DNA of 64,000 nucleotides from Melieria omissa. Taxonomy: Eukaryota > Arthropoda > Insecta > Diptera > Ulidiidae. Shown piece by piece: positions 1 to 64,000 of this stretch (position 1 is the first letter of the stretch; each line of letters opens with the position of its first letter). The notes beneath the pieces were generated by a model. The model saw only the letters and a list, made by a program, of their open reading frames with translations. It ran no database searches and was not told the origin of the DNA. The stretch covers positions 24,530,963-24,594,962 of the forward strand of contig OZ020269.1 of NCBI GenBank assembly GCA_963971225.1. Reading direction: 5' to 3'. Position numbers and translations under genes: made by a program.

Positions 1-1186
1 CGTAGTCAAAATGAAATTCGTTGCAGTGTGTGTATGAATGCAATAAGGATGCAATGTGATTTTGTAAATTTTTTTCAATTTTTATTTTCAAAAAGGGATG
101 TGAGCGCCTAAAAAATGGATATTCACACATAAAGTTAAGACATTTCTTCACCTTTTTTATAATTCAAAGAATTCCGTTTTCAACTAAATGTTGCTTGAGT
201 ATGAAAAACTCTAAACCCAGTCACTTTCTCACATTTTCTGCATTTTGCAAGCATTTTCAAGGAGATTATCGTTTGATAATTGAATTCAATTACCATAGCG
301 ACTGTTCTACATATTCAATAAAGTAGCTGTGCACATATATTTGCCACATCTGTCTGTCCCGCATCCGCGCCAGTTGGCACTTCTCTGACGCTGTCGTTGC
401 CGCTGCTGCCAACGATGACCGATAATGATCACTGCACGCCAGCAAGCGTAATTTTTTACTTTCATTGGACCATTTGGCGTGCTAAACAATGCCAACAAGA
501 ACGACAACCACTAAAACAACAACAATAACATCAACAGCAACAGTGTTGTCAGTTGACTGCCAGCTATGTTGGAATGTTTTCTGCCACTGTCACTGCGGCC
601 AACTATTTCCTTGACCCAAATTTCACTCTTGGCAAAATGGCCAGTTGGCAACGCCTCGAGTGCAGCGCCCAGCCGTTCGAGTCAGTCGACTGCTCCATGT
701 TCCGTCTGCTGCACACGCTCTCAACATTTGTCATCGCAGTGCCAGTCGTTTATCGCTTACAGGCTGGTGACAGCAGTCAATTTTCTGCCCATTGGCTTCG
801 TTGAGGCATTTGCCAGCCATCGGTATAATTTCTTCTTTTCATTGTTTTTTTTTGGTTTTTCCATGCAGATTGCCAGGTCGCAGCCTGCTTAGTCAAGCAT
901 GGCAGTTGACTATGAAAGAAACTGAAAGAAAAAGCTGGAATATTTCTTGCGTACTAAGTAGAATTTCACTTTCGTCTTGAATGAATATATTTTCCTTTTC
1001 TGCGCATTTGTTTACTTTTTCTTTTGTACGCTTTCGATTGCTTATTTTTGTAGTGGGTGCATTAAGGTTTTGTGAAAATGAAAAATGTGCATGACTAAAC
1101 GAAATGCGAGATGAAAATGAAATGAAAAAAAAAATAGAAACAAATAATTGAAACGACACGCAATGTGACAATGAAATAAATTGGAC

Positions 1187-1249
1187 ACATACACACACTC
1201 CCACACACACACTCACTCCCACACACACACACTCACACGTACGCACACA
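1187..1249. repeat. CA/CACTC microsatellite
   Basis: Imperfect run of ACACAC interrupted by CTCC and CTCAC units, seen directly. Open frames across it encode only Cys/Val repeats and are not genes. Confidence 0.85.
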
Positions 1250-2502
1250 ACTTCACTCATACTTAATCATAATGCTGATTAAGTTTTTCAAGTTGGTTGA
1301 GCAAATATTTCCCACCATCGAGAGCGGCTCACAATGCCTCGTGTCGCATGTGAAATATTTCACTTGGCGCGCGCTTTGTGTTGTTGCTGTTTGATGTTTT
1401 AAGATATTCTTTTGTTATTGTATTTGTTGTTGTAGGCAGAATATATGCAGCTTCGCAATTGTGGCTGGCCATGTGGACCTGTGTGCATGCTGTAAGTGAA
1501 AACTGTGCAACTATGCAAAGGCTAACGAAAGACTTAAGCTACGAACTTCATGTATGGAAACAGACGGGAGTAAGTGATGGCATATTCGCGGCAGTTGATT
1601 CATTGTTGTTTCCGTGCAACATTGATCAATACTGTAAATCTTTTTTTAAGTGAAATAAATATTGTGGAAGGATTTGGGTAGAACCACTTATTTATTTTTA
1701 CGAATAAGCCAGTAAAGAAACGGCGTTGAATAGAACTAAAACCAATAATAAAAGTAAATTGTGATTCTAGCAAAATGAATATTGGGTCGTGAGTCAACTT
1801 TTGCAAAACCCTTGAATACTGGGGTTTTTTAAGTTTTTGCAAAAGTTGAGTTATTCATTTATTGATTTTATTTATTTATTTATTTATTTTCTTATTTATT
1901 TGACTATTAATTTAGTAGACTATTTTCAATAAAAGAATAACTTAAAAAATCTCCAATATTGTTGTTGATATCGTTGTGCTTAAGTAATTCGTTTAATTAA
2001 GTAATTAAGTCATGCAATAAGTCAAAATGTTAATAACAAAAGTTGAACAGTTGATACAAGTTCAATAATTACCATTTTATATTTTCACAAGAAATTTATG
2101 ATAAAGTTATTGTTGTTTATTTAAAGTAAAAGTTAAATCCAGTTGCATGAGAAAACTGTAATAATTATGTTATATTTCCCAAAAAAAAATTTATATGTGA
2201 AAAATTGTATGTTAATCTAAAAAAATTACCATACAAAATTTTTGTAACATACCAAATTTGTTTACTTTGAAAGTGTGAAAAAAATTATTAAACCCGCTGA
2301 TCACTTTTCATTGCTACTTGACACATTCTTTCACACACATCTTAATAGAGAAATTAAAGAAATTAACATGTGGGCAGTGAAGAAGAGATAATAATCGCAG
2401 TAAACGCAGTTTTGGCTCAAGCAGATGAAGCAACAATTCGACATGGTGAATTTTAATTACTGACCTTTGACTTGTAATTCATCTACGGTGCATAATAAAC
2501 AA

Positions 2503-2565
2503 CTCCCTTCCTTCCTCTCTTTCTCTTTCTCTTCCTCCTTTCACCCTCTCTCCCTTCTTTCAACC
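2503..2565. repeat. Polypyrimidine (CT-rich) tract
   Basis: About 60 bases almost entirely C and T, with CTTTCTCTTTCTCTTCC-like runs. On the other strand it reads as GAGA-rich, a sequence type that GAGA factor can bind in flies. That role is only a possibility here because no gene start is visible next to it. Confidence 0.6.
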
Positions 2566-5500
2566 CTTGCACTTCTCATACTCCAAAACCAACATTGAGT
2601 CTCGCTATTTAGTTCAAATATTTTTAACATCTACAACAACTATTTGTAATCAAATTTCAGAATTTTCAACGCCACTTGAAATATTTTTTCCCGCGCCCAA
2701 TAAACGTGAAATTAGTTATTTACTTTTAATTATAAGCGGCCAGAGTCAGTGGTCAGCCGTTGGCGTTGATTGCATCATAGCCCACGTTTTGATGTGTCGG
2801 TGCAGCAGAAATTTCGAAGAGCCATCTTTTTTTAATGGCCACAAGTTGTTGGGTTCATTAGCTCGTTATTTCAATATTTTGGAGTTGGTGTGCCGCATTA
2901 GTGGCGCAGCGCGTTGTATATTACGCCATCAGTGAAGCTACTAAATGTTCACACTTTAAGGCAACCACAAGAACAACAACAACAACGGCGAAAATGTAAA
3001 ATTTCCAACGCTGCTGACCAAAGATGGCGCGATACCACAAAAGCCAAGAAGAAGAAGCGGCGACTGAAAGTAAGAAGAAAAATTTAGTCTAACTTTTGTG
3101 GTCGTAAAATGAAGAAAAACTACCAAGAGATTTGAAGCAACGAACGAGTGGAAACGAAATTAAAATGAAACACTTTCACTTCCACAACAACAATAGCAAC
3201 AACTTGAGAAAGAAAACAACGCACATTTCAGCGGCACAGAAGGCGGTGGCCGCACTCGTGGCGCAGAAAAATAGAAATTCTGCTGCTATGCAATAACAGC
3301 AACAACAACAAAAATAACAACAAAGAAATGGGAAATTATATAATTTCGTTTGGCTGCGGTCTGACTGACCATTAGTGCTGGCTGCGCTTTTGGCTAATTC
3401 GAGCTGCACTGGCAAACGTTGGCGGTGGCGATGGCGACGGTTGAATGACAGAAACCAAAAATAAAATAAGAGATTTGATTGAAATAAACGATGTGGAGAA
3501 ATTAATCACAACAATAACAGCACAATCGACTGTCGGATTCATACATGAATGATGAAAATTAGAAGGCACCGGGTTTCTTTGTTGGGTGCAGTGCAGACGA
3601 GGCGGCGGTCATTCAAAGCTGATTCGAATGCAATGAAACGAACGACGGTCACAATGAGATGTGAGCTGTGATGATGGCAGCTGAAACGAGAAGCCGTTAG
3701 CAGTGCCAAACGTAAATCGGGCAAATTTCACCACCATCATTCAGAAAACAAAATGCGCTGAGCCATTAATGTTGCAAAAGCAAATATCATAAAAAACCAT
3801 AAACTGAACAGAAATTGGCAAAAGCCAAACCAAATCAGCAGGTAGACTGAAATCACCAAAATTGTGTTGAGTGATCAAATAACCAACGCACCCAGCGGGA
3901 GCGCATACGGTCCGTCGAACAATCAAATGACCAGTTGGCGCAATCGATCACAGCAACAACCAACGGTCAAGCGTACAGCAGGTGGAATTTTGTGGCGTTG
4001 AATGTGAAAAATGGCCAACAATGAAATGAACACACTTTTATTAAAGTTTATTGCAACAAAAGAAAAAAATTAAGCAAATATGTTAAGAGCAAAGAAACAC
4101 ATACGCACACACAACGCTGCGCATGCGCAGAAGTTTAAAAGTGTGGTGCTCTATGTGTGTGTACGTGTGTGTGTGAAGTGATTTGGTGAATGAATAATGG
4201 CAACAACGCAGCTTGCTGGCAGCTAACAAACGCGCAACGCAAAAGAATGTCGGTCGAAATAAACAAAATATTGGAATTCAAAATCAGTTGAACAAAATGC
4301 CAACAACAATCAATGTTTGAATATTTTGCATTTCTACCAAAATCATTTCTAGCATTTCTACCAAAAAATCAAATGCATTTTTGTTGCTTTTTTGATAGCA
4401 AAAATTTTTGCAATCCATGTTTGTTGCATTCTTTGCGGCCTCAGTCATTTCTTGGCTTCAACTGCCTTGCAAAAACAAACATAAAGCTAACCTTGTTGTT
4501 GTTGTTTTTTAAAATTTGTTTTAATAACAATTTTTCCTTCTCTAACCACACTAAATGGTACTTCCTGCTTAAATTTTTTAAATCTCATTATTTAAGAAAA
4601 CGAAAGCGAACACAATTGACCGGCAATGACGCTTGGCCCAAGTGCGATGCGGCGACGGGCCAACGTGACGTATATGAGACTTTCCCAAAAAGAAATTTCC
4701 AAAAAGTAAAATGCAAATAAAAATGTGCAAAAAAGTTGTATGCGAGTGCTGCCAAAAAAGGTGTTGACAACAACAACAACAAAAATGCAAAAATAAAGAA
4801 AGGAAAAAAATAAAAATTGTTTGCCTTCAGCTGAGTTCAGTTGAGCACTGCTCGACGCTTGTAATTACAAGAAATTAATGCAAAATTTATTTGTTTTTGG
4901 CATAACTTGGCGTTTTGTCTTATTAGCATAAATCAGCTTTGTGGATGGGAACGTTTCCTCTTTGGTAGAAATTGAGTGCTTGCCGCATGTGAATCGAGAG
5001 TGAAGCCTTGATTTGTTTGATTATTGCTTGACTTGTGTGCATTAGCAGCGTTTAAGTGTTGATTCTAAGCATGGTGCGGAAATTTTGAAGACTCGTTAAA
5101 AACTTGTATGATTTTTTTAAAATCTTTTTTCGTAAGAATGAACTATTCAGACAGAGCTTGTTATGATATAATGCAAACTTAATAAACGTCCAGATTCAAT
5201 ATTACGAACACAATAAATATTTATAAATCAATTAATCAAATAACATTGAATTTCATAAAAATTTCACATTTTACCAATTCTCATAAATTGCACAACTTGT
5301 GTGCTTTATGAAAAATGAGTCTGTTTTTTTATTACTAAAACTTTTATCTCCACGCTGAAAGGCGCAAAAACTCTCACGCTTGCATCGCTTACAAGTCAGT
5401 GCCAACAACAAAAAACAAGAAAAAAATGAATACAAAAAAATAGGCGCGCAGAAATTCACTCGCCGCACAGCTTTTACTTTCTTTTCGGCGAAAATTAATT

Positions 5501-6449
5501 GAAAACTGCAAAACCCTTTCAAGACATTTCATTTGGTTTTATTGGCTAACGAGAGAAAAAAAAAACACCAACTCGCCTTCGTACAAAAAAAACTCAGACT
5601 CGAAATTTCGCTCAAACGAAACAGCCGCAACACAAATAACAACAAGCAAAGAAAAACATATAAACGAAAATAAAGAATAGCTAAACACTACAGCAACGAC
5701 ACTAACAACAACAACAACAACAACAACAAAATACTGTTTATGATTTTCGCTAATTAAACGTGCACTCACTCTACGTACTCGTACAATTTATTTAGTCATT
5801 TTATTTGAATTTGCCGCTGTTTTTTGTGCGCAACAAAGCCACACAAAAGCTGAAGGTCCACCAACCATCCACAGCGTCGCAACGATTGACTAATGTGTAG
5901 AGTGGACAATGCGCATCTTGCGTTCTTTGTGTGAGAGAAATGCTCGCATGAAAGGCACAAACGAGCGGCCTGTCGCCGAGGCTGCAAAGTGAAGATGAAA
6001 GTTTTCGGCTTGTTTTATAATAACAACAACAACAACAATAACAACGGTGACAACAACCCATAATCGGGCAGTGGCACGCAATGAAGACGCCACACAACGA
6101 GCAATGAACGGAATTTTCGACACTTGGAAACTATGTTTTGCATTTTTTTGGGATAATTTTCCAATAAATAAAATAATGATTTTAAAGAAAGACATTTTCA
6201 AAAAATGCAAATAAAGTAAAACATTTTAATTTAATAATAAATAATGTGTAATTAAATTGGAAAATAAATATTAATTAAATAACAAATAATTCAAAAAACT
6301 AATTAAATAAAAAATATTTCAATTAAAAAAAATCAATAAAAATGAATTAAATCAAATAAGTATTTATATTTGATATTTTTTTTTTTAAATAATTATAATT
6401 ATTATAATATTGTTTTATAATTTTTTGTTGAATACTTAAATACCTAATA

Positions 6450-6803
6450 CAGTCGTGTCTGGGTATAGTGAACACCCTATATAGTGAACACCTCGATATA
6501 GTGAACACGTAAATTTTGACATGGAGCCTCTACCAACATTTTTTTCAATATACATTTATACTTATACATTTATATTTATACATTTTTTTCAATATATATT
6601 AAAAAAAATGTTGGTTGGTTGGTTCAATATATATTGAAAAAAATGTTGGTAGCAATTTCAAGCAAAAAACAAAAACTGTATTTTGATCAAATAAAACGAG
6701 TTTTTGAACAAAACTGTTAACCTTGATATAGTGAACAACCTCAATACCTCATTACAACTATACTACAACATCCTCAATAGTTCACTATATCCAGACACGA
6801 CTG
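6450..6803. mobile_element. 354-bp MITE with CAGT termini and TA target duplication
   Basis: The ends are inverted repeats of about 23 bp, both starting CAGTCGTGTCTGG, and each end is flanked by TA (6448-6449 and 6804-6805). The motif TATAGTGAAC recurs near both ends (several copies at 6464-6508, one near 6726 and the reverse form in the right end). The centre holds an inverted pair around AACATTTTTTTCAATATA. There is no coding capacity. CAGT ends with a TA duplication are typical of nonautonomous Tc1/mariner or pogo relatives. The exact family is inference. Confidence 0.8.
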
Positions 6804-7270
6804 TATATAGAAAACGGTAGAGAAAGAATAATGAAAAACATTCACAAAACAGTATGATACGTTGAAAGTTTTTTATTTGTAATTTGTGTAATTAACTTCT
6901 GAAATTGTTTTCAATTTTCCAGCTACTAAAATAAAAAAATAGTTTTAAACAATTCTTCGGAATTTACAAATAAAGTAAAGAACTATAACTAAATAATAAA
7001 TAATGTGTAAAAAACAAATATACACAACACAATTATTTAAATAATGAAATAAATATTAATTAAATAAATTTAATGAAAGCAACTGTTTAAATAAAAAAAT
7101 ACATTAAAAAAAAGAATTAATTCATGAAAAAATAATTCAATTCAAAAATATTAATAGAAATAGCAATATTGTGTTTTCTGTAATGTTTTGTTGAAAATTT
7201 TAAGTATTTAATGTAAAGAAAACTGCAGATAAAAAAATAAAGAAAAATTGTCCCAAAACATGAAATGTGC

Positions 7271-8158
7271 AGGGGTTTCCAACAAGAGGTGTTATTTTGG
7301 TATTCAAAGCAAAATGCCATTTTTGAGATAAATGATCGGATGTTTATTTCATAATAAAGAGGAATGTATGCCGATAATAATGAAAAACAATATCAACCAA
7401 ATGGCTACCACGACCACGCTTGCAGGACCATATCCTTTTCATGAAATTTTCAATAACCAAAGTGGCTGCCCTATGTCCTCGATAGCCTCACGAATTCTAT
7501 CTTTGAGGTCTTGAATCGACGCTGGGCTGTTGGCGTACACCTTTTCTTTCACGTGGCCCCAAAGGAAGAAGCCGCAAGGTGTTAAATCACAAGATCTCGG
7601 TGGCCAATTGTGATCACCTCTTCCAGAGATAACACGGTCCGGAAACAATGGTTTTGTTGCTTGTGTGGCACGTAGCGCCGTCTTGTTGAAAGTAAACGTT
7701 GTCCAGATCAATACCATCCACCTCCGACCATAAAAAATCATTAATCATCTCTCGATAGCGCAATCCATTCACCGTAACTGTTGATCCAACCTCATTTTCG
7801 AAAAAGTAAGGTCCAATGACCCCGCCGGACCATAAACCACACCTTCACATCTTCACACCTTCTTCACATCACTAACTTGTCCCAACAGCTCGAATTTTTC
7901 CACCAATTTCTGTATTGCGGTCCGACAAGGTGCTTCACGACGACCCAAAAATGATTTAGTTTTGGGAACTGTGACTGCAAGATTTTCAGTATTTTTGTAG
8001 TGAATTTTAATTTCAATGCGTTGTTGAAGCGTGTATCTTTCCATTTTTAGCAATGGCGTAGTTTCTACTTGTCAAATGTCAAAGAATAAAAACTTCAAAA
8101 ATGACAGCTACCGAAATACCGGGTGATTCAAAATAACACCTCTTGTTGAAAAACCCTA
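7271..8158 (-). mobile_element. Internally deleted mariner-like element (DUF4817-type transposase)
   Basis: Inverted ends share AACAAGAGGTGTTATTTTG (left from 7271; right reversed from about 8158). Inside, on the minus strand, are remnants of both ends of a transposase. At about 888 bp the element is too short for a full-length member, which needs about 1 kb of coding sequence. The family resembles insect IS630/Tc1/mariner elements whose N-terminus carries the helix-turn-helix annotated as DUF4817. Assignment to a named family (for example rosa-like) would need an alignment. Confidence 0.75.
7340..8053 (-). pseudogene. Broken mariner-like transposase
   Basis: The N-terminus is intact for about 60 residues (MERYTLQQRIEIKIHYKN, then FLGRREAPCRTAIQKLVEKF), which matches the DUF4817-type DNA-binding helix-turn-helix. 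It then jumps, near 7853-7865, to the C-terminal half (VIGPYFFENEVGS, then NWPPRSCDLTPCGFFLWG), so the middle with the first catalytic Asp is lost. A frameshift lies between the VYFQQDGAT region (about 7690) and NWPPRS. The residue expected to be the third catalytic acid in LTPxDFFLWG is Gly. The deletion joint lies in short CTTCACATC/CTTCACACC repeats. The copy cannot make active transposase. Confidence 0.75.
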
Positions 8159-8312
8159 TATAAAGTTCTTTTATTTGAAATTTGCGAAATTCACTTTTGA
8201 ATTTTTTCTTCTAAAATAAAATAAAAAAATAAAAAACTAGTCGCAATTTACAAACAAAGAGCAAAAACTGTAAACTAATAAATAATAATGAGTAAAAAAA
8301 TTTAATATTGAA

Positions 8313-10040
8313 TCGGACTTAAAATCAAACCCCTCCGGAATTTGGCATTATATAAATTCTAAGCGTAACACAAATGGTCTCCCGTCTAGCATGAAGTATG
8401 GCACTGAGACACATTGGAAACTTGTAATCTATTTGCAAACTTTTTTCAAAAAGTCTCTGAAAATTATCATGATTCACCTAATCTTAGCTTCCAAGCACCT
8501 AAACCAAAAAGTATTAATACTTTTGAAATCAGCGAAGACGATGTATCTTCTGCTATTTCGTGCTCAAACTCTGGGCCAAATGAATTTCCAGCAATATTCT
8601 TTGGTCGTTGCAATAATAAACTAGCTAAACCAATTGCCATTCTTTTTAATGCTTGCATGAAAAGCGGAAAATTCTTGGATTGTTGGGAACTATGTTCTGT
8701 GGAACCTGTATTCAAATCAGGTGATAGAGTGTTGTTACTAATTATCGAGCTATAGTCAAGCAACAAACTTTTCGCAAATTATTATAAAAAACAAATTACT
8801 GAGTCATATCTCAGTATTGTGTGATTGTCAGCATGGCTTTTCCCGGGCAAGTCAACTGTTACTAATTTATTGTCATTTATATATATATATTTATATTATT
8901 TATTCTAATAATAGTATTTCCGCCATGGATCAACGCAGTCAACTTGACGTAATCTATACAGACTTTTCGAAGGCATTCGATAAAGTAGATCTTAATATTT
9001 TGCTATTTTAAATTTGCTATTAATGGAAATTTACTAAAATGTTTTCAAAGTTTCCTGACAAACCGAAAACTAATAGTGAGGATCGTCATCATCAGTTCCG
9101 AAATAATAATTAATGCTTCCTCAGGTATTCCCCAAGGAACTCACTGTGGACTTTTTTTATTTTTACTATTTATAAATGATTTGCCACAGGATCTCAAACA
9201 TTCAAAATGTCTTTTATTTGCTGTCATGTTCCCCATGTCAAGTTATACCTTAATATCGAAAATCTGAATAACTGTCATCTGCTGCAGAATGATATGGATA
9301 ATTTCTTTTACTGGTGTAAATTCAATAATTTGCGCCTTAATATCGAGAAATGCTCGGCGGTCTCATATTATTGAAGCAGGTCACCTGTTCAATTTTCAAA
9401 ATATGAATTCAAAGACTTAGGTGTAATATTTGATGCTAAACTAAGCTTTGCGAGTCATATAGATTACATTACGTCGAAAGCTTATTCCATGCTGCGATTT
9501 ATTAAAAGGAATTCACAAGGCTTTAGGAATCCCTTGACTCTTAAATCATTTTACACAGCTCTGGTTCGGAGTCTCCTCGATTACGCTTCAGTGATTTGTA
9601 GCCCTTACTACGAAATTCATTCGAATCGCGTTGAAATGATTTAAAAAATGTTTACAAGAATTGCTATCCGGAAATTGTGTTGGCCTTATGGTTTCCTTTC
9701 AAATCCACGAAGACGCAAATTACTCGGTTTGCAATCCCTCAGTGAGCGGAGATCGTTCCTCTGTCTCATGTTCGCATATAATATTTTGCGTGGTGAGATC
9801 AGGTGTCCTGATTTATTTAATTTTTTCAGTGCTTTCGTTTATTCGTTTATTCTCTGTCACAGTACATCGAACAAATGATTCGTCTTTGCACATCTACACA
9901 TCTAGATTTTAGTGCAAAAGAATATAGTTTTAGATTGGCCTTATTTAGTTTTTTAATTAATTATTTAAGAATTAATTGTTTCCCATAGTCTGTAAGTAAT
10001 TCAACTTTTGACTGAATATAAAATAAATAAATAAAAAATA
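8313..10040 (+). pseudogene. Decayed non-LTR (LINE) reverse transcriptase, 5'-truncated
   Basis: Reading across frames recovers the order of a jockey/CR1-type ORF2: a linker (INSKRNTNGLPSSMKYG near 8355), the start of the RT (FKSGDR near 8715), the finger/palm motif DVIYTDFSKAFDKVD (8947-8991), SSGIPQGTHCG (9118-9150), LLFLLFINDLPQDL, and the thumb/connection (DLGVIFDAKLSF near 9415, then LDYASVI near 9577). The FADD catalytic box near 9215 is destroyed by a small insertion. An AT-dinucleotide run interrupts the RT near 8877-8905. The copy ends with TGACTGAATATAAAATAAAT, a typical 3' end. No RNase H is visible. Several frameshifts and stops make it non-functional. Confidence 0.8.
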
Positions 10041-10623
10041 ATTACTCAAAATACAAAACTTAATTAATTAAACTACAATAATAAATTACTAAAATAATTA
10101 AGTAAAAATTAATTAAAGGAAAATTAAATAAAAATTAAATTTTATTGAATAAAAATTACTTTAAAAAAGTTTTATTTTACTCATCAACATTGTTCTTTCG
10201 TGATCACCATAGATTGCATCAAAACTTTCATTCGTTCCATCCATTCTAGATTCCATCAAACTTTTTGAAATTTTTGGAAAAGAAATAGATAAATGGATCT
10301 CCAAACATTAATTTATCCCATTTTAATTGAATATTTAACTACCTTAAAGTGTGTGTGCCCAGTTTGTTTCCCACAAATTAACTAATACCATCGATAGACA
10401 CTTGTGATCGATTTGTTTTTTTTTCTAAAAATCATAGTTTTTCCATTAACCACGTCCCGTGTTCATCTGATTTGGAATCGTACAACTTTTATATTTTCTA
10501 GGAAATATATTTCCAATAACAGAAAAATGTTTCGAGGACATAGACCCATACAAAAGGCTTGAACCGATATTCTGAAGGATATGTCGGCCAACGATCCAAA
10601 ACACTCATCCAACATGTTTTTAA

Positions 10624-11322
10624 ACTATAAAATAAAATAAAATAAAATAAAGTAAAATGAAATAAAATAAAATAAAATAAAATAAAATAAAATAAAATAA
10701 AATAGAATAAAATAAAATAAAATAAATAAAATAAAATAAAATAAAATAAAATAAAATAAAATAAAATAAAATAAAATAAAAGAAAAGAAAAGAAAAGAAA
10801 AGAAAAAAAGAAAAGAAAAGAAAAGAGAAGAAAAGAAAAGAAAAGAAAAGAAAAGAAAAGAAAAGAAAAGAAAAGAAAAGAGAAGAAAATACAAGAAAAG
10901 AAAAGAAAAGAAAAGAAAAGAAAAGAAAAGAAAAGAAAAGAAAAGAAAAGAAAAGAAAAGAAAAGAAAAGAAAAGAAAAGAAAAGAAAAGAAAAGAAAAG
11001 AAAAGAAAAGAAAAGAAAAGAAAAGAAAAGAAAGGAAAAGAAAAGAAAATAAAAGAAAAGAAAATAAAAGAAAAGTAAACAATAGAAAAGAAAATAAAAT
11101 AAAATAAAATAAAATAAAATAAAATAAAATAAAATAAAATAAAATAAAATAAAATAAAATAAAATAAAACAAAATAAAATAAACTAAAAAAAAATAAAAT
11201 AAAATAAAATAAAATAAAATAAAATTAAATTAAATTAAAAAAAATAAAATAAATCAAATAAAAATAAAAATAAAATAAAATGAATAAAAGGAAACAAAAA
11301 ATAAAATAAAATAAAACTAAAC
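10624..11322. repeat. Compound (AAAAT)n / (AAAAG)n pentanucleotide array, about 700 bp
   Basis: Seen directly: TAAAA units to about 10780, AAAAG units from about 10781 to 11085, then AAAAT units again with slight decay at both edges. The long open frame of Phe/Leu/Ser/Tyr residues on the minus strand is a by-product of the repeat. Confidence 0.95.
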
Positions 11323-12726
11323 TAATTTTTGACAACTTGGTGTTGGTGTTATTTTCCAAAAACTCCTGTTTACTTTGAAACCCAACTTGTACAACCACTT
11401 CAGAAATGTAAAAGAAATGTGGGCACACCCCTCTTCTGCTCGTTCAAATATTGATTTTTCATTATCGATAACAATTGCAAGTCACTACAATAAACGTCAT
11501 AACCAACAACAGCAAAACCTAGCAACACTCCAAAACTAACAACAACAAACAAACTGTGCATGGCTATGAATTCAATCAGCAAGCGGTCAGCCACCAAACC
11601 ATTGGTTGGTTAATTGAAAGCGCAAGTGTTGAAGTTTGACTTTGCAATTATCGAAGCAATTTTTTCCCCTTTCAATCGCGATCCCTTTCCATCATTATAA
11701 CCTTTCTCTTTCGCTCTTACTCCCTCGCTTTCTTTTCCCTTCAGCTTTGTACAGTTTTCCATTCCTTGGATGTTCATTTTAGTTTTTGAATTTTCCTTCT
11801 TTTAGTTCATACGGTTTTTTCTTTCCTTTCATTTCCTTTCCATTCGTTCAACGAAAAGACATAATTTTTTTTTTATGAATGTTTGCATTTTATTGCCAAA
11901 CGGTTACTTCTGTCTATAATTGTAGTTGCCATTGCTTTGGTTGTTGTTGTTCTATTGTTGATGTATTTAACTGCAGCGCACTTTCATTTCTAATGAGTGG
12001 GTTTTTAATAAATAAAATCAACAACAACATTCGACATTTAAGATTTAAATAATTTCTATTTGGACTTTTAAATTAAAGTTTATTTATTTAAGTTAAGTTA
12101 AAAACAAGTTAAGTTAATCGAATGAATGATTTCTTGCATATTTAAATTTTAGTATTTAGTATTTTTTGCTGTAATTTTATTTTGCAAGTTAGTTGTGTGA
12201 AATTTGGTTTTTGTTTTAGATTTCATTGCCTTGTTTCTGTAGTCTATTTTTTCTAAGCAGGCAATTCCATCTGACAGCGCAAACTTGTTTGCTAAGGGCA
12301 GAGTTGGCAATGGCAGCTACGGCGACATCTTATTGAAACTTGTTTAAAGTGAAATTATGACATTTGTAGAAATTATTGCCGCTTGTGTTGACCGTTTAAT
12401 GGCGTAAAAAAAATAAAGCAAACGAATAACAAACCCCAAACAAACACTTCAGAATAGCCAAATGCACCTGTTGTGTGGTGTAATGTGTGTTGATTTGTCA
12501 TGAAATTGTCACTTGGCGTTGTTGTTGTTATTGTTGTAGTAGTTGTCACTTTGTCGAGTGTTATTTAATGAGGTGAGAAAATAAATAAAAATTACTTTCC
12601 ATCCACTACTCGTAAGACTTGTTTGGCAAATTCTCTCATCACGCAGGCACACAACAACAAATGTTGACAAGTTTTTAACTGTTTGGCCCGTAAGATGCAA
12701 CAATTTTACGAAAAATGCAAATACTA
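11323..12726. other. Gene-free AT-rich spacer
   Basis: No gene is recognised. It contains a CT-rich stretch near 11690-11760 (CTTTCTCTTTCGCTCTTAC) and TTG runs near 11940. Open frames are short and unsupported. Confidence 0.55.
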
Positions 12727-13468
12727 TCAGGTGTACAACTTTGCTTCCGCCGTTTTTTTCCAAAATTAAAAGCTTTATTGCGAAAAAGTGCTTACTTATT
12801 CTTATTCAAAGTATTGTCCGTCGCTAGCGACAACTTTCTCCCATCTTTCCGGCAATTTTCGGATCCCGGCTCGAAAAAAGGAGTCCTCTTTTGACGCTAT
12901 CCATGAAGCAATCCATTTTTCCAGTTCCTCGAAGGATTGAAAATGTTGATCTGCCAGGCCGTGTGCCATCGAACGGAATAGGTGGAAGTCAGAAGGGGCG
13001 ACATCTGGGGAAGACGGCGGGTGGGGCAAGACATCCCATTTCAGCGTTTCCAGGTACTTTTTGACCACTTTTGCGACGTGAGGCCGAGCATTGTCGTGTT
13101 GGAGGATGACTTTGTCATGTCGCTCTTGATATTGTGGCCGCTGTTGAAACCACTCCCGACACGTTCTTTCACTCAGAGCAGCATCACCGTAAGTTTCTGA
13201 GAGCATTCGATGCGCTTCAGCTGCATTTTTTTTCGAATTGTAACAGAAAAGTAAAACTTCCCGCAAATGGCGAGAATTGGGCACATAAACGGACATTTTC
13301 GAACGTGAATAATACGAAAACAAGAACAACTGTCACTGAAACGGCGATGACAATTCGTTAGGCACTGTCCACACTCACTTTAAAGGCATTACCATCTATG
13401 TATTTCAACCAGCCTCAGCCGGTACAGCCACCTATCGGAAAACGGCGGAAGCAAAGTTGTACACCTGA
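12727..13468 (-). mobile_element. Mos1-like mariner deletion derivative, copy 1 (742 bp)
   Basis: Inverted repeats TCAGGTGTACAACTTTGCTT... mark both ends, with TA at each side (12725-12726 and 13469-13470). Full mariners are about 1.3 kb, so some 550 bp of the transposase are missing. The termini and the protein (MSVYVPNS start, WEKVVASDGQYFE end) resemble the mauritiana subfamily that includes Mos1. A second copy lies at 30658-31397 in the opposite orientation. Confidence 0.9.
12802..13296 (-). CDS. Truncated mariner transposase: DNA-binding head fused in frame to catalytic tail
   Basis: This is a 164-residue open frame from the ATG of MSVYVPNSRHLREV, the conserved mariner start; the frame is open further upstream but does not match the family. 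Residues 1 to about 58 are the N-terminal helix-turn-helix (KNAAEAHRMLSETYGDAALS, CREWFQ). An internal deletion then joins this in frame to RPQYQERHDKVILQHDNARPH. The second and third catalytic acids of the DD34D triad are present (HDN and SPDVAPSDFHLF, with exactly 34 residues between the two Asp), and the C-terminus LPERWEKVVASDGQYFE is complete. The first catalytic Asp is lost, so transposition activity is not expected. A DNA-binding, possibly inhibitory, product is conceivable but unproven. Confidence 0.8.
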   Translation of the reverse strand: MSVYVPNSRHLREVLLFCYNSKKNAAEAHRMLSETYGDAALSERTCREWFQQRPQYQERHDKVILQHDNARPHVAKVVKKYLETLKWDVLPHPPSSPDVAPSDFHLFRSMAHGLADQHFQSFEELEKWIASWIASKEDSFFRAGIRKLPERWEKVVASDGQYFE

Positions 13469-16400
13469 TAGTTTAACCCTTTGCCTATTTTGTTGTCATA
13501 AAGCAACATGCTACTTTGAGGACTTCTGAATATTTTATTATTAGAATAGTTTGAAGTTAAGAATAATACGAAGTTAATGAACTGAATACACTGTGCCACA
13601 AGAAACCACTTTTGTTGAGAACCATCCAAAAGATTATAAAAAAATCTATTATTGTATTATATATTAAAATTATATATTAAATTAAATTATATATTAAGAT
13701 TTTAAAAAGTATACATTTTTTAAAGGATTTTCTTAAATATTGTTGGTTGTGCCATGATGAAGATTTGGATATGTAATGAAACAGGGAACTTGTCGCCTTT
13801 AGACTATATTTCCCATCTTGAAATTTTAGGACCAAAATAACAGTAACCTCAAATAACAGCAACCTTCGATATCTTTGAGGTTTTTTAGCGAATCCTTTTG
13901 AAAAAAAATATATGTTTGGGATCTCGGTCTGTAATGTTATACTTCAAACTTTTATTCTTCTATCTTTATTGGTTTAGAGTAAAAAAAAGTTAATTTTCAT
14001 TCATAAGCAAGAAATTAGTATGGAATACGCTTAACTCTTTGTGTATAAAATTAGATAGAAAAACATAATTTTGAGGTCTTATGTTGCATGTTACTTATTG
14101 ATATCGTTGGGTCCTGGAAGTTTGAAAAGGATAATTTACTAAAAAAGCGACAAGTTTCCTCTTTTATTTCATATCCATTTTTTCATCATTGCGCAGCCAG
14201 AAATATTAAAATAAATTCTTAGAAATATGTTTGTCCTTGAAATTCTAAATCTCTTCTAAAAGCACAACAGATGAGAAAATGAAAAAATTAGTACGACAGG
14301 ACTTTGAATAACCGCAATATCATCTTTTGGATGAGTCGAAATAAAAACAATTTTTTAATATAATTTTAAACTGTTTATGATTTTGTGTGTTTGCAGTTCT
14401 TTTCACACACATTAAACAAGCAAAATTAAACATAAATTGAATTACACATTTGCGGCCAAGAATAAATAAGTTTCTTTAACAATCTTCATGCACCTTTAGA
14501 CAGAAAGGGCCAACTTGTAAAGTGCTTCTACGAAAAGTGAAAAGGTGGTTCGAGCGCTTCCGACTGCGGTCCATTTGGTGTTGGTGGTAAAAGTGAAGAT
14601 TGCAGACCAGCTGACAAGTGCGGCCAAGTGTGTTTATTTACAGCTGTCAAAGATTCAATTCAAGTTGCAGCTTCTCTGGACTGCAGCTTCTACACTTGAA
14701 TGAAAAACAAACACACACACAGACACTCACACACACACGCATAGTTTATCTAAGACTCACTTGGGACCCATAGAAGAAGCAGAAGAATTTGTTGCAATGG
14801 CATTTGAAATCCCACTTTTTATGATTGTTTTTGGTTTTGATTTTTTTTTTATTTTTTTGTTGGGTGTTGCTTCTGTTTTTTTTTTAATTTATTTTACTTT
14901 ACTTTATACAAAGTTTTTTATTAATTATTTTTGTTTTTAATTTTCATGCTTAATTGCTCTAGAAGTAATAATGTTGTTATTGTTATTGTTGTAGCAAAAT
15001 TGTTTGACTTGAGTTTTGTGCGTAAAGCAACTTTTGCTTTTCAAACTGCTGTTTTGTTGTTGTTGTTGTTTTTGTTAGAGTACCTCATCTGTGTCATGCA
15101 ACATGCGGGTCACAATGCCGCCATAGTACAATTTTTTACAATTGTTTTGCTTTTCATGATTGTTTTGGTTTTCTTTTCCTTATTTGTTTTTAGTTTTTTC
15201 AGTTTTATTTGTTTTGTTTTTGTAATTTCGAGAGTACGCGCATTTTACGTTTTTTACTGCTTAGCTTTAGTAAATTTTTTTGTAATTTATTTGCGTTTGA
15301 ATGGAGAATGGGAACTTTCGTTTTTCAATTTTCATTCCCAGTTTCAATGTTTGGTTTGCACACTGCCAACTAATTCAGCCCACAGTGGCTCTTAAGTTCT
15401 TCAGCTGCTTTTGTAATGTGGCTGCTATTGTTGTTTTTGGTTTTCTTTTTCCTTTTTCATGATTAGTTTTTTCTTATTTTTCCTTTAGGAAAGTGTGGCT
15501 CCCACAACTCAGTTGGCCACCTACCAGCTGTCATTATGAATCAATGGCAATAAAAAATGTTTGTAAATTTTTATTATTAAAAAAAAAGAAAATAATAAAA
15601 TAAACTACCAGCTGTCATTATGAATCAATGGCAATAAATCTAAACAATTTGTAAATTTTTATTATTGAATTAAAAGAAAATAATAAAATTCGTGGGAAGC
15701 CAGTTGCCATCACAGGCGGACAGGAAGTGGTGCTTCAATGCCACCAATCAACAATCGGCCACTGGTCATTGGCCTCTCTTATGATCTCAATCGACTGCGC
15801 AAGACTTCTTTGTTTTCACTTTCACAATCGTAAATTTTCAACCAAATTGCGAACACGAGAACGCCAAATAAAGACGGCGGCCGCATTGCCTAACGGCGCG
15901 CAGGCGTATTACGAAACGGCAACGGCGCTCAGTCGGCTTCCGCGCGTACGTGGTTTTGGGGTGTGGCACGTTTCTTGTTGCCGTTCAATCTGATAATTTG
16001 TCTGATTTAGTTGCACGTTAATTGCCAATAATTTTCGGTTTTTTGAAAATTCACTAAAAAGCATTATGCAAATTTTCTGCACACAATTGATACGAAATTT
16101 CTCTTTTGCTTTCGCGCCGATTCAGTTTGATTATTTTGCATTTTTAGTTACATTTTGAATTTTTGGTATTTCTATAAGCAAGTCCATAATTTTGTTCAAT
16201 AGTGATTGGTGGGTTTTGCAATGTCATAAATTAATTACTTGAATGCCCTGAAATAGTCAAATGCAGCTGTGAAAGTGTGTGATGGCTGAGTTCGAAGAGG
16301 GAATGTCATGGAATGTGACGAGGGAAAATGTTACCGATTTTTATTTATAAGCATTTTTTGAATATTAAAAAGTAAAATTAGTTATAATTTTTTTAATATA

Positions 16401-16860
16401 GGAATATATTTTTCTATTACTTACGTAATCGGACATTTTTTGTTAATATTTCTACCTAAACTTGGTTCGAAAAACTAAAGTGCATTAAAATTTCAAAAAA
16501 CGAAAAAACACGTGTCGAATTATTTCTTACTAAGAGTACTTTCACCTAGTTTCGAGTCAATAGGCTCATTAAATCGATTTTTCTTCTTACAACATTTTAA
16601 CCCATTTTATTGCGCCTTTAGACCCCGAATCTCAAAAAATCTTGTGATGATCCCGAAGGTTCATTTTTTTAAGATTTAACAACAGTTCAAATTTCGTGAT
16701 GATGAATCAGTTTGTCAGTCAATCAATCCATGGTTAAATAATGATTATGGGCTAATAACAATTTTTTAAGAATTATGAACTCACAACTAAAAACCTATCA
16801 AAGTTTAGAAATTCCTATTAACTATGGCGATTTCAGACAACGTACAACGAAAACAATTCT
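13469..16860. other. Gene-free AT-rich region
   Basis: No gene is recognised. Contents are a CA-rich run near 14708-14742, long T-rich stretches near 14830-15300 whose open frames encode only Phe/Leu/Val-rich peptides, and a tandem duplication listed separately. Confidence 0.55.
15521..15690. repeat. Tandem duplication of about 84 bp
   Basis: CTACCAGCTGTCATTATGAA begins at 15521 and again at 15605, followed in both by TCAATGGCAATAAA, TTTGTAAATTTTTATTATT and AAAGAAAATAATAAAAT. The two units differ by small indels. Confidence 0.85.
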
Positions 16861-17430
16861 TTGATTGATTGATTTGACTTGACTTGATTTGACTTTATTT
16901 GCTTTGATATGATTTGTTTTGATTTGATTTGATTTGATTTGATTTGATTTGATTTGTTTTGATTTGTTTTGATTTGATTTGATTTGATTTCATTTGATTT
17001 GATTTGATTTGATTTGATTTGATTTGATTTGATTTGATTTGATTTGATATGATTTTTTATGATTTGATATGATTTCATATGGTTTGATAAGATTTTATTT
17101 TATTTTACTTTATTTTATTTTTATTTTATTTTATTTTATTTTATTTTATTTTATTTTATTTTATTTTATTTTATTTTATTTTATTTTATTTTATTTTATT
17201 TTATTTTATTTTATTTTATTTTACTTTGTTTTATTTGATTTGGTTTCATTGGTTTAATTGGATTTGATTCAAATAGATTGATTTGATTTGATTTGATTTG
17301 ATTGATTAATTGATTGATCGATTAGTTTGATTTTATTTGATTTGATTTGGTTTCATTTGTTTAATTGGATTGATTATTTGTTATTTGATTGGATTTAATT
17401 TGATTTGAATTGTTTGACTTGATTGATTAA
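16861..17430. repeat. Compound (TTTGA)n / (TTTTA)n pentanucleotide array
   Basis: GATTT units run to about 17090, TTTTA units from about 17093 to 17225, then degenerate GATTT/GATTG units to about 17430. The predicted peptides (Lys/Ser/Asn/Gln one way, Phe/Ile/Leu/Tyr the other) are repeat artefacts. Confidence 0.92.
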
Positions 17431-18550
17431 GTTTAATGCGACGAAGTACAAAAAGTTGACTGACGCTAACAGCTGCCAAACAAAAACTAATGATGCAATC
17501 CCGCTCAAAATTTGACAAAGATGTCAGTTAAGGTCCTACGGACCTAAAAAAAAACACATACAATTCTTTATGGCTCATCACTTTTTCAATCAAAATTTTT
17601 GGACGAACGAGTACAACGACCACCGAAAGCAAGTTTCGCTTTTCTTCAATAACTTACAAATCGCTATGCATTTGTTTTCTTTCAGTGCTATTTACACTTT
17701 CATAGCCGATTCACAAAAACACCAAACCAATTTAAACTTTTTGGCAACACTGCACTGACTTAACACCGCAAAAAATGTGTGATTTATTATTTGCATTGGG
17801 TTTCGTTAAGTTTTGGCCAAATTTCACTTTCCATGAATTGGTTTTTATTGATGTTTTATATGCCATGTTATGTTTTTATGTGTTTTCTACTTAATGTAAT
17901 AAAAAGTGGTTATTGTTTGTGGCATTTCTTGGTAATTGAAAATTTTATATGAAATACGTGCTTAGTGTACGTGTAATTGTTATTGGCGCTCAGTGGTGTG
18001 CAATGACACTGAAGCTGACTGGACACGGTGTATCAGTGACAATCAGTTATCACATGTTGTAAAATTTATATTAATGAGCGTTCATTTTGATCAGAAAAAG
18101 CAAATAATTTAAAGGTAAACAGCCAAGTTGATAAATTTCAAACTAAAAAATTATTGACATATTTTATTTGATTTCGAGATTAGCGTTTCTATTTATTATA
18201 CCAGGTGTGAGTTGCTACATTTGGCAATCATAAAGAAAAATATTGTTTATATTAAAAGCTTTTGCATGACATCGATCATGCTGATTTGGCTAGATTGATT
18301 GGATTGACTGGACTGACCTATTGTTAGAAAGCTGGAGAGTTCTACTACAAAAAATAATACAAAATTTGGGGAAACCATCAATTTTTGTTTAGGAACTAGG
18401 CTTGAGAGAAACGCTGACGCTGATAGAAACGCTGACGTGTACATGAATTTTCGATTTTTTGATCTTTTGGTCGATATATTTACTGGGTCGATCCATAGTT
18501 AGAAAGCTGGAAAGTTCTAGTACAAACAAAGTGCAAATTTAAGGCAGTCA
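17431..18550. other. Gene-free spacer with a short palindrome and a split direct repeat
   Basis: No gene is recognised. A palindromic AAGGTCCTACGGACCT lies near 17533-17548; it resembles motifs inside the TTAA element at 22929-29913. TAGAAAGCTGG and AGTTCTA recur about 178 bp apart (near 18325 and 18502), just before the hexanucleotide array. Confidence 0.5.
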
Positions 18551-20614
18551 GTATTAGTATTAGTATTAGTATTAGTATTAGTATTAGTATTAGTATTAGT
18601 ATTAGTATTAGTATTAGTATTAGTATTAGTATTAGTATTAGTATTAGTATTAGTATTAGTATTAGTATTAGTATTAGTATTAGTATTAGTATTAGTATTA
18701 GTATTAGTATTAGTATTAGTATTAGTATTAGTATTAGTATTAGTATTAGTATTAGTATTAGTATTAGTATTAGTATTAGTATTAGTATTAGTATTAGTAT
18801 TAGTATTAGTATTAGTATTAGTATTAGTATTAGTATTAGTATTAGTATTAGTATTAGTATTAGTATTAGTATTAGTATTAGTATTAGTATTAGTATTAGT
18901 ATTAGTATTAGTATTAGTATTAGTATTAGTATTAGTATTAGTATTAGTATTAGTATTAGTATTAGTATTAGTATTAGTATTAGTATTAGTATTAGTATTA
19001 GTATTAGTATTAGTATTAGTATTAGTATTAGTATTAGTATTAGTATTAGTATTAGTATTAGTATTAGTATTAGTATTAGTATTAGTATTAGTATTAGTAT
19101 TAGTATTAGTATTAGTATTAGTATTAGTATTAGTATTAGTATTAGTATTAGTATTAGTATTAGTATTAGTATTAGTATTAGTATTAGTATTAGTATTAGT
19201 ATTAGTATTAGTATTAGTATTAGTATTAGTATTAGTATTAGTATTAGTATTAGTATTAGTATTAGTATTAGTATTAGTATTAGTATTAGTATTAGTATTA
19301 GTATTAGTATTAGTATTAGTATTAGTATTAGTATTAGTATTAGTATTAGTATTAGTATTAGTATTAGTATTAGTATTAGTATTAGTATTAGTATTAGTAT
19401 TAGTATTAGTATTAGTATTAGTATTAGTATTAGTATTAGTATTAGTATTAGTATTAGTATTAGTATTAGTATTAGTATTAGTATTAGTATTAGTATTAGT
19501 ATTAGTATTAGTATTAGTATTAGTATTAGTATTAGTATTAGTATTAGTATTAGTATTAGTATTAGTATTAGTATTAGTATTAGTATTAGTATTAGTATTA
19601 GTATTAGTATTAGTATTAGTATTAGTATTAGTATTAGTATTAGTATTAGTATTAGTATTAGTATTAGTATTAGTATTAGTATTAGTATTAGTATTAGTAT
19701 TAGTATTAGTATTAGTATTAGTATTAGTATTAGTATTAGTATTAGTATTAGTATTAGTATTAGTATTAGTATTAGTATTAGTATTAGTATTAGTATTAGT
19801 ATTAGTATTAGTATTAGTATTAGTATTAGTATTAGTATTAGTATTAGTATTAGTATTAGTATTAGTATTAGTATTAGTATTAGTATTAGTATTAGTATTA
19901 GTATTAGTATTAGTATTAGTATTAGTATTAGTATTAGTATTAGTATTAGTATTAGTATTAGTATTAGTATTAGTATTAGTATTAGTATTAGTATTAGTAT
20001 TAGTATTAGTATTAGTATTAGTATTAGTATTAGTATTAGTATTAGTATTAGTATTAGTATTAGTATTAGTATTAGTATTAGTATTAGTATTAGTATTAGT
20101 ATTAGTATTAGTATTAGTATTAGTATTAGTATTAGTATTAGTATTAGTATTAGTATTAGTATTAGTATTAGTATTAGTATTAGTATTAGTATTAGTATTA
20201 GTATTAGTATTAGTATTAGTATTAGTATTAGTATTAGTATTAGTATTAGTATTAGTATTAGTATTAGTATTAGTATTAGTATTAGTATTAGTATTAGTAT
20301 TAGTATTAGTATTAGTATTAGTATTAGTATTAGTATTAGTATTAGTATTAGTATTAGTATTAGTATTAGTATTAGTATTAGTATTAGTATTAGTATTAGT
20401 ATTAGTATTAGTATTAGTATTAGTATTAGTATTAGTATTAGTATTAGTATTAGTATTAGTATTAGTATTAGTATTAGTATTAGTATTAGTATTAGTATTA
20501 GTATTAGTATTAGTATTAGTATTAGTATTAGTATTAGTATTAGTATTAGTATTAGTATTAGTATTAGTATTAGTATTAGTATTAGTATTAGTATTAGTAT
20601 TAGTATTAGTATTA
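18551..20614. repeat. Perfect (ATTAGT)344 hexanucleotide array, 2,064 bp
   Basis: Every line from 18551 to 20614 shows the same six-base unit with no substitution I can find; it breaks only at ATTATCTATG (20611). The length is exactly 344 units. The long minus-strand open frame encodes only alternating Asn-Thr and is an artefact of the repeat. Confidence 0.97.
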
Positions 20615-22928
20615 TCTATGAAATAAATAAACTTAATTGGAAAAAAGGATCTTATTTCTGCCTCTTCTCCAAAATATTTTCTGTCCAAATGTTTTTACAT
20701 GTTGTGAAATATTTATGGTAACACAAAACACGTCTCAACTTTTTATAAAGAAATTATTCATTGTTCAATGCAAAACAATTTAGATTCATTTTAGCTTCTA
20801 AACAATAATCCAAAACCATTTAGAAAGTGATTGAAATTGAACAAAAAATGATTTTGTTTATCGACAAACTCTCACGGTTGTGTGCAACTTGTTAACAAAT
20901 TATTAAAAGATCAAAATAAAAAATTACTGACAATAATGAGACAACCAAAACAAGCGGCAAAGAATTAAAGACAACGGCTGGCAGGCGCACAAATGTGAGC
21001 GCCGACGTGTGGCCTGACTTGTCGATAAATGTGAGAAGAAAGTGAAATAAAGTTAAGTGATGTGAAGTGTCGGCTGAGCTGCCAAAACGTGCACCAACCA
21101 ATTGAAACATTGCACCGTTGCGGCCATTGTTGTGGCCGTTGCAGTCCGTGTAATGATGATGTGCACACAACAACAATGCTGGCCGAATGTGTGTTGTGTA
21201 CAACAAAATGTTTTACACAAAAGCGCAATTGGTCAAATGATTGAATGCGCTGCTACAAACCCATAAACAGGCTTGAAGAGATCATTGGATCGTCACACAT
21301 TAAAAACGCGGCGGTGGTGGGGACAAGGGCTGCAGTGTTGTTGCAGCGGCACCCAGCAATTACGCTGGGTGTATGCAAATGCTGCTGCTTGGTGTTGTTG
21401 GTGCTGCTGCGCTGATGTGGCTTTTTGTTGGGCTTTGGCGACCCGCTGACCGCACAGTTTGTGCCGCAACTGCCACGCAATGCCGAAAGCGAAAGTCGTT
21501 TTTGTTGTCACCTTTTCACTGCAACTTATGTTGTTACTTTCCTTGGCCGCGCACTATCGAGTGGAATCATTGGAAAACCGACGTGGTCGTTGTTTGTCGG
21601 TGACTCCTGTCATAATGACAGGTTGGAGCTCTGAAGCGCGCAGCAGATGGCACGTTTAGTTTTTCCCAGGCACTTTGGGATTTTGAGTTCATTGCTTTCG
21701 GGGCCGAGTGGCGGCGGCCTTCCGTGCCTGCTGCCCAAGCGATAAGATCGCCTCAACTGTGTACCTCGATTTGGGCTTTGTTTGTTGTTTTTTGTTGTTC
21801 GGCGTGGGCGTCTCTATTGCTGACAACATGCTCGTCATGCGCCGGCAATTCTGGCCAAAGCAAGCAAAAGTGAAATAAATCACCGGCAAAGCCACATTGA
21901 AATGTCGAGCAATGGAAAATAAGTAAAAGCGACAAGTTCCTCGTCGATTTCCCTGCGCATTGTTTACGATGGACGCACACCTAGAATCTCAAATGCACTG
22001 TGGCCGTGGCAACACCCAACGTGACACAGAGACGCGCTCGCAGTGTCATCTGCACGTCTGGCGCGCGCACTTGTCGTCAGCTGCATGCCCCCCGAACACA
22101 CTTGGCTGGAACTTCACTTTCATTTGTCTGCAGGAATTTTTATGTCGCTTGCGTGCATCAGTTTCTGCTTCTACATTTTATTATTGCTTTGCTTTTCCCT
22201 CAACTGCATTGCTGCATGTCTGGAATTTTCAATACAAATTCACATCAAATGCAAATCAAAGTCGCAGCAATGTCTGCAGATTAAAAGAAAAAATATGAAA
22301 AGTATTCCACAATGCGCCCAACATGTGTACAACAATTTTTGTTGTTGCTCTTTTAGTTAGTCGACGGGCATGTAAATTGCGGAAAATCCCGCACATTTTT
22401 CCAAGTCATCAAAGCTCGTTCGTCTCATTGGCTCGGCGTTGGTGTCAAAAATGTGTCAATAGAAAGTTTGACGTGTTTGGTAAATTCATGCACGTTGCTT
22501 TGTCGGCAAATGCGATCGGCATTGCCAATTCAACTCACAACTCACTGCACTGCACTGCACTGGTCATCATTTGTGACCTATGCAACTGCCACATTGTTGT
22601 TGTGTGCTTCATGAGAAGTCAAATTTATTGTTTTATTATTTGATTTATTAGCAAAGAAATTGTTGCCTGACCTTTGTTAGAACTTGATGTGATTACTCAG
22701 TGGAGAATGTGAAGGTGTGGGAGATTTGGCTGCCAAGCGTTGCATACTTTTGTGCTGTGGAACTGATTTCAGTTAACTCTCCGTTAGAGGGAGAGTAGTT
22801 GTAAAATAAGATTTACTGCACTTCAAGCACAAATTGATGCATACTTTTGGGATGAATTTGGGATAAAACTTTTGATGTGAATTCTTCAAGTGAAGTGCAC
22901 TTTTTTGCAATGATTTTGGAGCTTTTAA
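20615..22928. other. Gene-free region, less AT-rich than its surroundings
   Basis: From about 20940 to 22600 GC content is visibly higher and open frames appear on both strands, but none shows a domain, signal peptide or splice structure I recognise. It may contain conserved non-coding DNA or an unrecognised exon of a neighbouring gene. I cannot support either. Confidence 0.45.
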
Positions 22929-23404
22929 CACTCCGATAACCGATAATTTTTTACACGGTCAAAGCCCAACAAGGTCCCCAGGGACCTTTTTTGTAATATT
23001 GCATATAAGATGTGTAATTTTATAATGTAGGGTTACAAAATGTGTGTAGATGTGTTTGGAGAGCAAAAAAGTTAAGCTTCGTGTATATTTTTTTGTAAAC
23101 ACATGTGTATTTGTTACTACAGACAGATAGGTAAAAACGTATACAATACAAAATAATTGCATTTAGTTGCCTAACTTTGCTTTAGCTGTTCATGCATCTA
23201 TGCCGCTGCAAGTATGGCATTTTTTTTTTAGAGTAATGGGTTTTTATATATATTTACTTTTATTTTTATTCAGTTTTTCATCATTTGTATATATACTTAG
23301 GCAATACCTTCAGCCATTATCAAATTAATAATGGAGTTTGATCATCGTCGTCGGAGTCAGCTTTAACCGCCAGAGTGACATTCAGTTCAACTTCAGCATC
23401 ATAT

Positions 23405-23833
23405 TGTTACGAAATTCCACAGTTCGTTATCGACGGTTCGTTTTGATTGTATTTGAAAATAAAACAACTTCAGTTACTCAGCAAAAATCAACAATCAGAA
23501 ACTAACTTTATTTACGGAATTTACACTTCGCTTGTATCTACACTTGTTACCACTTTGCTTGCTTAACACAGACTCGACCCCTTGCGCTGCCACTGCTGCT
23601 TTTATACTACTTTTCTTATCGCGCCGAAGTTTCTTGCAACTTCTAATTGGAAAGCGCTCGACCATTCTCGCACAGCCCATTTCGAGAACCATCCCTGCCA
23701 TATCGGACTATACCAAGCGAATTTATAACAGTTTTGCTGTACTTCACAGTGCATGCCTAAAAGTATGCTTGGAAAACATTCGTGCGGAGAAGGCATTCCC
23801 GTACACTGCGGCACGGAATTTCTCATCGTATCA
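23405..23833 (-). repeat. 3' LTR of the gypsy element
   Basis: 429 bp, TGTTAC...GTATCA on the plus strand (TGATAC...GTAACA on the element's own strand). An AATAAA polyadenylation signal on the element strand lies at 23507-23512. It is the downstream LTR because gag and pol read right to left. Confidence 0.93.
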
Positions 23834-23844
23834 CTGCCCATCAC

Positions 23845-26800
23845 TTAGACTTGTTCGTCCCGAACAAGTACCGAGGCTCCGCCGGAGTAAGACGCCAGGC
23901 GCTCCAAATGGACTACTTTCAGCCTGGCGTTTCCGTTGCAGCAGCGTTGAACCCTGTACACCACGTCATTAATCCTGGTCACGACTTTGTACGGTCCTTC
24001 CCATGACGTTTGAAGCTTTGGAGACAAACCTTTCCTGCGCTGCGGGTTGTAAAGCATTACCAGATCGCCTTCTTGGAACCCCGCTGTGTTAGCTCGTAGA
24101 TCATATCTGGCTTTCATCTTATCGCTGACCAGTTGGATACGGTCCCTTATAAACTGGTGGATTTCTTCCAGCTCCGATCGCTTATTAACTGCGTAATCAG
24201 TCTTAGCGCCTTCCGTCGTGCTGACCACTCCGAACTTCAAGTCAGCAGGCAATCTCAGCTCTGTGCCGAACACTGCTCGGGCTGGAGTGAGTGATGTCGT
24301 ATCGTGCGGGGCTGACCTATACGCCATCAAGAACAGCGGAATATGCGTGTCCCAATCCTTTTGGTTCCTGCCTACTACTTTCCGCAGATATTCCTCCAGT
24401 GTTCGATTGAATCGTTCCACCATGCCGTCGGACTGGGGATGCAAAGGACAGGTGCGAGTTTTCCTTATTCCTAGTAGCTCACACACTTCTTTTAATACAA
24501 GAGACTCGAAATTCCGGCCTTGATCCGAGTGCAACTCCAGTGGAACTCCAAATCTGGCCACCCAGTTGTTTACCAACATTTCCGCGACCGTGGTGGCCTC
24601 CTGGTTAGGAATAGGATACACTTCGGGCCATTTGCTGAAATAGTCCATCACCACCAGCACATATTTGTTGCCTTGAGTGCTAAGTGGGAATGGCCCGGCG
24701 ACGTCCATGGCAATTCGCTCAAAGGGCGCTCCCATGTTGTACTGCTGCATGCGGCCCCGAGATCTTCTTGTTGGCCCTTTCGCAGCCGAACATCGATCAC
24801 AGCTCTTAATCCAATCGGCGACAGACTCCTGGCATCCTACCCAGTAGAATCGCCTTTTTATTTTGGCGACAGTTTTTGTGATGCCTAGGTGCCCTCCGCT
24901 AGAGTCGTTATGGTATGCCTCGATCACCTCGTTGATCCTGCATTTCGGGACTAAAATTAGGGAATTACTGGTCCGGCCATCCTCACTCTCCCACTCGCGG
25001 TATAGGCAACCATCAGACAGCCGCAGACTTTGCCACTGCGCCCAGTAAGCCTTCGCGATCGGGCTCTCACCGGCCATCTCCTGCCAGTCTGGACGTGCGC
25101 CTTGCTCCTTGCCTTCAATGATTTTTTTAAGATCCGTATCCTCGCGCTGGTCCTTTTGTATCCTCTCCGCAGACCACTCCTCCTCTGGCAGAACGCTGAC
25201 CAATCGTACGTCCACTATCTGCTCTTTGCTTTCGGCTCGCGAACAATGCCTGCATTCGGTTTTGCACGGACGGCGTGACAAGGCATCGGCATTTCCATGG
25301 CTGCTACCCTTGCGATGCTCTACCGTGTAGTCGTAGCTCTGCAGCCGCTCGATCCACCGCGCCAATTGGCCTTCCGGATCTTTAAAGTTCAGTAGCCATT
25401 TCAATGCCGCATGATCTGTGCGCAGGCGAAACTTTTGCCCATACAGGTATTTATGGAAGTGTTTCACGCATTCCAGTACTGCGAGCAACTCCCTTCGGGT
25501 CACACAGTAGTTGCGTTCAGGCTTTGACAAAATTTTGCTGTAGTACGCTATCACTTGTTCTTGGCCATCTATTATCTGTGACAGCACACCGCCAATACTA
25601 TGCCCACTTGCATCTGTATCCAGCACAAACATCTCTCCAGGAACGGGGAAGGCCAGAATTGGAGCAGTGCACAGTTTTTCCTTCAGTCGTGCAAAAGCCT
25701 GCTCCTGCTCTTCACCCCACTTGAAGGCTTGATTCTTTTTCGTCAGTTTGTGCAAGCTGCCAGCTATGTTCGCAAATCCTGGAACGAATCTTCGGTAGTA
25801 TGTGCACAGGCCCAGGAAACTGCGGAGTTCGTGTAGATTGCGTGGCCGGGGCCACTCCTTCACCGCCGTGATCTTGCCTTCGTCCGTATGTACTCCGCGA
25901 GCGGAAACCGTGTGACCCAAATACTTGACCTCTTTTTGGAACAGCGAGCACTTCTTTGGGTTGAGTTTAAGCCCGGCTTTCTGTATTCGCTCAAATACCT
26001 CCTTCAGCTTTTCCAGGTGGTCGTCGAAGCTTTTGCCCATCACGATTATGTCGTCGAGGTATACCAGACACGTCCGCCAATGCAGCCCTTTCAGCACACG
26101 CTCCATTAGCCGCTCGAATGTTGCTGGTGCGTTGCAGAGTCCAAACGGCATGACGGTGAACTGCCACAAACCGTCGCCAACACTAAAAGCCGTTTTCTCC
26201 TTGTCCTGGTCTGCAAGTTCCACCTGCCAATAGCCGCTGCGTAAGTCGAGTGTGGAAAACCACTGTGTGCCTGACAGTGTGTCCAGGGTGTCATCGATCC
26301 GAGGTAGTGGATAGCTGTCCTTCTTGGTCACGTCATTGAGCTTCCGATAGTCCACACAGAATCGGGTACTGCCATCCTTTTTCTTGACTAGCACGACCGG
26401 CGAGCACCAAGGACCTGACGAAGGCTCTATGACCTTTTCTGTATGCATGTTTTCAATCAAATTTGCGACCTCTTCCCTCTTGGCCAGAGGAACTCGTCTT
26501 GGCGGTTGGCGGACTGGTTTCGCATTTCCGGTGTCGATGTTGTGCTTCACTATGGCTGTTCTTCCGCCCGCTTCCGTCGCAAATATTGACCCATAGTGCT
26601 GCAGGAGTGACCGCGCCTTCTGTTTCTGCTCGGCTGTCAATTCGCTGCTCCACTGGTTCTGCGGTATGGCGTCCATGTTAGAACCGCTTTTCTTACTTCC
26701 TCCGGGTGGACTGCTTTCGCAATTGACAACTGCTTCAGCCTCTCTACACTCGCCAATGACCGCATCTTTTTCGACATATCTGGGTGTGTTCAGTGGGTTG

Positions 26801-27459
26801 AGTATCCTTACTGGTATTTTGCCATTTTTGGGTTCCACTAATGTACGTCCGATTACTATGTTGTCGTATCCTTGTTTTGGCGCTTCTACAACCCACAGCC
26901 GGCTTGTCCCATCGTCCTCGTCCACTTTCGCCCACACGATCGCCTCGGAATTCGCTGGTATCTTCTGATGTTGACACGAGACAACTCTTCTTACGGCCAC
27001 GCTTCGCTCATAGCCAGTGTGCAGGGGGAATTCAACGTTGGCATACTTCAGCACATTTTCTTTCAGGTCCAGCGTAAAACCATGCCTAATCATGAAATCG
27101 ACGCCGATAATCACGTCGTCCACTATGTCCGCGACGATGAACTCATGTTCCAGGCTGCTGGTGCCGATAGCAATTGTTTTTGTTACTTTCCCTCTTACCG
27201 GCGCACGCTCGCCAGTCGCAGTCCTCAGCTGTATGCCATGCAGTGGTTCCCAGTTCTTCAGAAGCTTCCTTTTTATGATCGAATATGACGCTCCAGTATC
27301 CAGTGTCAACACGAACAACTTTCCATCTATCTTTCCTTCAATCGTCAAGCTGCTGGGTTGTCGTTTCAACTGTGAGACAAGGACGGTGGGGCAGCAGGTT
27401 GTGGGGATCAGCTCACGCCCCTTTGGGCTGATCCGTTTTAGTTTAACGACTCGTCGTCC
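23845..27459 (-). CDS. pol: Pol polyprotein (protease, reverse transcriptase, RNase H, integrase)
   Basis: The pol frame is open from 27459 (after a TGA at 27460-27462) to the TAA at 23845. There is no ATG near its start, which fits expression as a gag-pol fusion by -1 frameshifting; a TTG at 27369 marks the residue count used here. Protease active site DTGAS is at 24-28; RT contains FCVDYRKLN, FSTLDLRSGYWQ and the YLDD box (437-440); RNase H has DTDASG (about 584). Integrase has the HHCC zinc region (GGHLG...CDRC) and the D889, D949, E985 triad with 35 residues between the last two. A GPY/F-type module (WEGPYKVV) follows. All catalytic residues are intact and no stop interrupts the frame. 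There is no chromodomain that I can see. Confidence 0.95.
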   Translation of the reverse strand, partial: GRRVVKLKRISPKGRELIPTTCCPTVLVSQLKRQPSSLTIEGKIDGKLFVLTLDTGASYSIIKRKLLKNWEPLHGIQLRTATGERAPVRGKVTKTIAIGTSSLEHEFIVADIVDDVIIGVDFMIRHGFTLDLKENVLKYANVEFPLHTGYERSVAVRRVVSCQHQKIPANSEAIVWAKVDEDDGTSRLWVVEAPKQGYDNIVIGRTLVEPKNGKIPVRILNPLNTPRYVEKDAVIGECREAEAVVNCESSPPGGSKKSGSNMDAIPQNQWSSELTAEQKQKARSLLQHYGSIFATEAGGRTAIVKHNIDTGNAKPVRQPPRRVPLAKREEVANLIENMHTEKVIEPSSGPWCSPVVLVKKKDGSTRFCVDYRKLNDVTKKDSYPLPRIDDTLDTLSGTQWFSTLDLRSGYWQVELADQDKEKTAFSVGDGLWQFTVMPFGLCNAPATFERLMERVLKGLHWRTCLVYLDDIIVMGKSFDDHLEKLKEVFERIQKAGLKLNPKKCSLFQKEVKYLGHTVSARGVHTDEGKITAVKEWPRPRNLHELRSFLGLCTYYRRFVPGFANIAGSLHKLTKKNQAFKWGEEQEQAFARLKEKLCTAPILAFPVPGEMFVLDTDASGHSIGGVLSQIIDGQEQVIAYYSKILSKPERNYCVTRRELLAVLECVKHFHKYLYGQKFRLRTDHAALKWLLNFKDPEGQLARWIERLQSYDYTVEHRKGSSHGNADALSRRPCKTECRHCSRAESKEQIVDVRLVSVLPEEEWSAERIQKDQREDTDLKKIIEGKEQGARPDWQEMAGESPIAKAYWAQWQSLRLSDGCLYREWESEDGRTSNSLILVPKCRINEVIEAYHNDSSGGHLGITKTVAKIKRRFYWVGCQESVADWIKSCDRCSAAKGPTRRSRGRMQQYNMGAPFERIAMDVAGPFPLSTQGNKYVLVVMDYFSKWPEVYPIPNQEATTVAEMLVNNWVARFGVPLELHSDQGRNFESLVLKEVCELLGIRKTRTCPLHPQSDGMVERFNRTLEEYLRKVVGRNQKDWDTHIPLFLMAYRSAPHDTTSLTPARAVFGTELRLPADLKFGVVSTTEGAKTDYAVNKRSELEEIHQFIRDRIQLVSDKMKARYDLRANTAGFQEGDLVMLYNPQRRKGLSPKLQTSWEGPYKVVTRINDVVYRVQRCCNGNARLKVVHLERLASYSGGASVLVRDEQV

Positions 27460-28910
27460 TCAGCCCTGCGCTTGTTGGCCGGGCCTCGATCGTCAGTATT
27501 CCTCGCTTCAGGCGATTGCGATCGAGAACGGGAACGTCTCTTTCGTTGGCGGCAGTCTCGTGATATGTGACCCTGCTTGCCACATGTCCAGCAAACAACT
27601 TTAGAGGAGACAACCCGTGGCCTGCCCGGTGTCTCAGAGCTTATGGCCTGGATCGAAATGTCGCTGTCCGGCTGGATTTGACGTATCCTTGCAGATGCAT
27701 ACCGATTGCCTCCAATCCATGTCGCTTCATATGTCATCGCGCTGGTCACCGTCTCCTTAAATGTCGGCTTGCCCATCATCAACGCACTGCGACGTGTCTC
27801 AGGATCATGAAGACCTTCAATGAACGACTCAATCTTCATCCTTTCGAGATCATCAGCGCCGAATTTAGGGTAGCACAACTGTACGAGCCGCTCAATGTCT
27901 GCTGCATATGTCTGCAGCGCCTCGCTGGCTCTTTGCCTGCGGTTCTTCAGCTCACAATAGTACAGCGTATGGTTGTGCTCGTTGCTGTACTTCGCTGCCA
28001 ACGCTCTCATGACGGCCTCATAATCACTTCTCGAGCATTCCGGAACTGATTTCATTACCTCAGCCGCAGGACCTTTCAGCGCCAGTGCCAATCTCCGACC
28101 CTTCCTGATATCGGTCCACTGATTTTCCAAAGCAGCTAAGTCGAATTGCAGTTTGAATGTATCGAACGGCGTAGCACCATCATAAGTAGGCACTTCTGTT
28201 CGGGTGGCGAAACTTTCCGGAATCGGCGGCAAACATTCTCGTGGCTGTACCTCTCTAAGCCGCTCGTCGATTTTTCTGTTTACCGAATCCTCCAGACTGT
28301 CAACTCGTTTGTCTAAATGTTCTACTCGCGTCTCCAGGTGCTCAACTTTCACATTAATCCTGTCTGAAATCTCTTCCACTTTCTGCTCCAAGCGCTCAGA
28401 ATTTTCCTGAAGCTTGCTGGACAACTCGCGATTCGCATTTTCAAATTTTTCCGCATTTTCCTGGAGTTTTGTTTCCATTCGCTCTGCTATTTGCGCTGAA
28501 AGTTCCTGATTCGTGGTTTCCAGTTTCGCTGCCATTTGCGCCGAAAGTTCCTGATTCGCGGTTTCCAGTTTCGTTGCCATCTGCGCCGACATTTCACGAT
28601 TTTCACGATTGGAAGTCTCGAACATGCCTTTTATTGCACTCATTAGCTGGCTCATGTCTAATGCTTGTAGTGGTCCAGCCGGTGCAGCCGTACTTTGCAT
28701 CGACGCAGCACCAGCAGGCGATTCCTCCACCTTGGCCGACGCCTCTTGTTCCTGCGTTCCGAACTCGTGTGCAGCCCAATCAATGCCTCTTGATTCACAC
28801 GCCTCTCGCAAACGCAGCTGCAACTCCACCTTACCGCCAGCAGTCGGCAAATTCCAGGCAGCCAGCTCCTTCTTCAGCTGGTCAACCTTCAGCAGCTCCA
28901 GTTTAACCAT
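27438..28910 (-). CDS. gag: Gag polyprotein with SAP-like head, coiled coil and zinc knuckle
   Basis: 490 residues from ATG at 28910 to TAA at 27438-27440. The N-terminus (LKVDQLKKELAAWNLPTAGG, then KVELQLRLREA) resembles a SAP motif, an uncommon start for gag. About residues 95-215 form a strong heptad coiled coil built from near-repeats (ANQELSAQMAAKLET). A capsid-like region follows (PTYDGATPFDTFKLQF to about residue 400), then one CCHC zinc knuckle (CWTCGKQGHISRDC) that would bind RNA, and a basic Arg/Ser tail. It is separated from the 5' LTR by about 60 bases. Its last codons overlap the pol frame, and the stop is preceded by a slippery heptamer. Confidence 0.93.
   Translation of the reverse strand: MVKLELLKVDQLKKELAAWNLPTAGGKVELQLRLREACESRGIDWAAHEFGTQEQEASAKVEESPAGAASMQSTAAPAGPLQALDMSQLMSAIKGMFETSNRENREMSAQMATKLETANQELSAQMAAKLETTNQELSAQIAERMETKLQENAEKFENANRELSSKLQENSERLEQKVEEISDRINVKVEHLETRVEHLDKRVDSLEDSVNRKIDERLREVQPRECLPPIPESFATRTEVPTYDGATPFDTFKLQFDLAALENQWTDIRKGRRLALALKGPAAEVMKSVPECSRSDYEAVMRALAAKYSNEHNHTLYYCELKNRRQRASEALQTYAADIERLVQLCYPKFGADDLERMKIESFIEGLHDPETRRSALMMGKPTFKETVTSAMTYEATWIGGNRYASARIRQIQPDSDISIQAISSETPGRPRVVSSKVVCWTCGKQGHISRDCRQRKRRSRSRSQSPEARNTDDRGPANKRRAEDDESLN
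27441..27447 (-). other. Predicted -1 ribosomal frameshift heptamer GTTAAAC
   Basis: In the gag frame the end reads TCG TTA AAC TAA, so the heptamer G TTA AAC sits directly before the gag stop. Slipping back one base gives GTT AAA CTA and enters the open pol frame. GUUAAAC is, to my knowledge, a working slippery site in an arterivirus, also directly followed by a stop codon. A downstream pseudoknot has not been modelled. Confidence 0.65.
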
Positions 28911-28951
28911 GTTTCCGTTTTTATAATTTTATTTTACTTTCAGTAATACAA

Positions 28952-28970
28952 TCCCCAATTTCTGACACCA
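28952..28970 (-). other. Primer binding site of the gypsy element
   Basis: Two bases inside the 5' LTR, the element strand reads TGGTGTCAGAAATTGGGGAT. It begins TGG, as expected for pairing with a tRNA CCA end. From memory the sequence looks closest to the 3' end of a tRNA-Leu. This needs comparison with the host's tRNAs. Confidence 0.6.
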
Positions 28971-28972
28971 AA

Positions 28973-29401
28973 TGTTACGAAATTCCACAGTTCGTTATCG
29001 ACGGTTCGTTTTGATTGTATTTGAAAATAAAACAACTTCAGTTACTCAGCAAAAATCAACAATCAGAAACTAACTTTATTTACGGAATTTACACTTCGCT
29101 TGTATCTACACTTGTTACCACTTTGCTTGCTTAACACAGACTCGACCCCTTGCGCTGCCACTGCTGCTTTTATACTACTTTTCTTATCGCGCCGAAGTTT
29201 CTTGCAACTTCTAATTGGAAAGCGCTCGACCATTCTCGCACAGCCCATTTCGAGAACCATCCCTGCCATATCGGACTATACCAAGCGAATTTATAACAGT
29301 TTTGCTGTACTTCACAGTGCATGCCTAAAAGTATGCTTGGAAAACATTCGTGCGGAGAAGGCATTCCCGTACACTGCGGCACGGAATTTCTCATCGTATC
29401 A
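28973..29401 (-). repeat. 5' LTR of the gypsy element
   Basis: 429 bp, matching the 3' LTR base for base as far as I can read. On the element strand it holds a TATA box (listed separately) followed by an AATAAA signal at 29075-29080, so the R region probably lies between about 29140 and 29060. Confidence 0.93.
29168..29174 (-). promoter_or_regulatory. TATA box in the 5' LTR
   Basis: The element strand reads AGTATAAAAGCAG, a good TATA box about 90 bases upstream of the AATAAA signal. It is the likely core promoter of the retrotransposon transcript. The transcription start is not determined. Confidence 0.6.
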
Positions 29402-29917
29402 ATATGTTTCATTGTATGGCAAGAAATCTTTGTAATTTGTCTCCTCGGTGAATGAATAAGGTTCTTCATTGTTTTCCAAATATCTAACCAAAGTCTGCAT
29501 TACTGCTTGTTGTTCATTCATGCTCAGTTATGAAAGCGCGTACGGCGGCATATAAATTTGATCCCAATCACCGTACGTATTTTAATTTCAATGATTTATT
29601 TGAAATTGTGCTGCTATCAATATTTGGCACTAACTATGTTATTTATAGTTACTAACAAAAAATAAAATCAAATTACATGGAGCTACCTACAAGGTCCCTG
29701 CGGACCTTGTCGGTCATCGACGCCCTAAATGACTTCAATGCGATAGTTATGGTAGTAAAATACATGCAATCGTGCCGAAATCTATTTTAACAGCTTCTAA
29801 ATATTCCATTTATAGAAGTCATAAAATCTCCAGCTCATCACTCCCTCCGTATTGAAATGTCGCGGATTTTAAAACGCCATAGGTCCCTACGGACCTTGTT
29901 GGCCATCGGAGTGTTAA

Positions 29918-30178
29918 AAAGTTTGCAATGTAAACGTAGTCGTTGAAAGGGGTTTGAGGGGTCTATGAGCTACGACTACAAAATTGTATGAAAAGTAATG
30001 TGAGGGTGGGAATGTCACTATCGATGTCACTAATAGTAATGGCACAATTTTTGTAGTAATTTTATTAACCTTATTATTAAGAAATTTGTTCTTGTTTAAA
30101 TAAATCGTAACTCAAGTTAGTTATAAATTGGATTAATCATAACTGAATGCAGTCATTTAAAAAATTTATCATTATCAT
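29918..30178. other. AT-rich spacer
   Basis: No gene or repeat family is recognised between the TTAA element and the next MITE. Confidence 0.5.
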
Positions 30179-30180
30179 TA

Positions 30181-30357
30181 CAGTACTTTTCGCTTAAAGC
30201 GAACTTCGCGGGACCGGGAAAAATGGTTCGTTTTAACCGAAAGTTCGCTTTAAAAGGGGTCCGTAATAAGCGAAAACATAGAGTGCGTACTTTTGAAATT
30301 GGTTCGTTTTAGGCGGAAAATCGTTTTAAACGGGTTTGTTATAAGCGAAAAGCACTG
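30181..30357. mobile_element. 177-bp MITE with CAGT termini and TA target duplication
   Basis: Left end CAGTACTTTTCGCTTA and right end (reversed) CAGTGCTTTTCGCTTAT are flanked by TA at 30179-30180 and 30358-30359. Internal copies of GGTTCGTTTTA and AGCGAA suggest a folded, nearly palindromic element. It has no coding capacity. A nonautonomous pogo/Tc1-type element is the likely class. Confidence 0.8.
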
Positions 30358-30360
30358 TAT

Positions 30361-30657
30361 TTTGTAATTTTTTGTCATAATTTACTCAATTAATGTGATT
30401 ATAACTCAGTTATTTATTAATTTAATCATGACTAAATTTAACTGACTAAATTAAATTGAATCGTGAATAAAAATAAAAATAATTTAATTAATTTAATTGA
30501 ATAAAAAATTAATACAAATAATGATTAATGAATAAATAAAAATAACTAATTAATTTAATTCAATAATTAAATTCATTCATTTATTCATGATTTATGTAAC
30601 TCAATAAATGAATAAAGTTAGTCATGATTAAATGAATAAATAACTTGACGTAATATA
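30361..30657. other. AT-rich low-complexity DNA
   Basis: Variations of TTAATTTAATTGAATAAA with no gene; the second mariner copy is inserted at its right edge. Confidence 0.6.
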
Positions 30658-31397
30658 TCAGGTGTACAACTTTGCTTCCGCCGTTTTCCGATAGGTGGCT
30701 GTACCGGCTGAGGCTGGTTGAAATACATAGATGGTAATGCCTTTAAAGTGAGTGTGGACAGTGCCTAACGAATTGTCATCGCCGTTTCAGTGATAGTTGT
30801 TCTTGTTTTCGTATTATTCACGCTCGAAAATGTCCGTTTATGTGCCCAATTCTCGCCATTTGCGGGAAGTTTTACTTTTCTGTTACAATTCGAAAAAAAT
30901 GCAGCTGAAGCGCATCGAATGCTCTCAGAAACTTACGGTGATGCTGCTCTGAGTGAAAGAACGTGTCGGGAGTGGTTTCAACGTTTTAAAAATATCAAGA
31001 GCGACATGACAAAGTCATCCTCCAACACGACAATGCTCGGCCTCACGTCGCAAAAGTGGTCAAAAAGTACCTGGAAACGCTGAAATGGGAAGTCTTGCCC
31101 CACCAGCCGTATTCCCCAGATGTCGCCCCTTCTGACTTCCACCTATTCCGTTCGATGGCACACGGCCTGGCAGATCAACATTTTCAATCCTTCGAAGAAT
31201 TGGAAAAATGGATTGCTTCATGGATAGCGTCAAAAGAGGACTCCTTTTTTCGAGCCGGGATCCGAAAATTGCCGGAAAGATGGGAGAAAGTTGTCGCTAG
31301 CGACGGACAATACTTTGAATAAGAATAAGTAAGCACTTTTTCGCAATAAAGCTTTTAATTTTGGAAAAAAACGGCGGAAGCAAAGTTGTACACCTGA
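30658..31397 (+). mobile_element. Mos1-like mariner deletion derivative, copy 2 (740 bp)
   Basis: It has the same TCAGGTGTACAACTTTGCTT termini as copy 1, with TA at 30656-30657 and 31398-31399. It is in the opposite orientation to copy 1. The internal deletion is of nearly the same size, but the joint differs: here the sequence keeps CGTTTTAAA before ATATCAAGAGCG, whereas copy 1 goes from TTTCAAC to AGCGGCCACAATATCAAG. Confidence 0.9.
30830..31322 (+). pseudogene. Frameshifted mariner transposase remnant
   Basis: The ATG at 30830 starts MSVYVPNSRHLREV, but an A-run near 30892-30898 is one base shorter than in copy 1, shifting the frame before KNAAEAHRML. The internal deletion shifts it again (WFQRFK then out-of-frame residues). 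The C-terminal part is intact (WEVLPHQPYSPDVAPSDFHLF to SDGQYFE), including the second and third Asp of DD34D. No functional protein is expected. Confidence 0.85.
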
Positions 31398-31399
31398 TA

Positions 31400-31794
31400 A
31401 ATTTGAATACAATTTGGAATAATTAATAATACATTTATTTTTTATTATTATAAATTCATGTAATTAATTGAGTATATAATTCTATCAATTTTGTAATAAC
31501 TACCTAATTTTTAATTATCACGTAATTAGTATAATTGATAATTCTAGATTTGATTAGAATTCTGATGTATTGAAAGATTTAATGAACTAATTTATTCATG
31601 TATCCCATTATAATAAAATTATCATGTATTAATTATTATTTAATAACTAGTTCATTCATTCATCTAATTAATTAACTAATCATTACGTAATTTCTTAGTT
31701 TAATTATTAATTTTCTTAGTTCTTAGTTCCTTTCCTAAGTTAATCATAAATAAAATAAGTCATACAATAATTTTAATTAATTTTTTATAATAAT
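31400..31794. other. AT-rich low-complexity DNA
   Basis: TAATTA/ATTCAT-rich sequence with no gene, similar to the DNA left of the mariner copy. Confidence 0.6.
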
Positions 31795-31796
31795 TG

Positions 31797-32110
31797 ATTG
31801 GCACGACAGCCCGCTTACGCGAGACTAAGGTCTAGCTTCCCGCAACCACCCGTGTTGTGCGTGTGAATTTTGTACGCGGGTGGAAGGGACCTACAGTTTT
31901 ATGCCGGTTCCGAACGGCAGGTTGGGAGCTTTTTCATAGGCAATTTTTACTCTCAGAGGTTTGCCATTTCCAGCTGAGAGGACAGCCACCGAAAGAGAAA
32001 ACGAGTTTCCCGTTATTTTTTTTAGGTGTTACTACATGCAGTATTCGATCTTGCGTCGCTCTGCATGCGACTCGCTGGACCGCGCACTAACCGACTGAGC
32101 CACGGCGGCT
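31797..32110 (-). mobile_element. tRNA-derived SINE, copy 1
   Basis: On the minus strand the head contains a pol III A box (TGGCTCAGTCGG, followed by TTAGTGCG) and a weak B box (AGATCGAATACT). The body contains TGCCGTTCGGAACCGGCATA and ACTGTAGGTCCCTTCCA, sequences I associate with a SINE family widespread in higher flies. AATAATT occurs at both flanks and is a likely target duplication. It is about 75-80% similar by eye to the copy at 43133-43450. The pol III origin is inferred from the two boxes. Confidence 0.75.
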
Positions 32111-32817
32111 GCCAATAATTTTACTGGTGAATTATTCAATCAGTTAGAAATAATGACTATTACCATAATTAATCATAACTCAGTTATTCAATTTCATCTT
32201 GACTTAATTTGTAAATTTAATAAATTTCATCGTGGTAAAATTCTATCATTTTATAGATTTAATCATTGCTGGTAGTCTTTACAGAGAACTGCATCGATAC
32301 ATTTCAAAAGGGTCTCCAGGTAGATACTATCTACACGGATTTCTCTAAAGCCTTTGACTGGGTCTCGCACCAGATCCTACTCAAAAAGCTGGCCAACATG
32401 GGTTTTCACTCGGTCTTTCTGGCTTGGATAAAGTCCTACTTGCGTAATCGTTGGTGTGTGGTAGTTGTCGACAATATTCCATTTCGGCCGTTTGTCGCAA
32501 CTTCCGGGGTACTTTAAGGTAGTATTTTGGGGCCTTTGGTTTTTTCTTTATTCATAAACGACATCAGCAGTTGTTTCTCGGCTTCTAGTTTTCTGCTTTG
32601 TGCTGACGACTTGAAAATTTACTCAACTGTTAGGGACACCACTGATTCTCAGGCGCTCCAAGCAGAACTTGACGCTGTCAACATGTGGTGCTCTCGCAAT
32701 CGTCTGCCGCTAAACATTAATAAATGCTTTTAACTATCATTCACTAAAAGCAACTCTGTTCTTCAGACTTCCTATAGAATTTCAAATACTTATTTGAAAT
32801 CTTTTACCGAGAATAAG

Positions 32818-33848
32818 GTTGGTTGGTTGAAGTGGCTGACTCGCAGTCCCCCTGCAAGTCACAATTAGCGCATAGACGCCGTTTTGGTACTACATGCTCA
32901 CCGAAAACTAAAACTGGTTAGTTGTATGACTAAATCCACCTTGTAGAATTTAGGTATCCGAGAAGATTCCCCAGACTAACTGTCGAGCAATCGGTCATAC
33001 AAGTGAAAAAGTGTTTCCCTAGAAACTTAAATCTTGCCCTTGCCAGAGCTGGGCACTGACAGAGGAAGTGATTTGGTGTTTCTTTCTCTTCTGAATTCCC
33101 ACAGCTCCTGCAGTGGGTATTGAAGGGGATGTTTAGCCTCTCCGCATGTGGACCTATAGTCCAGTGGCCTGTTATGATCGCCGTAAGCCTAGCGACGTCT
33201 GTGCGTGGTTTGTTAATAAGCTCGCGAGATCTCGGCTCGTTGTAGGACGGCCACATCTCTCGCGAGGTACGGCAGGAAGGCAGTGACTTCCACCTCCGAT
33301 TGGCAAGGCCGAGGTAGTGCAGATAGCAGCCCCTCTTGACGACTCCCAAAGGCGTCGGAACCGAGACACCCAGTGATACGTCAAGCGAGGCTCCCGAGCG
33401 CGCCAATTCGTCCGCTCTCTCATTTCCTTCAATGTTCCTATGGCCGGGAACCCAGATGAGGGTGATATCAGCGCAGCGATTTAGCGCGCCCAGAGCCGTC
33501 CTACACTCCTCTACCAACCTTGACTGGACCGTGGTAGAATGTAGAGCCTTTATTGCTGCCTGACTGTCAATGAATATTGCAACCTTACACCTATCAATGA
33601 TGTGTCTCTCTACCAGTCGGCAGGCCTCCCTGACCGCCAAGACCTCTGCCTGAAAGACCGTGGCATCATTGGGTAGACGTATGGCTTCATTTATCCCCAC
33701 GTGCTGTGAGTATACCCCCGCACCCACCCCGCACGCCATTTTGGATCCATCCGTAAAGATGTGTATGTCGTATTCGTTGAAAAGACTGGTTCTTTCCCAT
33801 TCGGCCCTCGTAGGGAATTTCGCCCCGAAATCCGTTTGAAAACTTAGA
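32818..33848 (-). mobile_element. 5'-truncated non-LTR element (RNase H type) inserted in another non-LTR element
   Basis: The insertion is flanked by near-identical AGAATAAG (32810-32817) and AGACTAAG (33849-33856), probable target duplications. It reads on the minus strand, begins within the RNase H domain, and ends about 110 bases after the stop with a CAAC repeat tail. It belongs to the non-LTR groups that carry RNase H (I, R1 or LOA type), unlike its host element. Confidence 0.75.
32930..33838 (-). CDS. RNase H domain and C-terminus of a non-LTR ORF2 (partial, open)
   Basis: This is an uninterrupted frame of about 300 residues, 5'-truncated, with no native start. RNase H carries all four expected acids: Asp in IFTDGSKMACGVG, Glu in VFQAEVLAV, Asp in AIFIDSQAAIKAL, and Asp in IEGNERADELAR. 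After it comes the C-terminal region with a Cys/His cluster (CRSCGNSEEKETPNHFLCQC) typical of these ORF2 ends. The intact frame suggests a fairly recent insertion, though the fragment cannot retrotranspose by itself. Confidence 0.8.
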   Translation of the reverse strand, partial: QTDFGAKFPTRAEWERTSLFNEYDIHIFTDGSKMACGVGAGVYSQHVGINEAIRLPNDATVFQAEVLAVREACRLVERHIIDRCKVAIFIDSQAAIKALHSTTVQSRLVEECRTALGALNRCADITLIWVPGHRNIEGNERADELARSGASLDVSLGVSVPTPLGVVKRGCYLHYLGLANRRWKSLPSCRTSREMWPSYNEPRSRELINKPRTDVARLTAIITGHWTIGPHAERLNIPFNTHCRSCGNSEEKETPNHFLCQCPALARARFKFLGKHFFTCMTDCSTVSLGNLLGYLNSTRWI

Positions 33849-34723
33849 AGACTAAGGACCTAGGGGTGGTTTTTGATACAAAGCTCTCCTTTTCAAGTCA
33901 TATAAATTCCACCATTGCCAAGTACTATGCCATGATAGCTTTCGTGAGACGCAATAGTTCCAAGTTCTCCAATCCCTACACCCTCAAACTACCTTACACT
34001 TGTCTGGTCTGCTCGAAGTTAGAGTATGCCTCGTTTTTTTGGAGGCCATATCACTATTGCCACGTTAATCGTTTGGAACGTATTCAGAACGTTTTCCTAA
34101 GTTTCGCTCTGACATCACTACACTTTCAGGATCCTATTCCATCTTACTTCTCGCGTTGTAAGCTCATAAATTATAAACCTTGCAGGATCGAAGATCCATC
34201 CTATCTTTGTCATTTGTTTTTGATGTTACTGCTGTTTTGAGGGTTCACTTCAACATCCCTCCTAGATATCTCCGGCACTTTGATTTGTTTAATGTTGGTT
34301 TCGTCAAAACAAATACAATTTAATAAGATCTCAAAGAACTTTTCGGTGGACTTAACTACTTCTAAAGCAATATTTTTGAACTTGTTGAACTCTGTTTTTA
34401 ATTAAGTTATCGATTGTTACATAATATTATTTTGTTACTCATTCATTATGCTGTTCTTTATTAGTCAGTAAGCAAACAATTGTTCTTTGACTGAATGAAA
34501 TGAATCTTAGTAATTAATTAGGAAATGTTATCATGACTAAATTTAGTTACCAATTCAATGCATTCATAGAGAAATTTACACTTACGACCTGAATTTAATT
34601 AATTTAATTATGAATTGTTCATTAAACAGAAAACTAAGCCACAAACTCACTCACAAAAATTTCCATGCCATCAAATCATCTAATCGTAAATAAAATCAGT
34701 TTATTCATGACCTAAGATGTTAA

Positions 34724-35335
34724 GTAAATATCTCAAAAATTTCTAAACTAAGTTACTTAGTTATTCAATAATTTGTTCCTTTTAATCATGACTAAAAGTA
34801 GTAAACAAGTCCATTTATTCATAATTGAAAAAAGACTCTATTTGGTTATGCCAATGTTTTCTAAATTAGATAATTTCGGCGTAATTAATTTATAATTTAT
34901 TTAAATTATATTAAAAATTTATTTAATTATATGATGACTAAATTTAGTAACTTAATCAATCAAGCAATCGTTTCTAAGATAGACGTGGTCATGACTCATT
35001 CGCTATTCAAATTATATAACTAAGATTATTTGTCATAATCAGTAAATTTAATTATGTAAATATCTCAGAAATTTCAAATATGAATTACTAAGTTATTCAA
35101 TAATTTGTTCCTTTTAATCATGACTAAAAGTAGTCAATAAGTACATTTATTCATAATTGAAAAAAGACTCTATGTGATTATGCCAATATTTTCTAAATTT
35201 AAAAATGTCGGGATAATTCATTTATAATTTATTTAAATTATATTTAATTATATGATGACTAAATTTAGTAACTAAATTCTAAGATAACCATGGTTATGAC
35301 TCATTCTTTATTCTCAAATTATATAACTAAGATTA
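34724..35335. repeat. Tandem duplication, period about 332 bp
   Basis: GTAAATATCTCA begins at 34724 and 35056. Both units then share TTCCTTTTAATCATGACTAA, TTTATTCATAATTGAAAAAA, and ATATGATGACTAAATTTAGT. The second unit is shorter because of small deletions. Confidence 0.85.
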
Positions 35336-35597
35336 GGTTTAATTATAATTAACTAATCAGTACATTTCATTGATTAACAACAAACTAACTAATACTAGGA
35401 ATTATATGGATAACTAACTATTATTTTTTTATTAAAACAAACATGAAGCAAATGAATGAATTTTTAAATATTTTAACTAATTAATTGACTAAATGAATGA
35501 CTACTTTTAATGTAAAATATAATTATTAGTAACCATGAGTGTGAATGCTTAGTTATAATTAACTATTTAACTAAGTAATAATTATTTTTAACTATTC

Positions 35598-35598
<1 letters not shown>

Positions 35599-35659
<61 letters not shown>

Positions 35660-35673
35660 GTAACTAACTAACT
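35599..35673. repeat. (CTAA)n tetranucleotide microsatellite
   Basis: About 18 tandem CTAA units with one interruption (TAAGTAAC), seen directly. Confidence 0.93.
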
Positions 35674-35930
35674 TTGATTATATTTACATAGTTAACTAGC
35701 AGTTTTACGTATTTTTTATTTTTATTTGCAACTTTCTTTCTATTATTTTTCACTAATTTACTTTTTCCGTTTTCCCTTTAACAGTAAAATAATTTAACAA
35801 ATAAATATTTTTGCATTCAAATATGTTTTTTATTTAATTTTTTTTTAACTTTTATCAAGTGTTTTTTAAATATTTTTTTATTTTTATAGAACATTTCTTT
35901 CTAATATTAATTAATATCTTTGTGTTTTCC

Positions 35931-36160
35931 GTTTTCTCAATAAAACAAACGCCATTTTGTTGTTTTCTTTTAATATTTAATTTGTTTCAAGATTTATTTA
36001 GTAAAATAAATCTCTCTAATATTTTTTACTAATTTTCCTCTCCTGTTTTCTCAATAAATCAAACGCCATTGTGTTGTTGTGTTTTTGTAATATTTAATTT
36101 GTTTCAAGATTTATTTAGTAAAATAATTTAATTAATAAATCATTTTATTTTACATATAAA
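35931..36160. repeat. Tandem duplication, period about 114 bp
   Basis: GTTTTCTCAATAAA plus CAAACGCCATT and TTTGTTTCAAGATTTATTTA occur at 35931 and again at about 36045; a weaker third relative may lie near 35770. Confidence 0.75.
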
Positions 36161-36290
36161 TGCGCTTAAACTTAATTCATTTAACTTATAATTAAAATTG
36201 TTTAATAAATAATTTAAAAGCAGATAACGAGCTGAAATATATTTTTAGAAAACAATTTCAGCTAAATACGCGAATCCGTAGAGTACAGAA

Positions 36291-36999
36291 CAAAGTGTAG
36301 AAACATATTTTATTTATTTCAAATATATATAAAATATCAGAGCAAGCACTAAACTTATAGCTAAAAAGAAAACTATTTTTAAATATTTATGAAACTATTT
36401 ACAATCAGTTTTAAATTTAATTAAATCAGTGCAACTAAATGCAATCAAATGCAACAAATTAAGTGCGACAACTAAAAAATTGCATTAATCAATTGCAAAT
36501 CGTTGTCATATTCGTTGTTCTTGTTGTTGTTGTTAAAATCATTGCTAAATTAATATTGTTTATGCCGTTGACTAACTAAATCAGTTAGCGATCGATTGTT
36601 ACGCATTAATCACATTTTAAAATTAACTCTAAATGATATTTTCGTGCGGTTATTCGTTTGTATTATGTTGTTGTTGTTCTTTTGCCATGAGGAAAATGCG
36701 AAAGTCGTTGCTTTGGTTATAAATGTGTGAAACGTTCGCTGGAGTTGCGGCAGTGTTTATAACCAAAGCACGAGTCCGCTGTTTCTATAACTGCAGCCGG
36801 AAGCTGCTATAAATAAAATCGGCTTACAATATTGCAACACAAAGCGACTGAAGGGCTGCCACACCAAGAATAAGGACCAAGGACACTATGGAATTTTAAT
36901 ATGGAGTCCAACAGATAAAACTACTAAACATATAAATAAATAATGATGTTGTGGTTGTTGTTGTTGCTGTTGGCATTGAATGTCAGTGCAGAATTAGAC
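36291..36999. other. Downstream flank / probable 3' UTR of flz
   Basis: This follows the flz stop codon at 37000-37002 (minus strand). A minus-strand AATAAA candidate lies near 36308-36320. A perfect 14-bp inverted repeat is listed separately. No other gene is recognised. Confidence 0.45.
36710..36769. repeat. Perfect 14-bp inverted repeat (hairpin)
   Basis: GCTTTGGTTATAAA (36710-36723) and TTTATAACCAAAGC (36756-36769) are exact reverse complements with a 32-base loop. It is close to the end of flz and could form a hairpin in either transcript, or be a paired protein-binding site. The function is unknown. Confidence 0.8.
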
Positions 37000-37163
37000 T
37001 TAGAACTGCAGAATTTGATTGATCCAGTCTCGAAATTCGGAGATGCGCGTGTACACGCCCGGCTGATTGGCCTCCGCACAGCCAATGCCCCACGAAATGA
37101 CACCGCCCAGCTGGAAGCGTTTGTCATCCTCGCGCTGCAGCACCATTGGGCCGCCAGAGTCAC
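37000..37163 (-). CDS. flz: flz exon 8: Ser active site and C-terminus
   Basis: It begins after TATTTCCAG with GDSGGPMV, which carries the catalytic Ser. It continues with [20 protein letters not shown], which lines the S1 pocket, and ends WINQILQF then TAA at 37000-37002. Confidence 0.9.
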
Positions 37164-40100
37164 CTGGAAATAGTTGTTTGATTAGTTGCTGCTGCAAAGT
37201 TGCTACAATTGCTTTACTACTCACCCTCGCACGAGTCGTAGCCGCCCTTCTTCCAGCCGGCACAGATGAAGATGTGCGGTATGTGTTCGATGAAGCCAGC
37301 GGCGCGATACATTGACTCGCAAATGGTGTTGTTGATCACCGGCACTGCGACCTCCTGCAACACGCTGGGCAGCGGTCCGTTCTCGTACAGGCGGCCCCAG
37401 CCTGTCACAAAGGCCGTTTGACCCACAAAGTCCTGATCGCTGTTCGGCACACAGACCGGAATAATGTTGGGCTGGAACACCACAGGCTCATAAAATCTAA
37501 AGAGAGAAAATATGTTCAACATCAAATCAAGTAAAAAATGCACTGACTGAGGCGTTACCTGAGCAGCGCCAAATCATATTCGAAGGTGCGCGCATCAAAC
37601 TGCGGATGCGAGGCCACAATCTGCACGCGTCGCTCCTGATAGCCGTACGGTTCCTCCTCCTCGGCCAGATCGTACTCGCCCATGCGCAGCAGCAGGTCCG
37701 ATGGTGGCACGCTGCATAAAAAAGAAGAAGGAGTCACAAACTGTGATGCCAATCGCAATAACACTGCACTCACTTTTCCACACAATGCGCCGCTGTGATG
37801 GCCCAATTCTCGTTTAGCAGCGCAGCGCCACACTTGTGCAGGTATGTCGAAGTGCGCCACTGGCGCAGCGAAATCTGCCATGGCCAGCGTCCGAATGCGG
37901 CATTCGAACCGCCCACAATGCGCGGCTCCGGGAACATGCGGCGGCCACAAACTGCAAACAGCGCAAGGAGAGAAAATTTAATTTGACTGTGGAGAAAGTT
38001 GTGTGTGCGCGCGAAATATTTATGTGAAGTAAGTTTAACGAGAAAACGAAAGGAAGTGAATGGAGGCGGTTGGCGTTTATTATTAGTGATAAATCTTATT
38101 AGGAAGAGTCCAGACAGTTTTTAAAAATTTTTATTGGCCCTTTTACTAAACGTCAATGAATAAAGAGTCAACAACTTTAAACATATGTCGTGGTCGCTGT
38201 GCGAAGTTGTCATAAAATTCTGTCCAATATTTTACGTTTTTTTGAGTTCAGCTAACTCACTGAATATTTAAACTCACTGATTGCATATTCATTGAACAAG
38301 TGGTGAAATTTTTCTTTATAAAAATATTTGTTCTGATTAAGAAGGAAATAAAATATATGTTAAATTGAAGCTGTGGCTCTGATCACAGTCCTTTTTTGTA
38401 TGAAATTTTGACAAGGATGTGACTCTATTTCTTCGCTGACCCGTTAATTTTTTCAAAAACACATAAAAACTGTGAAAAGATGTTTTTCTTTCTCTTCTCT
38501 GTTCCGTACTTGAAATTTCAGCCTTTTATTTCAAAATATTATTAAGACTTTAAACATTCTAAGAACCAACTAAGTCTTCTTATAAATACATACTAATTTT
38601 ACAAAAGATTGGATTTAAAAAAATCCAAATTATTGTGTGAAAAAAGTGAGAAAAGATTTTAAAAAAATTCAGCCTTTTAAGACTTTAAACATTACTAAGA
38701 ACCAAATAAATCTGTTTATAAACACATAAAAATTAAAAAGTCATTAAAAAAATGCAAAATACTTTATAAAAAATTTGATATTTTAAAACAATTTAACCCC
38801 TTAAGACTTCAAACCTTACTAAGAACCAAATAATCCTTCTCAAAAACACATACAAATGTGAAAAGATTGGATTTAAAAAAATTCAAACTTCTTTGTTCTG
38901 AACTTAAAAGTTCAGGATTTTATTTAAGGGGAGGGTAAGGGTTTACACTTTCGAAAAATGTTTTCGATTTTTTTGTTTTATCTTATTGTTAAACATTTCA
39001 AGAATATATTCTCAAAATTTTAAGTCGATCGGAGCAAAACTCTTTAAGTTATGGTCTATAGTTTAGTTCTATATAGCTTATTCTCTTCTATTGTTCTGGT
39101 CCCAAAACTACTTTTTCAAAGTCCGTGTTCACTGTCATTTAAAAACTACTAAACCGATTCATTTGAAACTTGGTACACATTTTCTACATATAAAATACCT
39201 CCTTCCAACGTTTAGTAACAAATTTCTTTTTTACATTAAGGTTTAAATAAATTTAATCAATCCATACTTAAAAAAAAAAATCATACAAAAGTGTTCTTTT
39301 TTACGCTGAAACCTTTACCCCCCTTAAAAATACTATTAAGACATCAGATAATTCTAAAAAACAAAAAATTCTTCTTCAAAACACAGAAAAATTGCGAAAA
39401 GATTTGCCTCAAAAAAGTGCAAACTTCTCTGTTCTGAACTTGAAAATGCAGACTTTTTTTCAAAGTACTCTTAAGACTTCAAACATTTACAAGAATCAAG
39501 TGGTTCTTCTTAAAAACACATAAAAAATGTGAAATAAATTTTAAAAAATTCAGCCTTTTAAGACTTCAAACATAAAAGGCATTCTAAGACCCCAAAAATT
39601 TTTTTAAAACACAAAAATTGTGTAAACCATTGATTGGATTTAAAAAAAAGCAAACTTCTCAGTTCTGAACTTATAAATTCATTCTTTTATATCCAGACTT
39701 CTAACTAAAAGATAAGTTTGAAGACCAAAGATAAGTTTGAATTCTGGAAATACAAAGGGTTTAGTTGTCCATAAAAAGCATGTTGCCATATGGCCACTAA
39801 ATAGCAAAAGGGTTAAGTCGAATAGGTTAAAGTGGCTAACAGGTCATGAGAAATGATTGCAAATTGCATTAAAAATGCTAATGGGTAACAAAATTTTAAA
39901 ACCAGATGAGTTCATTTTGCGTTCAAAGTATTTAATTGAGTTCTTCATGTGACTAAAGTATTTAGATCCAACACATTAAAAAAAAAAATTCTTTCTCATG
40001 GTTTTTCTTAAAGTTCAGATTATGAATGAACAAACCTGACAACGAAGACCTGATCTCGTTAATTATTTCTGAATCGCAAAACTCTTTAAGCCGCGGCCAA

Positions 40101-43100
40101 TTCGCCAGCAGCAGCACAACATTTCGTCGCTTTGCCACAATTCGTCGCTTTGCCACAATTCGTTGCACATCTCAAAGGCTGCATTGCAACTTAATATAGC
40201 AAAAACAAACAAACACTAGAACAACAACTGCATTTACAAGAAAATTACAAGAAATTTACACACAGGCCGCAGACCCAATAAACCTTGACTTTGGCCGCTG
40301 TGTCTGTCCGTCGGCCTGAGTCAGCGCCTGCGCCTGCGCCGCGTCCAAGGCCTACTTAGCGCTTTGGCATCGTGCCACACACTCCTGCAACTGGCCCGCA
40401 GGCCTCGACCCCCTGTCGCTCTACCAGTTTGGCCAGCAGTCCAACTGTCTGTCCATTTGCATGCCTGTCAGCCGCCGTGCTGTGTGCTGCGCTCGGCCGT
40501 CGTGCATCAAGATAATGGCCTGAAAACACAAATCGGTCAGTCAGTCGTTGTACGCCACGACCGGTCAGCGCGCACACATCATGTATGCTGAATAAACTTG
40601 TGGCTGGATGCTGTGACCCGAAAGGCCTCGCATGACTGACACAAAAATAAAACAAAAAAAAAAAAGAACACAAGCAAAGCCAAATACCGCAAAAAAAAAC
40701 ATTTTAAATAATAATAAATGATAATAAACAAAGATTGAACTCGAACGTTGGCGCGTTTGCGCTCTTCGCTTTAACTGTAAAGCTGACAGCGGACCGGCCG
40801 CGTGCTTTCTGGACGTTGTAGCGAATGCGGTTAATTGATTATGAAAGCGGTGAATTGCATTGGCGGATGCATTGGCCGATTGCTGGCAAACACAAATGTG
40901 TGAGCATTGCACTCAGGCGTCGAGTTGAGTGGGCACTGTGTAATTGAGTGTAAATTTGAGTGAGAGTTTGTGACTGGATGAAGTTGAAAACATAGGTTAG
41001 GTTAGGTTAGGTAGGGAAGGGTGTGTGCGGCAGGACCGCACTTCCACTCGGAGGCCACAATGGCCCATTGTGAATCCCTTCTCATGGTGTTCTGGAGCCA
41101 ACCAATAGTCTGAGTCAAGGGGAAACCAGTTCGACCTCTTAATGAAGGAGAGCAGATTTGAGATTTCGAATTTCGCTGCGCAAGACAGGTCTGTCAGGAA
41201 CCTTGATCCCAAGGTGCGGAGTCGGCGTTCCTGCAGAGCCGGGCAGTGGCACAGGAAGTGTTGTATCGTTTCTACTTCTTCTCCATCTCCACAGCTACGG
41301 CAGACATCACCGGACGAGAGGCGCCATTTGGTAAGCATAGATCTAATAGCGCAGTGTCCGGTGATGACTCCAACGAGCTGTCGAATAGAGGTACGACTCA
41401 GGGATAGTACGAATCGTGTTTTCGTCAAAGAGAGGGAGGGCCACAGTGCCCGGCAGGTGCCGCAGTTGGTCCTGGTACGCCATGACGACTCAATTTCCTT
41501 TTTGGTCAACCTGTCAATATACATGTACAGGGCAGATATCGGAGGAAACACAGAGGTATCCACTTCGGTGGCAGACAAAGCCACCCCTTTTCTTGCCAAG
41601 TTGAAAGCATAAAAGAGTTGGGAACAAATCTGTAACTCTTCACGTGGAAATCGCATGTATGAATATTTTCTCGCTCATAAATTTCAGCAGCTGTCAAGCA
41701 ATCCACTCAAACTTCAATCCTTGCCAAGCAATTTATATGCCTTACAACAGTGATTTAGCACAATGGCAACAACAAGAATTCAATCTGTGTGGCACTAAGT
41801 GACCAACAACGGAACTTCATCAACATAAATGACATGAAAAATTATGTCTAGTATTTGCACAAATAATCTGATGTTTGTGGTTATTGAAGTTATGTTTCAT
41901 TCTGACCGAAACTTATGTGACTCAGACTAAGGAAAGATCAGCTAAGACAGATTACTGGGGTTTTAAATGGACTGAACAGATAAGCGTCCGTGACTCTGAC
42001 AGGAAAGCAGAGGAAACAGCAGAGGAGACTTCTAAGAACAGAAGATATTTTCGAACTGGTCTGTCTTTCGGTGGTAGTTTTTGTTTGTTGCATAGTTTAA
42101 GTTAGGTTAGGTAAGGTAGAGGCAGCTGCCTCTGCATGAGACACACTTATGAAACTTTAATACCACAGTATTTACTACCCGTTTGAAATGTGTTCAAACA
42201 TACTGGTTTTCCAAAACTTAATAGTTTTGTATTACAGTCGATGTTTTCAGTTAAGCGAGTCCAAGTAAAAAGAAAAAACATTCAAAATTATTTCGAAATT
42301 TTCTGATATCGTTGCGATTTCAAAAGTCAACCGCTTCAACTAACTAAATCAGCTGATCCACTTATCAGTGATGTAATAATAGGGGCAAGAAATAGTAGGA
42401 CAGCATTTTAAATTTTTTTCACTTAGGCGGCGAAAAAGTGAAAAAGTATCTATATTTCCCAAAGTATTCTTTTACCTAACTAAATTTTTCAAATATGCAA
42501 AGTTTTAGTTAAACGAATTAATTTTCAGCAGAAATACCACAAAAATGAGACTTGGACTTTTATTTCAGTTAAGCGGATTTTTTAGCTGATCAACTTGCAG
42601 TTAAGCGGTTTTTACTGTAGAAATTTTGGTATTTGCAATATTTTCAAAGCTATCAAAAGACCAAAGATGTAACATCACCGTAGATTTTAGGCTTTGAATA
42701 CTCATTCACACTTCCTAGTCACTGTAGTGTATTTCAGGCTGAGGCTCAGGCATTGAAACTGCCCTAAACTAGGTCAAAGAGAACAACATCTCTGCATTTT
42801 GCATTGCGATTCTCTCAGGCAGCCAAGCGGCGTCCAGGGCCCTGGGAACTCACATACTAACATCGAAGACTGTGATAAGCTGTGGCACACCTCTTGACGA
42901 GATGGCTGAACAGTATAACATACACCTGATCTGGGTGCCAAGTCTCAGTGACATTTTGGGGAACGACAGGGCACATGAATTGGTCAGAAATGGTACAACT
43001 AAGATTCAAGAAGAGAAATTCGTAAAGTTAGGAACTCCACTAAATTCTCTTAAGCTATCGATCCGTAGAAGGTTTCTAACACGGAAAATACTGCCTGCGC

Positions 43101-46100
43101 TGATTTTTGAATGGACTGGGGGTCCACCAAATTTCTTCTTCTTCTTGACTGGCACGACGGCACAATTACGGACTAAGGCCTAGCTTCCCGAAACTATCGG
43201 TGTTGTGCGTGCGAATGTTTTTTACAATGTTGGAAGGGACCTACAGTTTTATGCCGATTCCGAACGGCGAGTTGGGACTTTTTTCATAGGCAATTTTACT
43301 CTCTGAGGTTTGCCATTCCCTGCTGAGAAGACAGCCGCAGAAAGTAAAATGGCTATATTTTTTTGTTAACGCAACAGAGTCTTGAACCTGGGTTCGAGCG
43401 TCGCATTTGACTCGCGGCCCAACGCACTAGCCAGCTGAGCTACGGCCGCCAAAAGTCTGCTCAGTCTAAATAGAGAAAGTTTAAGCGCGGTGGTCGGAGT
43501 TATTACAGGACACTGTATATTTTTGGCTCGTATGCCTCAAGAATAGGTTTAGGCCACCTAGCAAACGATTGCTGTAGAAGACCCTCCGAAACAAAAAAAA
43601 AATTGCTGGAACAAAATATGGTTTCAAATAGCATTGAAGTTGAAAGTTAAGATCCTGTGTACATCAGTGAACATCACACTAATATTTTGGAGAGGTCGCT
43701 TATCGAATTTTATTTTTTTTAGCTTGAAGTCGTACACCGATTTTTGTTAAGGAATATGAGTAGAGAGTTCTGCTTTAATGGAATGTTAAGTTTAATTTAT
43801 TATGATTTCTTATTCACCAAAATCCACTAAAAATTGTTAGGTTTAATTGATTGCAGTTTTCTTTCTATTTCCAAGAAAAATTTAAAATACAGGCTGAAGT
43901 AAAGCGCTCACAGTGACTATTACTGAGTCCTTCTTGTGCAAACATTGTGTTGAAGTAATAAACGTTTGTAGGTTTTTATTCGTTGTATTAATTTTTTGAA
44001 ATTATTTTTTTACTTTTATTTTTTTACTTATTCTTTTAAGGTCTCTCCATCAAGTTTTTAGTTATTCAATGAATTCCAAAATTGCACTTGGGTTCAATTC
44101 CTAGAGAAATGTCAGCAAATCCCGTTAAGTTATTAATTCGATATCCTTAATGTAACAAGCCACACGACTTGGAAACCCATTAGCTGACATATTGCAATTT
44201 ATTTCTCTTGATCTCTAATTTGATATCGAAGGTTAATATACCTACCTCCAACAAAATACATGACTTGAAAACCAATTACTTAGTTGACATATGGCAATTT
44301 ATTACATCTGAGCACAATTTAAGCATTAATCGGGTGCGAAGTTCATTTATCAAAGCCAGCTAACCAACTCAAGGGACAGCAGTTGCAGTGTACAACTTGT
44401 GACTTGTAACTTGTGACTTATGTGTGTGAAAACTTGAATACAACAATCTTTCTTCAATTGAGTGAACTGAAATGAATTTTGTCGTACATTTTCGTTCAAA
44501 AACACGTGACCAATGCAACAAACCGATTATGCACACAAAGTTGACATTTGTATGACAGCAATACCAGTGTTGTTGCTGTCACAAAACTCATCCTATGATC
44601 TTCCAGTACGAGTAACACTCAACCCACTGAGTACTTGAGGGCAATGACATTTGCACCAATTCAACGCAACATTGCAACTCGCTTTGCGTCGGCATAGAGA
44701 ACGGTTTGAAGGTCTTCATCAAGGTCGCAAAATCGGTTGATTCCTTTTATGGTTCGAATCTTGTGTACTATTTCTGCACTGCCGGCTTGCTGTTGGCCAT
44801 TTGGCCATGATGCATGTTGGCTTTTGTTTGTTTTTGCGTTTAGTTTATTTCCTTTTCGCTGCTTAACCAAAGCGTTTCGTTGTAAATTAGCAAAGCAACT
44901 GCGGAAGAATCGTGTAGAAAATGCAACAGCAGCTTGTTGGCTTCGTGGCAGTCACAGCAAGCAGCAGGCAATGTTGCCACTGGTCTGCTTGGTGCGTTAT
45001 CTGCGTTGTATGCTTTTTGCATGTATGGGTTATGTGTATTAATAGATTTTGACATGGGGAACAAGTTTTTTTGAGAAGCTTGGGAAGTCACCAAGCTGTA
45101 GTAGTTGTAGTTAAATCCATGTTTCTATGTCATGATTCATGCTCAGATAAACTCGCATCCTACAGTTTACATAGTTTTTTGGAGAATGTTAAAGATCGAC
45201 TTATTTGTTTGACCTGGTGAGGTCCATTTCCTAGAGTGTTTAGGGTGTTACAACCGGCAGAGTCTCTTAGCCTCAGTGTCTGAACATAACCTAAACACCT
45301 ATCAAATAACCAATGAATATCTCACTCACTTTGTCTATAATTTTCACTCACTTTGTCTAGTTTTTTTAGTCCTTAAGAGTATTTGGGGTCTTAAAACCGG
45401 CAAGTTTTCTTAGTCCCAGTGTCTGAACATAACCTAAACGCCAATCAATCAAAATCGAACTCTCTCTTTCAATAGTTTTATGTATTTTTTCTAGTCCTTT
45501 AGTCTTTTTGGAGTCTTAAAACCGACAAGTTCTCTTTGCATCAGTGTCTGAACATAACCTTAACACCCACCAAGTAATCAATGAATATCTCACTCACTCT
45601 GTCTATAGTTCTTACTCACTTTGTTTAGTTTTTTTTGTCCTACAGAGTGTTTGGGGTCTTACAACTGAAAAACTCCCTTAGTCTCAGTGCTTGAACATAA
45701 CCCATCAATTAATCAATGAATAACTCACTCTGTCTATAGTTCTCACTTTGTTTAGTTTTGTTTACTCCTATAGTCTTTTTGGGATCTTACAACCGGCAAG
45801 TTCCCTTAGTCTCAGCGTCTGAACATAACCTTAACACCTTTCAATTAACATCTCACTTACTTAGTCTATATAGTTGTTTTAGTCCTATAGTCTTTTTGGG
45901 ATCTTACAACCGGCAAGTTCTCTTCATCTCAGCGTCTGAACATAACCTAAACACCTTTCAATTAACATCTCACTTACTTAGTCTATAGTTCGATACAGGT
46001 TTTTTAGTCCTATAGTCTTTTTGGGATCTTACAACCGGCAAGTTCCCTTAGTCTCAGCGTCTGAACATAACCTAAACACCTTTCAATTAACATGTCACTT

Positions 46101-49100
46101 ACTTAGTCTATATAGTTTTTTTAGTCCTATAGTCTTTTTGGGATCTTACAACCGGCAAGTTCTCTTCATCTCAGAGTCTGAACATAACCTAAACACCTTT
46201 CAATTAACATCTCACTTAGTCTATAGTTCGATACAGGTTTTTTAGTCCTATAGTCTTTTTGGGATCTTACAACCGGCAAGTTCCCTTAGTCTCAGAGTCT
46301 GAACATAACCTAAACACCTTTCAATTAACATCTCACTTACTTAGTCTATAGTTCGATACAGGTTTTTTAGTCCTATAGTCTTTTTGGGATCTTACAACCG
46401 GCAAGTTCCCTTAGTCTCAGCGTCTGAACATAACCTAAACACCTTTCAATTAACATCTCACTTACTTAGCCATATAGTTTTTTTACTCCTATAGTCTTTT
46501 TGGGATCTTACAACCGGCAAGTTCTCTTTGTCTCAGCATCTGAACATAACCTAAACACCTTTCAATTAACATCTCACTTACTTAGTCTATAGTTCGATAC
46601 AGTTTTTTTAGTCCTATAGTCTTTTTGGGATCTTACAACCGGAAAGTGCTCTTAATCTCAGCGTCTGAACATAACCTAAACACCTATAAATTAATCAATG
46701 AATATCTCACTCACTCTGTCTAGGGTTCTATATAGTTTTTTAGTCCTGTAGATTGTTTGAGGTCTTACAACCGTTAAGTTCTCTTTGTCTCAGCATCTGA
46801 ACATAACATAAACACCCATCAATTAATCAATAAATATCTCACTCACTCTGTCTATAGTCCATGCCTTCCAATGTATTGACGGGCGTCACTGTTGACGATG
46901 ACATAATGGTGGCGTTGTAGTCCTCCGTCGAGTATTCGGTGGTCATGGAAACTCCACCCGCCGTTGTTGAAAAGCTCTCGGTGCTATATTCGGTGCTGGT
47001 TGTAGACGATTCCAGCTCGATTGGTGCTTCAGTTGTGGTCGTTGTAGTGGTTGTTGTGGTGGTAGTTGAAGTTCTCGGTGTTGTGGTGGTGGTTGAAGTT
47101 CTCGGTGTTGTGGTGCTGCTTGTCGTAGGACTGGCAGTGGTATGCGCTGTTGTTGTGGTTGTCGTAATTGTTGGCTTCGGCTTTGGCCTTGGCGGTCTGC
47201 TGCTTGTACTCGTTGGCTCACTTGGTGATGTGACCGGCCGTTCGGGTCTCACCATGGTGGCATTGCTCATAATTTCGCTAATACTGGTGGATACGGAAAT
47301 CTCGGTGCTACCTGTCGGTATCTCAGTGGTGAAAGCTAAGCAAAGTAAATTTGAGTATATAAAATTTCACCTCACTCATCTCCCTGTTTTACCTGTATTT
47401 GTGACCTCCACTGCGGTTTTGTTGTATGACTCGGGCAGAATGGTGGGCGCTGGTACCCATTCCGGCTCGGAAGTCCATTTGTCATCAACAGTTGCATTGG
47501 TCGTAGGCTCAGCGTCCATATTGGTCCAGGTGACCAGACCCGGTCGCATGGTGGTTATGAATTCCACCATGGGCGTTTCGGTTTTCGGTGTCTCTGTGGT
47601 GAGTGTTGCAATGTGAGCGGTGGTGCTGGTGATTGGCGCCTGTGTGGTGGGACGCGGCGTAGTGGTGGGGCGTGGCGTAGTGGTGGGGCGCGGCGTAGTG
47701 GTGGGACGCGGCGTAGTGGTGGGGCGCGGCGTAGTGGTGGTCGTTGTCGTTGTTGTGGTGGTGCTGGTTGTTGGTGTTGTTGTTCGCGGAGTAGTGCTGG
47801 TGGTGGTAGTGGTTGTTCGTGCAGTGGTGGGGGGCGCATGCGTTGTGTGCTTGCGCGTTGTTGTGGTGGACGCTTGCGTGGTGGATGCCGGTGCTGCTGT
47901 TGTGCTGACAACGGCCGCAGTGGGCTTTGGCACCTTCACCACCGCACCTGTTGGCTTGGGCTTGGGCCGTGGAGCGCGTGTAGTCGGCTGCGTTTGATGT
48001 GTTGTTGTGGGCCTATGTGTGGTGACTTTCGCTGCTGTCAGTGTGGTGGGAATTTCATCATTTGCAATGGTATTGGTGGTTTGTGGTGGCCTGCGATGTG
48101 TAGTGACCGCAGCTGTGGTGACTGCAGGCTTCACCGTCTCATTGGCGTCACTCACCACAGGGCGTCTGGTGGGTTTGACGCTGCTGGGTCGCTTGGTGTG
48201 TGCGGGTCGCTTAGTGGCAGTGGGATGGCGTGTGACCAGCGGCTTTGGTCTGCTGGTATTTCGAATGGGCGTGGCAGGACGTGTTGGTGTCGTTGCTATT
48301 GCGGGAATGAATGTGTGAATTTCGGTCACCACATCGCTGGGTTTGGGTCGGTGGCGACGTGTGGGGGTGGTGGTGGTGGTGGTGTAGTGTGGACGTTGCG
48401 TTGTGGGCACTTCGTCTGCCCTAATGCTGGGCTCTGTGGGCCCCGTTGTGGTGGTTTCGACAATTTGAAAGGTGAAGAACTTTGCTGGTGCTGTGGTGGT
48501 CTCGATGCGTTGCTCGAATTGCGGCCGTTCCCTATGCGCACTTGTCGTGGTGAGTATGGGACGTGGCACTGTGGTTTTTCGGCGTGGTGGTTTAATAGTT
48601 GTGGGTGCCAGCGTTGGTTTGGCAGTAGTTCTCACCACGAACTGTGAGGTTTTGTGTGTTGTATGCACCAGCGGACGCTTGGAGGGTGTGAGCGAGGGCC
48701 TCGAGGCTGGCTTGCCAACGCTGGGCGTGGTCTCCACTTTGTTATTGTTGTTGTGATGCAGATAGCTCTGCGTGACATTGCGCACAGTATCGCTAATGCT
48801 GCTGCTGCTGTGCACATGATGCGGGCCTTCGGTGGTGAGTTTGAAGAGCGTGCTGACGGGCAGTGTGGTGGATTCGTGTGCAAAGTGCGAAATGGTATTC
48901 TGGTCAATGCTGTTGTCGCTGATTTCGGGCGCAAACAGCGGCGAGTCCTCCTTGAGTGTGGAGAAAAAAGTTTGATACAGTGGTGAGTAATAATGCATGC
49001 AATGCGGCAAAGCTTACCTTCAACTGGCAGCAGGAGCCAAAGTAGAAGCGATCGATGCAGGTGCCCAGGTGGGTGCCGTTCTGTTTGATGCAGTCGATGG

Positions 49101-52100
49101 CAAACATGCAAACGCCCGAACGTCCCGACTTTCGTACAATGCAGGGCAGGTGTCGAATATTCCTTCCAGATTGAACTAAACAAAAGCGAGAGAAAAGATG
49201 GTAATTTAATAGTTTTTAAAAATATTTTACAAATTTTCGTAAGTCATAAATCAGAAGCCCTTCCCACAAGAAAATGCTTCTTTATTTTTGGTATAGTTTT
49301 TATTTAAGTTATTTTTTATATTTCTCAAGTGTCTTCATTACTCATTCTTGCCATTTCCGCTGCTTCCCGCATTAGCGCCTTTAATTTTAATGCCAATTTG
49401 AGAATCCACTTAACCGTTAGCCACACATAACCGTTAGCACAAGTGAAAATGACCGTTCAAACCACCGACCGTTTTCTTGCTGCGGCAATGCCAAAGCTTT
49501 GCCGACAGACAACAGAGTAAAGTTGCCTGTTTTTCTGCTACTGTTGCTGATGGCTCTGGTTGTTCTTTGTTGTTCTTGTACTTAGTTGTCATATAAATTT
49601 GTTATGTGCTGTTGTTGTCGGCACTGCAACCTGGTAGTTATTATAATTATGCTGAAGTGGTAGCACACATCTTAATCGTTTTTTGTTTTTTCTCTTTGAC
49701 ATAAACCATTTCAAACCAAGTTTTTTTCGTTTTGTTACAGTTCGAACAGAAATTATGAGCGGCAACGATTGAACGAAGGGAAAGGCAAAAGTAACGCAAA
49801 AATACTTGGAAAAATGCTGCATTATATGTAATGAATGTGACAACGGCACAAGCAAAAACAACAACAGTAACAGCAGCAGCAAAAGTGTAATTATCAGTGT
49901 CGGCAAAGAGAGGAGAGTGCTGAGTAATAAGTGGTAAGTGGTGTTGATAGCGGCTGGGTGTGTTCCGCTGCTTATAACTAAGAAGATTCTTGTTGTTGTT
50001 AATATAATTTAATTTTTTTGTATTGTGTTTGTTGTGCAATAAGTTGCAGTTAGTGAGCGAGAAGAGTGGGGTGCAGAAGCAGTTGATAGTGTTGCGATGT
50101 AAAATGTGAGAAGAATTCATTTTTAGTGTCATACAAAGGACTTAAGTCACAAACTTGAATTTTTGTTTTGGTTTTGACTTTGAATTTGATTGGAAATTAA
50201 ATTGAACGATTTTGAACGAAATAGTGAAATTAAAATAAATAAATGCTTAATAAAATAAAATAAAATAAAAAACAAAATAAAATAAAATAGAATAAAATAA
50301 AGTAAAATAAAGTAAAATAAAGTAAAATAAAATAAAATAAAATAAAATAAAATAAAATAAAATAAAATAAAATAAAATAAAGTAAAATAAAGTAAAATAA
50401 AATAAAATAAAATAAAATAAAATAAAATAAAATAAAATAAAATAAAATAAAATGAAATGAAATGAAATGAAATGAAATGAAATGAAATAAAATAAAATAA
50501 AATAAAATAAAATAAAATAAAATAAAATAAAATAAAATAAAATAAAATAAAATAAAATAAAATAAAATAAAATAAAAAACAAAATAAAATAAAATAAAAT
50601 AAAATAAAAAACAAAATAAAATAAAATAGAATAAAATAGAATAAAACAAAGTAAAATAAAGTAAAATAAAATAAAATAAAATAAAATAAAATAAAATAAA
50701 ATAAAATAAAATAAAATAAAATAAAAAACAAAATAAAATAAAATAAAATAAAATAAAATAAAATAAAATAAAAAACAAAATAAAATAAAATAGAATAAAA
50801 TAAAGTAAAATAAAGTAAAATAAAATAAAATAAAATAAAATAAAATAAAATAAAATAAAATAAAATAAAATAAAATAAAATAAAATAAAATAAAATAAAA
50901 TAAAATAAAATAAAATAAAATAAAGTAAAATAAAATAAAATAAAATAAAATAAAATAAAATAAAATAAAATAAAATAAAATAAAATAAAATAAAATAAAA
51001 TAAAATAAAATAAAATAAAATAAAATAAAATAAAATAAAATAAAATAAAATTAAATTAAATTAAATAAAATGAAATGAAATGAAATAAAATTAAATTAAA
51101 TAAAAAAAAATAAAATAAACTAAAATAAACTAAAATAAAATAAAATAAAATAAAATAAAATAAAATAAAATAAAATAAAATTAAATTAAATAAAATAAAA
51201 TAAAATTAAATAACGCACATCTAATTGACATCGGAGTTCCCAACACACACAACCTACAGGACTGTATCGCGGAAAAAAGCAGGAAATATCAGCAACTGGC
51301 CCAAGAACTGAAACAGATGTGGCAACTTGACAAGGTAGTGATTGTACCAATCATCATTTCATCGACAGGGGTAGTGCCCAAAACATTAATGACGACACTG
51401 GAGAGGCTTCAATTAGCGGATAAATTTTTGACTATACAAAAATCAGTAATATTGTCAACAACGTCAATTGTTCGTTCGTTTTTAAGTATTGAAAGTTAAA
51501 TTGTATATATGCTTAAGAAAATACCATGTACCTGCAATAGTTTTATGTATCTTGTTGTTATACAACCGATATGTAATATTTAACCCTTAAGGAGTTCAAT
51601 AAATCGTGGAAAAAATAAAATAAAATATCATTTATTGCTTCTTCTTCCGTCGACATATGCAACCAAAGAACGATTGCATACCAAATTCAAACTAATCTTT
51701 GTGCCACTTACGAAGCCAGGCATCCCAGTTGCACGCTTTCTAAGTCGCTGCCAGTCAGCTGGAATATGTAGGATTCAAATATTGCAGAAAATTCCAATTT
51801 CTATGCAATTAATATGCCAGCGATTTAACTTAGCTGCAATGCGGTCGGCACATTTACGCATTCAAAGCACTGTTGCGGCATGTAGCACGCGCACGCGTTG
51901 CTGCAGCATTGAAATGCGGTCATAGAACGGCGGAACGGCAGCACGTTACAATTGTTGCCAGCTCTGGTGCGAGTTGCTTAGCCTGAATGCTTTTCATGTT
52001 GTTGCTATTTAAGCATGCAACGTGCGCTGGTCAAAGAGCAAAACACTATTCAACATTCAAACAAATTTGCAAATCTCGAAATGAGTTCGTCGAGTTCGTT

Positions 52101-55100
52101 GCTTAAGTCTTTTGTATTAGACTTGCATGTTTACTAGTCATCAACTTTACATTATCATTACTACAAATGTTTCTCATTAGAATTCTACTCACACTCACAC
52201 TCACGCACACACACATAGCTGCTTATTGTGCGTAATTTAATATTTTCACAATAAATCATTTCACATCACATTGCGGCAAACACCCAGAGAACGCAACAGT
52301 CACATGGCAAACGAGAGGTCATTGCACGCTTGACACTTTGTGCTTCCGCATGAGCTTCAAAATGTACATATATGTGTGTGTAAGCATTGCTTCCACCTTT
52401 GCTTGTTGTTTGGTTTTTATGGCTGCCTCAGTTTTTCAGTTGTACGCTTAATTTATAGGTTATCATGTATGTAATTTTCTTCATGGTATTGCCCAATTTT
52501 TTTTCTTTTGCCTTTTTTCGTATCAGTTTTCTTTGTCTGTTGCGGCGTTTGTGTCCTCACGCAGTCATATACGTACACTCATACTGACACACATTAATAA
52601 CACAGCAAATGTTATAAATTATGTCAAAATCCAGAAATCGTGAAATTACGCTTGTAAGAATATTTTTTTTATTTTTATTTTTTATTCTTTATAATTTTTA
52701 AAATACTTTAATTTATTACTTCATTTTGCTACTGCGTTTCTTCGTACGAAAAAAAATTGTAAGGTACCGTAAATTGTAAACAAAAACCACAGTAACAGCA
52801 GCAACAATAACTAATGTTATTTCTCTGTTTGGTGTAATGAACTTTTCAACAGCAGTAAAAAAGTTCTAATGCTTGCGGGCCGGCAAAAGGAGCGTCAGTC
52901 CATCCATATGTTGTGCACATGTTTATGAATGGCTGTGTGTGTGTGTGTGTGGGAATGATGTTGATTGGATAATGAACACGTACGGATTAACCTAAATTTC
53001 GTGTTGTTTCATTTTGTTGACATTATGATATAACATTTCTTGGGATTCGCCTGAAGCCTGTTGGCATTTGAGAGTTAGTTATGTGGAGATGTGGAAGACA
53101 TTTGATGAAGAATTGTGGAATATTTTTGTTCAGGAGAAGATTCTTAGATGGAGACAGAGAGAACTCAGTAAAGATTGTTTGATGTAACAAGACATCAATA
53201 CATATTACATGAAATATTGCTGTGAGTAAGAAATCATTTAAATTATATCAGAAGTTAATATTGAAAATAATTTTTGTTTCCCTGAGTTAAAAATAACTCA
53301 AATTGGTATTAGAAGTAATCATCGCAAACAATTATTTTTGCTTTTAATTAAAAATAACGCGGGTTCACATCATCATCAACTAAACACTGAAAGCAGTTCT
53401 TGTTGCTTTGAGTAAGAAATAAATCGAGTTGGCATCAGAAGTAAACATTGCAAGCAATTTTTGTGGCTTTGAATTACAAATGACTCGAGTTGGCATCAGA
53501 ACTGAAGATTGGAAAGCAATTCTTGTTGCTTTGAGTAAGAAATGACTGGAGTTGGTATCGGAACTAAACATTGTAATCAATTCTTGTTGCTTTGAGTTAG
53601 AAATGAATCGAGTTGGCATCAGAAGTAAACATTGCAAGCAATTCGTGTTGCTTTAAATTAGAAATAAATCGAGTTGGCATCAGAAGTAAACATTGAAAGC
53701 AATTCTTGATGCTTCAAATTAGAAATAAATCGAGTTGGAATCAGAACTGAAATTGGAAAGCAATTATTGTTGCTTTGAGTTAAAAAAGACTCGAGTTGGA
53801 ATCAGAAGTAAATATTGCAATTAATTCTTGTTGCTTTGAGTTAGAAATAACTCGAACTGGCATCAGAACGAAACATTGCAAGCAATTCTTGTTGCTTTGA
53901 ATTAGAAATAAATCGAGTTGAAATCAGAGGTAAATATTACAAGCAATTCTCGTTGCTTAATGACTCGAGTTGGCATCACAACTAAAGATTGCAATCAATT
54001 ATTGTTGCTTTGAGTAAGAAATAACTGGAGTTGGTATCAAAACTAAACAATGCAAGCAATTCTTGTTGCTTTGAGTTAGAAATGACTCGAGTTGTCATCA
54101 GAAGCAAATATTGCTAGCAATTCTTGTTGCTTCGAATTAGAAATAAATCAAGTTGGCATCACAACTAAACACTGCAAGCAATTCTTATTGCTTTGAGTTA
54201 GAAATAACTGGAGTTGGTATCGGAACTAAACATTGCAATCAATTCTTGTTGCTTTTAGTTAGAAATGACTCGAGTTGGCATCAGAAGTAAACATTGCAAG
54301 CAATTCTTGTTGCTTTAAATTAGAAATGACTCGAGTTGGCATCACAACTAAAGATTGGAAAGCAATTCTTGTTGCTTTGAGTAAGAAATGACTGGAGTTG
54401 GTATCAGAAGTAAGCATTGCAAGCAATTCTTGTTGCCTTAAATTAGAAATAAATCGAGTTGGAATCAGAAGTAAATATTACAAGCAATTCTCGATGCTTT
54501 AAATTAGAAATGACTCGAGTTGGCATCTCAATTAAAGATTGGAAAGCAATTCTTGTTGCTTTGAGTAAGAAATGACTGGAGTTGGTATCAGAAGTAAACA
54601 TTGCAAGCAATCTTGTTGCTTTGAGTTAGAAATGACTCGAGTTGGCATCAGAACTAAACATTGAAAGCAATTGTTGTTGCTTTGAGTTAAAAATGACTGG
54701 AGTTGGTATTGGAACTAAACATTGCAATCAATTCTTGTTGCTTTGAGTTAGAAATGACTCGAGTTGGCATCAGAAGTAAACATTGCAATCAATTCTTGTT
54801 GCCTTAAATTAGAAATAAATCGAGTTGGAATCAGAAGTAAATATTACAAGCAATTCTCGATGCTTTAAATTAGAAATGACTCGAGTTGGCATCTCAATTA
54901 AAGATTGGAAAGCAATTCTTGTTGCTTTGAGTAAGAAATGACTGGAGTTGGTATCAGAAGTAAGCATTGCAAGCAATTCTTGTTGCCTTAAATTAGAAAT
55001 AAATCGAGTTGGAATCAGAAGTAAATATTACAAGCAATTCTCGATGCTTTAAATTAGAAATGACTCGAGTTGGCATCTCAACTAAAGATTGGAAAGCAAT

Positions 55101-58100
55101 TCTTGTTGCTTTGAGTAAGAAATGACTGGAGTTGGTATCAGAAGTAAACATTGCAAGCAATCTTGTTGCTTTGAGTTAGAAATGACTGGAGTTGGTATCG
55201 GAACTAAACATTGCAATCAATTCTTGTTGCTTTTAGTTAAAAATGACTCGAGTTGGCATCAGAAGTAAACATTGCAAGCAATTCTTGTTGCTTTAAATTA
55301 GAAATGACTCGAGTTGGCATCTCAATTAAAGATTGGAAAGCAATTCTTGTTGCTTTGAGTAAGAAATGACTGGAGTTGGTATCAGAAGCGAATATTGCAA
55401 TCAATTATTGTTGCTTTGAGTTTGAAATAAATAAAGTTGGAATAAGAAGTAAATATTACAAGAAATATCTCTAGAAGAAAACTCTTGCTTTGAGTTAAAA
55501 ATAACTTTAGTTGTCATCAGAAGCAAATATTGCAAGCAATTCTTGTTGTTACTTTAGTTCTGAAATAATTCAAGTTGCCATCACAACTAAACTATATATT
55601 AGATCAGATTATAATAACAACAATCACTCAATGACAAACAAAAGTTGCACCACTATTTTCGAATATTAATGTTTCATCCAAAATATTTGTAAAATATTAC
55701 TTAAGACGACGTTAATTACTAATTTTAACACAATGATGATACGTTGGGAATTCTAAATGGTTTTTATAACAACTTAGTATTTATTACAACAAAAATAACA
55801 ACTGTTCATTAAAAAAAAGGGAGCTAAAATAACAGCAACAGCTCAGAGAACGTGTCAGCGTTGACAAGAATAAAATATAATTTTGCACATTACTAGCAAA
55901 AAACGTGCACAAAAATAAAGACAACAACAGCAACAAAGCACTATAGAACAATAACAACTATGAAATAGCCGCTACCGTTGATGTATCACCATTTGGGACT
56001 CTAAGTAAAACGTTTGTCACGTTTTGTGCCAGCGGCAAGCATGCGTTCAGACCTAAGTCGAAGTCAACGAATGAACGTACAAATGGATGGACAAGCAAAT
56101 GCTTCAGACATACACAAACACACACACAATTTCATTTTACACACATAGATAAATTCATACAAGTAGCAGCCACAGCCATTGCCACCCTGCAACGGCGGTG
56201 AGCAAGAATTTCTATTGAATATCGCACCGGCAGCGCTGTGTGTCCGTCCGTCTGACTTGGTGCAGTGACGCGGTGTGTGTGTGGAAGTAGTTGGAAGTGT
56301 GAAGCGGCCTAGCATGGTGCTGGCGTCCATTTCAGCGGCTGCGCATGGCTTTTGTTTGCAGTTAAAATATTTATTTGGGTCAACACTTGAGCGAGAATGT
56401 TGTCGTCCGCGTTGTTGCCGTCGTTGTTGTTGTTACTGTTGCTGTTTGGCGTCGTTTGCTCCAGCCCCATTCAGCGATCGGCACAGCTACAACCACAGCC
56501 ACAGCACCAGCAGCAGCAGCTGTTCGGTGTGCTTCTTCTTCTTCTTCAACACCATCTTCAGCAGCGCTTTTTTCATATTGAATATTCCGCATGCGCACAA
56601 AGCGTTCTACGCGCTCGCCAGTACCGTACACTGTGAGTTTCTTTTCTTGTCTACGCGTTCATTTTTTTTCGTTTCATTTCTTCTTGCTTTATTTATTTAT
56701 TTATTTATGTTTATACTAACGTTTATTGTAGTTTTGGAGAACTGTCGGTGTTGTTGTTGCAATTATATTTTATAGATTCTATCACCACACGGCGACACTG
56801 ACCGCAACGCAAAGCAGGCAGCAAACAAATTTTTTGTGGGTGAGCTGGAAAGTAGGTCGCTGTGCCAAGTTTAGCAACGACCAGGAGTCAACGACGCCGC
56901 TGTCATTGCCTTCACTGTCATGGTCGTTTGTTGTATGGGTGTGAATGTGTGAATGTGTTCGTGTATTTAAATTGAATTTAAATTTACTGCGCTAAATTTG
57001 CTTTTATTTATTTTTACTGCAGTCAGAGCAAAAGTTCTTTTCTCACTAACGCAACGTGCTGCTTTCTAACTAACAATTGTGGTTGCATTGCCAGTGTGGT
57101 TGTTGTTGTTTTTGTTGTTCGTGTGCGCTATTTTCAGTGACTCGAAATGGCGCACTTGATTCCCTTTCACTTGGCACTTAGTTTGCTGCTCTCTTTTGAG
57201 TTGATTAATCGCCGAAAACCGTTGTGGCTGATTTTTATCCATTGCGCAGCGCATTTGACATACATTCTGCACTATTTTCGGTTTTCTTTTTTTACATCTA
57301 CATACGAGTGATTTTCATTAAGCTTTGGCTTCAACTTCATTACTTGATTTTCTGAATTTTCTGAATTTTATTGACCATCATTTTTTGGCTCAATCGTAAA
57401 AAAGTGCAATAGTCCATGTGGAGCCTGTCGTTGCCGCCATCAATCGGTTGTTGCTGTTGTTGTTATTGTTTTTGTTGTTGATGTCCATTTTTATGGCCAC
57501 ATTCTTTGCACACGATCTGGCTTGTTCGTTCGCTCGTTCGCCGTTGACCTCAATTGCTTTCGGCCACTTAATAAGAAAGTTTTTTCCTGTCTTGGCTGCT
57601 GCCACTCAACACACCGTGCGCATTGTTGTTGTTACTGCTGTAAATAGTGTGTGATTGCATTTTTGTTGTTGTTGCTTAGATGATTTGTTTTTTGGGTGAA
57701 TGCGCACACTTTGTTTTCCATTTCTTGCCGACTGTAGACAAATTGGCAGTTGGCGCAGCTGGTGCCTTGGCCACTGATGAGCTACGAAATCCGGCACACA
57801 ACAGGCGCACAAAAACGCAGGAAGTGGTAATGGCGTGTAAATTGCCTAATTTATTTTGATTTTGTTTTATAGATTTGACCTATTTTTATCGCATCACGCT
57901 TGTTGATGTGAAATCAAAATCGAGTTTGTTGCTTGAGTCTTTCGTTTGCATCCAAATGTTCTAGTTTCTTTTGCTACAATTACTTTCACTGCTTTATTAA
58001 TAAACGTGTGAACAGTTTTTGTTTTCAATTCGTTCAGTTTGTTGCTTAAGTCTTTTGTTTTAACAAAGTTACATGGCTTCGTTGAAATTTGTGCTGGCCT

Positions 58101-60645
58101 GTTGTTGGCTTTCTTTGTAATTGTGCATGAAATTTTCGCCAGCACAATTGCTCTGCTTCCAGTTTTAGTTGTTATGGTTTTGCAACAACAAGAAAAAAGC
58201 AAACATATGGTGAAAACGCTTTCAAATTTGTGAACGGAAGACCAGCATGCATGGCCCAAGTTGCTTTGATGGAAAATTCTTTACAAACACGCTACCAATA
58301 CGACAACAACAACAATAAGAGCAACAACCATAACACAAAGAGACCAATTGTGGCGCCCGCATTGTCTCATATGACATTTTTGTCAAAAGAGAAAAATTTC
58401 CAATTTTCTCAACACAATTGCAGGCGAACAGTCAAGTACAATGCAGCCAAACAACCAAACGACTAGTCGAACACGCAGCTGATGCGACAGTTCGGTCGTT
58501 GTCGTTCAGATCATGCGACAACGTTATCGTTTCTGCGTAATTCACTGTCGCCGTTGTGTTTCACTTTTGTCTCTTCAGCGGCCTCGCTAGATTAATGCTT
58601 GAAAATTACGTGAGAGAAAGTAAAGCAAATTCTTTGATAGTTACAAATGATAGACAGCCGCGCCATCATGTGTCAGGTGACATTTCAGATGAGTTGTGTG
58701 CGTGTTTGCTCGCATGTGCTGATGTCAACCGCCTCATTAAGATAAGCGACAGTCGACAAAAAGAACAAACATGCCACTGACTTCAATGCTCAACTTGCTT
58801 TTGCAGCCATAAGAGAAAATCCAAAATCTTCTGGCGTAAAACTTTTACTCGTATGCTGCCATCTGGCATTTGCGGAGAAAATGCACAATAAACAAATAAG
58901 GAGTTATTAGTTGTGTGTAAAATAATTTCATTGTTGTTGAGTGTGACTAGAAGAAAGTTGAAATTTCTTGTTAAGCGGATAGAAGTCGTTGGGTTGCAAG
59001 TTACTTGATTTGATTTATCTGTGCTTTGAATGGATGATATTTCGAGGACAGTTAATAGAAAAGGAAGTTCACAAACATTATGATTTAGCGACCGGAAAAG
59101 GTACTATTGGTAAAAAGATAAATATTTTGGGATTCTAAGTGAGAGTCCATGTTGATAAACATCCAACAGCTACGTTGGCTTGGCCATGTTTACCATATGA
59201 ACGATTAAAACCTCTGCGATGTGTTTCATGCGATAGTTGACGGTTGACGTCAAACAGGGACACTGTGTCTCCGATGGAAAGATCAAGTGGAGAACGCTCT
59301 GTAAGCTTTGGTGGGACCAACTGGATAAGACGTACGCCTGAAGAGAACTTTTGCTTTATGCCAGAACCCAATAATGAGTTTCTACAGATAGTTAAGTAAG
59401 AAAGCACGAAGTAAGTAGACATTCTAGACAACCGATTAAAAATTCTTATTTATCGCAGCAAAGATAAGTCAGGAGAGACAGTATTGAATTTGAATCAAAT
59501 GGTTCAATTTTTGAAGCCAATGGGTCTTCGACTTACTAAGAACAAATAAAGTAATCGTGTGGGTAAAATATTGCAGATTATTGGGCAGAAAAGGCAGATT
59601 TTTAGCTGAATGCCTGGAGAATGGTTTGAATGTCTTTTAGAATGCTTTCGAACTGCTTGGGAGAATACTTTTGCTTATCAATTATCTACTAAAGCCATGG
59701 CAGCAACTGTTGATGAGAGCAATTCTTCGCTTAATTTTAGACTTAGCTCCCAAGTATTTTTAAGTAAATCCTGAATTCGAATCAAGGTTTTAAGACACAA
59801 TTAAAATCCTTTAGAAAACGAATTACCTATTAAAAACAGTTTCTAATTGCATCAAATTAAAGTATTTCCTTCTTCTACTAAAAGATATTTGATATTCTTG
59901 GCAATCTTTATTTCCCCACTTGTATCATAAATACATCAAAAGCCGCATGTCAGCACTGCGGCCAGCTTTAAAGATTGAAGAATGCTTGAAAGGACCTCAT
60001 AGTCAGCTCAATCAAACTGAATGCCAAACCTTAAGATAGCTGCCACTTAACGCTGTCATATGCGCACTGCACCAATCATCATTATGTTGAAAACAGTAAA
60101 AGCGCAGCACAAGTCGCAGCCAGCCGTAGGCTTATCGGACATAAAACCAAGTTGAGAGCAACATGCAAAGTCACTTTAGAAATTGTGATTAAAATTAAAG
60201 AAGCGAACTGGTTTCTTATGCTGGAAGCAGGCAGCACTGACTAGTCGCCACACGTTCGCAGCATTCAAAGCTGCGCGTTCCAGACTTTAGTGTTGTTATT
60301 GTGGTTCTTGACCACAGCGCCGTTGGCAGCAGTTCGTTGTCTTCGGTGCGTTTTAATCACAGTAGAACTTGTTTTATACACATTTTATTTGGCATAATTT
60401 TTTCCCACACACACTTACACACACATTCAAGTAAATATATTTAAAGTGAACTAAACATCTCGTCATTTCGTTAGTAAAACAAACAACGCCTGCGCAGCGT
60501 TCAAGTTTATTCACCCTGACTGAATGGAACTGTGTTACTTACATTGTGCTAAGCTGGGATTATCCACAAAGACGGGATTCGCTAGAGTGCTCGCACTAAA
60601 TGTGGCTAAGAGTGCCAGCAGCGCTAATGGGTACAGCGGCAGCAT
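37000..60645 (-). CDS. flz: Filzig-type mosaic serine protease (eight-exon gene model)
   Basis: Model, 5' to 3' on the minus strand: 60645-60543, 49175-49018, 48950-47393, 47335-46847, 37951-37774, 37711-37559, 37496-37225, 37163-37000. Every junction has GT..AG and the phases agree, giving 3,075 coding bases and 1,024 residues. Order of parts: hydrophobic signal or anchor, cysteine-knot domain, about 680 residues of Thr/Pro-rich stalk, and an S1 protease domain with an RIVGG activation site, complete His-Asp-Ser triad and the Asp that gives trypsin-like specificity. The protease and knot sequences match Drosophila filzig as I recall it; Stubble is the next closest. Known filzig acts in apical extracellular matrix of cuticle and trachea. 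That role is carried over by homology. An upstream ATG at 60942 would add 99 residues and make a type II membrane protein. The Drosophila protein is longer, mainly in the stalk, so a missed exon is possible. Confidence 0.85.
37225..37496 (-). CDS. flz: flz exon 7: protease core
   Basis: It starts after CTCTCTTTAG with [17 protein letters not shown]. It contains VTGWGRL, the paired cysteines of ICESMYR and IFICAGW, and GYDSCEG with the specificity Asp six residues before the catalytic Ser. It ends at GTGAGT. Confidence 0.9.
37559..37711 (-). CDS. flz: flz exon 6: catalytic Asp
   Basis: It starts after TTTTTTATGCAG with [20 protein letters not shown] and ends EYDLALLR, where the first Asp of that motif is the triad residue. 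Donor is GTAACG. Confidence 0.9.
37774..37951 (-). CDS. flz: flz exon 5: activation site and catalytic His
   Basis: It starts after GTTTGCAG with [14 protein letters not shown], so zymogen cleavage would follow the Arg. NWAITAAHC holds the catalytic His. The cysteine of CGRR probably keeps the stalk joined to the catalytic chain after cleavage. Donor is GTGAGT. Confidence 0.9.
38518..39690. repeat. Degenerate tandem array (about 6 units) in flz intron 4
   Basis: Blocks of TTCAGCCTTTTA, TTAAGACTTCAAACATT, AAGAACCAA, TTCTTCTTAAAAACACA and GAAAAGATTGGATTTAAAAA recur in the same order near 38518, 38669, 38790, 38911, 39448 and 39549. Units are about 100-150 bp and diverged. A TTAA element is inserted in the fourth unit. 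Confidence 0.75.
38928..39323. mobile_element. 396-bp TTAA element (piggyBac-type MITE)
   Basis: Inverted ends GGGGAGGGTAAGGGTTT and (reversed) GGGGGGTAAAGGTTT are flanked by TTAA at 38924-38927 and 39324-39327. Taking it out restores a continuous unit of the surrounding array (TTTTATTTAA joined to AATACTATTAAGAC, compared with TTTTATTTCAAAATATTATT in a sister unit), so the empty site can be read. It has no coding capacity. Confidence 0.8.
40993..41612 (-). pseudogene. C-terminal fragment of a non-LTR ORF2, tail of TTAGG-type repeats
   Basis: The minus-strand frame begins at [12 protein letters not shown], which corresponds to the end of an RNase H domain (ADELARKG in relatives). It continues with [10 protein letters not shown] and [13 protein letters not shown], then a Cys/His cluster ([20 protein letters not shown]). 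It is 5'-truncated. Its 3' end is (CCTAA)n on the element strand, i.e. GGTTAGGTTAGG on the plus strand at 40993-41012. It cannot encode a working protein. Confidence 0.7.
42096..42150 (-). mobile_element. Possible 3' end of another non-LTR copy
   Basis: On the minus strand GCAGAGGCAGCTGCCTC is followed by TACCTTACCTAACCTAAC, resembling the CCTAA-type tail of the fragment at 40993. There is no coding part. It could also be chance low complexity. Confidence 0.3.
42235..42617. mobile_element. 383-bp MITE, CAGT...ACTG ends with TA duplication
   Basis: It starts CAGTCGATGTTTTCAGTTAA and ends AGCGGTTTTTACTG, flanked by TA at 42233-42234 and 42618-42619. The terminal inverted match is poor beyond CAGT. 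CAGTTAAGCG occurs in direct orientation at both ends, and a CAGCTGATC motif occurs twice inside. It is probably a decayed nonautonomous pogo/Tigger-type element. Confidence 0.55.
42720..43600 (+). pseudogene. RNase H-type non-LTR remnant interrupted by a SINE
   Basis: VFQAEAQAL near 42733 and [10 protein letters not shown] near 42820 are RNase H motifs; the second catalytic Asp of the SDSQA type is Gly here. [20 protein letters not shown] (about 42922-42980) is the C-terminal RNase H motif. The frame runs into SINE sequence near 43135 and resumes after 43450 with [13 protein letters not shown]. Several stops are present. It is older than the RNase H fragment at 32818-33848. Confidence 0.7.
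43133..43450 (-). mobile_element. tRNA-derived SINE, copy 2
   Basis: On the minus strand the head has an A box (TAGCTCAGCTGG, then CTAGTGCG) and a B box-like GGTTCAAGACTC about 50 bases on. The body has CGCCGTTCGGAATCGGCATA and ACTGTAGGTCCCTTCCA, and the 3' tail is GAAGAAGAAGAA. It shares head, body and end with the copy at 31797-32110. It is inserted within the RNase H remnant. Confidence 0.8.
44140..44325. repeat. Short diverged tandem duplication (about 100 bp)
   Basis: CACGACTTGGAAACCCATTA with GCTGACATATTGCAATTTAT recurs about 100 bp later as CATGACTTGAAAACCAATTA with GTTGACATATGGCAATTTAT. Confidence 0.6.
45222..46858. repeat. 13-unit tandem array abutting the flz exon 4 splice donor
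   Basis: Units of 117-143 bp share CTTACAACCGGCAAGTT, TGAACATAACCTAAACACC and a closing block ATCTCACT(T/C)ACT..GTCTATAG. TGAACATAAC occurs 13 times (first near 45281, last near 46798). Alternating variants in the middle (CCCTTAGTCTC and CTCTTCATCTC) suggest a two-unit higher-order pattern. The last unit ends in the final bases of exon 4. On the flz strand nearly every unit carries GTGAGTGAG or GTAAGTGAG, like the real donor. Confidence 0.92.
46847..47335 (-). CDS. flz: flz exon 4: second Thr-rich stalk segment
   Basis: It starts after TTTGCTTAG with [17 protein letters not shown]. Middle is (TTTT)/PRTSTTTT repeats, then Ser/Thr-rich sequence ending [10 protein letters not shown] at the donor GTGAGTGAG. 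It is expected to be heavily O-glycosylated. Exon 5 joins in phase to give DYRQ then CGRRMF with one shared codon. Confidence 0.85.
47393..48950 (-). CDS. flz: flz exon 3: main Thr/Pro-rich mucin-like stalk
   Basis: About 520 residues with no stop, start codon or folded domain. It starts [14 protein letters not shown] (acceptor ACTCAAG, weaker than usual) and becomes Thr/Pro/Arg/Lys-rich, with TTTPRP repeated around 47650-47740. It ends VEVTNTG at donor GTAAAA. The composition fits an extended, glycosylated stalk in the extracellular matrix. Long open frames on the plus strand (up to about 340 codons) arise from this simple composition. Confidence 0.85.
49018..49175 (-). CDS. flz: flz exon 2: cysteine-knot domain
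   Basis: It starts after TTTGTTTAG in phase with exon 1 and encodes [11 protein letters not shown], then [18 protein letters not shown], then [17 protein letters not shown], with donor GTAAGC. The six-cysteine pattern resembles the disulphide-knot (CLIP-like) domain of Stubble and filzig. Its spacing supports a structured N-terminal domain. Confidence 0.88.
49176..50247 (-). other. flz intron 1, first part
   Basis: Intron sequence; no gene is recognised and there are only short unsupported open frames. Confidence 0.6.
50248..51211. repeat. (AAAAT)n pentanucleotide array, about 960 bp, in flz intron 1
   Basis: Mostly AAAAT units, with AAAGT, AAATG and AAAAAC variants in blocks that themselves repeat. 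The Phe/Ile/Leu/Tyr-rich open frames on the minus strand are artefacts. Confidence 0.95.
51212..51627 (+). pseudogene. 3' end of a non-LTR ORF2 (C-terminal RT region)
   Basis: In frame 51212-51499: [55 protein letters not shown] and [16 protein letters not shown], then a stop. I recall this C-terminal region from non-LTR elements of many insects, but I cannot name the clade. AATAAA at about 51598 and an AAATAAAATAAAAT tail follow. It lies directly against the pentanucleotide array. It is 5'-truncated and not functional. Confidence 0.65.
51628..53205. other. flz intron 1, middle part
   Basis: No gene. There is a short (TG)n run near 52929-52951 and CACA runs near 52195-52215. Intron DNA of ordinary appearance. 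Confidence 0.6.
53206..55595. repeat. About 2.4-kb tandem array of a 61-bp unit in flz intron 1
   Basis: The unit is about GCAATTCTTGTTGCTTTGAG, TTAGAAATGACTCGAGTTGG, CATCAGAAGTAAACATT, repeated roughly 36-38 times by length and decaying at both edges. The unit contains a short inverted pair (AGCAA...TTGCT) and ACTCGAGT. A three-unit block of about 184 bp recurs (anchored on GTTGCCTTAAATTAG near 54432, 54798 and 54982), showing higher-order duplication. Confidence 0.92.
55596..60542. other. flz intron 1, last part
   Basis: No gene supported. Open frames around 56270-56780 and 57400-57650 come from GTT/CAG/CTT-rich simple sequence on both strands. A possible retrotransposon relic is listed separately. 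Confidence 0.55.
59150..59330 (+). pseudogene. Possible RTE-type non-LTR C-terminal relic
   Basis: In one frame I read [13 protein letters not shown] (59161-59199) and, 60 bases later in the same frame after a stop, [11 protein letters not shown] (from 59269). LRWLGHVxRM followed by RWKDQVE is the usual C-terminal signature of RTE-like reverse transcriptases in animals. Only this fragment remains. Confidence 0.5.
60543..60645 (-). CDS. flz: flz exon 1: signal peptide or signal anchor
   Basis: From ATG 60645 (context GGCAACATG, close to the fly start consensus) it encodes [20 protein letters not shown], then [14 protein letters not shown], with donor GTAAGT. The same frame is open to an earlier ATG at 60942 (MGTIRQLQPAAFPPP), which lies exactly after a possible acceptor ATTTGCAG. 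With that start a 99-residue, Thr/Gln-rich, probably cytoplasmic tail precedes the hydrophobic segment, giving a type II membrane protein. I chose the inner ATG as the minimal model. Confidence 0.75.
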
Positions 60646-60942
60646 GTTGCCGGCGCGCAGGTGTTTTTGTTGTTGTTGCTGGTGTAGATGTTGATGGTAT
60701 GCTTCTAGCTGGCAACTGTGTGTTGCTTTGGCTGTGGTCATCTGTGTAGCAATGCATTTATTTGTGTCTCGTGTGACTGGCTGCCGGTTTGTGGGACATT
60801 TGCTGCTGTCAGTGGCGGCAACGCTGAGTGAGGAGCATGAAGCGGTTGTTGCTGTGGTGCTGGCTGACATTGAGTGGACCGACGAGGTAACGGTTGAGGG
60901 CGGCGGAAATGCAGCGGGCTGTAGTTGACGTATTGTGCCCAT

Positions 60943-60950
60943 CTGCAAAT
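60943..60950 (-). other. Possible splice acceptor just before the upstream flz ATG
   Basis: The minus strand reads ATATTTGCAG then ATGGGCAC. If it is used, a 5'-UTR exon lies further upstream, inside 61-64 kb or outside the window. Confidence 0.45.
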
Positions 60951-63900
60951 ATTTAAATATTAAAAATTAAATTATATTAATTACAATTAATTTTATATTA
61001 ATCAAAATGTATTTGAATTATTTTAATATTAAATTTAAAATATACTTCAATGCAGGTTAAGTATTAAAATCAATTTGAATAATGAATGAATATAAATAAT
61101 TATAACGAAAAGGGTAAACAATTAAGTTAAGTATTGAAAATCAATTTATATTAAATAAAAATAATTTTAAAATAATTAAAAAATATTTTTTTGAGTTAAG
61201 CATTAAATTTAAAATATACTCAAATGAACGTTAAGTATTCAAAATCAACTCGGATAATGAATGAATTTGAATAATAATAATGAAAAAAATTAAAAAATTA
61301 TTTGAATATTAAAAATCAATTTATATTATTTAAAATTAATTTTATATTTAATAAATAATATTTTTATTACTTAAAAAACTAATTAAATTTTTTATATATT
61401 AATCAAAATTAATTTTAAATAATTAATCGAAACTCTTCATTCAAACAAGTTGAAAGTTTCCACGCTCACATTAAAAGAACTTTAATTTTAACAAGATTTT
61501 TATGTGCAGTTAATTTCATCTTAAAAACACTCATATAAGAATACCAAAAAATTAACATTAAACAAAAAGCAAGTGCAGCTTTTGAGGTCAGGCAAAAGCG
61601 AAAGTTGATGCGAAAATTCACAAGAAATTTTTTCTTGATGATTATTTAAACCAAAAAAAAAATTAAACAAAAGTAAACTGCGAAACGCATGAAATGACAA
61701 CAACAAAAACAGCTGGCAATAACATTATGAGCCATAATAACAACAACAACAATAACAACAATAACAACAACAACAACAATAGCAGCAACATCTTCATGCA
61801 AATAACTTTCATTCTGACCTAATCTTGCCCCAAATAAAAGGTGGTTTCTCATTCACTGTCGCCTCAACTGATTCACAGCGTTGGCCGACGCTGAACATGA
61901 CTCACTATTTCGAACTCTTGCGGCGCTATTAAAAAATTTATAAATAAATAAACGAAAGAGACAAATAAAAATTCAAAGAAATTACGTCTTGCACAGTGCC
62001 AGAAGAATTTTCTCTCATCGCCCACAATTCAAAGAGTTTTAAGTAAAAAAAAAAATATTTAAAAATAAATAAAATTTTATAAATATTTATTAAATCGTAA
62101 AAGGCTTTTAAAAGGCGGTTAATGTGCTCAGCAGACAAGTTTTTTTAACTGATTTGAAAAAATTCGTAAAATTCAGGCGCGGCAACAAGTGCCAACGCCA
62201 GCAAATAGGTGAAAGTTAAGGCACACACAACTGTATTGTTTGCGGAAAGCAGTTGTTGTTTTTATTGTATTTAGCGAATTATATATTTTTATAATTTTGC
62301 ATATTAGTTAACCATGAAGTTTTGCATATTAAATATGATTTTTTTTCACGCACAATTACGGCAATGCTCGTCTCTCAGTTGGTATCTGCGTACGTGAAGT
62401 TATGCTAAGGGCGTCAGTATGTGTGTGCATTGGTTTTGTTGTTGCACTCAAAGGGCCCCACAGTGTTCAGTATAACCAGTCGTAGGTTTAGTCAGCAGGA
62501 ATTTCGCACAACTGCGTGCCATGAAAATCAAAAGTGTTTTGTGTTGTTTTTGCGTTTTTGAGTCATCTAACTTCAACTTTTATACTTCTTGTATGTAAAT
62601 ACAAACATTCAAATGTATGTTTGTATGTATGTGTTTGGACTCATATATGACAGGTGATGCTTTAATGTATGTAAATGTGTCATAATTTTTGTGGCCTTCT
62701 GTGACTCGTCGTTCGGCTCATGGCTCCTTCTTTGGGCGCACAAAAGAAAGTGGTTGTTGACTTTATTAGTGGTTTTTTTGGCGTCATATGAAATTTGCCA
62801 AATGTGTCAAGTTATGCTTATGTGTTTTGTATATTTGTTGAAAAAAAGAGGAGTAATTGAGTTTGATTGAAAAAACAGAGATTCAAGTATGTTATATAAT
62901 GTTTTATGTGAGGCAGATTTTGAGTCGTTTGGAGATTACTTTGAACTGCTTCTAGAATGCTTTCTAAATGCGGATTCAGTTTATTTCTACTGAAAATGAA
63001 CTGGTTTTGGTTTTCTACTGAAATGAACTGAAACTTCATTAAGTCATTCGTAGTCATATATGTAGAATTGATTTTTGTAACATGAATTGACTCAATAGTA
63101 ATGTAATATATTTTAAAAATTACATATATATTTTTAACTATAATAAAATTGAGTTTTTATGTATTATCGGAATTCTAAGAAATTTGTTTATAACACAAAT
63201 TTTCTTTGAATGAATCACGTCGATTTTATATTCCAAACAAAATTTTACAACATTTTCTCATATGTCACAATCACGCTTAGTTGTCATCGTCACATCAAAT
63301 TGAACAGTAACAATAAATACCGCAAACAGCAAACGAAAGTTGATTTCTTTTCGCGCTTCACAGCTCAGCGATGTCTCGTGGCTGTTGGGTTTTTATATGG
63401 TTTTCATGTTGCTGAAGAAACATTCTAACCGCACAGTTGCAAACGGTTTCGATTGCGACAATATTAACGCAAAAGTCTCGGCAGATGTTGAAAGAAATGA
63501 AAACGGAAAATGGAAATGCTGCAATTCAGCCAACAACAACAGCCAACAACAATTGGCAGCAACCACAGCAGCACAAACGCACAAATAATGTCACAAGAAA
63601 TTGCAGAAAAAAGTTGTAGCAAAGTGGTGTAAATTACGTTATGTTGTTGATTCCACAGTAACATTTGTTGTAGTTGTTGTTAAGTTGGTGGTTGCTTTCA
63701 TCGATGACTGATGACTCTGCAACAGTTGAAGTTGGCGTTAGGTGACAAATCAACTGAATATTTTTGCTTTATGTGTTTTTTTCATAATTCTGTGTATGTT
63801 ATATAGTTTTTGTAAAAAAAGCAACAACTATTTATATGTGTGTGTGTCTGTATTAATTACTTTCTGCTTTTTGTACTTTTTTGCTACTTAAAAAAAGCTA

Positions 63901-64000
63901 AGCAATGCCACTGACAGCTAATTGTGCGCTTGTGTGTAGCTGTAATTTTCAAAAGCAAATTTTAAACCGCAACAGATGATTGCGGTAATAATGCTGCTGC
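60951..64000. other. Upstream region of flz (5' intron or intergenic)
   Basis: Very AT-rich to about 61440, a CAA-rich run near 61737-61785, and short TG runs near 63837-63848. No gene, promoter or 5' exon could be assigned. Confidence 0.5.

Follow-up and report, generated by a model that had tools for sequence, protein, structure and literature searches.

A minisatellite that includes the exon 4 splice donor of a probable Notopleural gene in Melieria omissa

At the start of the fourth intron of a protease gene in Melieria omissa, a tandem array repeats a splice donor-like sequence, and its last copy is the donor of exon 4 itself. This locus raises the question of how such an array arose and whether its spare donors matter for the gene. 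The window, i.e., the entire 64-kb stretch of DNA that was analysed, contains six arrays of more than 500 bp as detected by TRF, and such arrays are therefore common here. The array at exon 4 was divided at a motif common to its units (TTATGTTCA), which yielded 13 tandem units, twelve of 116-143 bp and one that is truncated; TRF assigned a period of 125 and 11.7 copies between 45358 and 46823. The right edge of the array is the exon 4 donor AGA/GTGAGTGAG, and no further copy of the unit was found elsewhere within the 64-kb window. A sequence-only reading had described 13 units that end in either of two donor-like strings. The tandem array and the unit count are confirmed by TRF and the unit alignment, but the two strings occur exactly only six times (2 + 4), the true donor included.

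Table 1. Features of the array and of the surrounding gene, in window coordinates.
Feature	Position	Strand	Basis
Complete tandem array; its distal edge lies in intron 4, and the 14 exon-derived bases at the exon 4 end form its other edge	45229..46860	-	TRF, unit alignment, exon match
Unit u1 of the old type, with a decoy donor at 46714	46675..46806	-	unit alignment
Units u2-u8, young centre, 83-100% identical	45829..46674	-	unit alignment
Decoy donors of u2-u8	46581, 46465, 46340, 46102, 45977, 45860	-	
Units u9-u12, old type	45290..45828	-	unit alignment
Decoy donors of u9-u12	45728, 45619, 45597, 45351, 45329	-	
Unit u13, cut off ahead of the donor	45229..45289	-	unit alignment
Exon 4, end of the Thr/Ser-rich stalk	46847..47335	-	open spliced frame, conserved junction residues
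True exon 4 donor GT (AGA/GTGAGTGAG, phase 1)	46845..46846	-	spliced frame
GGACTATAGACAGA, the final 14 bases of exon 4, from which the pre-decoy motif derives	46847..46860	-	array match; conserved coded residues
Intron 4, 8,895 bp	37952..46846	-	spliced frame
Exons 5-8 and three short introns, trypsin-type catalytic domain after intron 4	37000..37951	-	Pfam PF00089, E 9.5e-60

That the G at 46846 begins the real exon 4 donor, as had been proposed, is borne out by the reading frame: exons 2-8 form one open frame when exon 4 is spliced from this donor to the acceptor at 37951, and among the donors tried only this one gave such a frame. The junction is conserved, with DYRQI present in all six tephritid proteins examined (Rhagoletis among them) and D[YF]xx[VI] in 43 of 44 junctions read among relatives. 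Intron 4 also contains a retroelement-like ORF, whose match to PF13966 is weak and below the curated cut-off.

The gene had been named filzig (flz), which is probably wrong, as comparison with Musca and the length of Drosophila Np both point to Notopleural (Np), a matriptase homologue, as its probable identity. A trypsin-type domain follows a long stalk with a Thr/Ser-rich frame upstream, and database names for the relatives mix stubble, filzig, and notopleural. Relative to a Musca two-protease model named “filzig,” per-exon identity amounts to 89-98% for the first protease and 39-51% for the C-terminal protease, which we take to be the true filzig. On the N-terminal exon side, a short match only was obtained (60892-60942). 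Drosophila Np has 1041 aa with the catalytic serine at position 990 (S990A), and its catalytic activity is required for tracheal chitin structure (PMC6331135). In D. yakuba, the relative of this gene (1045 aa, Ser 994) agrees with the size of Np; it is the total length that carries this comparison, as the second Musca protease has the same distance (52) between the serine and the end.

The bases that precede the decoy donors indicate where the array came from. The final 14 bases of exon 4, GGACTATAGACAGA, recur before the 12 decoys, matching at 13 of 14 positions in two cases, at 11 in four, at 7-10 in five, and at 3 in one. Outside the array, the best match is 7/14 among 147 GTRAG sites and 11/14 among 62,317 minus-strand positions. 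As exon bases recur before the decoys, the array has most probably expanded across the boundary between exon and intron, and this earlier suggestion is supported by the excess of the best matches over the background at GTRAG sites. An A at position -1 does not conform to the splicing consensus, so that descent fits better than convergence. Furthermore, GGACTATAGACAGA codes for residues that are conserved in relatives, which identifies the exon as the source of the motif. We consider it likely that the array is a minisatellite and that it originated when a segment spanning the exon 4/intron 4 boundary of a Notopleural-type protease gene was duplicated in tandem. This initial segment would have comprised the final 14 bases of the exon and about 100 bases from the start of the intron, with the splice donor carried along in every copy. 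The array would then have expanded while its centre was homogenised by unequal exchange or slippage; the old full-length units show 64-83% identity (for the central units, see Table 1).

Beyond the true donor, GTRAGT was found 12 times in the array vs. three times in the remaining 7.3 kb of intron 4, and never on the array's other strand, which agrees with the approximately one dozen decoy donors claimed for the early intron. Mononucleotide shuffling gave a mean of 1.45 and a maximum of 6 such sites (1000 shuffles), whereas at a looser score threshold 13 sites compare with a mean of 5.7 and a maximum of 13 in dinucleotide-preserving shuffles (500). It is chiefly the repeat structure, and less the donor-site count, that carries the decoy case. 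The decoys are located 132-1517 bases downstream of the true donor and are spread over 10 of the 13 units, with two donors each in u10 (45619/45597) and u12 (45351/45329). In the other three units GTRAGT is missing: a 4-bp deletion at the donor leaves GTGAGA in u5, the GT is gone from u11, and u13 is cut off before the donor.

Decoy strength was estimated by two rough measures, a weight table and U1 pairing, whose directions disagree. By the weight table, nine decoys lie above the true donor and three are equal to it; by U1 pairing, three are equal and nine weaker. These scores support decoys of a predicted strength comparable to that of the true donor. Among the six donors of the gene, the true exon 4 donor scores lowest in the weight table, and by U1 pairing the exon 5 donor is weaker. 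Judged from such scores, decoy use could be high. Masking of donors by RNA structure was considered and rejected, as no pattern emerged from the nine-base unpaired probabilities: the true donor lies at the 35th percentile, within the range of the 12 decoys (12th to 81st).

Reading past the true donor gives DYRQ-S-E-stop, i.e., a stop after two added residues, in agreement with the early stop that had been noted, and use of any decoy is predicted to give one truncated stalk frame without the protease domain, as the sequence-only reading had also argued. A search for annotated truncated isoforms started from the N-terminal 130 residues, for which 179 relatives were found; the matches listed (120 of 179) included eight models without a Pfam domain. 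Two of these eight end in a manner compatible with read-through at the same boundary, P0122 of Phlebotomus argentipes (found by script) and P0155 of Holotrichia oblita (found by eye). Both are gene predictions whose read-through was deduced from the codons that their last residues allow, and their endings bear nothing on the Melieria array.

Per-column variability was calculated for the 12 units u1-u12, with gaps treated as a state and the partial u0 and truncated u13 excluded. The donor core, at 0.249 vs. a unit average of 0.173, ranks 86th when the 103 nine-base windows are ordered from most to least conserved; the GT pair alone has a value of 0.167. Retention of the decoys by selection was dropped on account of this rank and of the three units that lack GTRAGT. 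The pattern is that of an ordinary minisatellite, with no sign of selection keeping decoys. The most conserved window is TTATGTTCA, invariant in 13 units that were cut at this same motif; for the run of conserved columns, the shuffle P is 0.02-0.15, depending on the rows used. The conservation of TTATGTTCA was counted against a plain minisatellite explanation.

Among other explanations, a dispersed repeat or mobile element that already existed and landed beside the exon would be in keeping with a window rich in tandem arrays and with the weakly matched retroelement-like ORF in the same intron. This origin is nevertheless very improbable indeed, since the window holds no other unit copy, the exon bases common to the units code for residues conserved in other flies, and the in-register match to GGACTATAGACAGA is far above background. 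It is extremely unlikely that the array acts as a DNA-level element, in which putative protein-binding sites around TTATGTTCAGA would form an intronic enhancer or silencer and the donors would be passengers: conservation peaks at TTATGTTCA and the donor core drifts, but this conservation is only marginally unusual. A further model assumes that an acceptor-like TTATGTTCAG and the next decoy donor define a pseudo-exon in each unit (putatively mostly 71-90 nt), which would trap splicing factors and slow the removal of intron 4. Acceptor-like and donor-like sites do alternate along the array, TTATGTTCA is invariant, a stop occurs in 12 of 12 stretches tested, and weak-site decoy exons detain an intron in human OGT (PMC12017769). 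However, the pyrimidine tracts are poor (8-11/20 vs. 11-18 in the gene's real acceptors), one of 13 acceptor-like sites reads CAA instead of CAG, and the conserved motif is the one at which units were cut, with a shuffle P that varies with the rows; such detention is exceedingly improbable.

Decoys might also compete for U1 and divert transcripts to the truncated stalk, so that unit number would set the protease dose. Twelve decoys of comparable predicted strength, all with the same stop, speak for this model, as does the human ABCA7 VNTR, whose length tracks expression inversely and skipping of the next exon positively (PMC5954066). Against it, the donor core has diverged no less than the remainder of the unit and GTRAGT is missing in 3/13 units; in the same ABCA7 study, the next-unit donor accounts for 2 +/- 1% of transcripts independent of length, and its authors observed no effect of length on decay. 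Such dosage control is very unlikely. It is equally unlikely that the array is a heritable dial, in which the number of decoys would determine what fraction of the protease transcripts becomes unproductive or stalk-only and the central expansion, with its change of GTGAGT to GTAAGT, would have moved the setting in this lineage. Copy-number tuning as a selected function appears unlikely. Under the boundary-born minisatellite that we favor, most transcripts would splice at the first, true donor, and a small share may use decoys, all leading to one protease-less stalk frame; these transcripts would probably be removed by nonsense-mediated decay, and any copy-number effect would be a by-product and not a selected control.

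The array is a further case of a known repeat type, the minisatellite that includes an exon's donor. A published example is the intron 18 VNTR of human ABCA7, whose 25-bp unit has the donor as its first two bases (PMC5954066). Likewise, the unit alignment of the fly array crosses the donor at 46846. Both arrays adjoin an exon and include its donor, later units carry spare donors, and use of a spare donor adds sequence and ends the frame (as predicted for the fly). They differ in the unit (116-143 bp in the fly, with 14 exon-derived bases carried in it), and length variation and splicing were measured for ABCA7, whereas the fly array is known from the sequence of one assembly. Internal tandem repeats located where exon and intron meet in duplicated human genes similarly reflect minisatellite growth at an exon boundary and can change splicing, but average 30-bp units in approximately four copies and were found as paralog differences with transcript support (PMC2812944). 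Intron 4 of OGT shares with the fly intron weak 5' and 3' splice-like sites and a stop upon inclusion, but contains a single decoy exon of ~150 bp with a tested detention effect, in contrast to the many repeats described here (PMC12017769). In IVS3 of the Drosophila P-element, donor-like sites also lie near the real donor, and U1 on one pseudo-5' splice site influences real-donor use; these are two upstream exonic sites with PSI and hrp48, unlike the repeated, downstream, intronic sites of the fly array (PMC7776569). An exonic pseudo-donor silencer of the P-element type was set aside, as all 12 decoys lie downstream of the true donor. No known RNA family was found up to E 0.1 in 45000-47400. 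An exact 38-mer (genome_contigs) and 21-mer (viral_contigs) of the array gave 0 matches, which is no evidence about flies because these sets hold prokaryote and virus contigs only. Among the literature matches listed, from a corpus with most subscription journals outside its scope, no insect donor-containing array was recognised, and no match was returned for a Drosophila intronic minisatellite at a 5' splice site or for a filzig intron.

The locus thus offers a clean natural minisatellite that was probably seeded at an exon/intron boundary and in whose copies the source exon is still legible, as well as a fly system for measuring the effect of repeated donors on splice-site choice. If decoy use were substantial, repeat number would be a mutable control of a matriptase-type protease. 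The present evidence mainly illustrates that arrays can carry splice signals without obvious harm.

The array lies in a serine protease gene on the minus strand, whose seven joined exons form a single open frame with a reported length of 989 residues. Towards the C-terminus lies a trypsin domain (PF00089, E 9.5e-60), and residues 690-989 show 94-95% identity to six tephritid fly proteins across the full stretch, and 96% identity to a Musca model that covers 83% of it. A candidate first coding exon shows a short match to the N-terminus of a Ceratitis relative (82%, E 3.5e-4).

Features of the protease gene, its intron 4 and other repeats in the window
Feature	Position	Strand	Basis or description
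Joined exons	49175-49018, 48950-47393, 47335-46847, 37951-37774, 37711-37559, 37496-37225, 37163 to stop at 37000	-	open spliced frame
Intron 4	46846 to 37952	-
Candidate first coding exon	60892-60942		match to Ceratitis relative
Tandem array	45358-46823		TRF
TTATGTTCA within the array	45280-46806
61-bp-unit array	53247-55466		TRF, 36 copies
AGTATT array	18550-20614		~344 copies
Open frame in intron 4	40997-41674	-	weak PF13966 match

The sequence-only reading had called this gene filzig (flz); for the relatives of its protease, databases use the names stubble, filzig and notopleural side by side. In Musca, the model that bears the name filzig is a fusion of two proteases, of which the first is 89-98% identical per exon to the gene studied here, as against 39-51% for the C-terminal one, which we take to be the true filzig. 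The distance from the catalytic serine to the end is 52 residues in both the D. yakuba relative and the second Musca protease and is therefore non-discriminating; total length and identity discriminate. Drosophila Flz has about 1693 residues. The D. yakuba relative has 1045 (Ser 994), and Drosophila Notopleural (Np), the matriptase homologue, is reported to have 1041, with catalytic Ser 990 (PMC6331135). On identity and length, the gene is probably Np, and the name flz probably wrong.

The exon 4 donor reads AGA/GTGAGTGAG (G at 46846), is in phase 1 and is joined to TT-TGT. Among 120 relatives listed, a motif search located the junction in 44, of which 43 have D[YF]xx[VI] and one has NYRQV; the other 76 were missed by the search pattern, including Rhagoletis (GMDYRQI). 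The junction residue is I in all six tephritids and V in the Drosophila sequences compared, and the codons would thus place A at donor position -1 in the tephritid type and G in the others. This true donor has the lowest score of the gene's six donors in an approximate weight table; by U1 pairing energy, the exon 5 donor is weaker.

The first 1.6 kb of intron 4 are a tandem array (TRF period 125, 11.7 copies), with no copies above chance elsewhere within the window. Cutting at the common TTATGTTCA yields 13 units, numbered u1-u13 away from the donor: twelve of 116-143 bp and one truncated. The central units u2-u8 are 83-100% identical (u4 equals u7), and the older complete units (u1, u9-u12) show 64-83% identity among themselves; such a young centre between old units is what arrays usually show when homogenisation starts in the middle. 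All 13 units share an unchanged TTATGTTCA, with the donor core drifting. It is the most conserved stretch of the unit (column shuffling P 0.02-0.15 for such a run, by rows used), but this is partly circular, as the units were cut there, and hence nothing is built on it. Three other elements were noted: a second array (2.2 kb, 80% matches, also period 428), upstream of exon 2 and probably in intron 1 of this gene; an AGTATT array of 2.1 kb with 100% matches, a remarkable uniformity for such length; and, inside intron 4, a 225-residue open frame whose PF13966 (reverse-transcriptase zinc-binding) match is below cut-off and which is likely a retroelement remnant.

Growth of the array from the exon/intron boundary, as originally proposed, is well supported by sequence comparison. 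The 14 exon bases preceding the true donor are matched at 13 positions before two of the 12 donor-like decoys, and at 11 before another four; one further decoy shows 10 matches, four show 7-8 and one shows 3. The corresponding maxima are 7 at the 147 GTRAG sites in the rest of the window and 11 over 62,317 positions of the minus strand beyond the array. Since these bases code conserved residues, the source is the exon and the copies lie in the intron. The first junction, we infer, may reflect a duplication in which ...CTCTAGGA, at the edge of the array near 45229, was joined to GGACTATAG (exon end) via a common GGA.

The observation of a donor array was essentially right: GTRAGT occurs 12 times in the array after the true donor, compared with 3 times in the other 7.3 kb of intron 4 and never on the array's opposite strand. 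The 13 units and 12 decoys stand, but the two donor strings first described occur exactly only 2 and 4 times, and u5 (four bases missing), u11 (GT lost) and u13 (stopping short) lack an intact donor; u10 and u12 carry a second donor each. The decoys are comparable in strength to the true donor by two measures that disagree on direction: by the weight table nine score above it and three equal it, and by U1 pairing three equal it and nine are weaker, all within ~1 kcal/mol. Of the sites scoring at least as high as the true donor, the array has 13, or 8.0 per kb, and the remainder of intron 4 has 2, or 0.28 per kb. Base composition accounts for part of this density, as 500 dinucleotide shuffles of the array gave a mean of 5.7 such sites and reached 13 at least once.

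Use of any decoy would lead to one common frame end, DYRQSE-stop, which bears out the expectation of a stalk without protease domain. Splicing from the true donor into a unit via an acceptor-like TTATGTTCAG would likewise meet a stop: all 12 stretches tested contain one, counting one whose acceptor-like site is CAA and one ending at the damaged u5 donor; these sites have poor pyrimidine tracts (8-11 of 20 versus 11-18 at real acceptors). Predicted protease-less models from a sand fly (Phlebotomus argentipes, P0122) and a beetle (Holotrichia oblita, P0155) end as if transcription or translation had run on past the equivalent phase-1 boundary.

As for the suggestion that decoys tune protease output, the conservation pattern gives no support: the donor core is more variable than the whole unit (mean pairwise difference 0.249 versus 0.173), and comes 86th when 103 windows of nine bases are ordered from most to least conserved; its GT pair by itself varies about as much as the average (0.167). 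The nearest known parallel is a VNTR in human ABCA7, whose first two bases are reported to be the exon 18 donor; the next-unit donor is used in 2 ± 1% of transcripts independent of VNTR length, and longer VNTRs give more exon 19 skipping and lower expression (PMC5954066). Repeats at exon-intron boundaries have been described in human genes (PMC2812944), and unused splice sites are reported to regulate as decoy exons (PMC12017769) and P-element pseudo-donors (PMC7776569). These cases are no proof for this fly; the ABCA7 data show that a donor-containing array can affect dose, though in ABCA7 not via spare donors. Since Np S990A is reported not to rescue the mutant (PMC6331135), a stalk-only product should be without that function.
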